From assembly GCA_003210775.1 (NCBI GenBank), contig QCUI01000002.1, positions 1 through 64,000 on the forward strand: 64,000 nt of DNA. The letters run 5' to 3'. Positions within the stretch are counted from its first letter, which is position 1. The number at the start of each line of letters is the position of its first letter. The notes under the pieces were generated by a model, which saw only the letters and a program-made list of their open reading frames with translations, searched no databases and had not been told where the DNA came from. Position numbers and translations under genes: made by a program. The stretch is from Synechococcus sp. AG-679-A04 (GTDB lineage: Bacteria > Cyanobacteriota > Cyanobacteriia > PCC-6307 > Cyanobiaceae). This document shows positions 1 to 64,000 of this stretch, piece by piece.

Positions 1-140
1 AAAGTATTGGTGGCTGGAATTTGTTTGTCTCCAACCTGATTATAAAATCCAGTTTCAATACAGGTAGAAGTCAATCCCTGCTGGTTATCAACACACTCCT
101 TTGCTTTCTTCGCGAGTGCTTTACCAGTTAGTTTTTCCAT
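1..140 (-). CDS. Partial cyAbrB-like protein (N-terminal part MEKLTGKALAKKAKECVDNQQGLTSTCIETGFYNQ..., runs off the window start)
   Basis: Reverse-complement reading from CAT at 138-140; 'LTGxxLxxKxKE' start resembles the cyanobacterial AbrB N-terminal region and the neighbouring gene. Confidence 0.6.
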   Translation of the reverse strand, partial: MEKLTGKALAKKAKECVDNQQGLTSTCIETGFYNQVGDKQIPATNT

Positions 141-179
141 GATGTGGTAGTTGAATAATGGTGGCTAGAAGTGAATGAA

Positions 180-623
180 TCAGTCGTCTTTGGGTTCACA
201 AGGATCAATCCTGATACTTCCATCAGTGATCTTGATTTTGAATGTATCTCCAACAGAGTATCCATGAGCACGAAAATAACCTGCTCCAACCACAAGGGAT
301 CCATTCTTCATTACCTTCGTCTTGTAAGGCAGGGTTCTACCAACACCACCAGTTCTTTGGGGTTTCGCCTTCTGCATATTGGGTAGTGATAACCCTTGTG
401 CTTCGATCAATGCCAAGTAGAAACCACTCGGATTTGTAACCTTCTTTCCATTCTTGGTAGTTACATAACCTGCCTTTTCCAAAAGCACATCCTTAGGTGC
501 CTCTGAGTTCTCCTTCACACAGGCCAACAGGTCATCACCAGTGAGTGGTTTCGCCTCATTCTCATCAGAGGCAACAACCGCCTTAATAAGAGAATCCAAA
601 TCAAAGTCTGCTTCCTTAGCCAT
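180..623 (-). CDS. cyAbrB-like transcriptional regulator (AbrB family, cyanobacterial type)
   Basis: ORF 180..674, likely start MAKEADFD at 623; LTGDDLLACVKE...AGYVTTKNGKKVTNPSGFYLALIEAQGL...GRTLPYKTKVMKNGSLVVGAGYFRAHGYSVGDTFKIKI matches the cyAbrB pattern. Confidence 0.75.
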   Translation of the reverse strand: MAKEADFDLDSLIKAVVASDENEAKPLTGDDLLACVKENSEAPKDVLLEKAGYVTTKNGKKVTNPSGFYLALIEAQGLSLPNMQKAKPQRTGGVGRTLPYKTKVMKNGSLVVGAGYFRAHGYSVGDTFKIKITDGSIRIDPCEPKDD

Positions 624-670
624 AACAAAGGTGTAAGTGCCCTTATTATAACGCAGTGGCTCTGGTCTTA

Positions 671-1510
671 TCAATCAGGCCTTAGCACATCTCCATTTGG
701 ATAAGTTTGTCCTCCAAGGCAGTTAAGGATAGATCGAACCGTTACTTGATATTCACCACATACACTCTTAGCAAAACCATTCTTGGTACCGCTCCATTTG
801 CCAAATCGTTCCCTTATCTCATTCACATGCCCATTCAACTTAGAGTTGCTTGTGGTTCTACCTTGATCAGGCAACAACATCCAACAAGTGTTCTCAGGTG
901 TGTAATCTCCATCATTGTTGATGCGCTCAATGGTGTGATGAGGTGAAGGCCTCTTACCTCTATCAGTAATGAAGTTAAGGATTCCATCCTCACCTAACCA
1001 TCTATCACAAACTTTGATTCCTTTCCCACCCCAATACTCATAATCCTCATAGTTGGGGTTGTAACACCTACCCTTCATACCATTGAGAATTCGATATTCA
1101 ATTGTTTTGGATAATCCATGAGTTCGCCTCCTATTTCCTAATTCTTCTCGTTGAAGGCAACCACAACTTTGAGAGTGCCCTGATAAGAGTGCATAAGCAC
1201 CAATCTTTACTTCATTGCCACATTCACAGATACAACTCCATTGGGATCTGCCAGCTGGTGTGTTCTCAACTCTTGCTTGAACTGTTAATCTTCCAAACTT
1301 CTCGCCACACAAATCAGGAACACCACGAGCACATTGCTGGCATTGTGTACTCCTTGCTCTCCTGAGCAGTGATCCCTTTACCTCAGCCTCATTGCCACAA
1401 TCACATCTCACTTTCCATCTTGTACCTGGATCAGTTTTAGATGATGGAACACGATAGAGAACGTTCCATTTGCCAAAACTCTGCCCACTTAGATCATAAA
1501 ACTTTCCCAC
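671..1510 (-). CDS. Phage-type HNH endonuclease-like protein with two N-terminal zinc-ribbon-like repeats
   Basis: CDCG...CQQC and CECG...CGC repeats, then WGGKGIKVCDRW...IERINNDGDYTPENTCWM typical of cyanophage/cyanobacterial HNH-like proteins. Confidence 0.65.
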   Translation of the reverse strand: MGKFYDLSGQSFGKWNVLYRVPSSKTDPGTRWKVRCDCGNEAEVKGSLLRRARSTQCQQCARGVPDLCGEKFGRLTVQARVENTPAGRSQWSCICECGNEVKIGAYALLSGHSQSCGCLQREELGNRRRTHGLSKTIEYRILNGMKGRCYNPNYEDYEYWGGKGIKVCDRWLGEDGILNFITDRGKRPSPHHTIERINNDGDYTPENTCWMLLPDQGRTTSNSKLNGHVNEIRERFGKWSGTKNGFAKSVCGEYQVTVRSILNCLGGQTYPNGDVLRPD

Positions 1511-1675
1511 TTACAATCAAACATTATTATTCCTCTCTTCTTGTAACAGGATTCCCCTTATTCGTTAACTGATAATTCGTCTTAGCTAATACCTTTCAGT
1601 TCTGATAGTTACACTACAAGCATAACATTTAAAAGGAGGCAAGTTAAATATTTAAAGGACCCAATAACACATACA

Positions 1676-1828
1676 ATGGACATAGATGAGTTAGAGGAAA
1701 TGGTAGCTCTAATGAGGGAAGGTAAGTTACCAATGGATCCAAAGATCATTGGTAAACTGAGTCAGAAGCAACAGGAAAGGAGAGATATATTCCAAGATGA
1801 TTTCCTGAGCATTATTAGAAACCTCTAA
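1676..1828 (+). CDS. Small hypothetical protein, 50 aa (MDIDELEEMVALMREGKLPMDPKIIGKLSQKQQERRDIFQDDFLSIIRNL), phage-like
   Basis: ATG-to-TAA ORF read directly from sequence, below the ORF-track length cutoff; charged phage-like composition. Confidence 0.45.
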   Translation: MDIDELEEMVALMREGKLPMDPKIIGKLSQKQQERRDIFQDDFLSIIRNL

Positions 1829-1898
1829 TACACACCTACAATCCCCTGCAAGAGGTTTATAACAGGAGCAAGGCATAAGTTATTCCTAAGCACAAAAG

Positions 1899-1932
1899 AA
1901 CCCTCCAGTGAGAAGCAAAACACTGAAGGGTT
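1899..1932. terminator. Hairpin AACCCTCCAGTG/CACTGAAGGGTT (12-bp stem, one mismatch)
   Basis: Inverted repeat read directly; T-rich run only on the minus-strand side, so orientation is uncertain. Confidence 0.35.
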
Positions 1933-1981
1933 GAGTAATCCAATGCATAAAACATGCACAGGTATTTATTGTTGTATCAAG

Positions 1982-2066
1982 TACCTGGCACGATTGAGCA
2001 CAGTAATTGTTAGTTAAAGACACCTTGAAGCATTTTTGCTATAACTGTCAATGTCTCCTGATAACC
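1982..2066 (+). promoter_or_regulatory. 85-nt conserved upstream cassette, copy 1 (TACCTGGCACGATTGAGCACAGTAATTG...TATAAC...)
   Basis: Aligns without gaps to the regions upstream of the other three precursor ATGs. Confidence 0.6.
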
Positions 2067-2330
2067 ATGTCCCTAGAACAACTCAAAGCCTTCCTAGAAA
2101 AGGTCAAAGTAGACACCAGTCTTCAGGAAAAGCTCAAAGCATCTGCTGATGCTGATGCAGTAGTTGCGATTGCAAAAGAAGCTGGGTTTAGTTTTTCTGC
2201 TGACGACCTAACTAATCCAAAGCTCTCTGACGAGGAGCTGGAAGGTGTGGCAGGTGGACACTGCATTTTACATCCATCCATCACTGACACCCCCTCCATA
2301 ATACTGCCCATCATCATTTGCCCACCATAA
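2067..2330 (+). CDS. Nif11-leader RiPP (prochlorosin/ProcA-type) precursor 1; core after GG: HCILHPSITDTPSIILPIIICPP
   Basis: MSLEQLKAFLEKVKVDTSLQEKLK... leader, LSDEELEGVAGG double-Gly site, Cys and Ser/Thr-containing core; ORF track starts at 2007 but the conserved ATG is 2067. Confidence 0.85.
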   Translation: MSLEQLKAFLEKVKVDTSLQEKLKASADADAVVAIAKEAGFSFSADDLTNPKLSDEELEGVAGGHCILHPSITDTPSIILPIIICPP

Positions 2331-2445
2331 CTGCCACTAACAACTCAGTTACTCACCAACAGCTTACACGCTCGAATAACCTCTGAAATTGACAGGGCTT
2401 TTTATTGCTTCAATCACCCCAAAAAGACCATCAATAAGCCTTCAA

Positions 2446-2530
2446 TACCTGACACGATTTAGCTCAGTAAGCATTAGATAAAGACATTGCAACAGGCCGC
2501 TGCTATTACTGCAGAACAGACCTCATACCC
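2446..2530 (+). promoter_or_regulatory. 85-nt conserved upstream cassette, copy 2
   Basis: TACCTGACACGATTTAGCTCAGTAAGC...AAAGACA...CTATTAC, same spacing to ATG as the other copies. Confidence 0.6.
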
Positions 2531-2758
2531 ATGTCCCTAGAACAACTCAAAGCCTTCCTGGAAAAGGTCAAAGCAGACACCAGTCTTCAGGAGAAACTAA
2601 AGGCAGCGAAGACTCCTGAAGACGTTGTGGGCATCGCTAAGGATCACGGCCATGAATTCACTGCTGATAAGATCACTGGGATGATGGAACTCAGCGAAGA
2701 AGAGCTAGATGGCGTTGCTGGAGGAGGCAACTGCGGGCCTGCTGCTATGTCTTACTAG
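2531..2758 (+). CDS. Nif11-leader RiPP (prochlorosin/ProcA-type) precursor 2; core after GG: GNCGPAAMSY
   Basis: MSLEQLKAFLEKVKADTSLQEKLKAAKTPEDVVGIAKDHGHEFTADK...LSEEELDGVAGG leader. Confidence 0.85.
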   Translation: MSLEQLKAFLEKVKADTSLQEKLKAAKTPEDVVGIAKDHGHEFTADKITGMMELSEEELDGVAGGGNCGPAAMSY

Positions 2759-2805
2759 TGGGAAGAGGCAATTCCCTCTTCGCAGCTACTGATTTGTAAG
2801 ACTGC

Positions 2806-2831
2806 AACCCCTTCGATAGCAGGGGTTTTTT
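2806..2831 (+). terminator. Rho-independent terminator after precursor 2
   Basis: AACCCCT-TCGATAGC-AGGGGTT followed by a T-run. Confidence 0.7.
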
Positions 2832-2873
2832 ATTACTTCAACAGTCTGACCAATCCCATAAATCAGCCTCCAA

Positions 2874-2958
2874 TACCTGGCACGATTTAGCGCAGTAATT
2901 AATAGCCAAAGACACTGCAGCAGACCGTTGCTATAAGTGCTGAAAAGACCTGATACCC
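2874..2958 (+). promoter_or_regulatory. 85-nt conserved upstream cassette, copy 3
   Basis: TACCTGGCACGATTTAGCGCAGTAATT...AAAGACA...GCTATAAG, same spacing to ATG. Confidence 0.6.
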
Positions 2959-3096
2959 ATGTCCCTAGAACAACTCAAGGCATTCCTCGCCAAGGTCAAA
3001 GGCGATTCCAATCTTCAGATGAAACTAAAAGCAACTAAGACACCTGAAGAGCTTATTGATATGGCTAGGGAAAATGATTATGAATTAGAGAATTGA
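2959..3096 (+). pseudogene. Truncated Nif11-leader precursor 3, 5' part (MSLEQLKAFLAKVKGDSNLQMKLKATKTPEELIDMARENDYELEN*)
   Basis: Reading frame from the conserved ATG stops at TGA 3094-3096 before the GG site; 3' remnant found about 1.1 kb downstream. Confidence 0.75.
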
Positions 3097-4175
3097 TCTA
3101 CACTAATTATGAGGAATCAATATCCTGGGTGGTTAATGAAATCTTTGATCAAACAGATCAACGATTATGGGATCCTGTTCTAGAGATGGCAAGGAAAATA
3201 CAACTTGATGAGACCTGTCAGAAATACGAATGCTTGCTTGAATTTCATCATGATAATCACTTGGCCGTAGATGTATCTTTCGGTATTCTATCTTCGGCAG
3301 CACTTCTGCCCAAAGCGTTTATGCCAATCTGGTGGGACTTGTATCTGGAACGATGTGATCAAGTCGACCCCGTCAAAACTCTATCAGGGGGGATTAATGC
3401 AAGCAATGCTCGTACCCAATATAGAAAGCGAAATACCCCATTCAGTTGTGCGTTGCCTGACTATCATTATCTTGAATTTGACCTTTTAAAAAGCCCAATT
3501 TGTCTGGGAGGTGTATTTCAGAGTCTTGACATCGTTGAGACTGAGGTGCAGCCAAGGATGCTGAGCGACGTCCTTGACTATTGCATTGCTTTTCAAGAGA
3601 CCCCTAAACGAACGAATGAATGCCAGCAGATGTTGCAGGATATCTTTGAATCTCTTGGCTGCCCATATTGGATTGGTCTGATGGTTGGGAGAGAGGACAT
3701 GGTGAAACTAGTTTTTCAATCTTCTGCATCACTTGAAGATATTCAACCTAGCTTCTGGCCATGGTTCTCATCAGATTTTAGGACTTCATATGAAAATGCG
3801 ATGCAATATCTTTCTTCTCTCGAGAACACCAGTATACGCTGCTGTATTGATTTATGCTTATCAAAGCCATCGACCCATCCAAGACTTTGTTTTGAAATCT
3901 TCCCAGCCAGCCAGGCAAAAGAGTCCTCTAGCTGGTCTGTCCTGACCTCGCTAAAAAAGCACTTTAACTTGAAAGATGATTTAATCCTGAAGATACGCGA
4001 TTTATACATTAATCTCCCGAGAGGAGTCAAAAAAACCCCTTTCAGTCATATTTACTCTTGTCCGCAATTGCCTTTCAACAATATTGCGGCTGTTTTAAGT
4101 CACTACAAAATTTGTCTTGAAAAAGATCAGCCACTAAAGCTTAAGACTTATACTCGTGTCGTTTCTGAATTGTAG
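3093..4175 (+). CDS. Unassigned 360-codon protein inserted inside precursor 3; possible divergent member of a conserved cyanobacterial hypothetical family
   Basis: Long ORF opening at TTG 3093 overlapping the leader TGA (TTGA). C-terminal PRLCFEIFP... and HYKICLEKDQPLKLKTYTRV resemble a remembered cyanobacterial family ending HIK(I/L)VYQPxxPLEAKAYL; recollection only. Confidence 0.6.
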   Translation: MIYTNYEESISWVVNEIFDQTDQRLWDPVLEMARKIQLDETCQKYECLLEFHHDNHLAVDVSFGILSSAALLPKAFMPIWWDLYLERCDQVDPVKTLSGGINASNARTQYRKRNTPFSCALPDYHYLEFDLLKSPICLGGVFQSLDIVETEVQPRMLSDVLDYCIAFQETPKRTNECQQMLQDIFESLGCPYWIGLMVGREDMVKLVFQSSASLEDIQPSFWPWFSSDFRTSYENAMQYLSSLENTSIRCCIDLCLSKPSTHPRLCFEIFPASQAKESSSWSVLTSLKKHFNLKDDLILKIRDLYINLPRGVKKTPFSHIYSCPQLPFNNIAAVLSHYKICLEKDQPLKLKTYTRVVSEL

Positions 4176-4262
4176 ACCGGTGAAATCATAAAGCTCCGTT
4201 AAGAAGAGTTAGAGCAAGTTTCTGGTGGTGGCACTGCTGGGTTCAAATGCTCGGAAGTTTGA
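4176..4262 (+). pseudogene. 3' remnant of precursor 3: ...TGEIIKLR*EELEQVSGGGTAGFKCSEV*
   Basis: Frame-3 reading gives the leader C-terminus (EELEQVSGG) plus a short Cys/Ser core directly after the 360-codon ORF; one in-frame TAA at 4200-4202. Confidence 0.7.
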
Positions 4263-4329
4263 TCAACGTCAATGAATGACTGTCAAATCTGCAGAGAAAA
4301 CCACAATAAGCCCATAAAGCAGCCTTCAA

Positions 4330-4414
4330 TACCTGGAACGATTGAGCACAGTAATTGTTAGTTAAAGACACCTTGAAGCATTTTTGCTATAACTGTCAAT
4401 GTCTCCTGATAACC
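4330..4414 (+). promoter_or_regulatory. 85-nt conserved upstream cassette, copy 4 (differs from copy 1 at only one visible position)
   Basis: TACCTGGAACGATTGAGCACAGTAATTG... identical to copy 1 except C>A. Confidence 0.6.
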
Positions 4415-4681
4415 ATGTCCCTAGAACAACTCAAAGCCTTCCTCGCCAAAGTCAAAGGCGACTCCAGCCTTCAGGAGAAACTAAAAACGGCAAAGTCACC
4501 TGAAGAGGTCATGGGCATCGCTGAAGAATGCGGCCACGCATTTAGCGCTGATGACATCAAAAAAGTAGAAGTTTCAGAAAGAGAGCTTGAAAACATTGCT
4601 GGAGGAGTATATGGAAATTCTATATTTGGAAACTGCAACGAGACAAAGGAGGACAGTCTTTGCAGTGAATGCAGCCTGTAA
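4415..4681 (+). CDS. Nif11-leader RiPP (prochlorosin/ProcA-type) precursor 4; core after GG: VYGNSIFGNCNETKEDSLCSECSL
   Basis: MSLEQLKAFLAKVKGDSSLQEKLKTAKSPEEVMGIAEECGHAFSADD...VSERELENIAGG leader; Cys/Ser/Thr-rich core; ORF track starts at 4355 but the conserved ATG is 4415. Confidence 0.85.
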   Translation: MSLEQLKAFLAKVKGDSSLQEKLKTAKSPEEVMGIAEECGHAFSADDIKKVEVSERELENIAGGVYGNSIFGNCNETKEDSLCSECSL

Positions 4682-4726
4682 TTAACGATAGAGGAAAGTC
4701 TATTCCGGAAAATTCCGCAAATTGCA

Positions 4727-4930
4727 TCAAGTACCTCTTAGTTCCTTAGCCAGTAGATACCTCATCAACTGAGAGAACTTAATTTGACTCTCATCACAGT
4801 AGAGCTTTACTTCCTTATAGAACTCAGGATCCATCTTGAAGGAAACAATTTTATCTTGGGTAGGTCGAGGAATCCATTGAGCAGGTGTGGTTCCCCTTCT
4901 TACAGCGTCTCTTCCTGTGGATTTATGCAT
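4727..4930 (-). CDS. Small ribbon-helix-helix-like DNA-binding protein
   Basis: DKIVSFKMDPEFYKEVKLYCDESQIKFSQLMRYLLAKELRG resembles Arc/CopG-type RHH. Confidence 0.5.
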   Translation of the reverse strand: MHKSTGRDAVRRGTTPAQWIPRPTQDKIVSFKMDPEFYKEVKLYCDESQIKFSQLMRYLLAKELRGT

Positions 4931-5275
4931 TTTTGATCTTCTTCAACACACTGGTGATTGTATTTAGATTATTACTTGGGTATTACACAAGCTGGGAATT
5001 GGCTAATACTTGAAAACATCAAAAAGAATGGGTATGCGTGCGTTAGTGTTCAAGGAAGGTTCTTATAAATGTGAGATCTTACTGTCGTCTTAGATTGCAT
5101 CATAAAAGAAATCAAGTCTCATAAAATTTCCTTATCTATCACGGGAATTCTCAGAACTTATCGAACTCTCAAATAAATATCTTATGACTGAGTAAGTCAT
5201 GAGGATGGATTGATCCATGGTGGTTCTACCCCCATCCTCTTCAAATAAATACCTTTGGTTACTACCGGAACCGTG

Positions 5276-5308
5276 AGAAAGGGACCTTTGCCTATCAGGT
5301 CCCTTTCT
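5276..5308. terminator. Strong hairpin AGAAAGGGACC-N11-GGTCCCTTTCT
   Basis: 11-bp perfect inverted repeat with flanking T-rich/A-rich ends. Confidence 0.6.
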
Positions 5309-5354
5309 TGTGTCTAATCCAGATTCAGCAGGAACTCATTGACTTCCTCATCAC

Positions 5355-5513
5355 TCATATCACAGGAACATCCTCACTCCTGTAGTGAATCAACATGCCT
5401 TTGATGTGAGGTTGCTTGTCATCAAGTTCCCAACCCAACAATGTCTCCAGTTCTTGGCCACTAAGTTTTGACCATTGAGATACAAGAGCCTGTCTTACTA
5501 ACTCACGCTTCAT
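5355..5513 (-). CDS. Small hypothetical protein, 52 aa (MKRELVRQALVSQWSKLSGQELETLLGWELDDKQPHIKGMLIHYRSEDVPVI)
   Basis: Open frame on the minus strand below the ORF-track cutoff; adjacent to the integrase. Confidence 0.4.
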   Translation of the reverse strand: MKRELVRQALVSQWSKLSGQELETLLGWELDDKQPHIKGMLIHYRSEDVPVI

Positions 5514-5587
5514 TCAGTCAGATCAATATTCATCAACATAACGCCAGTAGCATCAGTGAATTCAATGAGTTCGCAATTCGTCGCCTC

Positions 5588-6832
5588 TCATATCACAGGA
5601 ACAAACTCTTCTCGTGATTGCTCAGTTTGGTTCCTCTTGATCAGTTGATCAGAGTTGATCTTGAGAATCACATCCTGATATCGCTCCTCAATCACACGAG
5701 TTGAGTTTCCACATTGCTGAGCTATCAAGCTAAGTGGTGAGCCCTGAACAATTCGATCAGAGATATACACAGATCGAGTTGAATACAAAGTGAACTCATC
5801 ACCATAACCCAAGTCATCCTTCATCTGATTGAACAGCTTATTAAAGCTCTGAGATGTTTGTCTCTGACGATTGAGGATATTAGCAAACACATAATCCTCT
5901 GGATTGAGCTTCCATCCCTTTGACTCATAGATTGCCTTCATTAGTACTAAGGATGCTGATTCAAATAAGATGTCTCTGGGTCCAGTCTTAGATACTGGTA
6001 TGTGTACATCATTCACTATCCCCTCTAATTGGTTAGGGAACAGGGGGTTATATCCACTCACTCGAACGTGCTTCCATTGGACATAAGTGAACTCAGATGT
6101 CCTACATCCACATTGCATCTGAAGGGAGAAGTAGAGAGTGAAGATCTTCCATCTCAATCTCTGATAGGGGGAGACGTTGTCATCATTAGACTTCCATTCC
6201 AAGTAATCCATCATCTCTATCACCATCTCATCGGTGTAAGCAGAGTTTGGTTTCACGCCACCTTTCACCTTTCGAAGTGGTGGGATAAGCCAAATCTCTC
6301 CCTTCCAATTTTGTTTCACCTTCTGACACCAATACAAGAATTCCTTGATGTGTCGAATCTCAGTATTGATAGTTTCCTGTTCAAATCCAAAGTTGTCCTT
6401 TCTCCAGGTTCCATAGTCTCTGAATGTTTGTCCATTCACCTCTGAAACCTTGGTCACCTTTCTCGACACCAGGTAAGGAAGCATTCCCTTATAGATGGAT
6501 CGATCTTTGCCCTTTCGTGTACCCTCTGCTATCTCCTCGCGAATCACTCTGGAAGTTTGTTCATTCATAAACTCATCAGCAAGCTTGGTAATGAACACCT
6601 CAACTTTGTGACTAAAGAGATCCGGTTCCTTAATCACATCTGCATACACAACCCCAAACCTTGTCATTGCTTCAGCAAGATCAGGTGTATGAAGTGACCT
6701 GTGAATCTGCCGATACTTGGGTTTCCTCAGGGTGACCCGAAGTTCCAAATCCTTCCGTTCAGAGAACTGAATGATGTGGCAGTCAGGAATACCTGTTTCT
6801 GTCTTGGTGACGATGACTCCCTTGGCACCCAT
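5588..6832 (-). CDS. Phage-type tyrosine recombinase/integrase
   Basis: Box I region QMQCGCRTSEFTYVQW, SKTGPRDI (K beta-hairpin), box II YSTRSVYISDR...GNSTRVIEERYQDVIL with terminal Tyr. Confidence 0.75.
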   Translation of the reverse strand: MGAKGVIVTKTETGIPDCHIIQFSERKDLELRVTLRKPKYRQIHRSLHTPDLAEAMTRFGVVYADVIKEPDLFSHKVEVFITKLADEFMNEQTSRVIREEIAEGTRKGKDRSIYKGMLPYLVSRKVTKVSEVNGQTFRDYGTWRKDNFGFEQETINTEIRHIKEFLYWCQKVKQNWKGEIWLIPPLRKVKGGVKPNSAYTDEMVIEMMDYLEWKSNDDNVSPYQRLRWKIFTLYFSLQMQCGCRTSEFTYVQWKHVRVSGYNPLFPNQLEGIVNDVHIPVSKTGPRDILFESASLVLMKAIYESKGWKLNPEDYVFANILNRQRQTSQSFNKLFNQMKDDLGYGDEFTLYSTRSVYISDRIVQGSPLSLIAQQCGNSTRVIEERYQDVILKINSDQLIKRNQTEQSREEFVPVI

Positions 6833-6952
6833 GAGACAAGAAACCTCCCTTTGAAGGCATTCTAACCGAGGTATTGATCAGAAATCCGCCAAAACCCTTG
6901 ACTGTCACAAGGGTAATGAATACATCAAGTAATTTCATAACAGCCACTCTCA

Positions 6953-6995
6953 GTTCAATAAAAAAGGAGGCAAATTGCCTCCTTTTTTATTGAAC
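6953..6995. terminator. 43-nt perfect palindrome, bidirectional intrinsic terminator at the island/core junction
   Basis: GTTCAATAAAAAAGGAGGCAA-A-TTGCCTCCTTTTTTATTGAAC; 21-bp perfect arms. Confidence 0.8.
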
Positions 6996-7029
6996 GCTGC
7001 TTTTGAACTCTTCATTCGAACTGAACAAT

Positions 7030-7482
7030 TCAGTGCGATTCAACACTATCGGTGAATTCCTGAAACGCCTTCTTCAAACGCTCAACAGGCGTTTCTGATG
7101 GAGGACATTCCTGATTAGTGGAACGGGTATAGGCCTGCAGAATGCGTGCTTCCGGTTCCAACAATGCCGCAACTGCTGCCTTGAGCATCACAACATTGCT
7201 CTGGGGCGTTAATCCAGCCAGATAGGAATGCAGGGACCACGGTCCTGAGTCATCCTGCTTTTCTAGCCTCAGAGGCCTAATCAATTGATAAGCCCGATCG
7301 CCGTCAGAGTCGGTGGTCTGCCTGAGACGCGCTACCAGCATCACACCGCTGGTGAGCAGCACTAGTCGAATCGATCCCTCGCTCAACAAAGGCAGAAAAG
7401 GGACTGATTCATCCACGTGAGCCAGAGAGGAGCCGGCGGATGGATGGCTCAGCTTCACTCCGTTGACTACAGGACCAGGCAT
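7030..7482 (-). CDS. Conserved cyanobacterial hypothetical protein
   Basis: 150-aa ORF adjacent to hemC, ending near the terminator. Confidence 0.5.
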   Translation of the reverse strand: MPGPVVNGVKLSHPSAGSSLAHVDESVPFLPLLSEGSIRLVLLTSGVMLVARLRQTTDSDGDRAYQLIRPLRLEKQDDSGPWSLHSYLAGLTPQSNVVMLKAAVAALLEPEARILQAYTRSTNQECPPSETPVERLKKAFQEFTDSVESH

Positions 7483-7646
7483 TGCGACCCTCGAGAACGA
7501 CCAGATCGTAAAGCTGCTCGCAATGAAGAGTGAGGCCTGCTTCTGAGCTGGAGAGTCAAAAAGCCTTCATGGGCCTGCATTCTGTGAAATCTTGAACGAA
7601 ACTGGGCCTTCGACTCCGTAGGCTGAGTGGCTGTTTCAACGTGCCC

Positions 7647-8600
7647 ATGGCTCTCGAGCAACTGCGTATCGCCTCCCGCCGCAGCCAGCTGGCCATGGTG
7701 CAGACCAACTGGGTGAAAGCCGAACTGGAGAAAGCCCATCCAGGACTGGCGATCTCGGTGGAGGCCATGGCCACGAAGGGCGACAAAATTCTGGACGTTG
7801 CTCTGGCAAAAATCGGCGATAAGGGCCTATTTACAAAGGAACTAGAGGCCCAGATGCTGGTGGGTCGAGCAGAGATCGCCGTGCACTCACTCAAGGATCT
7901 GCCCACCAACCTGCCCGACGGCCTGATGCTCGGTTGCATTACCGAGCGGGAGGATCCCGCGGATGCCTTGGTGGTGAACAGCAAAAACGCTGAATACACC
8001 CTTGAGACGTTGCCAGAGGGATCCGTCGTCGGCACCAGCTCGCTGCGGCGACTCGCTCAGCTGCGTTACCACTTCCCCCACCTGCAGTTCAAAGACGTTC
8101 GCGGCAACGTCATCACCCGGCTGGAAAAATTGGATGCTGGCGGATATGACTGCCTGATCCTCGCAGCAGCAGGCCTGAGCCGACTTGGATTCGGAGATCG
8201 AATCCATCAGATCATTCCTGGCCACATTTCACTTCATGCCGTGGGACAGGGAGCCCTCGGAATCGAATGTGTCACCGACAACCAGGATGTTCTGAACATC
8301 ATTCAAGTTCTGGAGCATGCTCCAACCGCTGGACGATGCCTGGCAGAACGGGCTTTCCTCCGGGAACTAGAGGGTGGATGCCAGGTCCCTATCGGGGTTA
8401 ACAGCCGTATTGACGGTCATGAAATGGTTCTTACTGGGATGGTGGCCAGCCTTGATGGCAAGCAAATGATCCGTGATGAACGCCGCGGACCTCTGAACAA
8501 TCCAGAAGATGTGGGATTAAAACTCGCAGCTGACTTGAAATCCCGTGGTGCGGGCGAGATCCTTCAGGAGATCTTCGCCTCGGTTCGTCCCGAAGCCTGA
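7647..8600 (+). CDS. hemC: Hydroxymethylbilane synthase (porphobilinogen deaminase)
   Basis: [14 protein letters not shown]..., [25 protein letters not shown]. Confidence 0.95.
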
Positions 8601-8602
8601 CT

Positions 8603-9235
8603 ATGTCACTGCTGCACACAGCGGTCGGAATTTTCACCATTTCGAATCCGATCGGCAATCTGCCGATCTATTTGTCATTCACAAACGGCAACAAGCGCCA
8701 GGACAGGGCGATCGCACGCAGCAGCGCTTTCACCATGGTGATTGCCCTGCTTCTCGCCACTTGGCTTGGCAATGATCTGCTCGGCTTCTTTGGAATCGGC
8801 AGACCAGCCTTTCAGGTAGCAGGTGGATTGATCGTGGTTCTGATCGGCCTTTCGATGCTGCGCTCCGAACCTTCGAAGGTTCACCACGATCCGAAGTCCT
8901 TAGAACGCGACCAGAACTCTTCGGTGAAGGGAATCGTGCCTCTGGGCATTCCCCTGCTGGCTGGTCCAGGCACCCTCACGGTGGTGATCGCGGATCCACA
9001 CGCCGCCAGCACGGGAGGGAAGCTGATGCTCAGCCTGGTTGTGCTCGTCATGAGTTTGCTCGTTTATCTGATTTTCAATGCTGGTGAGTTGCTCTCATCC
9101 AGAATCAGTGAATCTGCTTTGCAGGTGCTCACGAAAATCATGGGCTTGATCCTCACCGCCATTGCAGTTCAGATGTTGTTCACAGGTTTCAGTGCAGGAT
9201 TCCCGGTGCTTGGGGGAGTAGGCCTCACCGGGTGA
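8603..9235 (+). CDS. MarC-family integral membrane protein
   Basis: FTISNPIGNLPIYLSFT...; IPLLAGPGTLTVVI. Confidence 0.85.
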   Translation: MSLLHTAVGIFTISNPIGNLPIYLSFTNGNKRQDRAIARSSAFTMVIALLLATWLGNDLLGFFGIGRPAFQVAGGLIVVLIGLSMLRSEPSKVHHDPKSLERDQNSSVKGIVPLGIPLLAGPGTLTVVIADPHAASTGGKLMLSLVVLVMSLLVYLIFNAGELLSSRISESALQVLTKIMGLILTAIAVQMLFTGFSAGFPVLGGVGLTG

Positions 9236-9824
9236 TCATCACCGGCGTGCCCACGTCCACCAGTTCGTAGAGCTTCTGAACGTGGGCATTGAGCATGCGT
9301 ACGCAGCCATTCGACACCGCCGCGCGGATTTTCACCCATTGAGGCCAGGGGGTTCCATGAATTCCGAATTGGTTGGGTCCCTGCTGCAGAAAGCCGATCC
9401 AGCGATGGCCAAGTGGGCTAGCAGGCCCGGTGACCGGATGGATCTGGCCTGATTTTGTGCTTTCGTACTGCGGATTAACAAGCTTGGTCTGGACCCGAAA
9501 CACACCCGTCGGCGTTGGAGTCTTGGGATCACCAATCGCCACCGGCCAGCGCCCGATCGACTGACCAGCGCGGATCACACTGATGCGTCGCTGCTTGAGA
9601 TCGAGATGAATACTGGTTTCAGCATTCACGGGATGCACTTTTGCTGAAGCAAACAACGGTGCCTGTGACTGAGGCGAAGCATGCGCAGGCACCGATGCAG
9701 CCAGAGCTAAGGACACAACTCCCAGGGCCGCCAGGGAGGAACAACCAACGCACTTGAGACGCATTACCGGACGACCAAGACTCACTGGTCTCAACGTATC
9801 CATCGGCCGGGGTAAAAACCGCAC
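9225..9824 (-). CDS. L,D-transpeptidase (YkuD family)
   Basis: FGIHGTPWP...VSNGCVRMLNAHVQKLYELVDVGTPV catalytic motif. Confidence 0.85.
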   Translation of the reverse strand: MRFLPRPMDTLRPVSLGRPVMRLKCVGCSSLAALGVVSLALAASVPAHASPQSQAPLFASAKVHPVNAETSIHLDLKQRRISVIRAGQSIGRWPVAIGDPKTPTPTGVFRVQTKLVNPQYESTKSGQIHPVTGPASPLGHRWIGFLQQGPNQFGIHGTPWPQWVKIRAAVSNGCVRMLNAHVQKLYELVDVGTPVMITR

Positions 9825-9918
9825 ACCAGTGGAGGACTTTCTGAAGAAACGAATCCACCTCCCAGCAGAGCAGCATCCAGGCTTTTGCTACCAAGGGAAA
9901 AAACTTCTGGTTTGTGCG

Positions 9919-10896
9919 ATGCCGGAGCAACTCAAGTGGACCGAAGTTGAAGCAAAACTCGTGCTCCAAGCCATCAAAAACGTTGGAACAGCCGGCGGAG
10001 TGTTAACGCTGCCGCAGATCACCCTGGAGATGATGGGGGCGATCCAGACCCACGTTTTGCATTCCAGGATCGAGCTGCAAGACCTTGAGATCATCCTTCC
10101 CACGCACTATCCCGATCTGATCAGCTCCGGCATCAAACGGGACCAGCTGATTCAGATCCTGGTGCTGATTCCTTACGTGGACATGTCAGTGGACCCGCGC
10201 ATGGTGGGTGTGGTGGATGATTTCGCCGCTTGCCTGAACGTCAATCCAGAGACACTCAAAGACCTGCATCTCGTGAGGGACAACCACCTCAGGCGTTTGC
10301 TCCTGAATTACGGGCGGCGAAGCATGGGTGAGTTCCTGATGCTCGACACACCATCCAAATTCATTCGTGGAGTGATCAGCTCCATTCATCAGGCCATCGG
10401 CGACCCCGGTGTTGCGCGCCGCTATCAGTCTTTGGAATCCTTCCCGGAAGGAAGCCTTGGTCACAGCTTCTTTCATTGGTACCGCGATCGTCAGTGGGCC
10501 CTGCCCGGCGAACACAAGAGCACTTCAGAACTGCTGATCAACCATGACTGCTGCCACATCCTGGGGGGCTTCAACACCGACACTCAGGGGGAGATGAATG
10601 TGGCGGCGTTTCAGGCCGGTTTATTCACTGATGGCTTCGGGTTTGAATCACTGCTGGAGGTAATGCTCGATTTCCATCTCGGCAAATCCTTCAGCACCAC
10701 CACCGGACTGATCGCCCCAGAGACAGGCCAGTTCATTCCTGATGCGGCCATGGCCGGTTATGAAAAGGGGCTGGCCTGCAACATCAACCTGATCCAGGAT
10801 CTTGACTTCTGGGCTGTCGCCGATCAACAGGTGACCGATCTCAGGATCCAGTACACCATTCCTCCCACCGCAGGAGCGATTCTGCTCAAGCCCTGA
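9919..10896 (+). CDS. Coq4-like domain protein, with a possible TerB-like N-terminal region
   Basis: HDCCHILGGFNTDTQGE fits the Coq4 HDxxHx11E metal motif; helical DQLIQILVLIPYVDMSVDPRMVGVVDDFAACLNVN resembles TerB-like domains. Confidence 0.55.
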   Translation: MPEQLKWTEVEAKLVLQAIKNVGTAGGVLTLPQITLEMMGAIQTHVLHSRIELQDLEIILPTHYPDLISSGIKRDQLIQILVLIPYVDMSVDPRMVGVVDDFAACLNVNPETLKDLHLVRDNHLRRLLLNYGRRSMGEFLMLDTPSKFIRGVISSIHQAIGDPGVARRYQSLESFPEGSLGHSFFHWYRDRQWALPGEHKSTSELLINHDCCHILGGFNTDTQGEMNVAAFQAGLFTDGFGFESLLEVMLDFHLGKSFSTTTGLIAPETGQFIPDAAMAGYEKGLACNINLIQDLDFWAVADQQVTDLRIQYTIPPTAGAILLKP

Positions 10897-10905
10897 ATTG
10901 CGGCT

Positions 10906-11397
10906 TCAAGACAGCACCGCAAAGGCAAACCAGAGCAGAAAGACAGCAAAGGCAACGTTGATGAACTGGATTCCTGCCCTGAGACGCTGGGGGTTTCGAC
11001 CTGAATCGAACAGATGCAGCACCGCTGCTTGCAGCATGTAGATGCCGAACACCAGGATGAGGGAACCAAGAGCCATGGTTCCCCAGCCAAGAAACGAGGC
11101 GATCAAAGCCACCAGCCCCCAGGCGAGATTGGCGAATCCCACCTCAAGCTGGAAGTCGTTGCGCTTGCCGAGATCCCAGCCCATGCGCACCGCATCACTG
11201 CGATGAAACACAGCATGGCGAACGAACGACAACAGCCCCACACCACCGACTGACCAGAGAGCAACCCACTGAACTGCAGAGTGAATTTGACCTGCAGACA
11301 GAGCATTGAATCCAAAGAAGAGACCGATGCCACCCACGAGACAGGTGACTTGCATCAGAATTTTGGAGATCCGGGGATGGGTGGGCAGCATCATCAC
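10906..11397 (-). CDS. Conserved membrane protein, unknown function
   Basis: Multiple hydrophobic segments. Confidence 0.5.
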   Translation of the reverse strand: MMMLPTHPRISKILMQVTCLVGGIGLFFGFNALSAGQIHSAVQWVALWSVGGVGLLSFVRHAVFHRSDAVRMGWDLGKRNDFQLEVGFANLAWGLVALIASFLGWGTMALGSLILVFGIYMLQAAVLHLFDSGRNPQRLRAGIQFINVAFAVFLLWFAFAVLS

Positions 11398-11421
11398 GTT
11401 GAACGCGGAGCAACTGGTGAA

Positions 11422-12009
11422 TTAATCGACAAGTTTGGGGTCAATCTCAGCCAGGTAACGAGCCTCACAGGTCTTGATGATCTCGATGGCTTTATCCGTA
11501 CCGAAAAAGCCGTTCACGGTGCAAGTTCCTGGCTTCTTGAGATCCTTGTAATGCTCCCAGTAATACGTGGTTTCCTTTTTCCATTGCCCACCAAGATCCT
11601 CAAAGCTCTTGATGTGATCGACACGCTTGTCATCGGCAAGCACCGCGATGACCTTGTCATCAACCTCACCACCATCATCGAACGTCATGATGCCGATGAT
11701 GCGAGCTTCAACAATTGAACCTGGAATCAGAGGCTCGGTGACATTCACAATCTCAATATCGAGCGGGTCACCGTCCTCATCCCAGGTCCGAGGAATGCAG
11801 CCGTAAGCGAAGGGATAGGCCAGCGAGGAATAACCGACCCGGTCCAGCTTCAGGTGACCCGTCTCGGTGATCAGCTCGTACTTGTTGATCGTGTTGGAGT
11901 TGAGCTCCACGATCGTGTTCAGACGAAACTCGGATTCGTCAGCAAAGGCCGGCAACACGTGCAGCAGGTTCGGCATGCTGCGGCTCGGAGCCTGGTCGAG
12001 ATTGGCCAT
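11422..12009 (-). CDS. ppa: Inorganic pyrophosphatase
   Basis: NKYELITETGHLKLDRV, YGCIPRTWDEDGDPLDIEIV, MTFDDGGEVDDKVIAV. Confidence 0.93.
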   Translation of the reverse strand: MANLDQAPSRSMPNLLHVLPAFADESEFRLNTIVELNSNTINKYELITETGHLKLDRVGYSSLAYPFAYGCIPRTWDEDGDPLDIEIVNVTEPLIPGSIVEARIIGIMTFDDGGEVDDKVIAVLADDKRVDHIKSFEDLGGQWKKETTYYWEHYKDLKKPGTCTVNGFFGTDKAIEIIKTCEARYLAEIDPKLVD

Positions 12010-12134
12010 GGAGGACGGCGTTCGCAGCGGTGATATTACGAGCACGTCTGAGCAACAGCTTCGCGCTCAACCGTGTTGTTCAGCTCTGACATTCACCGGC
12101 ACGTTGATTCATCACACAGCAATGGGCAGAGCGG

Positions 12135-13676
12135 TTAGGCCCGGACAGTGAACAACCGCTCCAGCTTGGCTTCCAGATAGCTCAAAAAGGGGGCACTCGA
12201 AAGAGACCGTCCAGACACCTGCTCCACCAGTTGCTCAGCATTCAAAGCACGACCGATGGGATGGACGTTGTCCCTCAGCCAACCGAGCATGACGCTGAGA
12301 TCACCACGGCGAACGTGCTCCTCAGGAGAGCCGATCGCCAACTGCATCGCTTCGCTCAGCTGAGCACTGACTAAGTGTCCAAGCAGATAGGACGGGAAGT
12401 AGCCAAAAAGGCCTTCACTCCAGTGCACATCCTGAAGGCAGCCCTGTGCATCATCTGCGGGGGTGATCCCCAGCAGTTCTCCATAACGACGATTCCATTC
12501 GCTCGGAAGATCCTCCACCGGCAGGCCCTGTTCCAACAGAGCCAGCTCAAGATCCGTTCGCACGAGAATATGAAGCCCATAGCTGAGTTCGTCAGCTTCC
12601 ACCCGATTGCATCCAGGCGCCATCGGATTCATCGCCTTCCAGAGATCGGCTGCCGACTCCAGAGGTGCACCCGCAACGGCAAAGCGTTCCCACCAAAGTT
12701 CCGAGAAAGGCTGACTTCGGGCCACCCGGTTTTCCCAAAACAGCGACTGACTTTCATGCACTGCCATGGACGTGGCCTGGCCGAGAGGCCAGGCAAACCA
12801 CTGATGCGAGGTGGTCGGCAGTCCCTGCTCATACAGCGAATGTCCCCACTCGTGTGCTGTGGCCAGAAAACAGGACAGAGGCTGACCAGGCACCACGCGC
12901 GTGGTGATGCGGAAGTCGCGAGGACCCAAGGTGATCGAGAAGGGGTGTGGGGAGGCCGCCACGCATGTGATTCCCTTGTCCCTGCCCCAGTCGCAGAGCA
13001 GCTGATCACAGAGCTGCTGCTGAGTCAATGCGGGCAGATCCCAGCTGAGAGATGACGGCCTGGTACTGCCCTTGAGCTGCTCCAATAGTTCGGGTAAACG
13101 TTTGCGCAGGGGCGCGAACAGAGCCTGAAGCCGCTGAAGCGTGAGGTCAGGCTCGAACGGCTGCGCGAGGGTTTCCCAGCAACTTCGCGGTTCTGCCAAC
13201 TGACGAGCCTGTTCCTGACGCAACTCCACCATCCGACGAAGAGCAGGCGCAAAAAGAGGAAAGTCGGAAGTGCTGCGGGCCTGTTGCCAAAGGTCGTAGC
13301 CCTGGGATTTGGCTTTGGCGAGAGCACTAACTAGATCAGGATCAAGTGCCTGCTGCCGACGGAGATCCTGCTCAAGCAGATCCAAATTGCGGGCCTGGCC
13401 GCTAATGGCTTCAGGGCGATCAATATCGTTTGCGCGGAGTCGCCACTCTCCGCGGGCTTCAGCGATCAGCTCCGCATAGTGATCAGAACTTTGGCGGGCG
13501 TGGAGCTGGCGAGCCAAAAGAGCCAATTGCTCACCACGCCAGGCTGCACCACCGCTTGGCATTCGGGTGTTTTGATCCCAATAAAGGGTCCTGGTTATGG
13601 AATCCATAACCTGGGTTTCGTGGAGGTGCGAGCCAAGACGATCCCAAGCCGTTATCCCGGCAGCCATTGGCTTCAT
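12135..13676 (-). CDS. Carboxypeptidase Taq, M32 family
   Basis: ATAHEWGHSLYEQG (HExxH-like), VAVHESQSLFWEN. Confidence 0.9.
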   Translation of the reverse strand: MKPMAAGITAWDRLGSHLHETQVMDSITRTLYWDQNTRMPSGGAAWRGEQLALLARQLHARQSSDHYAELIAEARGEWRLRANDIDRPEAISGQARNLDLLEQDLRRQQALDPDLVSALAKAKSQGYDLWQQARSTSDFPLFAPALRRMVELRQEQARQLAEPRSCWETLAQPFEPDLTLQRLQALFAPLRKRLPELLEQLKGSTRPSSLSWDLPALTQQQLCDQLLCDWGRDKGITCVAASPHPFSITLGPRDFRITTRVVPGQPLSCFLATAHEWGHSLYEQGLPTTSHQWFAWPLGQATSMAVHESQSLFWENRVARSQPFSELWWERFAVAGAPLESAADLWKAMNPMAPGCNRVEADELSYGLHILVRTDLELALLEQGLPVEDLPSEWNRRYGELLGITPADDAQGCLQDVHWSEGLFGYFPSYLLGHLVSAQLSEAMQLAIGSPEEHVRRGDLSVMLGWLRDNVHPIGRALNAEQLVEQVSGRSLSSAPFLSYLEAKLERLFTVRA

Positions 13677-13762
13677 CGATCTGAAACGACCTTAACTAGC
13701 TTCAAGCTCAGAGAACAGCTTCCAAAACGCAAAGCACTGATGCGTCTGGCTTCAATCAACCA

Positions 13763-13969
13763 TCAGGACAGTTCCTGATCGTCAGTTGCACTGGAATCAG
13801 GTTCCCCCCCTTCAGCGCTTAGAGCCCTCTCCAAGGAATTGACCTGGGCTGTTCTTTCCGGTGATTCAACAATGACGTTGACCTGGCGGACAGCGACGAG
13901 CTTGCGCCACAACAGAGCGATCAGCCAGGAGGCCGTGGCGAAGACTGCTGCGAAATACAGGAGTCGCAT
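13763..13969 (-). CDS. Small membrane protein, unknown
   Basis: 68-aa ORF with an N-terminal TM. Confidence 0.4.
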   Translation of the reverse strand: MRLLYFAAVFATASWLIALLWRKLVAVRQVNVIVESPERTAQVNSLERALSAEGGEPDSSATDDQELS

Positions 13970-14257
13970 GATCTTCCAAGATCCAGCTGGACCGACGTTC
14001 TAATTGAAACGGGGGTTCAAGGGCGGCGGCGGGATCGACAATCCGGTCATTGCAGCTCTTCGCCCTCTTCAGGGCAACCAGTCTCCTGATCCGTCTGTTC
14101 CTCGAGCATCAGTCGTTTCAACTGGCGCTGGGCATCCTGTCGCCTGAACAGCTCATGAAACCGATTGATCAAATAATCGACGTCTGTCATGACTCAAGCC
14201 CTCCATCGCCAGCTGACCGCGCAATCAACACATTGTCCCGCGGATCGACCGATTCAT

Positions 14258-14527
14258 TCAGTCCTTGCGGCAATAGCCACCGCCCATCGGATTCCAACCG
14301 GACGGACAGTTCTCATCCATCGCCGGGCGAAGGGTGTAGCTCATCAATCCGAGAGCACTGCACTTGCCGTTCGACATGTCGATGTAGCCCATTGGGCACT
14401 CAGCAGTGAGTTTTTTAACCACGCGTTGGGCTCTTGCCGGAAGCGTTGAAAGGCCGACCATCGGAACAAGGATCATCAGAAGCCAGACCAGTCTGTTGAA
14501 CATCTCTTGACCAGAACCGCCGCTCAC
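14258..14527 (-). CDS. Small secreted hypothetical protein
   Basis: Signal-like N-terminus, Cys-containing mature part ([26 protein letters not shown]). Confidence 0.5.
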
Positions 14528-14564
14528 GCTCCAGGCTAGAGCTGAAGTTCAGGGACGATGGCCA

Positions 14565-14846
14565 ATGGCAGTGCTGCTCAGCCTTCAGGAACGCGAAGAC
14601 CTTCGCGCCACTCTGACGCAGTGGCAAGTGGGGGATGAACGCCTCAAACGCCAGTGGCAATTCAACAACTTCAGCGAGGCATTCGCCTTCATGACCAGGG
14701 TGGCCCTGTTGGCGGAATCGAAACAGCACCATCCCAACTGGAGCAACGTCTACAACCGGGTGACGATCGAATTGACCACTCACGACCTGGGAGGACTGAG
14801 CAATCTGGATGCAGAGCTGGCGCGATCCATCGACGCCCTGCAGTAA
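14565..14846 (+). CDS. Pterin-4a-carbinolamine dehydratase
   Basis: [29 protein letters not shown]. Confidence 0.9.
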
Positions 14847-14883
14847 ACCGCTGCCAAGATGAAACTAAGGTGCGGGATTTTTG

Positions 14884-15939
14884 ATGACAACCAGCGCGAA
14901 ACGAGCCGCGGTGCCGGTGACGATTCTCACTGGCTTTCTCGGAGCAGGGAAAACAACGCTGTTGAACCACATCCTGAGCAATCAGGAGGGTCTCAAAACG
15001 GCTGTTCTTGTCAATGAATTTGGTGAGATCGGGATCGACAACGAGTTGGTGGTGAGCACCAATGAGGACATGGTCGAACTGAGCAACGGGTGCATCTGCT
15101 GCTCCATCAACGGAGAGCTACTGGAGGCCGTGGACCGCATCCTCAAGAGGCCCAAACCTGTCGAATACCTAGTAGTGGAAACCACGGGTCTGGCTGATCC
15201 GCTGCCCGTTGCAATGACATTCCTGGGCAGCGAGCTGCGTGATTTAACGAGGCTCGACTCGATCATCACCTTGATTGATGCTGAAAACTTCGGAGCAGAA
15301 GCCATTGCCAGCGAAGTCGGTCGATCGCAGGTGATCTATGGCGACATCCTGATGCTCAACAAAACCGATCTTGTCGATGAAGCTCGCGTAAAGGATGTCG
15401 AACAACAGCTGCGCGACGTCAAAAAGGATGCACGCATCCTGCACTCAGTGAAAGGGGATGTGCCGCTGCCCCTTCTGCTGAGCGTGGGTCTGTTCGAATC
15501 CGACCGGGTGGTGAACGAAAGCCACGACCATGGGCACAGCCACGACCATGGGCACAGCCACGACCATGGGCACAGCCACGACCATGGATCCGCTGATCAT
15601 CTGGCCATCGAAGGCTTCACATCTCTGTCCTTCTCAAGCAGTGATCCCTTTGATTTGAGAGCCTTTCAGAATTTTCTCGACAACCATCTGCCTGAAAGCG
15701 TTTTCCGAGCCAAGGGAATTCTCTGGTTCAAGGAAAGCGAGCGACGTCACGTGTTCCACCTGGCGGGCAAACGATTCTCAATCGACGACAGCGACTGGAC
15801 CGGAACCCGCAAGAACCAACTAGTGCTGATCGGCCGTGGACTCGACCATGACACCCTGAGACATCAGCTTCAGGAATGCGTTGTCGTGCCTGTTGGTCAG
15901 GCAGTGGAGGCGAAGTTGCCCCGTATTCAGCAAACATGA
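14884..15939 (+). CDS. CobW/COG0523 family GTPase, putative metal chaperone
   Basis: GFLGAGKTTLLNHIL, ELSNGCICCSI, LNKTDLVD, His-rich DHGHSHDHGHSHDHGHSHDHG loop. Confidence 0.92.
   Translation: MTTSAKRAAVPVTILTGFLGAGKTTLLNHILSNQEGLKTAVLVNEFGEIGIDNELVVSTNEDMVELSNGCICCSINGELLEAVDRILKRPKPVEYLVVETTGLADPLPVAMTFLGSELRDLTRLDSIITLIDAENFGAEAIASEVGRSQVIYGDILMLNKTDLVDEARVKDVEQQLRDVKKDARILHSVKGDVPLPLLLSVGLFESDRVVNESHDHGHSHDHGHSHDHGHSHDHGSADHLAIEGFTSLSFSSSDPFDLRAFQNFLDNHLPESVFRAKGILWFKESERRHVFHLAGKRFSIDDSDWTGTRKNQLVLIGRGLDHDTLRHQLQECVVVPVGQAVEAKLPRIQQT
15520..15587 (+). repeat. 18-nt tandem repeat (AGCCACGACCATGGGCAC, ~3.8 perfect copies) encoding a His-rich loop
   Basis: Read directly from sequence. 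Confidence 0.9.
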
Positions 15940-15967
15940 TTAGGGTGGCACTCAACGAGGAGAGGGC

Positions 15968-16114
15968 ATGGTTGAAGTTCTCGCGGCAGGTGGTCTGTTG
16001 ATGGCTTTGGCGCTTGCTTTCTGGATCCTGCTTGATTCGGATGACGACAACGGTGGTGGTGGCCTGATGGAACCAGCCCTTGTTCCGATCCCCGTCCGTC
16101 GCAGCGACCGCTAA
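15968..16114 (+). CDS. Small 48-aa membrane protein (MVEVLAAGGLLMALALAFWILLDSDDDNGGGG...)
   Basis: ATG-to-TAA ORF followed by a terminator. Confidence 0.55.
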   Translation: MVEVLAAGGLLMALALAFWILLDSDDDNGGGGLMEPALVPIPVRRSDR

Positions 16115-16141
16115 ACAGCAACTCGGAATTGGTTCATTACC

Positions 16142-16170
16142 AAAAACCTCACCAGAAGTGAGGTTTTTTA
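16142..16170 (+). terminator. Rho-independent terminator
   Basis: AAAAACCTCAC-CAGAA-GTGAGGTTTTTT, 11-bp stem. Confidence 0.85.
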
Positions 16171-16352
16171 ATGCATATAGCCACGTTATTGAATACGCTT
16201 CTCAAAACCTCTGTTGCGCGTGTCTTCCCAGCCTTCCTTCCTCGACGCATCGAATTCGTTCTGGCTTGAGAGCCCCCCCTCTCCTGGCTTCAAGTAACAG
16301 AAGCGAAAGCCTGCTGAGTACCTGAGCACCCGTCGTTACTAGTAATCCAAGC

Positions 16353-17927
16353 GTGAACAGCGATAGATTCTCAATGGCAGATCCCACTGAGCAAGGGGTT
16401 CTCGCCAGGACGCGCCGCTTGCTGTCAGGCCGCTTTTTGCTGGTGGCGGGAGCTGTGGCGATTGCGTTCCTTGCCCTGCTTCCGGTCATCGGCTTACTGG
16501 GCGAAGGACTCAGCGGCGTGAGCAACGGCAATGCCAGCCTTAGGCCAGATGGTCTGCTCCAGATCCGCGGCACTGTGCTGCTGCTTTTGGGCACCAGCCT
16601 GATGGGGGGTGTGATCGGAACCGCCAATGGCTGGCTGCTAGCGAACTGCCGCTTCCCTGGCCGCCGCTGGCTGCGGATCGCCCAGCTAATACCCCTGGCC
16701 AATCCGTCATATCTACTGGCGGCGACTCTGGTGGATATCGGCAGTCTGGAGGGAATCACCATCACCGGGATGGGATGGGGAATCGTTGTGATGGCGCTGA
16801 CCACCTACCCCTATGTGTTCCTGCTCAGCACTGAAAGCTTCACCATCTGTGGACGCCGGCAACTGGAAGCGTGCCGCTCGCTAGGAGTGGGGCCTTGGAA
16901 CAGTTTCCGCCGGATCGCATTGCCCATGACCCTGCCGGCGATCGGTGCCGGCATTGCCCTCATGGGTATGGAGGTTTTGAATGAATATGGTGCCGTGCAA
17001 CTGCTGGGCATTCCCAGTCTTTCGGCTGGAATTATTGAGGCCTGGAGAATCGAGGGCAATCCCGCGGGTGCTGTGGGACTCGCTCTGATCACCCTCTGCA
17101 TCGTGATGGTCCTTCTGTTCGGCGAACGCAGACTGCGCAGCCGCAGCCGTCGCTGGTCCGAAGGCGTAGCCGGTGGAGAGTCACCAGCGTGGAAGCTGAA
17201 TGGCTGGCGAGCTCTCTGCGCCCAGGCATTGGCAGCAATACCTCCCCTGATCACCCTTGGCATTCCGCTGTTGTGGGGCGGAATGAATTGGCAGCAGTTG
17301 GCCACCGGCCTGACACCAGAATTGCTGCTGCTCACCCTGCGTACGCTGGGGCTCGCGCTAGGAGCGACTCTGCTGGCGGGCCTGGCAGCCCTGTTGCTGG
17401 CCGTTGCTAAACGCTGGAGTCGTTCCAGATGGCTCAGAGCCGTGACATTTCTGTCGGGCATGGGCTACGCCATTCCAGGTGCAGTTCTGGCGCTGGCTTT
17501 GCTAGTGGTCGGCACCCCCTGGCAACTGTCTCCAATCCTGCTTCTGCTCTGGGGATACAGCGATCGCTTCCTTGCCGTGAGCAAAGGTGGCATTGATGCA
17601 GCTCTGGAGCGACTCTCTCCTAGCCTTGATGAAGCAGCAACAGGGCTGGGCTTGCGTTGGCCGGCCGTGCTCAGACGTGTTCATCTGCCGCTTCTGCGTG
17701 GCCCCATCCTCGTTGGTAGCTTGCTGGTGTTCGTTGACACCGTGAAGGAGCTTCCGCTCACATTTGCGCTTCGACCTTTCGATTTCGACACGCTTGCGGT
17801 GAGGGTGTTTCAGTACGCAGGTGATGAGCAACTCGCTGCTGCGGTCTGGCCAGCACTGATGATCCTGGTCCTCGGTCTGATTGCTTCATCAGCTCTGGTA
17901 CCCCGATTGGATCGGGATACGGAGTAG
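16353..17927 (+). CDS. Iron(III) ABC transporter permease (FutB/SfuB-like)
   Basis: Two-halved binding-protein-dependent permease; EACRSLGVGPWNSFRRIALPMTLPAI. Confidence 0.85.
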   Translation: MNSDRFSMADPTEQGVLARTRRLLSGRFLLVAGAVAIAFLALLPVIGLLGEGLSGVSNGNASLRPDGLLQIRGTVLLLLGTSLMGGVIGTANGWLLANCRFPGRRWLRIAQLIPLANPSYLLAATLVDIGSLEGITITGMGWGIVVMALTTYPYVFLLSTESFTICGRRQLEACRSLGVGPWNSFRRIALPMTLPAIGAGIALMGMEVLNEYGAVQLLGIPSLSAGIIEAWRIEGNPAGAVGLALITLCIVMVLLFGERRLRSRSRRWSEGVAGGESPAWKLNGWRALCAQALAAIPPLITLGIPLLWGGMNWQQLATGLTPELLLLTLRTLGLALGATLLAGLAALLLAVAKRWSRSRWLRAVTFLSGMGYAIPGAVLALALLVVGTPWQLSPILLLLWGYSDRFLAVSKGGIDAALERLSPSLDEAATGLGLRWPAVLRRVHLPLLRGPILVGSLLVFVDTVKELPLTFALRPFDFDTLAVRVFQYAGDEQLAAAVWPALMILVLGLIASSALVPRLDRDTE

Positions 17928-17936
17928 AGATCGGGA

Positions 17937-18974
17937 TCAGAAGGCAAAACGAGTGGGCACACAGTCGGGCCCACGCCGCGGAGCCAGTACGGACAACCAG
18001 CTGCTCTGGAAAGGGTGAAAACCATCGTCACTCACCAGCACCAGCGGAATTCGACCGTCTTTCATCACCGGCCCCCAAGCCATTCCCTCCCAGTTGGCTG
18101 ATGGCAGACCATTCGCCAACAGATCCCAGCTTTGCAACGGTTGAATCAGCGGAGTGTTCAGTGCATCACTGGCCGGCAGACGCAGAACCTGCAGATGGGC
18201 AGACCAACCAGCTGGCAACGTAAAACTGCGCAGCAGCCCAAGAACTACTGCATCACTTTCCAAGGCCAGCAGTTCGGTCAAACCCAGCTTCCGACTGGCC
18301 GCTGCACCTGCAGGTCCGACCTCGAACCGCCCCAGGGGCTCGAGCCGCTGATCCGAACCGGTTCGGAGACGGGCGACCCGCACCCAGTCCTTGCCCTGTT
18401 CTGCCCTGTCCTGAATCAGCGGAGCTTCGGCTGCCATGACCAGATCACCAGATGCCATCTGCGTCAGTGCTTCAGGCCCTTTGTTGGAGGCAAGCCCCTG
18501 ACCATCCCTCTCTTGCCAATCAGCGATTAGCGGGACCTCGCGCTGTAGGCGTCCGTTCAAGAGGTTGTAACGCTCCAGTCGTGCCCTTCTCTCAGGGTTT
18601 CGGCGCCCCTCACTGACGATCCAGGCCTGATTGCCATTGAGCACCAGCCCCTCTCCGTCAAAGTTCGAAGGCAGAGGTGAACCCTCTCGATCCTTCAACA
18701 GCAGACGCCGGCCACCCTGCAGCGATGCCTGCTCACCTTGCAACAGACGATTCAGGCCAGTGAACGACACCAGATAGCCGGTGGTCTCGTCACTCAACAA
18801 CCAAAGACGGTCGCTCTTTCGCTGATAGGCCACAGCGGAGAAACCACCAACACGATTTCCTTCCAATCCCCTGTTTGGAAGTTCAACGTTGTGAATCAAC
18901 TCCCAGCCAGCCGCCAGCGGGCAGGGAAGTACCTGTGCTGGCAATGGCAAAGCCGGCAGGACTGTGACCATCAT
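17937..18974 (-). CDS. Esterase-like activity of phytase family protein
   Basis: GGFSAVAYQRKSDRLWLLSDE, NFDGEGLVLNGNQAWIVSEGRRNPE, LPSANWEGMAWG. Confidence 0.75.
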   Translation of the reverse strand: MMVTVLPALPLPAQVLPCPLAAGWELIHNVELPNRGLEGNRVGGFSAVAYQRKSDRLWLLSDETTGYLVSFTGLNRLLQGEQASLQGGRRLLLKDREGSPLPSNFDGEGLVLNGNQAWIVSEGRRNPERRARLERYNLLNGRLQREVPLIADWQERDGQGLASNKGPEALTQMASGDLVMAAEAPLIQDRAEQGKDWVRVARLRTGSDQRLEPLGRFEVGPAGAAASRKLGLTELLALESDAVVLGLLRSFTLPAGWSAHLQVLRLPASDALNTPLIQPLQSWDLLANGLPSANWEGMAWGPVMKDGRIPLVLVSDDGFHPFQSSWLSVLAPRRGPDCVPTRFAF

Positions 18975-19880
18975 GTTTTTAGGTGCCACGGTCGTCTGGA
19001 ACATCATCACCACCACAGCCACAGCCGGCAGGCATTCCGCTTGACGGTTGTGCTCAATGCCTGCCTGAGCGGTTTGCAGATCGCCGTAGGGATTGCATTC
19101 GGATCAATCGCATTGATCGGCGATGCCCTGCATAACGTCGGTGACGTGATGGGTCTCCTGCTGGGTTGGGGCGCGGAGAGCCTGAGCCAGAAACCTGCGA
19201 AGGGGCGATTCAGTTATGGATTCGGTCGCTCTACCCAGCTGGCAGCCGTTGCCAACGCCGTGTTGATCCTGATGGCCTCCGCGGTGGTCTGCGTGGAGTC
19301 CCTGCAACGTTTTCGACAACCGGAGCTGGTGGTGGCCTGGCCGGTCGCCATTGCCGCAGGCGCTGGTCTGGTCGTAAACCTGGTCTCTGCCCGTCTGTTC
19401 GGTTCAGATCATCATGGAGATCTAAACCGTCGAGCAGCCGCTCTTCACCTGCTCGGAGATGCAGCCGTCTCAGCGGCGGTGCTGCTGAGCGCGTTGGTCG
19501 CCGGGATTACCGGCTGGAGATGGATTGATCCCCTCACAGGTCTTGGAGTCGGCCTGAGCGTGGGATGGATGGGAATCATGTTGCTGCGCGATGGTCTGGC
19601 CGAATTGATGGATGAGGTTCCCCACCGGATTGATCCGGCGGCCGTTCTGGCCGATCTGCAAGCAATGCCTGGTGTGCAGGGTGTTCATCACCTGCACATC
19701 TGGTCCATCGGCGGAACTCGCGTGGCCCTCACTGTTCACCTGCAAAGGGCTACTGATGTGAGCCACCAGGATCCACAGCTGCTGAGCGAGGTGCGGCAAA
19801 CCATGCACGAGAAGGGCATCGAGCACTGCACAGTTCAGCTGGAAGAGCCTGGCGAAGACTGCGGGGAAGCGCTGAGCTGA
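18888..19880 (+). CDS. Cation diffusion facilitator (Zn-type) transporter; exact start uncertain
   Basis: IALIGDALHNVGDVMGLLLGW, LHLLGDAAVSAAVL, HHLHIWSIGG, HHHHHSHS. Confidence 0.85.
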   Translation, partial: VVNQLPASRQRAGKYLCWQWQSRQDCDHHVFRCHGRLEHHHHHSHSRQAFRLTVVLNACLSGLQIAVGIAFGSIALIGDALHNVGDVMGLLLGWGAESLSQKPAKGRFSYGFGRSTQLAAVANAVLILMASAVVCVESLQRFRQPELVVAWPVAIAAGAGLVVNLVSARLFGSDHHGDLNRRAAALHLLGDAAVSAAVLLSALVAGITGWRWIDPLTGLGVGLSVGWMGIMLLRDGLAELMDEVPHRIDPAAVLADLQAMPGVQGVHHLHIWSIGGTRVALTVHLQRATDVSHQDPQLLSEVRQTMHEKGIEHCTVQLEEPGEDCGEALS

Positions 19881-20833
19881 TCCATCCGACGGGCAATCTG
19901 GCAGTCCAGCTTCACGCCTGCCGCGGCCAACAGGTCCGCAAGGGTGACAACAAGGCGATAACTGAGTGCCACAGCAAGGAGTGCTGCCTCCGGCACGGAT
20001 GAACCCAGGCGAAGGAGCAACACCGCCTCAAACACACCTAGCCCACCCGGAGCGGCTGGAACCACAAGTCCAGTGGCCCAGGCCAGGGCAAAGGCTGCCA
20101 TCCAGCTACCGATCGGCAACACCGGGGTCAACCCGAACACCTGAATGCAGCACCAAAAACCGGAGAAGCGTGAGGCGATGAACACCAGCTCGGCCATCAG
20201 TGGCACCCAGGGATAAACCTCACGTCCACTTCCCAGCTGTTCCAGAGGAGGCAAGGAGGCCAGACCTGGTTCCGAGCGGTTGAGTTGCCTTAAACGGCTG
20301 CGTTCAAGCCTGCAGAGCAAAGGCTCTCTCCAACGTGGCAACAACAGCAGCGCTGGAAGCGGCGTCACCAAGGCCAAGCCGTTCTGCCAGCCACCTAAGG
20401 GCACCCAGAGCAGGGCCGCCACCGCCATCAACATGGGCTCAAGCAAAACGGACACCAGTGCCGGCCCCGTTCCGATGGAAGGTGCTAGGGCACGCACACG
20501 CTGAAGGAAATGCCACACTCCGCCAGGCAGGTACTTGAGCAGATTGCTGCTCAGATACAGGGGCACAAGAGGTGTTGAGCCTGTGCCATGTCCCAGCCAA
20601 CCCACCAGCACCTGCCAAGCGCCTGCATTCACAACCAAACTCAGCCAACTCAGGCCGAGGGCAAGCACAAGCCACCACCAGCCCTGAGCTGAGATTGATA
20701 GGGAGCGCAGTCCCACAGCGTGACCGGCCAGCGCCCAGCCGACAAATCCAAGCGTGAGCAGGGTGATCCACAGCTTCAGGCCCCCGGGGAGCTTTGCCGA
20801 AAACAGCGATCGGAAACGCTTCAGCATGTCCAC
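19835..20833 (-). CDS. Lysylphosphatidylglycerol synthase TM/UPF0104 family membrane protein
   Basis: NLLKYLPGGVWHFLQR; VPAAPGGLGVFEAVLLL. Confidence 0.8.
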   Translation of the reverse strand: MDMLKRFRSLFSAKLPGGLKLWITLLTLGFVGWALAGHAVGLRSLSISAQGWWWLVLALGLSWLSLVVNAGAWQVLVGWLGHGTGSTPLVPLYLSSNLLKYLPGGVWHFLQRVRALAPSIGTGPALVSVLLEPMLMAVAALLWVPLGGWQNGLALVTPLPALLLLPRWREPLLCRLERSRLRQLNRSEPGLASLPPLEQLGSGREVYPWVPLMAELVFIASRFSGFWCCIQVFGLTPVLPIGSWMAAFALAWATGLVVPAAPGGLGVFEAVLLLRLGSSVPEAALLAVALSYRLVVTLADLLAAAGVKLDCQIARRMDQLSASPQSSPGSSS

Positions 20834-22056
20834 TCCTGCTCGGGATTGAACTGGAGCCTCTCCTGAGAAATCTGCTGCCAGAGAGTCTCAGGAGAGAGCC
20901 CGGCTCGGCGTGCGAGCTGCTGGAGAGCATCCCGCTCGGGCTTAAGGGACTGACTACCGTCCGGCTTCAACATCTGCTTGGCAGCCAGCTCCCCCCATGG
21001 AGTCATGAGAATTCCTCGACGCCGCGGCAACACCCAGCGCCCCTGACGCCGCTCGCGCAGTCCCAGAGTTGGGCTTTCCCTCCACCAGATCAGGCGTAGA
21101 TCTGCGGCCTGCTCGGGCAGCACCAGAACCGTGACAGCAGTTCCTGGACGTCCCTTCTTCATCTGCAGCGGAGAACAGGCAACGTCCAGAGCACCCGCTT
21201 CACGCAGCTGCTGGGTCAGCCATGCCATGGCTTCAGCTGAAACATCGTCAATCCAAGCCTCCTGAATGATCAAGTCCTGCCAACGGGGCTGATTGGATGC
21301 AACAGAAGCCTGAGGTTGCTGACGGATGAGGCGCAACAGGTTGGGACGGTCCAGCTGACGATGGCCAAGACCGGTTCCAACCGCCTCGGGAGCCAACTGT
21401 TCTGGCCATCCAAACCCATCTGCCAGCACAGCCATCAGAGCCAGACCGGTCGGAGTTGTCAGCTCAGCTTCTGGCCAGTCATCGCCCCAGCGCAGTTGCA
21501 CACCATGACGACGCGCCAGCTCGAGCACCGCTGGAGCAGGGACCGGCAGCAGCCCGTGAGCCGTGGCAACTGCACCCCGTCCAGCTGGAGGAGGGACACA
21601 CCAGATCGACAGCGGGTTGAGATACTCCATTGCAGCGCAGACACCAACCACATCCACCAAGCTGTCGATGGCGCCAACTTCGTGGAAATGCACCTGTTCA
21701 GCTGGAATGCCGTGAACGGCAGCTTCGGCGTCAGCGAGTGCCGTGAACACCGACAGCACCCGTGCCTGCAATGACGGAGCAAGCACGGCATTGCCGATCC
21801 TTTGGCGCAACTCTCCCCAGTGTCGATGCGGTGGATGGGGGTCTCGCCCTTCAACATCCACTCGAAGTCCTCGCAAACCGCCAGTTCGCGCTTCCTCAAC
21901 ACGGAGCACATAGGCATTCTCAAAGCCAAGCTCCCGCAGAGGGGAATGAATCAGCTCAGGGGGTAAGCCCAGATCAAGACATGCCGCCAGCAACATGTCG
22001 CCAGCCAGACCCGTGGGACAGTCGACCACGTAGGCAGAGGCGATACCAGGGGTCAT
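20821..22056 (-). CDS. larC: Nickel pincer cofactor biosynthesis protein LarC
   Basis: CPTGLAGDMLLAACLDLG, VHFHEVGAIDSLVDVVG, ELTTPTGLALM. Confidence 0.9.
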   Translation of the reverse strand: MTPGIASAYVVDCPTGLAGDMLLAACLDLGLPPELIHSPLRELGFENAYVLRVEEARTGGLRGLRVDVEGRDPHPPHRHWGELRQRIGNAVLAPSLQARVLSVFTALADAEAAVHGIPAEQVHFHEVGAIDSLVDVVGVCAAMEYLNPLSIWCVPPPAGRGAVATAHGLLPVPAPAVLELARRHGVQLRWGDDWPEAELTTPTGLALMAVLADGFGWPEQLAPEAVGTGLGHRQLDRPNLLRLIRQQPQASVASNQPRWQDLIIQEAWIDDVSAEAMAWLTQQLREAGALDVACSPLQMKKGRPGTAVTVLVLPEQAADLRLIWWRESPTLGLRERRQGRWVLPRRRGILMTPWGELAAKQMLKPDGSQSLKPERDALQQLARRAGLSPETLWQQISQERLQFNPEQEWTC

Positions 22057-22694
22057 GTCACCTCCGGATCGAGGCCCTCCAACAGCCTGCCAGCGATGAC
22101 ATCTAGATCATCCAGACGCTTTCTCAGAAGCTGTTCCACCTCGCGTCGAGCTCGGCGCTGCTCGCGTTGCGCTGTGGCCACATCCTGACCTGACAATCCC
22201 CAGATCCTGCCGAGCAGTGCCCGATCATCGGCCCCGCCACGAGCGGATCCCTCCAGCAGAGTCTCGGCCACCATTCCAGCCTGAAGTACACGGCTCCATC
22301 GGCGCAGATCCTCCATGGGTAGTCGAACCTGATCCGGGAGTTCAAATTCCGTTGCTCCATTGCAACGCAGTCCTGCCTCAAGACAAGGACGGGTGCCCAC
22401 CAGCACGCGACGCACCTTCATCTCCTCCTCACGCGCAACCAGCCAGTGACCAGCTTCGTGGCGCGCCACCCGTCGCAGACGCATCTTGCCTCCAGGAAGG
22501 GCTTCAGCGAGAAGATGCCCCCCCATCCCCTCCAGTTGAGACGCATCGAGCGTGAGTCCCAACAAGCCGCCGCCCACAAGCAAAGCGATCCAGGCAGGCG
22601 AAAGTCCCACAAGCGGGCCGAACACCGCCAGTCCGGTGCAACCGGCCACCGCCAGACCGGCAGTGGTGCTGGAGACGGGTGTTGCGTTCATCAA
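22053..22694 (-). CDS. Membrane protein with HEAGH motif, M41/FtsH-peptidase-like without AAA domain
   Basis: Two TMs, VARHEAGHWLVA, GGADDRALLGRI. Confidence 0.6.
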   Translation of the reverse strand: MMNATPVSSTTAGLAVAGCTGLAVFGPLVGLSPAWIALLVGGGLLGLTLDASQLEGMGGHLLAEALPGGKMRLRRVARHEAGHWLVAREEEMKVRRVLVGTRPCLEAGLRCNGATEFELPDQVRLPMEDLRRWSRVLQAGMVAETLLEGSARGGADDRALLGRIWGLSGQDVATAQREQRRARREVEQLLRKRLDDLDVIAGRLLEGLDPEVT

Positions 22695-23392
22695 TTGCGC
22701 GCCGAGCGACTGCTGTCTGCTGGGCGACGGGAGGCGCCACCGCGCCCCTTGCCTCCACGGGTGGGCATCGGTGCGATCACCTCGGCGGATTGGACTTGAA
22801 GCATCTGTCCCTCACGACGCACGTCGAGGCTGACGAAATGGCGCAAATGCGCAAGCTCAACATCACCGCTGAGTTGCAACTTGAACGGCAATGGCCGAAA
22901 ACCATCAGCTCGTGGCTGCTGACGCACCTTGACCACAACCTCGGAGGCTTCCGGCTTGGTGTAGATGAGCTCTCCCCTAATCGAGAAGTAGTCGTCGCCT
23001 TCCGGCAACTCATCAATGGAGGAGTCTTCAGACTCTGTCTCCACATCCGCAGAGGACAGGGTGCTGGGCTCCCAGATTCCGGCGATCTGTAGATGCAACT
23101 GACCTGCCTCTCTGCATCGCGGATACACCACCCAGAGGTGAGGCTTGTCCATGTCGAGATGACGGCGCATCAACGTGAGCATGCGGCCCAGAACAACGGC
23201 ATCAAGCTCCTCACCATCGGCAGCAATCAAATGGCCACGGGTGCTCTGATCTTCAGATTCGGGCCGGAATAGTCCGCGCACGACGCCGATTGCCCGGTAC
23301 TGCAGCGGCTCGGTCACCGCGGGAATGGGATGGTCGCGCATCAGTTTCAGGGGCATCCACTGGCCCAGAGCAACTCTAGCCAGCATCGACAA
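22691..23392 (-). CDS. Conserved cyanobacterial hypothetical protein
   Basis: Long ORF overlapping its neighbour by 4 nt. Confidence 0.6.
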   Translation of the reverse strand: MSMLARVALGQWMPLKLMRDHPIPAVTEPLQYRAIGVVRGLFRPESEDQSTRGHLIAADGEELDAVVLGRMLTLMRRHLDMDKPHLWVVYPRCREAGQLHLQIAGIWEPSTLSSADVETESEDSSIDELPEGDDYFSIRGELIYTKPEASEVVVKVRQQPRADGFRPLPFKLQLSGDVELAHLRHFVSLDVRREGQMLQVQSAEVIAPMPTRGGKGRGGASRRPADSSRSARN

Positions 23393-23427
23393 AGAGCCTC
23401 AGACTGGACAAGCATTCCCACGACACG

Positions 23428-24147
23428 GTGCCGGGCTACAGGCGTCAAACACAGGAAACTCTGGTCAGGATTGGCGCAGTCGCCGGTCTTTGTGCGATCG
23501 CAGGCTGGATGGTGACCAACCTCTGGCCACAGACCCACTCTCCGGCCACCATCCAGAAACAGTCCTCCGAGATCGAAGTCTCCGGTCTGGAGATTCTCAA
23601 AAGCCAGGTTCAGAAGCATCCGAGCGACTGGCGCTGGGCACTGTTACTGGCTCGTGCACAGCACGAGGAAGGAGATCGCGAAGCAGCCGTTCGCACCTTG
23701 AGGCCTTTGCAACGCCTGCACCCCGATCGGCTTGAGGTGGTCACCCTATGGGCTCTGTTCGCGCAACAAAGCGACGATGGCGCAGAGTCAATCAAGCATC
23801 TAACCAAACGTTTCGAATCCCTTCCTGGTGCACGTCGGCTGAAACTGGGTTTGCTGTTGGCCGATCTTGAGCGTTTGTCCGGTGAATCAAAAGCCGCTTC
23901 CGATCGCTATCGCAATCTGATCAAGGACAACCCACAACGGCCTGAACCGTTGCTGGCTTTCGCCCTACTGAAACGGGATCAAGGACAAGGAGACGATGCC
24001 ATGACTCTGCTACGCAAAGCCATGACATTGAGCAAAAACCTGGCCTCAACAAGAGCTGACCTACAAACACTTGAACTGCGCTGGGCTCTCGAAGCCGCAC
24101 GCAACAGGCCTGCCAGAGCAGGCTTCAAGGCTGTGACAACTCCCTGA
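23428..24147 (+). CDS. TPR-type protein with N-terminal TM
   Basis: Helical repeats WRWALLLARAQHEEGDREAAVRTLRPL etc. Confidence 0.6.
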   Translation: MPGYRRQTQETLVRIGAVAGLCAIAGWMVTNLWPQTHSPATIQKQSSEIEVSGLEILKSQVQKHPSDWRWALLLARAQHEEGDREAAVRTLRPLQRLHPDRLEVVTLWALFAQQSDDGAESIKHLTKRFESLPGARRLKLGLLLADLERLSGESKAASDRYRNLIKDNPQRPEPLLAFALLKRDQGQGDDAMTLLRKAMTLSKNLASTRADLQTLELRWALEAARNRPARAGFKAVTTP

Positions 24148-24421
24148 GAGCCTCATCGATGGCATCGACTGGATCGGTGGCATCGTTCATGGAAGTCGCT
24201 TGACGCAGCGTCTTCATCAGCTCCATGGGGTTGGTGACATCCAGCACCGATCCTTTCTTCTTGGATTCCCCTGGAAGGGTGTTGTAGATATCACGATCTG
24301 CGTTGCGCTCAAGCACATTCGGCTGTGACATCGTGGTCTGCGCATAAGCCGCAGAGCAGACCGGAAGCAATCCGCTGCAGACGGCGATCGCAAGACCGAA
24401 GGTCACGCGGAGCGATTGCAT
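24125..24421 (-). CDS. Secreted hypothetical protein
   Basis: Signal peptide MQSLRVTFGLAIAVCSGLLPVCSAAYA. Confidence 0.55.
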   Translation of the reverse strand: MQSLRVTFGLAIAVCSGLLPVCSAAYAQTTMSQPNVLERNADRDIYNTLPGESKKKGSVLDVTNPMELMKTLRQATSMNDATDPVDAIDEALRELSQP

Positions 24422-24483
24422 GGGATCGAATGCTTGGTTCCGGAGGATGCTAAGGGTCTCCAATCAGGTGTATCAGGGTCTCC

Positions 24484-25326
24484 GTGCAGATCGCGAGCTG
24501 GAATGTCAATTCGATTCGCACGCGTCTGGATCATGTCCTCCGCTGGTTGGAGCAGAGCGGTGTGGATCTGCTGGCCCTTCAAGAGACCAAAGTCGATGAT
24601 CCGCTCTTTCCACTCGAGCCTTTCCGCTCAAGGGGTTATCACGTCAGTTTCCATGGTCAGAAGTCGTACAACGGCGTGGCCCTCATCAGCAGGCATCCCC
24701 TTCAGGACGTGCGCTTGGGGTTCTTGGGAGAACTGGAATCTGACCCTGAGGCTGAGGAGCTGAGTCAACAGAAGAGAGTGATCAGTGCTCTGGTGGATGG
24801 AATCCGGGTGATCAACCTCTACGTGCCCAACGGTTCCAGCCTCAAATCGGATAAGTACGACTACAAACTGAGCTGGATCTCATGCCTCGCGAGGTATCTG
24901 CAAGCAGCCCAAACAAGGGATGAGCCACTCTGCGTTGTGGGTGATTTCAACATCGGCCCGGAAGCCAGAGACCTTCATGACCCCGACCGTCTCAGCGGAG
25001 GAATCATGGCTTCAGATGCCGAACGCAACGCCTTGGCTCAAGCACTTGGGGTTGATCTAAAAGACGCCTTCCGGCTGTTCGAATCGGGCAGCGGCCACTG
25101 GAGCTGGTGGGACTACCGCAGCGGTGCATGGGACCGTGACAGCGGGTGGAGAATTGATCACATCTATCTCAGCTCCGATCTGCAGGAACTCGCCCTCAGC
25201 TGCCAGATCGACAAACGGGAGCGTGACCGCGAGCAACCCAGTGACCATGCCCCTGTGGTCGTTGACCTCTCCTGGGAGATGGAGGAGGAGTTCGATGACG
25301 ATCCGGAGACCTTCAGCGCTGATTAA
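24484..25326 (+). CDS. xth: Exodeoxyribonuclease III
   Basis: SWNVNSIRTRLDHVLRWLEQSGVDLLALQETK, VVGDFNIGPEARDLHDP, SDHAPVVVDL. Confidence 0.93.
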   Translation: MQIASWNVNSIRTRLDHVLRWLEQSGVDLLALQETKVDDPLFPLEPFRSRGYHVSFHGQKSYNGVALISRHPLQDVRLGFLGELESDPEAEELSQQKRVISALVDGIRVINLYVPNGSSLKSDKYDYKLSWISCLARYLQAAQTRDEPLCVVGDFNIGPEARDLHDPDRLSGGIMASDAERNALAQALGVDLKDAFRLFESGSGHWSWWDYRSGAWDRDSGWRIDHIYLSSDLQELALSCQIDKRERDREQPSDHAPVVVDLSWEMEEEFDDDPETFSAD

Positions 25327-25647
25327 GCCGCAGGGTGTTTGGGAGCGAGCTATTCAGAGGCGCTTTAGCTTGACCTGGAGCAAGAGTGCGGGCCAGTTCA
25401 TGCTCGATCCGTCACAGTCTTAAACAAGCCTTCTTTCGCGCGTCATGGAACGCCGTACGAGGCTGGAAATCGCCTGAGATCCGGGTCAGACGCTGTTCAG
25501 AGATGGCCTGGTCAGGGCCTAAAACAGGATGCCGATGCTGGTATCACAAGTTCCGGAATCTCCGCTTCGTACACAGATCAGCCGTTTTGGCACGTTCTTG
25601 GGTCAGGATGTGGCACGGTTTGCATCGGCCCTTTGGCATCCGCCCAC

Positions 25648-26949
25648 GTGACAGCACCAAGCTTGAACACCAGTCGCTCCCAGGAGCTCTTCAGTGCCGC
25701 CCAGGCTCTGATGCCTGGTGGCGTGAGCTCCCCAGTGCGTGCATTCAAATCTGTGGGTGGCCAGCCGATCGTCTTCGATCGGGTCAAGGGCGCTTACGCC
25801 TGGGACGTTGATGACAACAAATACATCGACTACGTCGGCAGTTGGGGACCCGCGATCTGCGGTCATGCCCATCCCGAAGTGATCAGTGCGCTGCAGGAAA
25901 CGATTGAGAAGGGCACCAGCTTTGGAGCCCCCTGCGCACTCGAGAACACGTTGGCAGAGATGGTGATCGAGGCCGTCCCCAGCGTGGAGATGGTTCGCTT
26001 CGTGAACAGCGGCACCGAAGCCTGCATGGCTGTGCTGCGTCTGATGCGCGCCTTCACAGGTCGCGACAAGGTCATCAAGTTCGAAGGTTGTTACCACGGC
26101 CATGCGGACATGTTCCTGGTGAAGGCCGGTTCCGGTGTGGCCACCCTCGGTCTGCCTGACTCACCTGGCGTTCCGCGCAGCACCACCGCCAATACCTTGA
26201 CCGCTCCTTACAACGATCTGGAGGCCGTCAAGCAGCTATTCGCAGAAAACCCTGATGCCATTTCAGGTGTCATTCTCGAGCCGATCGTCGGCAATGCCGG
26301 ATTCATCCAGCCTGAACCCGGTTTCCTTGAGGGTTTGCGTGAACTCACCAAGGAGAACGGCGCACTGCTCGTCTTTGACGAGGTCATGACAGGCTTCCGC
26401 ATCAGTTATGGCGGAGCCCAGGCCCATTTCGGTGTCACCCCTGATCTCACCACCATGGGCAAGGTGATCGGCGGAGGGCTGCCCGTCGGCGCCTATGGCG
26501 GCCGACGGGAAATCATGGAGATGGTCGCTCCTGCTGGCCCCATGTACCAGGCCGGCACCCTGAGCGGAAATCCCCTCGCCATGACGGCGGGCATCAAGAC
26601 ACTTGAGCTTCTTAAACAGCCCGGTAGCTACGAAAAGCTCACCGCAACCACTGAGAAACTGGTGGCGGGCATCAAGGAGGCCGCGACCTCTGCCGGCCTT
26701 CCCATCACGAGCGGAAGTGTGAGCGCCATGTTCGGATTCTTCCTCTGCGAGGGACCTGTACGCAACTTCGAAGAGGCGAAGGCAACGGACGCTGAACGCT
26801 TCGGCAGACTGCACCGCGCCATGCTCGAGCGAGGCATTTACCTGGCTCCATCAGCCTTCGAGGCTGGCTTTACCTCCCTGGCCCATTCGGACGCAGACAT
26901 CGAAGCCACAATTCAGGCGTTCCGAGAAAGCTTCGCTGCTATCTCCTGA
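25648..26949 (+). CDS. hemL: Glutamate-1-semialdehyde 2,1-aminomutase
   Basis: [72 protein letters not shown]. Confidence 0.95.
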
Positions 26950-26971
26950 ACCTCAAATCAGGCTCACCCCC

Positions 26972-28267
26972 ATGCCACATCCCAGCATCGGCATGGGAAA
27001 CCAGTTCAGAAAGGCGTTGATCGGGGTGACCCTCGTAGTGGCCTCACTGCAGGGCTCTCCCAGCCGCGCAGGCCCATTACAGACATGGCTGCAGCTGCCT
27101 AAGTGGCTCGATCTCAGTATCGACTACACAGCAGAGCCCATGACCGGCATTAGCGGTGGAATCAATCCTTCAGCAGCAAGCTGGTATCAAGCCGTAGTGC
27201 TCGACCTGTCCCTGAGCAGCGGTTTCGGAAAGAGCCAGCAGCAGTGGAGTGAACTGGATCACTGGCAGCTCAATCTGCAGCTGACCAATGATGCCGGCAA
27301 CCCCGATCTGAACACCGAGCTGGGATCCGCGTTCACGCTGCAGACCCTGGTGAATCCTGTGGGGACCTGGATCACCGAAGCCTCTGTGGTCAGAAATCGC
27401 GGCGAGAGTTGGTGGCAAGCCGAGCTAGGCCTGATGTCGCTGGATCCAGTCATGGCTGGAGAACCAGGCTTTCTATCTGCTCCTGCCATGGGCAGTTACA
27501 TCAGCTCAGTACTCAACAACACTTTGAACCTGTTAATTGTAGGAGTACCGATTGATCCCTTCGTTGCACCTGGAGTCAAACTCAAGGCCCATTCAGACTC
27601 TCTTGGTTCACTGGAATATGCCTACTTCTACCTGAACCCTCAGACCAGTATTGCGGCAAGCCTTGGGGTTGATCCAGGGGTCCCTGATGTGCAGGGCGGT
27701 GTTCAAGCTCTGCAATGGAAAACCAACCCTCTGCGATCCAGAACTGATCTTTCAGCAGAGATCAGCATTCCAGGCACCGACGAGAGCGTGATCAGACAGT
27801 TACCCCTACCTGAAGTTCAACTTGGGGGCTATTTCTCATCAACCCGTCTCCTGATCGACAACGCAAATGAGCTGGGAGAAGGAATCAACCGCGGCATTTA
27901 CGGCTCGGTCACCTGGCCTCTTGATGTACCGGTCGGCCTGGATAATCGAGTTTGGGCTGGTGGCACCGTTAGCTTCGACCCTTCAAACAACCCTTACCCA
28001 ACATTCATCTCAGGTGGCTGGCTGAGCCAAGGCATCATTCCTGGCCGACCACTTGATGTGCTTGCCCTGGGTCTGGGTCGTACCAGTTTCAGCCCGACCA
28101 TCAATCCGGGACTGAGCCACGAGGGGACGATTGAATTGAATTACTCGTTTTATGTTTCAGAGATTTTTCAGATTCAGCCTGTGATGCAATGGATTGTCAA
28201 TCCAGGTGGTGAAGGCAAAGTGCAAGGTATCTGGGCTGGAGGCGTACAGATCAACTTAAGCCTCTGA
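26972..28267 (+). CDS. Carbohydrate-selective porin, OprB-like
   Basis: Signal peptide and beta-barrel alternation; LELNYSF-type C-terminal strands. Confidence 0.6.
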   Translation: MPHPSIGMGNQFRKALIGVTLVVASLQGSPSRAGPLQTWLQLPKWLDLSIDYTAEPMTGISGGINPSAASWYQAVVLDLSLSSGFGKSQQQWSELDHWQLNLQLTNDAGNPDLNTELGSAFTLQTLVNPVGTWITEASVVRNRGESWWQAELGLMSLDPVMAGEPGFLSAPAMGSYISSVLNNTLNLLIVGVPIDPFVAPGVKLKAHSDSLGSLEYAYFYLNPQTSIAASLGVDPGVPDVQGGVQALQWKTNPLRSRTDLSAEISIPGTDESVIRQLPLPEVQLGGYFSSTRLLIDNANELGEGINRGIYGSVTWPLDVPVGLDNRVWAGGTVSFDPSNNPYPTFISGGWLSQGIIPGRPLDVLALGLGRTSFSPTINPGLSHEGTIELNYSFYVSEIFQIQPVMQWIVNPGGEGKVQGIWAGGVQINLSL

Positions 28268-28270
28268 CCC

Positions 28271-28765
28271 TCAGCGATAGTTCTCAAACTGAAGAGGTAC
28301 ATCCAGCTCATCTTCTTTTGAGCGCAACAACTGAATCACCTGCTGGAGATCATCCTTGCTCTTGCCTGTCACTCTGAGACTCTCTCCTTGAATGGCGACT
28401 GTCACTTTCTTGAGCTCATCACGGATAATCTTGCTCATTTTCTTGGCAAGTTCCTGACTAAGTCCTTTCTTCAATTCAACCGTCTGCTGCACACGATTAC
28501 CACCCACTGTTTCCGCAGGCTGAAAATCGAAGATCTTTAAAGACAGATCTCTCTTTGTCGCCTTAGCCCGCAGAATATCTTCAACCGCTTGAAGGGTCAT
28601 GTCACTGGCCGTGGTGATCACAACAGCGGCGTCTTCAAGGTCGATCTCGGTACCGGAATCCTTGAGGTCATAGCGCTGAGAAACGTCCCTACGAACTTGA
28701 TCAAGCGTATTCACCAACTCCTGACGGTCAAAATCAGAGACCACATCAAATGAATACGAAGCCAT
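28271..28765 (-). CDS. YajQ family nucleotide-binding protein
   Basis: MASYSFDVVSDFDRQELVNTLDQVRRDVSQRYDLK. Confidence 0.92.
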   Translation of the reverse strand: MASYSFDVVSDFDRQELVNTLDQVRRDVSQRYDLKDSGTEIDLEDAAVVITTASDMTLQAVEDILRAKATKRDLSLKIFDFQPAETVGGNRVQQTVELKKGLSQELAKKMSKIIRDELKKVTVAIQGESLRVTGKSKDDLQQVIQLLRSKEDELDVPLQFENYR

Positions 28766-28914
28766 TGAACAATCATCGGTGGTTGAAGGTTAGCAATGCT
28801 CATGAAGCCTCTCTCAACAGAAGATCTGTCAACGGATGGATAGTGATGAGATGTTCATCTTCAATCAGCAACTCCACACCAACCGCCGCTTCAGGACCGG
28901 CATGACCAAGACGG

Positions 28915-29451
28915 ATGCAGACGACTTGGTCATGCCGTCAGGCTGATCGCGTCGATCAACAGTCGATCACTATTGTTTCAACCGCGATTGCCTTGACTGT
29001 GTTCATCACGGACCTTCTCACCCGGACGCCCGCGGCGCCCTACGCCTTGTCGCTCGTGTGCTCGGGAGCCGTGGTGATCGCCAGCATCATTCCACTGGGT
29101 GCCGCCCGTTCACAGGCGGACTTCACGATGGACGACATGAAGGCTCCAAGGGCCATGTTCGACCGTCTTCCCGCCTGGGGAAAACGGGCCAGCTGGGCAC
29201 ATCAGAACAGCTTCGAAGCATTCGGCCTGCATGCGCCAGCAGCACTTCTAGCCCTGATCGCCGTACTGCAAATTGGAGAACTTCAGGGGCTTGCCATTCC
29301 CGCAGCCCTGCTCCAGCCCGCGCTGCGTCTGATTTATCTGCCGGCCTATGTGGCCAATGTGCCTCCCCTGAGAGGACTGTGTTGGGCTGGCGCTCTGCTT
29401 TGCACCGGCATCCTCTACATCGAGGGGCTTAGAGCTCTACTGGTCGCCTAA
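28915..29451 (+). CDS. MAPEG family membrane protein; start uncertain
   Basis: AHQNSFEAFGLHAPAALLAL. Confidence 0.75.
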   Translation: MQTTWSCRQADRVDQQSITIVSTAIALTVFITDLLTRTPAAPYALSLVCSGAVVIASIIPLGAARSQADFTMDDMKAPRAMFDRLPAWGKRASWAHQNSFEAFGLHAPAALLALIAVLQIGELQGLAIPAALLQPALRLIYLPAYVANVPPLRGLCWAGALLCTGILYIEGLRALLVA

Positions 29452-30362
29452 CTCTTGCCCTGCTGGAATTGCTTCAGAGCAGCCAGCAATGAAGCAGGTG
29501 ACTGAGGATCCACCATCAGCACGCTGCCGGCGGGCGAGTCAGCCATGCGTTGCCCCATGGCCATCCAGTCCTCAGCCAGCATCAGCCGAACAGCCTCTTC
29601 AGCCTCCGGGCTCTCGGCAAGAGCCTTGGCCATGACGCGTGCCGCTTCGGACTTCGCTTCAGCCATCACACCTTGCTGCTTGGCCTGGCCTTCGGCCTCA
29701 AGCAGGATCGCTTCCTTCTGGGCACGGGCATCAAGGACAAGAGCCTCCGCACGACCACGCGCCTCATTCAACTGGGCTTCTTTTTCTCCTTCGGAACGCA
29801 GAATCGCAGCGCGCTTCTCGCGTTCGGCAGTCATCTGAGCCTCCATCGCCTGCTTGACTCCCGGCGAGGGATTGATATCGCGCATTTCAACCCGGGTTAC
29901 TTTGACTCCCCATGGATCGGTTGCCTCATCAAGCTCCTTCAGAAGAAGCTCGTTCACCTCGCTGCGAGTAGTGAAGGTCTGGTCAAGATCCAACTTGCCC
30001 ATCTCGGCACGAATCTGGGTCAACACCAGGTTCACCATCGCTGCCTGCAGATCGTCCACGGCGTAATACGCCTGAGAATGCTCAAGCAATTGCCAATACA
30101 CCACGGCATCCACCTCGATGGAGACGTTGTCTCGGGTGATGCAGAGCTGGGGGGGAATATCCAGAACCCGTTCCTTGAGTGACTCGTGACTCACCACACG
30201 TTCGACAACGGGAATCACGATGGAGAGCCCAGGCTGCAACTCACGGTCGAACTTGCCGAGCCGCTCGACGAGACGCGATCGGCCACCGCTGGTGACCTTG
30301 ACACTGCCACTGCCCAGAAGAGCGATCAGGATCAATGCAGGCAGGCTCAGCAGCGCTTCCAT
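29448..30362 (-). CDS. SPFH/band 7 (stomatin/QmcA-like) protein
   Basis: VERLGKFDRELQPGLSIVIPVVERVVSHESLKERVLDIPPQ. Confidence 0.88.
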   Translation of the reverse strand: MEALLSLPALILIALLGSGSVKVTSGGRSRLVERLGKFDRELQPGLSIVIPVVERVVSHESLKERVLDIPPQLCITRDNVSIEVDAVVYWQLLEHSQAYYAVDDLQAAMVNLVLTQIRAEMGKLDLDQTFTTRSEVNELLLKELDEATDPWGVKVTRVEMRDINPSPGVKQAMEAQMTAEREKRAAILRSEGEKEAQLNEARGRAEALVLDARAQKEAILLEAEGQAKQQGVMAEAKSEAARVMAKALAESPEAEEAVRLMLAEDWMAMGQRMADSPAGSVLMVDPQSPASLLAALKQFQQGKS

Positions 30363-30422
30363 GACGAAATGGATGTCTGATGCGACGTTAGTCCCCAAAG
30401 TGAGGCGAACAAGCCACCAGAC

Positions 30423-30866
30423 ATGCCACCTCTTTGGAGTCCTTTGATCTGGTTGTTGGTGGCTGGCGTGCTGCTGGTCTTCGAGCTCCTGCAACCCAGT
30501 TTTGACGGCTTGATGTTCGCCGTCTTCGCCGGGCTTGTCGTGTCGGTACTGACAGCCTTGCTGCCCCTGCAAGTCTGGATTCAGATCATCCTGTTCAGTG
30601 TCATCACAGTGCTGGGGACGCTTTGGCTGAGCCGCTGGTCTGCCCAACGCAATCCAAGGCCCGGACGTCGAAGACTGAAAGACAACACAGCCGAAGTACT
30701 GACCACGATTGAACCCGGAGGAGAAGGCAGGGTTCGCTGGCAGGGCCAGAGCTGGGCGGCCAGTTCACTGGATGTGGAAACTTCCCTTCAGGCAGGAGAA
30801 CGCGTGCTTGTGATTAGCAGAGAGGGAACCCGACTCCAGGTTCTGCCGACCCCGCCTTCGCCCTGA
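30423..30866 (+). CDS. NfeD family protein
   Basis: N-terminal TMs, C-terminal GEGRVRWQGQSWAASS...GERVLVISREGTRLQV OB domain; divergent from SPFH gene. Confidence 0.8.
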   Translation: MPPLWSPLIWLLVAGVLLVFELLQPSFDGLMFAVFAGLVVSVLTALLPLQVWIQIILFSVITVLGTLWLSRWSAQRNPRPGRRRLKDNTAEVLTTIEPGGEGRVRWQGQSWAASSLDVETSLQAGERVLVISREGTRLQVLPTPPSP

Positions 30867-30869
30867 ATA

Positions 30870-31382
30870 TCAGTCGAAAAACAGCAGGCTGACAACCTTC
30901 CCCATGTCCTCGGCACTCCGACAGCTGGCAAGAAGAGTCTCGCTGTCATGAAAAGCAAGACAAATCAGTTGATCACAACGACTAATGATGTCCTGATTGC
31001 AGAGGCTGCTGGCCATCGGCAGAGGCAGGTCGTCGTGCTCAGGCTTCTCAATCAGATGCAGAACACTCTCCAATTGATCGCGGATCTCAGGCCCCTGACG
31101 ACTCAGACTCTGCGGCAGAAGCACCGTGAGCTTTGAGGAATCCACAGCCAGGACGCCTCGAATCACCGCTGCATTGACCCCCTGCGCACCTGAAGTCACG
31201 AGAGAGTGGCCTTCCTGCGCAAGCGATCGGGCGATCAGCTCAATCAGATGGATGGCGACCACAGGAACATGACGACTACCGAGGATGGCAATCCGCCGCG
31301 CTCCCTGGTCTTGGAGCAAAGCCAATTCCTGCGCAAGGGTGTCCACCCTGTCCAGCGCAGGAAGATCAAGGGATCGGCTCAA
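30870..31382 (-). CDS. DprA/SMF Rossmann-like protein
   Basis: RRIAILGSRHVP...GHSLVTSGAQGVNAAVIRG. Confidence 0.55.
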   Translation of the reverse strand: MSRSLDLPALDRVDTLAQELALLQDQGARRIAILGSRHVPVVAIHLIELIARSLAQEGHSLVTSGAQGVNAAVIRGVLAVDSSKLTVLLPQSLSRQGPEIRDQLESVLHLIEKPEHDDLPLPMASSLCNQDIISRCDQLICLAFHDSETLLASCRSAEDMGKVVSLLFFD

Positions 31383-31436
31383 TGACTACCTGCGAGCGTT
31401 CCTAGACGCTAGCAGCGTTGAACCCTGTCGGGACCA

Positions 31437-32546
31437 TCACTTTGAGCTGATCGCCAGGTGTTCCAGTCCCACGGCACTGAGCAAGTCCGCTAGGCGGCAG
31501 TGTTCCTCCACAAGGCGGAAGGCGTAAGTCGCCTTCACTGCCTCATGCAGACGCACGTGGCCGAACGCCTGTTCGATCACTTCAACGGTCCCGAGAGTGT
31601 CCTGCTCGACCTTGAGCAATGGCACCTCCAGTTCATCCGCTCTGCTGATCAACTGAGGAAGCGGATCTCCGGCACCCGTCAGAATCAGACACTGTGTGGA
31701 TGCCTCCAGGGCTGCCAACTGAATATCAGTGCGATCTGCTCCGGTCACGACAGCCATGTTGCGGCGGCGGCGGAAGAACTCCATCGCTGAATTCACATTC
31801 ATTGCCCCGATGCTGAGGGTCTCGACCAGCAGGTCGAGTTTCTCGCTGCAGCAGATCACCCGCGCATCGAGCCGACGCACGAGTTCACCCACCGTGACAC
31901 TGCGCAGCAGTGGCGAGCGGGGCATCACACCGAACACCTTGATGCCAAGCGCCTGGAGAGACGGCACGACATCACGTTCCAGCTTTTCCACATCATCGGG
32001 AGTGACTGCATTCAGCACCACCCCGCGCAATCGGTCACCAAGCTGCTGACTGGCGGCCAGCAACGCATCAACGCTGCGACTGTCTTCCCAGAGATGCACG
32101 AGCACCACCGGTGCATCGAGGTCGCGGGCCAGTTGTACCAGACTCAGCCCATAGAGCAGACCCTCATGGAGATTGCCGGCGGCTTCCAACAGGGTGACCG
32201 AACTCTCTGACTGCTGAAGACTGGTCCGAAGTTGTTCAAGCCCCTCTCCAGCAGCCAGGGTTCCCTTCAAAAGCCGTTGCTGAGCAGTGTCGGGAGACAG
32301 CAGATGCAGAGAAGGGATCAGGTCCTGATCTAGCAACCCAAGGGTCTCTCCAACGAAACGGACATCGTCATCGATCAATGTTGAGGGCAGCACTCCTTGA
32401 TCGGACTCCCAGTCAAGGCTGGTGGCAAGCGGTTTTCCGAAAAGGACGCGAATGCCGACCGAGCGCAGATGCCTTGCAATCCCGAGGACTAAGGCGGACT
32501 TGCCGCTGAAGGGTTCACAGGATCCGATCAGCAGCGTTGAGCCCAT
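31437..32546 (-). CDS. BioD-like/DRTGG-domain phosphotransacetylase-family protein
   Basis: LLIGSCEPFSGKSALVLGIARHLRSVGIRVLFGKPL; VVTGADRTDIQLAALEAS. Confidence 0.75.
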   Translation of the reverse strand: MGSTLLIGSCEPFSGKSALVLGIARHLRSVGIRVLFGKPLATSLDWESDQGVLPSTLIDDDVRFVGETLGLLDQDLIPSLHLLSPDTAQQRLLKGTLAAGEGLEQLRTSLQQSESSVTLLEAAGNLHEGLLYGLSLVQLARDLDAPVVLVHLWEDSRSVDALLAASQQLGDRLRGVVLNAVTPDDVEKLERDVVPSLQALGIKVFGVMPRSPLLRSVTVGELVRRLDARVICCSEKLDLLVETLSIGAMNVNSAMEFFRRRRNMAVVTGADRTDIQLAALEASTQCLILTGAGDPLPQLISRADELEVPLLKVEQDTLGTVEVIEQAFGHVRLHEAVKATYAFRLVEEHCRLADLLSAVGLEHLAISSK

Positions 32547-32575
32547 CCGGGAGATCTGAGGTTGGTGCTCACAAT

Positions 32576-32971
32576 TTAAGGGGAACCATCCCCCGCAATC
32601 TGCTCAAGCAACAACCACTGCCAGAAGCTGTCCGGGAGATCCTGACGGCCAGCTTCTACAGCTTGCATCAGCCAATCCAACAGTTGGTGTGCAGGGCATT
32701 CAAAGGGATACCGCTGATCAGCTAGGTCCTGAAATCGCAACTCACAGCGACAGGCCTGCAGGGGGGCATTGGCAGGGCTCCAGCTCAGCAGGTACCGATG
32801 GGGCTGAGCATCACTGCGGGCACGCTCACCTCCAAACTGGCACAGAGGCAATTGTTCAAGAGCATGTCTTAGAGCCTGCTCTCTCCGAAGCCCCCCGCAG
32901 TAAGGAGCGAACAGTGCCAGTTGAGCGTCACCGGACGGACTGGACAACGTCATACCGTCGAGCTGTTCCAA
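32576..32971 (-). CDS. Conserved cyanobacterial hypothetical protein
   Basis: 131-aa ORF. Confidence 0.5.
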   Translation of the reverse strand: MEQLDGMTLSSPSGDAQLALFAPYCGGLRREQALRHALEQLPLCQFGGERARSDAQPHRYLLSWSPANAPLQACRCELRFQDLADQRYPFECPAHQLLDWLMQAVEAGRQDLPDSFWQWLLLEQIAGDGSP

Positions 32972-32973
32972 GC

Positions 32974-33762
32974 ATGCACCAGTTCACCGCCATGGCCCAA
33001 CCTGTGCCAAGGACCTCCGACGCAAGCTCCGTGGCAGAGACCTGGGCAGGTCGCAGAGTGGGAATCACAGGCGCAGGAGGTGAACTGGGTCGTGCACTCA
33101 CGCGCAGGCTCAGAGAGAGGGGCGCCTGGGTCGTTGCTCTGAGTCATCGTCCCAAGCCGAGGGAGCTGAACAGCCTGACCGGGCCTCAGGAGTGGATCTG
33201 CTGGAGCTGCGGGAAGGAAGACGAGCTTGATTCCACACTGAGTCGTCTCGATGTGCTCGTGCTCAACCACGGCATCAACCCGGGAGGCGATCAGAGCCCC
33301 GAGAGCCTGAACAAGGCCCTTGAGGTCAATGCCCTCAGCCAATGGAGGCTTTTACAGCGCTTTGAGCAGCTGGAGAGGGACCTCAGGCAACCGGCACAGC
33401 CACCGGAGCTGTGGGTGAACACATCGGAAGCTGAAATTCAACCGGCACTGAGCCCTGCTTATGAGCTGAGCAAGCGCTTGATCGGCCAGCTCGTAAGCCT
33501 GCGCTGGAGTGCACCGCGTCAGGAGCGAACCAACCTGCCGAAACTGCGCAAACTTGTGCTCGGTCCATTCCGTTCAGAACTCAATCCGATCGGTGTGATG
33601 TCAGCTGATTTCGTATCAGGTCAAATCCTCTGGCAAGCCGACCTAGGCCTGCCACTGATCATCGTCACCCCCAATCCGCTCACCTTGCTGGCAATGCCTC
33701 TCATCGAGCTGGGGCGGTTGGCCTACAACAAAATTTTGTGGATTAATCACCACGATCGGTGA
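32974..33762 (+). CDS. Short-chain dehydrogenase/reductase family protein
   Basis: [47 protein letters not shown]. Confidence 0.75.
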
Positions 33763-34582
33763 GGATCTCGCATCCATCGGAGGTCACGACAATCGTGTGC
33801 TCCCACTGCGCGGACAGGCTGCCATCGCGAGTCACCACAGTCCAGCGGTCCCTGAGCGTTCGACAGGCATTGCTGCCGGCGTTCAGGATCGGTTCAACCG
33901 CCAGGGTCATGCCAGGACGCAGCTTGACGTTCGGCAGAACGTCCGTCCGGAAGTTGAACACGGACGGTTCTTCGTGGAGATTGCGGCCTACACCGTGACC
34001 GGTGTAGTCCTCCACCACACTGAATCCACCTTCATGGACGCGATCCTCAACGGCTCCAGCGATATCGAGCAAGGTGTTTCCAGAGCGGATTTGAGCCAGT
34101 CCTGCCATCAGTGACTCTTGAGCCACTTTGCTGAGGGCGGCCGCCTGATCACTCACCTCACCAACGCAAATGGTGACGCAACTGTCGCCGTGATACCCCT
34201 CGAAAAATGCTCCCGTGTCCACCTTGAGCAAATCGCCGGCATGAATCACTTTTTTGCTGTTGGGGATGCCGTGCACCACCTCATCGTTGATGCTTGAGCA
34301 GATGCTGGCGGGGAATCCGTGATACCCCTTGAAACTTGGGGTTGCGCCCATTTCCCTGATGCGTCGCTCGGCATGAGCATCCAGATCGGCAGTGGTTTGG
34401 CCGGGCTCAACCATCTCCATGATCTCCCGAAGCACAGTCGCCACAATGCGACTGGCCTTTGCCATGATTTTTAGCTCTCTCGCGGATTTGATCTCCACTC
34501 CCCGACGCTTCTGAATGCGCGGACCCGTGGCGGTCACGCTGCCGGAGCTGGTCGAGGCAAGGAGATCGGCGAACAAATTCAT
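33743..34582 (-). CDS. map: Methionine aminopeptidase
   Basis: [39 protein letters not shown]. Confidence 0.95.
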
Positions 34583-34642
34583 CGGTGATTTCTTCGGGCA
34601 GTCCCGACGTCCTGCTGTCACGCTATCAATGGTGACGAGCTG

Positions 34643-34966
34643 ATGCCGGTGGCTCTCTGGATGGCACGACTGCGGCGCTGGCATAGCAGAGTGGCGCCCT
34701 TAGTACTTTTGCCGTTGATGACCACGGTCATTACAGGCCTGAGTTACCGACTAGCGCGCGACTGGTTCGGCATGAGTCGCGACAGCGCTCACTGGCTGAT
34801 GAGCCTGCATGAAGGGGAATGGCTTGGACCGCAGCTTGAACCTGTGGTGGTTCTCCTCAATGCACTGGGCGTGCTCTGGATGTTGATCACGGGCGGAGGA
34901 ATGATGGTGCAGTCCTGGAGAAACGCTTGGAAGAAACGCTCAGTCGACGGTGAGTCGAGGGGGTAA
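34643..34966 (+). CDS. PepSY-like membrane protein
   Basis: Two TM segments, [26 protein letters not shown]. Confidence 0.5.
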
Positions 34967-34999
34967 GCTGGTTGTTTGGCGTGATTACCCGGAGCTGGG

Positions 35000-35461
35000 A
35001 TGGCAGCGGACCAGAAAGACACATCTGCACAAGACAATGCAGACGTCACAAGCACTGAGAAAGAGTCCCCGAAGACTGCTGCTCCAGCCGCCAAGGCTGA
35101 CCGCCTAAACCCTGCTGATCTAATCAGAGAGTTTGAGCAGGCGCAGCAGAAAACAGACCTTCCCGACATCTATGTCGGCGACACTGTTCGCGTCGGCGTT
35201 CGCATCAGCGAGGGCAACAAAGACCGTGTCCAGCCCTACGAGGGGGTGGTCATCGCCAAGCGTCACGGCGGAGTGAATCAGACCATCACCGTCCGCCGTA
35301 TTTTTCAGGGAATTGGCGTTGAAAGAGTGTTTATGCTGCATAGTCCCCAAGTGGCCTCCATCAAGGTGGAGCGCCGCGGTAAGGTACGTCGTGCGAAGCT
35401 TTTCTATCTGCGGGAACGGGTGGGCAAGGCCACCCGCGTGAAGCAGCGCTTCGATCGCTGA
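35000..35461 (+). CDS. rplS: 50S ribosomal protein L19
   Basis: [33 protein letters not shown]...[22 protein letters not shown]. Confidence 0.95.
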
Positions 35462-35523
35462 GGCTTAGGCCTCGTTCAATCCAATGCCATTGCTTAAGTG
35501 ATGGCCGAGGGGTCCATCGCCTT

Positions 35524-35596
35524 GCGCCGTTAGTTCAGTTGGTAGAACGCAGGTCTCCAAAACCTGATGTCGGGGGTTCAAGTCCTCCACGGCGCG
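35524..35596 (+). tRNA. tRNA-Trp (CCA)
   Basis: GCGCCGT...ACGGCGC acceptor, anticodon loop CTCCAAA, T-loop GTTCAAGTC. Confidence 0.93.
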
Positions 35597-35633
35597 TCCG
35601 ATGGCCCTTTCTGCAGTTTCCTAGATTTCGAGC

Positions 35634-35822
35634 ATGGAGTTGGATCTTCAACCTGGTGATGTGGTCAAGGTCCTCGAATCAGCCGCTCTCGGCTGGGTTC
35701 GTGCCCGTGTGATTCGTGTCAAATCCGGAGGACGAGTAGTCGTGCAGAGCGATCAAGGTCGTGAGTTCACGGCCCGTGGCAACCAAGTCCGTCTGATCGA
35801 GCCTGCAGGCTTCCGTCCCTGA
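35634..35822 (+). CDS. Small conserved SH3-like hypothetical protein
   Basis: LQPGDVVKVLESAALGWVRARVIRVKSGGRVVVQSDQGREFTARGNQVRLIEP. Confidence 0.6.
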   Translation: MELDLQPGDVVKVLESAALGWVRARVIRVKSGGRVVVQSDQGREFTARGNQVRLIEPAGFRP

Positions 35823-36148
35823 TCAAGCTGAATTCATCCCTTTATGGGATCACCATCGCCGGTGGCTGTAGCCCCCGGTTTTTTATGTCTTCTCAAAGCG
35901 CTGTCAGGGAGAACACTTTCTGACTGCTAAGCAGGGATGCAGATCTGATTGGCAATGCTGGAAAGTCTTGATTCAGAACTGATGTTCTGTTTGAAATCCA
36001 GGCGTAGTCGGTTCTGAAGCCAAGTTGTTCAGAACCAGAACAACGCGCGTATTGACGGAGGGCAGGGCAACAGTCGATACTTTCGATGTCGCGCGAGCGA
36101 CGCAGATCAGATTCCAACGGACGAGCACCGTCGATCTGAATCCGATCT

Positions 36149-36222
36149 GGGACCGTAGTTCAATCGGTTAGAGCACCGCCCTGTCACGGCGGAAGTTGCG
36201 GGTTCGAATCCCGTCGGTCCCG
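36149..36222 (+). tRNA. tRNA-Asp (GTC)
   Basis: GGGACCG...CGGTCCC acceptor, anticodon loop CTGTCAC. Confidence 0.93.
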
Positions 36223-36243
36223 TTCTTCATCCCGAGCCACACC

Positions 36244-37677
36244 ATGGTGCGTGTTCGTCTGGCCCCAAGTCCAACGGGCACTCTCCATATTGGGACGGCA
36301 AGAACAGCAGTTTTCAACTGGCTGTTCGCCCGACACCAGAAGGGTCAGTTCCTGCTGAGGATTGAGGACACTGACAAGGAGCGCTCCAAGCCGGAATTCA
36401 CCACCAACATCCTTGAGGGCCTTGCATGGCTAGGGATCGACTGGGATGAAGATCCCACGATTCAGAGCGAGCGGGTGCACGAGCATCGTTCTGCCATCCA
36501 GTTGCTGCTCGACCGAGGCCTCGCCTACCGCTGTTACGCCAATGAAGAGGAGCTCGCAACCATGCGAGAGCTCCAGAAAGCCGAGAACAAAGCACCTCGC
36601 TACGACAACCGACACAGGCACCTCACAGCCGAGCAGGAAGCATCGTTCCAGGCCAAAGGCCGTGAAGCAGTGATCCGGTTCCGGATCGATGACAGTGAAG
36701 AGATCCACTGGCGCGATCTAGTGCGTGGACCGATGCAGTGGCGCGGAGCTGATCTCGGCGGTGACATGGTCATTGCCCGACGCGCTCCCGCCGACCAGAT
36801 CGGGGACCCTCTTTACAACCTTGTGGTAGTGGTCGATGACGCGGCCATGGCGATAACGCATGTCATCCGAGGCGAAGACCACATCGCCAACACCGCCAAG
36901 CAGCTTCTGCTCTACCAAGCTCTCGAGCTGACCGCGCCCGTCTTTGCCCATACCCCGCTAATCCTCAATGCTGAGGGGCGCAAACTCTCCAAGCGGGACG
37001 GCGTCACATCGATCAATGATTTCCGTTCCATGGGGTACACGGCGGAAGCAATCGCCAACTACATGACCCTCCTGGGCTGGTCCGTTCCCGAAGGAATGGA
37101 GGAACGCTTCACCCTCATGCAGGCTGCCGAAGTGTTCAGCTTCGATCGAGTGAACAAAGCTGGTGCGCGTTTCGACTGGGACAAGCTCAACTGGCTCAAT
37201 GCCCAGGTTCTGCATGGGCTCACACCGCAGCAACTGCTGGATGACATCTCGCCGCTCTGGCGCGAACAGGGATGGAGCCTCCCTGAGGACGTGAGCTGGA
37301 GCCTGGCCTTATGCGAACTGCTCGGCCCATCACTCACCTTGCTGAAGGACGGCATTGACCAGGCAAAACCCTTTTTTGTCTGCCCTGAGCTTGAGGACGA
37401 TGGCCTCAAACAATTGGAGGTGGAAGGAGCCAGGGGCGCACTCGGTCAGCTCGTGGAATCCCTCGAGAGTGATCCATGGGACGGCGGTGACATCGCAGTG
37501 GCTCAGTCCCTGCTTGCCGGGGCCGCGAACAAAGCCGGTGTGAAAAAGGGCGTTCTGATGAAATCCTTGCGCGCAGGTCTGCTCGGGCGTCTCCAGGGAC
37601 CGGATCTGATCACGACCTGGTCATTGTTGACCAGGGTCGGGCAGGACCTGCCCCGCCTGAAGCGCTGTCTCAGCTGA
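36244..37677 (+). CDS. gltX: Glutamyl-tRNA synthetase
   Basis: [36 protein letters not shown]. Confidence 0.96.
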
Positions 37678-38880
37678 CTCTTCAGGCTCGGATTGAATCA
37701 GACCTAAAACGCGCGCCAGGGGCTGGGCCGTCAGTCCCTGAAATCCCACTGTCATCAGGATCGTCAGAAACACCAGACCTTGAAGTCGGCCAGCTCCGAG
37801 GATCCCCGCCTGCTCAAGACGAATTGAAAACAGGGAGGCCACGGCGGCCGTGACAATTCCCCGCGGCGCCAGCCATCCCATGAATAGGCGTTGACGCCAG
37901 TCAAGGGGCAATCCGATCGTGGCCACGCCCACTGCCGCAGGACGCACCAGCAGCATCAGCGCCAGAACACAACTGACGCCACCCCATCCGAGCGGACTCA
38001 GTTCAGCCCACGACACATCAGCCGCCAGCAGAGGGAAAAGCATCGTGATCGCCAATCTGGCCAGCTCGCGGATCAACTCATCCAGCTGAGCCGCCTGCGT
38101 TGAAGGACGACGGCCCACCACAACGCCTGCAGCAACCGATGCCGGCAGACCGGATTCGGGAAGCAGCCATTCGCAGATGGCAAACATAAGGAACAGAACG
38201 CCAAGGGTCAGCTGCAGCCGTAAGCCCACGGCATGCTCCGAAGGCAGACGTCTCAACAGCTCGGCAAGCAGCCATCCAACAGCAACTCCGATCAACACCC
38301 CACCACCAAGGCGGGACAGCAGACCAATCGCAAGACCTCTCCAGCCGTAGAGATCGCCAAGCAGCAGCTCGAGCAGCAGCAGGGCCAGAACAGCTCCCAC
38401 AGGCTCGAGCACCAGTCCCTCCGCTTCGAGCACATCCCCAAGGGGAGGAGCCAGGCGGATCTGTTGCACGATCGGCGTGACCACCGTTGGACCCGTTCCC
38501 AACACGATGGCGCTGTAGACGGCAGCCACGGACCATCCCAGTCCGGCAAGCCAATGCGCTGCCAGGATTCCCGCTCCCAGCGACAGCAACAAACGCAGCA
38601 CTGAGATCCGCAGCACGGTCGCCTTGATGGTGTCGCCGGGCAAGCGCAGATTCAGTCCTCCATCAAACAGAACGAGACTGACAAGCAGGCCAACCGTTGT
38701 CTCGAGCCCCTCTCCCAGGTCCAGAGGCTCCACAAGGCCAAGGCCGGATCGTCCGATCAGCAGTCCTGACAACAGCAACAGCACAACCCCTGGCAGCCCT
38801 GAAAGGGCGGCGAGCAATCGCGCACCGGCGCCGGCAAACACCGTGATGCCCCAGAGCAGTCCGAGCCTCTCAGGCGTCAT
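37621..38880 (-). CDS. Cation:proton antiporter (CPA family)
   Basis: Multi-[57 protein letters not shown]. Confidence 0.85.
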
Positions 38881-39115
38881 CGATGGATGCGAATTGCGGT
38901 TCCACACGCACGCCGATGACCGCTTCGGGACGGATCACCAGATATTCCCCTTCGAGATCCCCGAGTGGGATGTTCACGAAAGCCTGACCACTCCCGCCGT
39001 TGACCAGACCCTGATACCACTCCTGAAATGTCTCGAGAGTCGGGAAATGCACCACCTCTGTTTGACCTCCCGAGAGGTGAAGCGAAATCTTGTAGCGGCG
39101 AGGGATGCGTGTCAT
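38870..39115 (-). CDS. Conserved cyanobacterial hypothetical protein
   Basis: 81-aa ORF RRYKISLHLSGGQTEVVHFPTLETFQEWYQGL. Confidence 0.6.
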   Translation of the reverse strand: MTRIPRRYKISLHLSGGQTEVVHFPTLETFQEWYQGLVNGGSGQAFVNIPLGDLEGEYLVIRPEAVIGVRVEPQFASIDDA

Positions 39116-39696
39116 CAGCGAACCGTACAGGCCCAGGGGAGAAGCTGGCTCCCCGCAGCCACATAGAGCGGGTGACGAGGTTGACCGCTGCGGGTGGTTC
39201 CGATAACGAGTGGAGGAGCCCCCTTCAGCCGCTTAGCCAGAGCCGTGGCGAGCATCATCAGCACCTGCTGGTCACGGAAATAAAGGGAGCCCGACTCACC
39301 CCAGCCCAACCAGAGGTCGCAGGCGGGTGAGCGGGACCATGTCTCAAACCAGCGCGTCAGCACGCGGTCGGAATGCTGCCCCACGGGATCACCGCAACGA
39401 CGCAAAGCCGTTGGGGATGGTGAGATCCTCCCGAACAGATTGAGGACCACCAGCTGGTGATAGCCCCAGTTGCGAGCGAACCCCTGGAGTCGCCTCAGCG
39501 TGGGGTCATCACGACCAGCATCGGCCAAAGAAGGATTGAGACCAACAAAAAGAAGCTCCCTGCAGGGGTCAGCCGGCGACGGCCTGCGGATCGAACGACG
39601 CAGCACCCAGCGGTAAAGCCCGCAGGGACTGAAGGCGACATCAGCCGTTAAGCAAAGCAAGTGCCGCTTCCAGAATCCTGCCGCTGGCTCGACCAT
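39115..39696 (-). CDS. DUF1643 family protein
   Basis: LLFVGLNPSLADAGRDDPTLRRLQGFARNWGYHQLVVLNLFG. Confidence 0.85.
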   Translation of the reverse strand: MVEPAAGFWKRHLLCLTADVAFSPCGLYRWVLRRSIRRPSPADPCRELLFVGLNPSLADAGRDDPTLRRLQGFARNWGYHQLVVLNLFGRISPSPTALRRCGDPVGQHSDRVLTRWFETWSRSPACDLWLGWGESGSLYFRDQQVLMMLATALAKRLKGAPPLVIGTTRSGQPRHPLYVAAGSQLLPWACTVR

Positions 39697-40753
39697 CTCC
39701 GAAGGGGTTTACGGCCCTGGCCATTTGCTCATAAGCCTTCGGATCGTCGAGAAGGAGTGATGCCTCACGAGCGATGGAATCACTGTCGGTCCCGACCAAC
39801 CGCGCAGTCCCGGAGTCCACAGCCTCTGGGCGTTCAGTTGTGCGACGCAGCACTAGGACGGGCTTCCCTAGCGCTGGAGCTTCCTCCTGGAGTCCACCGG
39901 AATCGGTGAGCAGCAGTGTGCATCCCTTCATCGCAGCGACCAGACGGTCATAGTCAAGGGGCTCGCTGAGGACGACCCGGGGATGGTCGCCAAGCAAGGC
40001 ACGCAATGGCTCCCGAACCGTGGGATTGCGGTGCAGTGGCAGCAGCAGGACGGTGTCCGGATGGCCGTCAAGCACCTGAAGCATGCCCGCAGCGATGCTG
40101 CTCAGTCGCTCTCCCCAGTTCTCGCGGCGATGGACCGTGGCGAGAATCACACGCTGGTTGGTCCAATCGATCGGCAGATCCGAAAGAGCCGGAGCCCGCT
40201 CAGCCATGTGCAGGAGCGCATCGATGACCGTGTTGCCGGTGACCATCGCACGACCGACCACACCGGAAGCCTTCAGGTTGGCTTCCGAGCGCTCCGTGGG
40301 AGCGAAATGCAACTGAGCAACTTGGGAGATCAGACGGCGATTGGCCTCCTCTGGGAATGGGTCTAAGAGATTGTCCGTTCGCAGACCGGCCTCCACATGG
40401 CCGACGGGGATCTGCTCGTAAAACGCAGCAAGAGCAGCTGCGAAGGCCGTTGTGGTGTCTCCCTGAACCAGCACCAAACCAGGAGGGAAAGCCTGGAAGT
40501 CATCGCGCAAGCCCTGAAGAGCAGCACAGGTCACATGGGTGAGGGTTTGGCGCGGGGCCATCAAATCAAGGTCGTGATCGGCCTTCAGCTCAAAGAGGTC
40601 CATCACCTGCGTGACCATCTCACGATGCTGTCCAGTGAGAACAACCCTTGTCTCGAGAGCTGAACAGGCCCGGAATTCCTGAATGACGGGGGCAAGCTTG
40701 ATGGCTTCCGGGCGGGTGCCAAGCACAATCGTGACGCGGGGCCTGGCAGCCAT
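39641..40753 (-). CDS. wecB: UDP-N-acetylglucosamine 2-epimerase (non-hydrolysing)
   Basis: VLGTRPEAIKLAPVI, VVLTGQHREM, VQGDTTTAFAAALAAFYEQIPVGHVEAGLRT, LTDSGGLQEEAPALGKPVLVLR. Confidence 0.95.
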   Translation of the reverse strand: MAARPRVTIVLGTRPEAIKLAPVIQEFRACSALETRVVLTGQHREMVTQVMDLFELKADHDLDLMAPRQTLTHVTCAALQGLRDDFQAFPPGLVLVQGDTTTAFAAALAAFYEQIPVGHVEAGLRTDNLLDPFPEEANRRLISQVAQLHFAPTERSEANLKASGVVGRAMVTGNTVIDALLHMAERAPALSDLPIDWTNQRVILATVHRRENWGERLSSIAAGMLQVLDGHPDTVLLLPLHRNPTVREPLRALLGDHPRVVLSEPLDYDRLVAAMKGCTLLLTDSGGLQEEAPALGKPVLVLRRTTERPEAVDSGTARLVGTDSDSIAREASLLLDDPKAYEQMARAVNPFGDGRASGRILEAALALLNG

Positions 40754-40865
40754 AAACAGTGGGTTGGTGGCCGAATCTTAATCGGGGTTCATACACCTCC
40801 CAGCAAGCCTTCACTTGCCAATGGCCCCGCTTTGGCGAAGCTGAGGGAAGACGTCCAGAACTTGT

Positions 40866-42026
40866 GTGAGCAAGCCGATCTTTCCACCGGGCTTTCCCAC
40901 TGGGGCCGTCTCCCCGCCAGGACATCCATCACCAGCAGCCGCAGCGATCAGCGACGGGAAGGATGAGTCGCCCAGCCTGGAGCAGATCGTGCGCATCGCC
41001 CATGACAAAGGACATTCAGACGTTCATCTAGGCGTCGGTGAAATTCCTCGATACCGGGCCCGGGGCGAGATGCTGACGACTGAGTGGCCCTGCTCAACCC
41101 AGCAAACCTTCCAACGCTGGCTGAAGGAAATCCTGACACCTCAGCAGATCGATGATTTCCATCAGATCAAGGAATTCGATGGGGCCCATGCGTTTCCTTT
41201 CGTGCGCGTACGCATCAACCTTCTGGACTCCCTACGTGGGCCAGCAATGGTTCTGCGGCTTATTCCCCAGACAATCCTGACCCTTGAGCAACTCAAACTG
41301 CCCGATGTTCTGCGTGAGCTGTCCTCACGCCCCAAGGGTCTCGTCCTAATCACCGGCCCGACCGGATCCGGGAAAAGCACAACACTGGCCGCGATGATCG
41401 ATTGGATCAATCGAAACCAGAATCGACACATCCTCACCATTGAGGACCCGGTCGAATTTGTGCACACAAGCCAGCGCTCACTGATCCGACACCGGGAGGT
41501 CGGACTGCACACCCTGAAATTTCACAACGCTCTGAAAGCGGCACTGCGTGAAGATCCCGACGTCATCCTCGTCGGCGAAATTCGCGACCAGGAAACCCTG
41601 AGTACAGCGCTGGAGGCCTCTCAAACCGGACATCTTGTGTTTGGAACACTGCACACCAACTCAGCGGTCAAAACCGTGGAAAGGGTGCTCGGAATGTTCC
41701 CGCCCGAGGACCAGGAGAGCGTGCGGCGTTCTCTGTCGGAGTCCCTGCTCGGTGTGGCATCACAGGGTCTGATTCGCACCACAGACGGCAAGCGGGCGGC
41801 CTTCCACGACATCCTGATCAACACGGAGGCCTGCAAGGACTACATCCAGCGGGGAGCCCTGGATGAAGTGGAGGAAATCATGGAACGCAGCGGTTTCGAT
41901 GGCATGATCACCGCCAATCAATGCCTCCAGGATCTTGTGGAGCAAGAGAGAGTCGAACCGGATCATGCTGTAGCTCAGAGCTTGAAACCGAATGAACTGG
42001 CTCAGGCCCTGCGGGGACGGGGATGA
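40866..42026 (+). CDS. pilT: PilT-type twitching motility ATPase
   Basis: GPTGSGKSTTLAAMIDWIN, ILTIEDPVEFVH, AALREDPDVILVGEIRDQETLSTALEASQTGHLVFGTLHTNSA. Confidence 0.9.
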   Translation: MSKPIFPPGFPTGAVSPPGHPSPAAAAISDGKDESPSLEQIVRIAHDKGHSDVHLGVGEIPRYRARGEMLTTEWPCSTQQTFQRWLKEILTPQQIDDFHQIKEFDGAHAFPFVRVRINLLDSLRGPAMVLRLIPQTILTLEQLKLPDVLRELSSRPKGLVLITGPTGSGKSTTLAAMIDWINRNQNRHILTIEDPVEFVHTSQRSLIRHREVGLHTLKFHNALKAALREDPDVILVGEIRDQETLSTALEASQTGHLVFGTLHTNSAVKTVERVLGMFPPEDQESVRRSLSESLLGVASQGLIRTTDGKRAAFHDILINTEACKDYIQRGALDEVEEIMERSGFDGMITANQCLQDLVEQERVEPDHAVAQSLKPNELAQALRGRG

Positions 42027-42042
42027 CAATCACCTCCTGCCG

Positions 42043-42240
42043 TCAGGCGACTGGGGCGCTTGCAGCGGAAACCCGGATCACGCACAGAATTCCGAGCGAC
42101 ACAGACAATCCGAGCATCGCCAGGCGTCCATTCCAGATTTCTGCCTGAGGAGTAAACCCTCTACGCCAGGCATTGAGTTCACTGGAATCAACCTCCTCAA
42201 CGTTGTTCTGGTGGCGCGTCTCGGCCTTGATCGACATCAC
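42043..42240 (-). CDS. hli: High-light-inducible (HLIP) protein
   Basis: GFTPQAEIWNGRLAMLGLSVSLGIL chlorophyll-binding motif. Confidence 0.88.
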   Translation of the reverse strand: MMSIKAETRHQNNVEEVDSSELNAWRRGFTPQAEIWNGRLAMLGLSVSLGILCVIRVSAASAPVA

Positions 42241-42275
42241 CGGCTTGCAAGTCGCGACACCCTATGCACTGAATC

Positions 42276-43355
42276 TCAGAAAGGCGGATTCGATTGATAC
42301 AGAGGAGCGCAGTTTTCGAGAGCCCAGCGTGCTGAAACGCCTAGAGCTAAAGAGCTGGAAATGGCTTCACAGGTCAACCGCTCAAGGGCAGCAGCACCCA
42401 CCATCGCTGCGTTATCGGTGCAGTAGCTCAGGGGTGCCAGGTGCACATCAACCCCGTGTTCAGCTCCTTTTGCATGCATGCATTCACGCAACCGTTGATT
42501 GGCCGCCACTCCACCAACCATCACCAGTGTCGACAGGCGGAGATCAGAACAGCATCGGAGGCTGCGCTCGACCAGCACATCCACAACGACCTGCTGGAAG
42601 CTGGCGGCCAGATCAGCCAGGGGTAATGGCTCGTTCCAAGTCCGACAAGCCTCCACCTGACGAAGCATCGCGGTTTTTAGACCACTGAATGAAAAGTCAT
42701 AGGGGTAGAAACCCCCTCCGGGTTTTGAGACACGCCCTTTTGGCAACGTGAAACGGGTGACATCACCCTCAACGGCAGCGGCCTGGATCGCGGGTCCTCC
42801 CGGGTACTCAAGTCCCAACAGACGAGCCACCTTGTCAAAGGCTTCTCCAGCCGCGTCGTCATGACTGCGTCCGAGACGCTCCAGCGCTCCTGTTGCATCA
42901 ACGCGAATCAGTTCCGTATGTCCGCCGCTGACGAGCAGAACGAGGTAAGGAGGTGCTGGAGGAGACAACGCCAGCCGAACCGAAGCCAGATGGGCTTCAA
43001 GATGGTGGATGGCAATGAAAGGTCGGTTGTGAAGCGCCGCCAGAGTGCGGCCCGTCACGGAACCCACCATCAGGGCACCAACGAGACCTGGTGTGACAGT
43101 GGCAGCCACGGCATCCAGATCGCTGATCGGCAGCCCCGCATCACTGAGCGCCTGATCGATCAAATGAGGGAGGGCTTCTACATGCCTGCGTGAGGCGATC
43201 TCGGGCACCACACCTCCCCATTGGGCATGCTCCTCAATCTGGGACGCAATCCGATGCGACAGCACCTGCAGCCGACCGTCGCTGTGCTCCACAACAGCCG
43301 CAGCAGACTCGTCACAACTTGTTTCGAGGGCTAGGACCTTGGCCATGCAGGTCAA
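42276..43355 (-). CDS. tsaD: tRNA N6-threonylcarbamoyladenosine biosynthesis protein TsaD
   Basis: [23 protein letters not shown]-like [22 protein letters not shown]. Confidence 0.95.
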
Positions 43356-43422
43356 CAGCCTCCACTACTGTCAATTTGATACATCCTGCCTCTCCAGGGC
43401 AGGTTCGACAGGAACCGTTCCG

Positions 43423-43902
43423 ATGCGTCGTTTCTTCGCCCTCGCGCTTTCGGCCCTGCTGGTGTTCGGTTTCGCACCGGTCGCCAGAGCTGATGTTGCA
43501 GGACTGACTCCCTGTTCTGAAAGTGCACGTTTCCAACAACGTGCCAGTGCAGCCTCAACGCCACAGGCCGTCGCCCGCTTCAAGATGTACAGCAAGGCCT
43601 CCTGTGGTGCAGACGGCCTTCCTCATTTGATTGTTGACGGTCGCTGGAACCATGCTGGTGATTTCGTACTCCCCGGGCTGATGTTCCTCTACATCACCGG
43701 AACCATTGGCTGGGCCGGACGTGACTATCTCAAGGCCATTCGCGGTCGCAAGGACCAGAACATGCTCGAGATTCAGCTGGACATGAAACTGGCGTTGAAC
43801 TCAGTTGTCAAAGCAGCGACATGGCCTGTTGCTGCCATTGCAGAGTTCAATGATGGCAAGCTGACTGAAAGTGATTCGAAAATTACAGTTTCACCACGCT
43901 GA
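43423..43902 (+). CDS. psaF: Photosystem I subunit III
   Basis: [59 protein letters not shown]. Confidence 0.96.
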
Positions 43903-43934
43903 CCACAAAAGTTTCTCCATCTAACTGTTCAACG

Positions 43935-44051
43935 ATGAAAAAATTTCTCTCCACTGCACCAGTGGTCGCCGCCATCTGGTTCACATTGACTGCAGGAATC
44001 CTGATCGAGTGGAACAGATTCTTCCCGGATCTTCTGTTCCACCCTCTCTAA
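43935..44051 (+). CDS. psaJ: Photosystem I subunit IX, 38 aa
   Basis: [38 protein letters not shown], directly after psaF. Confidence 0.95.
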
Positions 44052-44056
44052 ATCGC

Positions 44057-44629
44057 TCAAGTATCGGCAAGCCCCATTAACAGCTCAAGATCGCCTAGAG
44101 CGGTTTCGAGGTCATCATTGATGACAACAGCATCAAATTCTTGCTGAGCTTCGAGTTCAGTTCTGGCGCGATCCAGACGCTTCACGATCGCGGCTTCTGC
44201 GTCAGTGCCGCGGCCTCGGATTCTTTGTTCGAGTTCTCCAAAACTCGGTGGTGCAAGAAAGATCTGCAGGGCGTCAGGAAAACTGCGACGCACCTGACGA
44301 GCACCCTCGAGTTCAATTTCCAGCAAGACGGGACTTCCCGCCTCGAGCTTTTCAACGACAGGTCGCTTGGGAGTTCCGTAGCAGTTTCCCGCGAATTCAG
44401 CCCACTCCAGTAATCCTCCTTCGCTGACCAGTCGGTCAAACGATTCACGCGAGTGGAAGAAGTAATGAACCCCATCCTGTTCACCCTCTCGAGGAGCACG
44501 GGTGGTGGCGGAAACAGAAAGCCAGAGCTGGGGATGGCGCTCAAGTAGGCGTGTCACCAGAGTCCCCTTGCCAACGCCGCTGGGGCCAGTCAGCAAAGCG
44601 AGCCTGGCGCGGAGATCGGTCGTTGCCAT
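44057..44629 (-). CDS. gmk: Guanylate kinase
   Basis: [47 protein letters not shown]. Confidence 0.95.
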
Positions 44630-44692
44630 GACTTGTGTGCGGTCACGCAGCAGGTTAGGAAGGCACCCCAGTCGAAAGGCCACCGGATAGCG

Positions 44693-46411
44693 ATGGCGAA
44701 CAGCACGCTTCAGGTGATGGACCTCACCAGCCTTCGGGCGGTGCTGGTGGATCTGCGAGCACAGATCATTCCAAGTCGCTTTGAAAAGGCACAACAACCG
44801 AATCAACAGAGTCTGCAGCTGGGCTTCCGCACCCTCACAGGGATGGTCTGGCTGGAACTCAGCTGGCAAGCCGATGCCGCCAGACTGGTTCAGATTCCTT
44901 CTCCCAGCCGGATCGGAAGTGGAAGCACGCTGGCGCAGCAGGTTCAGCACGGTCTGAGACAACTTGCCCTGGTGGAACTGGAGCAGCGAGACTTTGAGCG
45001 AGTTGTGCTGCTTCATTTCGCTCCACGCCCAGGCGAGCCGAGCGTGCGGACTTTGGTACTGGAGCTGATGGGTCGCCACAGCAATGTGCTGCTGCTGGAT
45101 GACCAGAAACGGATCACCGCCATTGCCAGGCAGGTGAGACAGCACCAATCACGGGTCCGTCCGCTGAGCAGTGGGGATCCCTACATCCCACCGCCATCGC
45201 TGCAGAGCCTGCCACCAAGCTGCGAGGAACCGTTCGCACAATGGAAACGCAGACTGACACTGGTGCCGGTCGATCTAGGCAAAGCACTGCGCGACACCTA
45301 TCAGGGCATCAGTCCGGCGCTAACCAGGCAACTCATCAGCTTTCCCCCGAGGGATGAGGCGTCGTTGCCGCTCTCAGCCAGCACTCCTGTCGAAGAGATC
45401 AGCGACAACCAATGGCTGCTTCTTCATGGGCGTTGGACGCAATGGCTAAGCCATCTCAATTGTGGCGAATTCATCCTTCACCTGGATGAGGCAGGCGGCT
45501 ATCGCGTCTGGAATGATCCGGCCGACTCAGCAAGCAACGGCGAATCACTCAGTCTTCGTTTAGGGCTGTATTACCGGAACCATCTCAACCAGCGACAACT
45601 TCTGAAAGAGAGCCTGGAACTGCAACAGCTTCTGGAACAGAGCCGACAACGAGAACAGGCCCAACGCCTCGAGCAGGTCGAGCGACTCAATGCCACTGGA
45701 GGTGCAGATGATCTGCAACATCAGGCGGATGCAATTCTTTGTCAGGCCGCTCCTGACAAAGAAAGTATTGACCAGGCGCAGAAGCTTTACCAGCGCGCGA
45801 AGCGACTGCGACGATCCATTCCCTTAATCGAAGAGCGACTGGTCCATCACGATCAACGCCTCGCTCTGATTGAAGGCAGCGAAAGCTTCCTGGCAGACCT
45901 CATCCAGGCGGACTGGGACGATGCCGACGATCGCAACCGACAACTGCGTGAGCTGAAGGTCGAACTGGAGGATCTGCTGACCCCTCGGCGGCGCCGGCGC
46001 CGCAGCGGTCCGCCACCAGGGCAACCTCAACCCCTGGAGATCCAATCGCAGCATGGCTTGGTGATTCAGGTGGGACGCAATCACCGCCAGAACGAGTGGA
46101 TCAGCTTGCGTCAGGCTCGTGCAGGGGATCTCTGGTTTCATGCACAGGAGTGTCCTGGAAGCCATGTGGTGCTGAAGGCCTCGGCAGCGTCCGCTTCGGA
46201 ACAGGACATGCAGCTTGCGGCAGACCTTGCGGCCTGGTTCAGCCGGGCGAAGGGAAATCGACATGTGCCGGTGGTGATGACTGGCGTGGAACATCTGCAG
46301 AGAATCCCGGGCACGGCACCAGGGACCGTGAGACATCGCCAAGCCGAGCTGGTTTGGGCGGAACCAGACCGTGCACACAGAAACCTTGAAGCGCGGGACC
46401 CCCTAGCCTGA
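44693..46411 (+). CDS. NFACT family protein (RqcH-like)
   Basis: N-terminal NFACT-N, C-terminal [47 protein letters not shown]. Confidence 0.88.
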
Positions 46412-46522
46412 CGCGAGTCAACTGCTCACTCACCTCTGACGCCGATCACGCCTGAAGAGTCCCCGAAGCTGTCACCACCCCCACCGATTCGGATCGGAGT
46501 TCAGGGCGGTCCTCCCAACGAC

Positions 46523-47263
46523 GTGGAAATGCCTCTGGTCGATCATCTGGAGGAACTGCGTCAAAGAGTGCTGCGCAGCCTTTTGGCAGTGGTTGTCTGC
46601 GCCTTGGCTTGCCTTCTGGCCGTGCGTCCTCTAGTCAGAATTCTGGAAGAGCCCGCGGGTTCGATCCGTTTCCTGCAACTGGCCCCAGGCGAATTTTTGT
46701 TCGTGTCCTTCAAAGTTGCGGGCTACGCAGGACTCACGCTGGCACTTCCCTACGTGCTCTATCAGGGGCTTGCTTTTGTTTTGCCAGGCCTGACTCGAGG
46801 AGAGCGCCGACTGATCGCACCTTCGGTTGCGGGATCAGCCGTCCTGTTTATGGCAGGCCTTGGGTTTGCCTGGTGGGCTCTGGTGCCTGCGGCGCTGAAT
46901 TTTCTCGTCAGTTACGGCGCCGATGTCGTAGAGCCCATCTGGTCAATTGAACGCTATCTGGACTTCGTTCTCTTGCTCATGCTGTCGACAGGGCTGGCCT
47001 TTCAGCTTCCTGTTCTGCAGCTTCTTCTGGGAGTTTTCGGCCTGGTCAACTGGCAACGCATGCTCTCCGCATGGCGTTGGGTCGTGTTGATCTCGGCCCT
47101 GGCCGGTGCTGTGCTGACTCCCTCCACTGACCCGGTCACCATGTTGCTACTGGCTGGCGCGATCACAGCTCTCTATCTAATTGGAGTGCTGCTTGTCGCA
47201 ACGGTTCAGAGGTTCAAAGAAGAAACTCCTCCAGAGTCCCCTCCCCCTGCAGCTGCAGACTGA
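46523..47263 (+). CDS. tatC: Sec-independent protein translocase TatC
   Basis: MPLVDHLEELRQRVLRSL, GLAFQLPVLQLLLG. Confidence 0.93.
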   Translation: MEMPLVDHLEELRQRVLRSLLAVVVCALACLLAVRPLVRILEEPAGSIRFLQLAPGEFLFVSFKVAGYAGLTLALPYVLYQGLAFVLPGLTRGERRLIAPSVAGSAVLFMAGLGFAWWALVPAALNFLVSYGADVVEPIWSIERYLDFVLLLMLSTGLAFQLPVLQLLLGVFGLVNWQRMLSAWRWVVLISALAGAVLTPSTDPVTMLLLAGAITALYLIGVLLVATVQRFKEETPPESPPPAAAD

Positions 47264-47561
47264 GAGCTTTGCCGAGTCGTGGCTTGTCCCGGGTCGTGAG
47301 CAACCAGTCCCGAACAGTCTCCGCTTCCCCCAGTCTGTTGACAATTTCCAATACTTCCGCGAGATGAGCCCTGTAATCCTGCTCATCCAAAGGGAAGGAT
47401 TGTTGCTCGAGGTAGGCCCACATCACTTGGAGATACATCCGTTTGCTCCTGGTGACCAGCTGGAGGTCATAGCTGGCGTGCCAGCGAGAGCGCAGCAGGT
47501 CGATGACTTCATCGACGCAGAGAGGGCGCGACTCCCTCGGGGAGGTTTGATCAACGAGCAC
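47214..47561 (-). CDS. DUF3067 family protein
   Basis: LRSRWHASYDLQLVTRSKRMYLQVMWAYLEQQSFPLDEQDYRAHL. Confidence 0.8.
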   Translation of the reverse strand: MLVDQTSPRESRPLCVDEVIDLLRSRWHASYDLQLVTRSKRMYLQVMWAYLEQQSFPLDEQDYRAHLAEVLEIVNRLGEAETVRDWLLTTRDKPRLGKALSLQLQGEGTLEEFLL

Positions 47562-47682
47562 TAACGAAGACCTTAAACATCAGAAGACCTTGAACATCAA
47601 TGAAAATCCAGTCTCCGCAAAGTGTGACACGACCATATAGAGCCCATAATGAGCCCCATCCAGTGCCCAACGAACGTCAGAC

Positions 47683-48219
47683 ATGACTCAGATGCCAGCC
47701 GCTGATGTGCCCGGAATGGGCCGCAGGCAGTTCATGAATCTGCTGACCTTCGGGTCCGTGACCGGCGTCGCCCTCGGAGCTCTCTATCCGGTGGTGAGTT
47801 ACTTCATTCCTCCACGTGCCGCCGGAAGCGGTGGAGGCACCAGTGCCAAGGATGAGCTCGGTAACCCAGTCACGCTCAGCGGCTGGCTTAGTGACCATTC
47901 CACAGGGGATCGCAGCCTGGTCCAGGGGCTAAAGGGGGATCCCACCTATCTGATCGTTGAAGGCGAAGATGCCATCGGCAGTTATGGCATCAATGCCATC
48001 TGTACCCACCTGGGTTGCGTTGTGCCCTGGAACAGTGGCGCCAACAAGTTCATGTGCCCTTGTCATGGCAGCCAATACGACGCCGCCGGCAAGGTCGTGA
48101 GGGGACCGGCACCCCTCTCGCTGGCCCTGGCCAACGTGAGCGTTGAAGACGACAACGTGTTCATGAGCCAGTGGACCGAAACCGACTTCCGTACAGGCGA
48201 AAAGCCGTGGTGGGGCTGA
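47683..48219 (+). CDS. petC: Cytochrome b6f Rieske iron-sulfur protein
   Basis: [43 protein letters not shown]. Confidence 0.97.
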
Positions 48220-48263
48220 TCAATAACCGTTTTTCCACCGATCTCTCCCGACACTCGCCTCCG

Positions 48264-49196
48264 ATGCGCCGAATTCTTTCCTCATTGTTCGCAGCCCTGA
48301 TCCTGGGCATATCCGTATTCACGGCCCCTTCAAGCAGCTGGGCTTACCCCTTCTGGGCTCAGCAGAGCTATGCATCTCCAAGAGAAGCCACGGGCAAGAT
48401 TGTCTGCGCCAACTGCCACCTGGCCAAAAAAATCACTCAGGCAGAGGTCCCTCAGTCCGTTCTTCCTGACACGGTGTTCAAGGCAGCAGTGAAAATCCCT
48501 TACGAGCCAGGGCTCCAGGAAATTGGCGCCGATGGCAGTGATGTCGGTTTACAGGTCGGAGCTGTCATCCAGCTACCTGATGGCTTCACCTTGGCCCCCC
48601 AGGACCGCTGGACTGATGAGATCAAAGAGGAAACGGAAGGTGTCTATTTCACTCAGTACAGCGACGATCAACCCAACATTCTTCTTGTGGGTCCGATTCC
48701 AGGTGATCAGCACCAAGAAATCGTCTTCCCTGTCCTATCCCCGGATCCTGCCACCGACAGCAATATCCACTTCGGCAAATATCAGATTTTCGTAGGGGGC
48801 AACAGAGGCCGTGGTCAGGTCTATCCCACTGGAGAAAAGAGCAACAACACCGTCTACACAGCACCTGTGAGTGGCACCGTCTCAGCCATTGATGACGGGG
48901 AAAATGGGGCCAAAATTGTCACGATCAACTCGGCCGATGGCGAAAGCACGAGTGAAACCATTCCAGTGGGGCCTGCTCTGATTGTTGGAGTAGGTGACGC
49001 AATCGAAGCTGGTATTCCCCTAACCAACGATCCGAATGTGGGTGGTTTCGGACAGGTTGATGCAGAGGTTGTGCTTCAGAACCCCGTTCGCATTTATGGT
49101 CTACTTGCCTTCTTCGCAGCTGTTTCGCTCGCTCAGATCATGTTGGTTCTGAAAAAGAGACAGATTGAGAAGGTGCAAGCAGCAGAGGGTGTCTGA
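48264..49196 (+). CDS. petA: Cytochrome f
   Basis: [29 protein letters not shown]. Confidence 0.97.
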
Positions 49197-49201
49197 GATC
49201 A

Positions 49202-50068
49202 GTGTTGATCCCTGCAATTTTCACGTCCCCCGGGCCCGAGCTGTTTCAGTTCGGGCCCTTCGTGCTGCGTTGGTACGGACTCCTGATTGCGGTTGCCGTC
49301 CTGATCGGCCTCAATCTCTCCAGCTGGCTGGCACGACAGCGCGGCCTTGACGCCAATCTGATCAGTGATCTACTCCCGATCCTTGTGCTCGCAGCGATTA
49401 TCGGAGCGAGAACCTACTACGTCGCCTTTGAATGGAATTCCTACCAACGCTCATGGTGGGATGTTGTCGCGATTTGGAAAGGAGGTATTGCTATCCATGG
49501 AGCACTCCTAGGAGGCTCGCTGGCGGTGATTCTGTTTTGCCGTTGGCGACGAGTGTCCTTCTGGGAAGTTTTGGACGTGTTGGTGCCTTCAGTGGTGCTG
49601 GGACAGGCCATTGGCCGCTGGGGGAATTTTTTCAATTCGGAAGCGTTTGGAGTTCCCACAGATCTGCCATGGAAACTTTTTATTCCCGCAGCAAACCGGC
49701 CAGGTGTCTTCAAAACTGCTGAATTCTTCCACCCCACATTTCTCTACGAATCCCTCTGGAACATCGGAATTTTTGTGTTGTTAATAGTGCTATTCCGGCT
49801 CGGCCGTCAACGAAAGATTTCCCTGCCATCAGGAGCTCTCAGCTGCATCTATCTACTCAGCTACAGCCTTGGTCGCATCTGGATCGAAGGTCTGAGGATC
49901 GACCCGCTCTGCCTCGGCGGACAACCTCCGTTCTGTGACGGTGGCCTGCGCATCGCTCAGCTGATGAGCCTCAGCTTGATGGCCATTGCAGGCTTCGGTC
50001 TGTTCTGGCTGTATGGACGTAAGTCGCCTCTTCCAGATCCAGGACTGAAACAGGCAGAACCTTCATGA
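49202..50068 (+). CDS. lgt: Prolipoprotein diacylglyceryl transferase
   Basis: [42 protein letters not shown]. Confidence 0.94.
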
Positions 50069-50820
50069 CCATCATCTCGATCGTGGGTGCGGGCCCGGGA
50101 GCACCTGATCTGCTGACCCGCCGAGCCGAAAACCGCATCATCAATGCTGATGTTCTGATCTGGACTGACTCGCTGGTGTCACCCCAGATCGCTGATCTTG
50201 CGCCTGCCGGTTGTGAACGGGTCCGGACGAGCACCCTCACGCTGGAACAGGTTCTTCCCCTGATGATCGAACGCGCCAACAGCGGAAAGAAAGTAGTGCG
50301 TCTTCACGATGGCGACCCCTGTCTGTACGGAGCTCTCAGTGAACAGGTCTGCGGGCTAACAGATGCAGGAATCGAGGTTGAAGTGGTACCTGGCATCAGC
50401 GCCTATCAGGCAACCGCTTCTGCTCTCAAAGCGGAACTGACCATCCCAGGTCTTGTGCAGACCATCGTGCTGAGTCGCAGCGGAGGTCGAACAGGCGTTC
50501 CTGAACGAGAAGATCTGAGGCACCTGGCAAGCCTGCAGGCCTCGCTATGTCTTTACCTCAGCGCTCGCCATGTAGACGAAGTTCAATCCACGCTGCTTGA
50601 GCATTACCCAGCAGACACCCCGGTCGCAATCGGCTACAGGGTCAGTTGGCCTGATGAATCGCTAGACCTAGTCCCTCTCGATCAAATGGCGCAGATCACT
50701 CACGATCGCAATCTGATTCGCACCACTCTGTATGTGATCAGTCCAGCCTTTCGTTCAAGCAATCAGCGATCAAAACTGTATTCGCCCGATCATGACCACT
50801 TGTTCCGTCCCAAGCACTGA
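50065..50820 (+). CDS. cobM: Precorrin-4 C11-methyltransferase
   Basis: [39 protein letters not shown]. Confidence 0.9.
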
Positions 50821-50857
50821 AAAATCCGGACAGGTCGTGTTTTAAGATTGCCTGATC

Positions 50858-50929
<72 letters not shown>

Positions 50930-51233
50930 TGCATTTCATACCCTCGCATTGCAGGGCTTTGATCAAATTCACGAGCCCAGCTGACGGTCAATAGCAGTAT
51001 CAATCAAGGCAATAAAAGAAAGGTCTTAAAGACTAATTAGTGGGTTTCATTATCACGTTTTCGAGATTAATCACTCAACATACGATTGATTTCAGACGAT
51101 GCAGTCTTGAGAAGCCTCAGTAGTCATGCCCGCTGTTGAGCCGTGATGACACTTCATCCATCAGAAGTGTGCTCCATGTAGAGCTCCGAGCAGGACAGCT
51201 CCACCTACATTAGGTCTATCGGATTTTTTTGTC

Positions 51234-51527
51234 ATGGCGAAGGGCTACTGGATCAGCACTGGCACGATTCACACTCCACTCGCCATGGTTCCCTACATCA
51301 GCCAACTCACTGAATGGCTACCCACCGTCGGTGCAAAATTTCTGGTGCGCGATGTTCAGTGTGATGTTCGCGAAGGCTGCCCCGGTTCCTTGAATGTGAT
51401 CATCGAGTTCCCATCTCTGGAATCAGCAGTGTCGGCCTATGAGTCAACGGCCTATCAATCGCTGATTGAGCTGCGAACTCCTCACTCGGATCTCACTCTG
51501 TCGATCTCAGAAGAATTGATTCCCTAA
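51234..51527 (+). CDS. DUF1330 family protein
   Basis: KGYWISTGTIHTPLAMVPYISQLTEWLP. Confidence 0.7.
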   Translation: MAKGYWISTGTIHTPLAMVPYISQLTEWLPTVGAKFLVRDVQCDVREGCPGSLNVIIEFPSLESAVSAYESTAYQSLIELRTPHSDLTLSISEELIP

Positions 51528-51744
51528 ATCTTCAGGGTGTTGATCACTACGGATGTTTTGAAGATTTTCGTGCAATATCGACCCGTCTTCGGGTCATCTC
51601 CGGAGATGCGTCGAACCGAGGAGGGGTGGGACCCTCCTTTTTCTTGGCTGCTGAGCGCCGCCTGGCATGACCATGACGACTGAAAGTCAATCCGCAGTTT
51701 CGTGAGCGAGTGCGCCAAGATCCCAACACTTCACGGATCATTCG

Positions 51745-51945
51745 ATGCTTCGAATGAACAGCCCGATTGCTCAAAAAATCTGGGCAATCATCACCTGGCG
51801 ATGGCGCCTGCAGATCGTCCTCAATGCTCCGTTTGCTCTGCTTTGGGTTGCTGATAAAACCAATCCAGCAGTGCATGCCTTCAACATGACGGCTCTCTCA
51901 GCGATGCATGCTGAATGGCTAGCGCCGATGATCGGTATTGCTTGA
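51745..51945 (+). CDS. Small hypothetical protein
   Basis: 66-aa ORF, W-rich, hydrophobic segment. Confidence 0.4.
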   Translation: MLRMNSPIAQKIWAIITWRWRLQIVLNAPFALLWVADKTNPAVHAFNMTALSAMHAEWLAPMIGIA

Positions 51946-51964
51946 AGTCTCAAAGCGCAGCACC

Positions 51965-52006
51965 GATCAGCGTTAACGGATCAGCCTTGACGGATCAGCG
52001 TGAACG
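51965..52006. repeat. Three tandem 14-nt degenerate repeats (GATCAGCSTKRACG)
   Basis: GATCAGCGTTAACG GATCAGCCTTGACG GATCAGCGTGAACG read directly. Confidence 0.8.
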
Positions 52007-52105
52007 GAGCGTGAGTATCCAAAGCCAGATTGCGAACAGTGTGCCGACTGGAATCACGATCACTAGCAGCTGAGCGATCACCAGATTGCGAACTTCAGGG
52101 TCCAT
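51995..52105 (-). CDS. Small 36-aa single-TM protein (MDPEVRNLVIAQLLVIVIPVGTLFAIWLWILTLRSR)
   Basis: ATG-to-TGA ORF with a clear TM, below the ORF-track cutoff. Confidence 0.5.
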   Translation of the reverse strand: MDPEVRNLVIAQLLVIVIPVGTLFAIWLWILTLRSR

Positions 52106-52108
52106 TGT

Positions 52109-52501
52109 TCAGAACGGAATCACCAGTGACCAGCGTTTACGTCTGTAACGCCAACGTTTGCCTGAGTCCTCAGCCTCTGGGACTGCGCCTGCATTGAACC
52201 CTTTCGGATCTCCAGGATTGTCGCTGACCTCAGTAGCCCCCTGCATCGGCAATTCAAATCCCAGAACTTGGTCACCTTCTTTTTTGCAAGTCCGCACTGA
52301 ATTTTGCGCAGAGCTGGTCCATAGCCCTGCTCTGCGCACGCTGTAATCACCAGCGGATTCAGCCCAACGATTGCATGCTCGCAAAGCGGACTCTGGCGAC
52401 TCATACCTGCCAAGGGCTTCGATGAAGCTGATGAGGTTGGGAATCTGAGTCACAACCAATGCAGCCAGGAGAAACTGCGTGATTGGGCTTGATTTCATCA
52501 T
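52109..52501 (-). CDS. Secreted/membrane hypothetical protein
   Basis: Signal-like MMKSSPITQFLLAALVVTQIPN. Confidence 0.5.
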   Translation of the reverse strand: MMKSSPITQFLLAALVVTQIPNLISFIEALGRYESPESALRACNRWAESAGDYSVRRAGLWTSSAQNSVRTCKKEGDQVLGFELPMQGATEVSDNPGDPKGFNAGAVPEAEDSGKRWRYRRKRWSLVIPF

Positions 52502-52683
52502 GCTGTGTCTCTCCCTCACGATCACCGAATCCGCACGCCATGCAGAAAACGGGGCTCAACAATGCCTAGCTGCAACCAGGGAAGGCTGGATGCCGATGTG
52601 GCAACTCTCTCTGTGTGCCTCGTGGCACTGACAGAACTGCCAATCAAGCTTAATTTCACTCCAATGGTTTCAGTCAGGGTCGG

Positions 52684-53475
52684 ATGTGGTTGTCGGATTC
52701 CGAGCAGGCGAAAGATGGAGCAACCGTCTCAACCCTGCAGGAGATCGGTGAACTGCTCCGACAGGCCCGCGTCGAACAGGGTCTGAGCTGCGAGCAACTG
52801 GCTCAGTCTCTGAAAATGGGCAGCGAACAGTTGCAGGCTCTGGAAAGTGGTGATCTGGAGAGGCTTCCTGAACCGGTTTTCATCAAAGCGATGACCCGCA
52901 GGGTCGCCTCCAAGCTCGGCCTCGATGACGACTCCCTGATCAGAAGACTTCAAGACGTTCTGCCAGCTCCCAAGACCGCCAACAGCCTGTCGAGCTCTCT
53001 CCCCAGCGGTGGTGCTGAAAACGGTGCTGTCGCAATGAGCTTGGGAAGCAGGAAAAAACCTGCCATGCCATGGCAGCGCCTGGCCCTGGCTGCTCTGGCG
53101 ATCGGCGCTGTCACCGGTGGGGCAATGGTGGTAGCAAGTCAGCGTCGCGCCGTTGAGCCTGACTCCCTCAAGGCTGCTACCGAACTGAAACAAGCCACTG
53201 CGACAGCTCCTCAACCCGTTGCACCCGAGCAGAAGCCTGCAGGAAAGATTTCCATCAGCAGCCAAGAACCCAGCTGGGTCTTAATCCGCAATAGCGAAGG
53301 CGACGTCGTGTACGAGGGAACCCTCTCTGAGCGCAAAATCCTTTCTGCAGACGCGAAACTGGAGATCCTGCCCGGACGTCCCGACCTGGTCTTGATCAGT
53401 AATGGAGACGATGCACCGAAGCCCCTCGGACCCATCGATCAGGTGCGTTGGTACAAACTCAATCCTGAACGATGA
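52684..53475 (+). CDS. RodZ-like HTH protein with C-terminal DUF4115-like domain
   Basis: IGELLRQARVEQGLSCEQLAQSLKMGSEQLQALESGDLERLPEPVFIKAMTRRVASKLGLD; WVLIRNSEGDVVYEGTLSE. Confidence 0.85.
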   Translation: MWLSDSEQAKDGATVSTLQEIGELLRQARVEQGLSCEQLAQSLKMGSEQLQALESGDLERLPEPVFIKAMTRRVASKLGLDDDSLIRRLQDVLPAPKTANSLSSSLPSGGAENGAVAMSLGSRKKPAMPWQRLALAALAIGAVTGGAMVVASQRRAVEPDSLKAATELKQATATAPQPVAPEQKPAGKISISSQEPSWVLIRNSEGDVVYEGTLSERKILSADAKLEILPGRPDLVLISNGDDAPKPLGPIDQVRWYKLNPER

Positions 53476-55120
53476 TCTTGAGGTTCAGACCAGTGACATC
53501 CCTCACCAGGGCTGAACAACTTTCGAGACTCCACTGTTCAAGGCTGAGGTTCTGATTCAGACGCTCCGGCACCAGCTCCAGGATCAGATCACTGTCTTTC
53601 ACCTTGGCTTTCAACGTCTGAACCACGGGATCGGGACGTCGATCCAGTGCAGCGGCCAGACGCAGCAATAAGGCCATCTCTGACACTGTCCTGCGATTAT
53701 CACGGGTCTGAAGCGCCTGCCAGGACTCATGACGCTTTTTAGGAAGACTGCGGCGGTGATAACGGGCGATGGCCGCGATCATCAGATGTTCGGATTCGGA
53801 ATAACCCAGCAGCTCGCCGTGGCGGATGAGATACCAGGAATGCTTGTGATATGCACTCAGATTGATGTGCTGACCACAGGCATGAAGCATGGCCGCAGCC
53901 CAGAGAAGATCTCGGCCGGATCCGTCATCACGGTGCAAGGTCTTGTGGGTGCTGTCGTAGAGAGTGAGTGCGTGGCTGGCAACCCGCTCGGCACGGGCCT
54001 GATTGACCGCAAAACGTTGCACCTGATGGACCACGGTGCGCTGGCGGATACTGCTCTGAAAACTGAAGCGGTCTTCGAGAAGGCCATGGCGCAGCATCCA
54101 ATCCACGATCAGCCCCTCACGCAGAGCCCGTTCGCTCAGGACCAGTTCATCGACTCCGAGCATCTGCATGGTGGTTTGCAGGATGAGCGAACCGGGCACG
54201 ATGATTTCTGCGCGCCGATCGTTGATGGCCGCCAGACCGCGGCGCTGCTCCGGTGTCATGACGGCCAGACGATCCACAACACGGTTCAGACGCTGCCTTG
54301 AAAGCTTGTAACCATGAAGCTTCAGAGGTGGCCGGTCATCTTCGCTGGCCGCCAACGCACCGATGGCCATTGCCGTGCCGCTGGTCGCGACAAGCACTGG
54401 CGTCTCTCCCGGCTTGATCCTTCGATGCACCTTGTCCACGGCCGGTTCCAGCGAGCCCTGGATGAAAGCCTGCAGAAATGAACGGCGCTGAGGAGGGATC
54501 GGATCGTCCTTGACGAAATCCCGCTGCAGCCGTACGGCACCGACGCGTGTACTGGTGAGTGCGCGTGCATCCCGACCATCCGCCAGGATCAGCTCGGTTG
54601 AACCTCCGCCAATATCCAGCACCAGATGAGGACGATCGCCAAAGGGCATGCCTGACAACACGCCCAGGTAGATCAGCCGTGCCTCCTCCGGACCACTAAC
54701 CAGATCCACATCAAGGTCGAGTTCATCTTTGATTGTTTGCAGAAAGTCCCTGCCATTTGGAGCCTCTCGTACAGCACTGGTCGCTGCGACAACGACCTGC
54801 TCCACGTGGTGGCTCACAGCCAGCTCACGAAAACGGCGAAGGCTCTCCAACCCTCTTGACATCGCTTCGGGTGTCAGTTCGCCTGTCTCGGGGTCTCTTT
54901 CTCCGAGACGGGTATTGGACTTTTCAGCCTGATCAATGCTGAAAGTTCCCAGAGCCACATCCACCGAAGCCACGAGCATGTGGGTGGAATTGGTGCCCAC
55001 GTCGATTGCGGCCACAGTCCTGACTTTTCGCGATCCACCCGGATCACGGAGGGATGAAGGCCTCACCATCTGATAGCTGGGGTCCACCGCGGTCGCTGGG
55101 GAAGACTCGGCACCTGACAT
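53459..55120 (-). CDS. ppx: Exopolyphosphatase / GppA family
   Basis: VAAIDVGTNSTHMLVA, VLDIGGGSTELIL, HD-type C-terminal domain. Confidence 0.93.
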   Translation of the reverse strand: MSGAESSPATAVDPSYQMVRPSSLRDPGGSRKVRTVAAIDVGTNSTHMLVASVDVALGTFSIDQAEKSNTRLGERDPETGELTPEAMSRGLESLRRFRELAVSHHVEQVVVAATSAVREAPNGRDFLQTIKDELDLDVDLVSGPEEARLIYLGVLSGMPFGDRPHLVLDIGGGSTELILADGRDARALTSTRVGAVRLQRDFVKDDPIPPQRRSFLQAFIQGSLEPAVDKVHRRIKPGETPVLVATSGTAMAIGALAASEDDRPPLKLHGYKLSRQRLNRVVDRLAVMTPEQRRGLAAINDRRAEIIVPGSLILQTTMQMLGVDELVLSERALREGLIVDWMLRHGLLEDRFSFQSSIRQRTVVHQVQRFAVNQARAERVASHALTLYDSTHKTLHRDDGSGRDLLWAAAMLHACGQHINLSAYHKHSWYLIRHGELLGYSESEHLMIAAIARYHRRSLPKKRHESWQALQTRDNRRTVSEMALLLRLAAALDRRPDPVVQTLKAKVKDSDLILELVPERLNQNLSLEQWSLESCSALVRDVTGLNLKIIVQD

Positions 55121-55220
55121 GGCGCACCGTGATGGAGACGGGCCCACTCTGCCATCGGCGCTCCGGGCCGGGTCGCAGCTGATTAAGGTTCCGAAAATCC
55201 AATCGTCGGGTTCTGCGCAA

Positions 55221-56114
55221 GTGACTGGCACGACCTTTTATCGCGTCACGTCTCCCTGGGTGGCACTGCTGCGATGGAACAAGCCAACCGGACGCCTGAT
55301 TCTGCTCGTGCCAGCCGGGTGGAGTTTGTGGCTCGCGCCCAATGCTCCTCCGCCTGCAGCATTGGTGATGCAGATCCTGATCGGTGGGCTGGCCGTGAGC
55401 GGGGCCGGCTGCATCGCCAATGATCTCTGGGACCAGAGGATTGACAGAGAAGTAGAACGCACTCGCCAGCGTCCCCTCGCCAGCGGTGCACTGAACCGGA
55501 GCCAGGCTGCTGCTGCGCTGGTGCTACTGCTGGCTCTGGCCCTTGGAGTGGTGCTCAGCCTTTCGTCGCAGATGCTGCTATGCCTGCAACTGGCAGTCCT
55601 GGCACTCCCGCCGATCCTGATCTACCCATCAGCGAAACGCTGGTTCCCATTCCCTCAAGCACTGCTGGCGATCTGCTGGGGCTTCGCGGTGTTGATCCCC
55701 TGGGCGGCATTCACAGGAAGCATTAGTCCGTCGATCCCCCTGCTTGGATGCTGGTTCTCCACCTTGTGCTGGACCTTCAGCTTTGACACGGTCTACGCCA
55801 TGGCCGACCGTCCGGATGATGCTCGGCTTGGCTTGCGCAGCAGCGCATTGACACTCGGACGCAACGCCATCCGGACTGTTCGAGCGGGATATGGCCTGAC
55901 GGCGGCATCCCTGGCAGTAGCGGCTGCAGCTGCCGATGTGGGGGTGCTCTTCTGGCCTTTCTGGCTGATCGCCACCATTGGTCTTTGGCGATCCACACAA
56001 ACCCTGCGAGCCAGTGAACAGCAGCCGGCAACGATCTATGCACGCCATTTCGGACGTCAGGTCCAGATCGGAACCTTCCTGCTCATCGGCCTTGTGCTTT
56101 CACGCCTGGGCTGA
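55221..56114 (+). CDS. ubiA: 4-hydroxybenzoate polyprenyltransferase (UbiA family); exact start uncertain
   Basis: LLRWNKPTGRLILLVPAGWSLW, GCIANDLWDQRIDREVERTRQRPLASG, SFDTVYAMADRPDDARLGLRSSA. Confidence 0.92.
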   Translation: MTGTTFYRVTSPWVALLRWNKPTGRLILLVPAGWSLWLAPNAPPPAALVMQILIGGLAVSGAGCIANDLWDQRIDREVERTRQRPLASGALNRSQAAAALVLLLALALGVVLSLSSQMLLCLQLAVLALPPILIYPSAKRWFPFPQALLAICWGFAVLIPWAAFTGSISPSIPLLGCWFSTLCWTFSFDTVYAMADRPDDARLGLRSSALTLGRNAIRTVRAGYGLTAASLAVAAAAADVGVLFWPFWLIATIGLWRSTQTLRASEQQPATIYARHFGRQVQIGTFLLIGLVLSRLG

Positions 56115-57031
56115 TGCAGCAATCCGAACATCTCTGGCCATTACCGAGTCCTTTGCAATTCGGCGACAAGGTCACCATTGCGGCTCCAAGTTCGGCGATC
56201 TGCGATGAATCCGGCCTGCTCCCAGGGATCACCGTGCTCAAGTCATGGGGTCTGACAGTGAACACCCCGGCCTGCCAGGGACGGCACTGGGGCTACCTGG
56301 CAGGGCTCGACAGCGAACGATTCAGCGATCTGTCTGCTGACGATGGGAGCGTATTGCTGGCCTGTGCCCGAGGGGGCTGGGGAGCAGCACGTCTTCTGGA
56401 ACAGACCATTCCTTGGAAGAAAGGATGGTTGCTTGGCTTCTCAGATGTCACAGCCTTGCTCTGCAGCCGCATGGCGAGGGGCTTTGGAGGAGGGATCCAT
56501 GGACCACTGGTGACAACGCTGGCTGGCGAACCTGCCTGGAGCCAACAGCGTCTTCATGATCTGCTGTTCGGTCATCCGGTTGCGCCCCTTCAAGGGAACA
56601 GCTGGGCTGGAGGCAGGGCGTCCGGCCCATTGGTCACGGTGAATCTCACGGTGGCATCCCACCTGCTCGGCAGCCGTCACTTGCCCGATCTGCGTGGAAC
56701 GATCCTGGTGATTGAAGACGTGGGTGAGGCTCCTTACCGCCTTGATCGGATGCTCACCCATTGGCGGCTCGTTGGCGGATTGCAGAATTTGGCAGGCCTT
56801 GGATTTGGTCGTTTCAGCGGTTGCGACGAGGAAGAGAACAGCGATCCAGCTCACACATTCAGCTTGGAGCAGGTCCTGAGAGAACGCACTCAGGACCTGG
56901 GCTGTCCTGTGGTTGCCAACTTACCCGTGGGTCACGGAGACGGAGGCAATGCGGCTCTGCCGATGGGCGTTCACGCTCAACTGGATGGCAACAGCGGCAC
57001 CCTGAGCCTGGAGCTGCCGACTCAGCGCTGA
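56114..57031 (+). CDS. LD-carboxypeptidase (S66 family)
   Basis: [40 protein letters not shown]. Confidence 0.88.
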
Positions 57032-57732
57032 GCGAGCACAGCCTCCGCCACGGTGAGATCGAACGGCGTAGTGACCTTGATGTTGGCGGGGCCTGCATCC
57101 AGCACCCTGACTGGCCATCCCAGGCGTTCAAACAGGGAGGCATCGTCGGTGACCGACCAACCAAGGGCCCTGGCCTGTGCATGGCCTTCACGCAGAGCCG
57201 CAACAGCAAAACCCTGGGGCGTCTGCGCTGCCCAGAGCTCAGCCCGATCTGGTGTTTCAGCGATGACTCCCCCTCTGTCCACACGCTTGATCGTGTCGGT
57301 GACAGGCGTCGCAGCGATCACCGCATCACCGCCAAGAACCGCTGCAGCACAGCGGTTGAACAGGCTGGGATCAACCAGACATCGAGCACCGTCATGGATC
57401 AAGACGTGCTCCGCATCCCCGGGGAGTGCGGCCAATCCTCGCTCCACCGATTCCTGGCGTGTGCTGCCACCTTCGATCCAGGCAACAGGCTTGGACGCCC
57501 CCTGCAGAAGGGGGGCAATCTCGTTCTGATCTCCAGGCTGACCGATCACCCCGATCCAACGGATGTCTTCAGCCGCAAACGCCGACTCCAGGGTCCAGGC
57601 GAGCAGCGGCCTGCCCCGAAGCATGAGCAGCAGTTTGTTGCGATCAGCTCCCATACGCCGGCCGCTGCCCGCTGCGGCAATCAACAGATGCACAAGCGAC
57701 TCCTCTTGCCAGCAGTCTGAAACGGCCTCCAT
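57022..57732 (-). CDS. ispD: 2-C-methyl-D-erythritol 4-phosphate cytidylyltransferase
   Basis: [42 protein letters not shown]. Confidence 0.94.
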
Positions 57733-57765
57733 ACAATCAGCTCGCACCACCTGTGCTGCTGGTTC

Positions 57766-58596
57766 ATGCGCGTTCTCGCTCTCAGCCCTGGAAGCCTGCA
57801 GCAGCAGCTCGAGCGCCTACCGGCTCTCGCTGCTGCCGCTGATCAGCTTGAGGCCAGCCTCCAGGTGGCCTGCGATCCATCCCATCTCGGGTTGTGGTCC
57901 ATGCTGCCCGCGGTGAAAAAGGTGATTCCTTTCCCGTTCGACGCGACTCCGAACCTCTCGGATTGGGCCAACCTTCTCGGCCTGGTCAGGGAACCTGACT
58001 TCCAGGCATGCCTCAATTTCGCCACCGGGAGGCAGGTGAATTTAATGCTGTCCATGAGTCATATCCCGATGCGGGTGGCCACGGAAGGCTTTGCCAGTAC
58101 GGCCTCCGCCACGGTGGAAGCAGGCTGGACGCCACAGAAGCTTGAAGCCTTTCTGTCCCCGATGGGCGTTTCTCTAAATGCCGATGCCTTCCGCCTCAGC
58201 CTGCCTGCCGATGCCATGGAGAAAGCCCGCAGTGCTCAGCCGCCAGGGGATGGCCCTCTGCTGCTGCTTGCGCCCGGCGCCTTCCCTGGTGACTGGCCTC
58301 AGGAACGCTGGACCTCACTCCCGGAAACCATCCGCAGCAAGCTGCCCCAGTTGCGCAGCCTTGTACTGCCGACCGACCTCCCCGTCGCCGAGCGTGCCGC
58401 TGCTGTGGCCTGCGCTGATGTGGTGCTCAGCAGTTGTCCCCTCACCCAGTTGATGGCCACCTATTGCGGACTGCCTCTGGTTGCACTGGGTGCCAAAGCG
58501 GACCAGCTTCCCGAGAGGGAGATGATTCGCAGGCTCGACAGCGAGGATCTGTCCTCACTCTCGGTCTCCGATGTGATGCAGGCTCTCGGCTTCTGA
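57766..58596 (+). CDS. Glycosyltransferase family 9-like protein
   Basis: [39 protein letters not shown]. Confidence 0.65.
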
Positions 58597-59696
58597 TGAG
58601 GCGCCCCAGGCGGAGCAGACAACAAGCTCTGCTCAGTGGCCGTCCCATTCAACTCAGACACCTCGCACAACCATGGTTGCTGCCTGGGCTGGCACTGACC
58701 ATGTTGGTCTTCGGTGGAGCGATCGGTTATCGAATCACCGAAGGATGGGATTGGGGGGATTGCCTCTGGATGGTGCTGATCACGATCAGCACCATCGGCT
58801 ACGGGGAAGTGGAGCCTCTCTCCCAGCCGGGGCGGTTGGTCACGGTGTTGATCATTGCCGGAGGACTGCTGGTTGTTCAGCTATCGATTCAGCGTGTTCT
58901 GGGGTTGTCAGAATCCGGGTACTTCCGTCAGGTACGGGAGCTGAGGTTTCGCCGGATGCTGCGGCGCATGCAAGACCACGTCATTCTTTGCGGCTACGGC
59001 AGGATCGGTCGTGAAATCGGCGAGCAGCTGCTGCTCGAAAAAGCAACAGTGCTGGTGGTCGAACTCGACCCGTTGCGTCAAAAAGCTGCTGAAGAACGCG
59101 GACTGAAGGTGCTCCAGGCCGACGCCACCCTGGACGAAACGCTGATGGAAGCAGGGCTGGACCGTTGCAGAAGTCTGGTGACTGCACTGCCGAGCAATGC
59201 AGCCAATCTCTACGTGATTCTGAGCGCCCGGGGACTGGAAAAGCGATGTCGTCTCATCGCGCGTGCTGACAGCGAGGAAGCGGCAGCGAAACTTGAACTA
59301 GCCGGCGCCAGTGTGGTGGTGAGCCCTTACGTGGCCGGTGGTCGGCTGATGGCGACAACGGCCCTGCGACCTCTGGCGGTCGACTTCACGGACCTGCTGG
59401 CCGGATCCGACTGCGAAATCGAGGAATTCCGCCTCAGTGAAGATCCTCTGCTGATGAGCCACATCGCCCACCGCAGCCTGCAGGAACTGGACCTGGCACG
59501 ACGCACCGGGGCCATGGTGCTCGCCATCCGTGACAACAATTCCATCGCGGCCAATCCCAATGGTGAGGTCACCCTGGCCCCTGGCCAGATGCTTGTGGTG
59601 ATGGGAAGCAAGCAGCAGCTGGAGGATCTTCGTGAGATTTTTGGTGATGCCATCGACGAAGTGGAAACGATGCGGGGCATGCAAGCCATCGAATAA
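58596..59696 (+). CDS. TrkA-N potassium channel family protein
   Basis: LITISTIGYGEVEPLSQPGR pore, HVILCGYGRIGREIGEQLL RCK domain; start overlaps the upstream stop. Confidence 0.9.
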   Translation: MRRPRRSRQQALLSGRPIQLRHLAQPWLLPGLALTMLVFGGAIGYRITEGWDWGDCLWMVLITISTIGYGEVEPLSQPGRLVTVLIIAGGLLVVQLSIQRVLGLSESGYFRQVRELRFRRMLRRMQDHVILCGYGRIGREIGEQLLLEKATVLVVELDPLRQKAAEERGLKVLQADATLDETLMEAGLDRCRSLVTALPSNAANLYVILSARGLEKRCRLIARADSEEAAAKLELAGASVVVSPYVAGGRLMATTALRPLAVDFTDLLAGSDCEIEEFRLSEDPLLMSHIAHRSLQELDLARRTGAMVLAIRDNNSIAANPNGEVTLAPGQMLVVMGSKQQLEDLREIFGDAIDEVETMRGMQAIE

Positions 59697-59743
59697 GGAC
59701 TGAACCTTCAGGTCCCTACGATCAGCCGGTCACAGGTCCTTGC

Positions 59744-60496
59744 ATGAGCAGCATCCGCACCCTCGATGGCCAGATCGCTCTGGTAACTGGAGCCAGCCGT
59801 GGAATCGGTCGCGCCGTTGCCCTAGCCCTGGCTGAGGCCGGTGCTGAGGTGGTCGTGAACTATTCCAGCTCACCTGATGCAGCCGATGCGGTGGTCAGTG
59901 AGATCCAGGAATCTGGAGGTCAGGCCTATGCACTTCAAGCCAATGTGGCCGACGAGGAGGCTGTCAACGGTCTGATCAAGACCGTGATCGAGCGCAGTGG
60001 AAAGATCGACATCCTGGTTAACAACGCCGGCATCACCCGCGACGGACTGCTGATGCGAATGAAGACCGAAGACTGGCAGGCGGTCATCAATCTGAACCTG
60101 AGTGGCGTCTTCCTCTGCACCAGAGCCGTGACCCGCCCGATGCTCAAGCAAAAAAGCGGCCGGATTATCAACATCACCTCTGTGGTGGGCCTGATGGGCA
60201 ACGCTGGCCAGTCCAATTACGCCGCAGCCAAAGCCGGCGTCGTTGGATTCACCAAAAGCACCGCCAAGGAGATGGCCAGCCGCGGCATCACCGTGAATGC
60301 AGTAGCTCCGGGCTTCATCGCCACCGACATGACCAAGGACCTAGAAGCGGAGGGCATCCTCGCGGCTATCCCGCTGGGTCGGTTCGGAACTCCTGAGCAA
60401 GTGGCCGGGGCTGTGCGGTTTCTGGCCGCTGACCCTGCTTCTGCCTACATCACCGGTCAGGTTCTGCAGGTGGACGGCGGCATGGTGATGGGCTGA
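59744..60496 (+). CDS. fabG: 3-oxoacyl-ACP reductase
   Basis: ALVTGASRGIGRAVALALAEAGAEVVVNY, YAAAKAGVVGFTKSTAKEMASRGITVNAVAPGFIATDMT. Confidence 0.96.
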   Translation: MSSIRTLDGQIALVTGASRGIGRAVALALAEAGAEVVVNYSSSPDAADAVVSEIQESGGQAYALQANVADEEAVNGLIKTVIERSGKIDILVNNAGITRDGLLMRMKTEDWQAVINLNLSGVFLCTRAVTRPMLKQKSGRIINITSVVGLMGNAGQSNYAAAKAGVVGFTKSTAKEMASRGITVNAVAPGFIATDMTKDLEAEGILAAIPLGRFGTPEQVAGAVRFLAADPASAYITGQVLQVDGGMVMG

Positions 60497-60521
60497 ACAA
60501 GCGCAGAGCCGACTTGCTGCG

Positions 60522-60698
60522 TCAACGCTCGAGTGGCTGCCCCAGTTCATCCCTGAGCTTGCGGATTCGCCGCAGCAATCTGAATCTGCGACTCCGCTCT
60601 GTTGCGGTCAAAAAGATGCGCAACGGCACATAGACCAGGGCCATGATTCCGGCCAGACCGGTCAGTAGAACAAAGAACAGTGCTCCTGAATTGCCCAT
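60522..60698 (-). CDS. Small 58-aa membrane protein (MGNSGALFFVLLTGLAGIMALVYVPLRIF...)
   Basis: ATG-to-TGA ORF with TM segment, below the ORF-track cutoff. Confidence 0.5.
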   Translation of the reverse strand: MGNSGALFFVLLTGLAGIMALVYVPLRIFLTATERSRRFRLLRRIRKLRDELGQPLER

Positions 60699-60827
60699 GG
60701 GGCAACGCTAACGAGCGCAACCACCACCGGCAGACATTCAGCGGGCCGTGATTCGGCTTTCCCCACTTCCTGCACCTGTCAGGAGTCCAATCGTTATGGG
60801 ACATTGACGGACGGGTAAGTGTCGATC

Positions 60828-62489
60828 ATGGCCAAGCTTCTCAGTTTTTCGGATGAATCCCGCGCTTCGCTTGAGCGCGGCATGAATGCTCTTGCCGATG
60901 CCGTGCGCGTCACGATCGGCCCACGCGGTCGCAACGTGGTGCTTGAGAAATCATTCGGAGCACCAGACATCGTCAATGACGGCGACACGATCGCGAAGGA
61001 GATCGAGCTCGAGGATCCCTTCGAAAACATCGGCGCCAAGCTGATCCAGCAGGTGGCATCCAAGACCAAGGACAAGGCCGGAGACGGCACCACCACAGCA
61101 ACCGTTCTGGCACAAGCCATGGTGGAGGAAGGTCTCCGCAACACGGCAGCCGGAGCAAGCCCGATCGAACTTCGCCGTGGCATGGAAGCCGCTGTTGAAC
61201 ATGTCGTCAAAGGCCTGGCTGCGCTCAGCCAGGCCGTGAGTGGAGATGCCATCCATCAGGTGGCCACAGTCAGCGCCGGCGGCGATGAAGAAGTGGGCCA
61301 GATGGTGAAGGAAGCGATGGACAAGGTGAGCGTCGACGGGGTGATCACCGTCGAGGAATCCAAATCGCTGGCCACTGAGCTCGATGTCACCGAAGGCATG
61401 GCCTTCGACCGTGGCTACAGCTCCCCTTATTTCGTGACTGACGGCGATCGCCAGATCTGCGAGTTTGACAACGCACTGTTGTTGCTGACTGACCGCAAGG
61501 TGAGTGCAGTGGCCGACCTGGTGCCGGTGTTGGAAGCCGTTCAGCAGTCGGGATCTCCCCTTGTGGTTTTGGCCGAAGAGGTGGATGGGGAAGCTCTTGC
61601 CACCCTGGTGGTGAACAAAAATCGCGGCGTTCTGCAAGTCGCAGCTGTACGGGCTCCATCGTTTGGTGAGCGCCGCAAAGCAGCTCTGGCAGACATCGCC
61701 ATCCTCACCGGCGGCACGGTGATCAGCGAAGACCGGGCGATGACCCTCGAGAAGGTCACTCTCGCCGAACTCGGCCGCGCCCGCCGAATCACGATCAGCA
61801 AAGAAAGCACGACGATCGTTGCCGGAGAGGAAAGCAGTGACGCAGTGGCGGATCGTGTGGCCTCCATTCGGCGTGAACTTGAGAACACCGAGTCGGAATA
61901 CGACCGGGAGAAGCTCACCGAACGCATTGCCAAACTTGCCGGTGGCGTTGCTGTGATCAAGGTGGGAGCACCCACCGAGACCGAGCTCAAAAACCGCAAG
62001 CTGCGTATCGAGGATGCCCTGAATGCAACCCGGGCCGCCGTCGAAGAAGGAATTGTTGCCGGGGGTGGCTCCACATTGCTGCAACTGGCAGAAACCCTTG
62101 ATTCAGTTGCTGCTGAGCTGCAGGGAGATCAGCGAACGGGTGTGGAGATTGTCCAGCGCGCTCTGAGCGCTCCCCTCAAGCAAATCGCCATCAACGCCGG
62201 CGCCAATGGGGACATCGTCGTGGAGCAGGTGAGACGCTCCGGCCAGGGGTTCAATGCAGTGTCTGGCAAGTACGAGGATTTGCTGCAGGCGGGCATCCTT
62301 GATGCCGCCAAGGTGGTTCGCCTTGGACTTCAGGATGCTGTTTCGATTGCATCACTGCTGATCACTACCGAAGTGGTTGTGGCCGACAAACCTGAGCCAC
62401 CTGCTCCTGCTGCACCCGGTGGCGATCCAATGGGTGGTATGGGCGGCATGGGTGGTATGGGCGGCATGGGAATGCCAGGGATGATGTGA
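60828..62489 (+). CDS. groL: Chaperonin GroEL, stand-alone copy
   Basis: [35 protein letters not shown]-terminal [18 protein letters not shown]; no groES directly upstream. Confidence 0.96.
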
Positions 62490-62515
62490 AGCCGCCAATG
62501 CGCGCCTAGCTCTGC

Positions 62516-62692
62516 TCAGAGAGCCTGAACCAGGCGCGCGTGAATCCGACAAACCGCGAGTGCTTCGCGCGGGGGCTTACTGCAGAGATGCCCAAGCTCC
62601 CTGTTCAGAGCCTGGAGCTCACCCACCGGTAGACCTGCAACAGGCAGAGCTAGAACAAGTCCGCCAACCATTGCCGGAAAGGAAATGAGGCG
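62516..62692 (-). CDS. Small secreted hypothetical protein; start uncertain
   Basis: LRLISFPAMVGGLVLALPVAGLPVGELQALNRELGHLCSKPPREALAVCRIHARLVQAL. Confidence 0.4.
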   Translation of the reverse strand, partial: RLISFPAMVGGLVLALPVAGLPVGELQALNRELGHLCSKPPREALAVCRIHARLVQAL

Positions 62693-62717
62693 CAACACGG
62701 CATGAGTCTCACGGGAC

Positions 62718-63434
62718 TCAGTCAGTCTGCCTTTCCAGGTGCCTGCAATAGGCCGCCACCTGCAAATCCACACCTGTGATGGCTGTTCCGACAACCACCG
62801 CGTCAGCTCCACCTTGCATGGCATCAGCTGCGGTCGCCGCCGAAGCGATACCTCCCTCGCACACCAGCAGCGTGGAAGCAGGAAGCTGTTGTCTCAGAGG
62901 ACGCAACAGGTCGATGGCTGGCGGAGAGAGCTGAGCGGTGTCTTCCGTATAGCCAAAAAGGGTCGTCCCCACCCAATCACATCCGAGAGTCGCAGCCTTC
63001 AGGCCATTTTCAACGCTATCGACATCCGCCATCAGAGTTGCACCGAGTTCTGTTCTCGCTTGTTGGATCAGCAACTCAAGCTCTTGGCCCGAGGGCCGCT
63101 TGCGAGCGGTTGCATCCAGCGCAATCACATCGGCACCAGCAGCCCAGACAGCCCTGATGTCCTCCCAACGAGGCGTGATATAGACCGAACTATCGGGAAA
63201 AGAGCGTTTCCACAAGCCGACGATCAGAGCATCCGGACAACGCTCCCGAACCGCTCCGATGTGCTCAGGACTCTCCAGCCTGACCCCAATGGCACCGTTG
63301 CGAAGACTGGCTTCGGCCATGGCGGCGATCACATCGGGATGACGCATGGGAGACCCCTCTGGGGCTTGAACCGAAACGATCAGGCCGCCCCGGAGATGGT
63401 CCCGGGACAAGCGATTGGCGGAAGAAACGGCCAT
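62718..63434 (-). CDS. nanE: N-acetylmannosamine-6-phosphate 2-epimerase
   Basis: GLIVSVQAPEGSPMRHPDVIAAMAEAS, ALDATARKRP, DVDSVENGLKAATLGCDWVGTTLFGYT. Confidence 0.93.
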   Translation of the reverse strand: MAVSSANRLSRDHLRGGLIVSVQAPEGSPMRHPDVIAAMAEASLRNGAIGVRLESPEHIGAVRERCPDALIVGLWKRSFPDSSVYITPRWEDIRAVWAAGADVIALDATARKRPSGQELELLIQQARTELGATLMADVDSVENGLKAATLGCDWVGTTLFGYTEDTAQLSPPAIDLLRPLRQQLPASTLLVCEGGIASAATAADAMQGGADAVVVGTAITGVDLQVAAYCRHLERQTD

Positions 63435-63440
63435 GACGTC

Positions 63441-63944
63441 TCAGGACGCCTTGGGCAGATCGTGCTGGCTGACGGGTGTCAACCAGCGACGCAATCGTTG
63501 TGGACCTGCTGCAGGAACCGGCCGAAGACTTGGGGCAGGCGTGTCGGGACTGATTTCAGGATCAACAACGCGGCCCACATCATCGAGACAGTTTTTCAAC
63601 AACGAGCTGAAACGGGTCACCCCCTGGCTCGATGTCTCAGATTGCACAGCCGCGGCCGCATCGGGTTGAACATCAAGTGCGGTAGTCGATTCAGTAGTCG
63701 ATTCAGACGACGCGATCGGAGAAACCTCAGCGGCTGGCTGTGCCATGGATGAGTGCGAATCTTCTTCAGAAGCCACCAAACCCTCTGGCAAGGAGTCGAC
63801 CCCGAAGCGATGAACCCACTGCAGTTCGAGGCGGGTCAACAGCGAATGATCATCCTGTTGTAGGGCTTGTTCGATTAAGTGCTGAAGGCTGATTTGGCGA
63901 GGGTCCTGATGCTGGTAAGGGGAATGGTTCACGGAATCAGGCAA
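63441..63944 (-). CDS. Hypothetical protein
   Basis: 167-aa ORF, low-complexity Ser/Thr region. Confidence 0.45.
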   Translation of the reverse strand: MPDSVNHSPYQHQDPRQISLQHLIEQALQQDDHSLLTRLELQWVHRFGVDSLPEGLVASEEDSHSSMAQPAAEVSPIASSESTTESTTALDVQPDAAAAVQSETSSQGVTRFSSLLKNCLDDVGRVVDPEISPDTPAPSLRPVPAAGPQRLRRWLTPVSQHDLPKAS

Positions 63945-64000
63945 GCTTGCGATTGAGCAGAGGGCGGATCAGCAGGAACAAAGCGGCCGTCAGCAGCGTC
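63937..64000 (-). CDS. Partial CDS, hydrophobic C-terminus ...TLLTAALFLLIRPLLNRKLA*
   Basis: Open minus-strand frame running off the window end. Confidence 0.4.
   Translation of the reverse strand, partial: TLLTAALFLLIRPLLNRKLA

Follow-up and report, generated by a model that had tools for sequence, protein, structure and literature searches.

A Nif11-leader precursor split by an intact gene of a Nif11/NHLP-associated enzyme family in Synechococcus sp. AG-679-A04

Prochlorosins are usually attributed to one promiscuous LanM. The locus described here lies in the window, i.e. the stretch of 64,000 nt that was analysed (contig QCUI01000002.1, positions 1 to 64,000, forward strand). It resembles the prochlorosin (ProcA/SyncA) arrays of marine Synechococcus and Prochlorococcus in its Nif11 leaders, its GG sites and its short variable cores, and further in having tandem arrays at dispersed genomic sites (43 Nif11 matches) and a single ProcM-like LanM (DUF4135, contig C24, open frame of 1129 aa). 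With many precursors and one LanM elsewhere in the genome, array and genome represent a prochlorosin-type system, in which promiscuity of the LanM is presumed by analogy. In a 2023 survey of prochlorosin islands YcaO, SagB-like, recombinase and transposase genes are described, and prenyl- terms are absent (PMC10783134). In contrast to the known arrays, the leader of one precursor in the window contains a complete gene for a putative tailoring enzyme. This rearrangement is unusual, but it falls within a known kind of natural-product island.

The ABBA prenyltransferase fold is a ten-strand barrel. LynF, TruF and PatF (TIGR04445, PF19156) act on cyanobactins and are leader-independent. The ABBA-type prenyltransferase MppC attaches a geranyl group to Trp in a lanthipeptide with a Nif11 leader, and it depends on this leader being present in cis and not in trans (PMC12715784). 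The gene for MppC is located in the mpp cluster of Moorena beside a Nif11-leader precursor with a core Trp, a LanM and a Trp halogenase (PMC12715784). Published YcaO-TfuA RiPP clusters also carry an annotated 'indole prenyltransferase' (PMC8120280).

Anatomy of the split precursor

The split gene is the third of four Nif11 genes that form an array of direct repeats (repeat families of 157 nt and 281 nt). The features of the array are:

2067..2330, + strand: Nif11 precursor 1, core HCILHPSITDTPSIILPIIICPP (Nif11 E=1.5e-19, TIGR03798 E=6e-26)
2531..2758, + strand: Nif11 precursor 2, core GNCGPAAMSY (Nif11 E=6e-20)
2806..2827, + strand: hairpin resembling a terminator, located between precursors 2 and 3 (consensus match only)
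2874..2958, + strand: upstream region of precursor 3, putative promoter/5'UTR (157-nt direct-repeat family D2, 73-92%; alignment)
2959..3096, + strand: 5' half of Nif11 precursor 3, truncated leader (ORF list, Nif11 match)
3091..4175, + strand: probable inserted block, exactly one gene (ORF 3093-4175, 360 aa; blastn boundaries, junctions, dN/dS)
4176..4262, + strand: 3' half of precursor 3 with leader end, GG and core GTAGFKCSEV (repeats D3, alignment)
4415..4681, + strand: Nif11 precursor 4, core VYGNSIFGNCNETKEDSLCSECSL (ORF list, Nif11 and NCBIfam matches)

The frame at 2959-3096 encodes 45 aa (MSLEQLKAFLAKVKGDSNLQ...YELEN) and matches Pfam Nif11 with E=1.4e-15 over model positions 1-42 of 48. 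Its 57.8 bits, against a PF07862 cut-off of 23.8, identify it as a Nif11 leader domain. This half of the leader, which includes TPEELIDMARENDYEL, ends with a stop at codon 46 (3094-3096) and has no GG site. The 360-codon ORF (3093-4175, +) with its TTG start follows directly. Behind it, 4176-4262 translates as TGEIIKLR, one in-frame TAA, EELEQVSGGGTAGFKCSEV and a final stop; TGEIIKL..EELEQVSGGGTAGFKCSEV constitutes the 3' half, with leader end, GG site and the core GTAGFKCSEV. Precursor 3 really is split, and the earlier note was right to describe a ProcA-type precursor divided by a 360-codon ORF. The two leader pieces do not overlap and leave a gap of 2-3 residues; joined, they give 62 residues up to GG compared with 64-65 in the neighbouring precursors, and both abut the ORF without a spacer. 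The GG-site DNA of the 3' piece resembles that of the three intact precursors (31-nt repeat family D3, 71-77%; alignment). A query with the joined peptide aligns to the 3' piece alone (4164-4259), which is expected because the piece is part of the query.

The peptide product of precursor 3 is lost. GG site and core share no open frame with the leader, from which they are separated by 1.08 kb and the TAA, and the 3' remnant lacks a usable start codon, its sole GTG meeting a stop after 2 codons. The 5' side is different in that the leader stop TGA (3094-3096) overlaps the TTG start of the enzyme (3093-3095) in the sequence TTGA, which suggests translational coupling of the enzyme to the truncated leader. 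The region at 2874..2958 is common to all four precursors (D2 repeat family and alignment); a promoter scan found no site on the + strand. Presumably, the truncated leader supplies the promoter and the coupled translation start of the enzyme.

Several other genes surround the array. A 414-aa protein at 5588-6832 (-), ~0.9 kb from the array, has a weak phage-integrase match (PF00589, E=2.7e-5) that misses the curated cut-off and may mark an integration module of the island; no tRNA was found within positions 1-12000 of the window. Upstream of the array, at the contig start, an AbrB-like regulator is encoded at 180-674 (-; PF14250, E=8e-14). The 279-aa protein at 671-1510 (-) has no Pfam match; its first part is Cys-rich, and it appears HNH-endonuclease-like by eye.

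The enzyme family and its putative function

Whole-genome searches revealed full-length homologues with 68-69% identity in two genomes of the same genus, G277 and G295. These copies are free-standing, comprise 360 codons with a TTG start as in the window copy and have no leader upstream. All three copies have the same length and no internal stops. Their pairwise dN/dS is 0.18-0.21, and the window branch has a value of ~0.23 (three-point split of the pairwise values). The ORF in the window is intact and, with a dN/dS close to 0.2, under purifying selection.

Searches of Pfam, NCBIfam, PHROGs and PDB sequences gave no match to the ORF product. More distant homologues occur at further loci of the same taxonomic family, and two more were found by profile search; scans of genome contigs and viral contigs revealed no relatives. 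Close relatives were found on neither phages nor plasmids; distant ones on plasmids exist. In 12 of 12 genomes the nearest Nif11 gene lies 82 bp to 5.2 kb from the family member. Fisher's test, which takes into account how many Nif11 genes each genome has, yields p=1.9e-16 for this adjacency, a value that serves as a guide only since the test assumes random positions and precursors cluster. Among relatives from the same family, the nearest precursor is usually convergent rather than co-directional. In Nostocales, Pseudanabaena and Azospirillum, the neighbourhoods of distant relatives contain LanM, Nif11/NHLP-like precursors, radical SAM, Trp halogenase, 2OG oxygenase and YcaO/TfuA. Thus, the inserted gene is a member of a family of enzymes associated with Nif11/NHLP RiPP precursors.

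Some of these loci are worth describing individually. The Pseudanabaena relative is found with LanM and Nif11, and its precursor ends in KW. On a plasmid of Azospirillum sp. B510 (locus L113, 762-6730, -) a run of NHLP-type precursors lies beside the relative, TfuA and LanM; seven of the eight precursor frames listed end in Trp (..KW, ..SW, ..PW), and the locus is a candidate Trp-modified lanthipeptide cluster. In genome G387 (locus L107, 9471-19902) the relative is accompanied by radical SAM, TfuA and YcaO and, as in mpp, flanked by a Trp halogenase and a Nif11-like precursor, here ending in QW.

It is very probable, on the basis of sequence and gene context, that the ORF product is some form of RiPP tailoring enzyme guided by a leader. 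For its chemistry we slightly favour a leader-guided, MppC-like prenyltransferase of Trp or Tyr. This assignment is by analogy and draws on the Trp/Tyr-rich partners, the barrel-like repeats, the MppC precedent and the 'indole prenyltransferase' of YcaO-TfuA clusters. As for an MppC-like prenyltransferase, a leader-bearing RiPP precursor is a neighbour of the gene in all 12 genomes. In a post hoc tally made by eye, the partner cores at about a dozen loci contain Trp or Tyr with a single exception, compared with 14 of the 26 cores (~54%) of the window's genome. The family alignments display five strand-turn-strand-like segments with invariant Glu, Lys and K-x-Y and a nearly invariant Arg, a pattern which we take to resemble the ABBA prenyltransferase layout. 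Judged from these alignments, a five-repeat barrel layout may be common to the ORF product and LynF/TruF/PatF, from which it differs in lacking significant sequence or profile similarity. The likeness to MppC is one of gene context, and the window copy differs in lying inside a precursor gene instead of a dedicated cluster.

Homology to the LynF family was considered and is unsupported, as local and global hhalign comparisons scored no better than the reversed control. The TIGR04445 and PF19156 models of cyanobactin prenyltransferases did not match the ORF product. An AlphaFold prediction from its single sequence had a pLDDT of 34.8.

A Nif11-associated tailoring enzyme that is not a prenyltransferase, for instance a transferase of another fold or a peptide-binding partner, is a serious candidate, if somewhat short of probable. 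It would explain why similarity to known prenyltransferases is undetectable in sequence and profile. However, five repeats with conserved Glu, Arg, Lys and K-x-Y recall the ABBA barrel pattern, and the Trp/Tyr-rich partners offer the same kind of substrate that MppC uses.

Origin of the split

Compared with the two free-standing copies, the window DNA is homologous by blastn at 3091-4175 (79%) and 3089-4175 (77%). The flanks have no blastn homology to the loci in G277 and G295 apart from a general leader similarity (G277), and the junctions of the insert are sharp at the base level. Since the homology is confined to the ORF and excludes the flanks, the foreign block is one gene from start to stop codon. 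Synteny between the G277 and G295 loci extends over a large part of 19 kb; one block of 2.8 kb comprises the gene with its flanks and, ~460 bp downstream, a convergent Nif11 precursor. The core of this precursor is CWMNTCWGYG(Q/P)GTAAAPDWN (CWMNTCWGYGQGTAAAPDWN in G277); no homologue of this partner was found in the window's genome, the assembly of which is 74% complete. ORF-exact boundaries of homology and complementary leader halves argue that a Nif11 precursor received a gene by insertion and that its 3' part decayed afterwards; this is the best explanation, and we consider the insertion likely.

The earlier note had arrived at insertion followed by decay as well. Insertion and a decayed 3' part fit the boundaries and the complementary halves, but decay does not extend to the enzyme gene: the nonsense codon lies in the 3' remnant. 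The insert is a single ORF with exact ends; that note had called the insertion of one non-transposase-like ORF at this site unusual. It is, however, no unrelated passenger. Because its family is tied to Nif11/NHLP precursors, the insertion stays within one biosynthetic system. The uninterrupted precursor-3 allele that was to be looked for did not turn up among 31 genomes of the same genus (best whole-length match 62%). Hence, we infer the empty site.

A different role had been suggested for the hexamer TGAATT, which is indeed present twice, at 3081-3086 and 4166-4171. The right copy lies within the last codons of the ORF (..SEL and stop), and its counterpart closes both free-standing homologues (GGAATTGTAG and AGAGTTGTAG). 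It is therefore insert sequence, namely the enzyme's own conserved 3' end, and a target-site duplication is ruled out. The two halves do fall into the same frame when the interval between both copies is removed, but this follows from the chosen cut. TGAATT represents microhomology at best. GAATT is present in the leader, at the enzyme start and at the enzyme end. Short-homology recombination is a possible route of insertion, and so is a larger insertion that was later trimmed by deletions.

Alternatively, two distinct precursors may once have flanked the enzyme gene and been truncated separately, one at the 3' end and one at the 5' end with loss of its promoter, so that the fragments would be unrelated. 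Such an origin appears unlikely. The enzyme genes of the relatives do adjoin Nif11 genes, and arrays of this type are rich in duplicated and broken precursors (G295 has at least 150 and G277 has 116 Nif11 matches, several precursors with internal stops). However, the nearest precursor of the relatives is usually not co-directional, and the fragments are complementary within ~3 codons, without overlap and without spacer on either side of the enzyme gene. Two independent deletions would rarely produce both complementarity and loss of spacers. Since two truncations need complementary breaks and zero spacer, a single insertion is simpler.

Still less probable is that selection maintains the two genes as a unit because the truncated leader peptide has a function of its own, for example as a decoy or in-trans guide for the enzyme. 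In favour of this, the leader fragment has an open frame until it reaches the overlapping stop, with most of its Nif11 domain preserved. Yet the split arrangement was seen in only one of the genomes searched, the free-standing homologues manage without a leader, and MppC needs its leader in cis (PMC12715784). An assembly or amplification chimera of unrelated fragments, conceivable in a draft of 107 contigs with the split site 3 kb from a contig start, is highly improbable because the ORF is bordered on either side by half of one leader, the array extends further in both directions, the 3' remnant is decayed, and there is no obvious source, with no second copy of the 360-codon gene in the window's genome and the closest copies found differing by ~30% in protein.

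Proposed scenario and implications

Assuming a single insertion, we propose that a complete Nif11/NHLP-associated tailoring gene entered precursor 3 from start to stop codon at leader codons 43-46. The truncated precursor would then provide promoter, 5'UTR and ribosome entry for the enzyme, and the leader stop overlapping the TTG start (TTGA) would couple translation. Like MppC, the enzyme may bind the Nif11 leader of other precursors, pre-cyclised by the ProcM-like LanM, and prenylate Trp or Tyr of the core. We lean towards this scenario as a whole, i.e. insertion, leader capture and MppC-like prenylation, on grounds of sequence and analogy. A wider generalisation is doubtful: uncatalogued RiPP tailoring genes might shuttle between precursor loci as bare ORFs, with a leader captured as promoter and coupled-start module for an enzyme that modifies sibling precursors.

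The locus points to an enzyme family that has no Pfam or NCBIfam model, is linked to Nif11/NHLP precursors from picocyanobacteria to Azospirillum and has Trp/Tyr-rich partners. As a putative ORF-exact insertion with the decaying remnant still in place, it offers an example of how such islands rearrange. If prochlorosins are prenylated, a second modification, a lipid, would be added to them.
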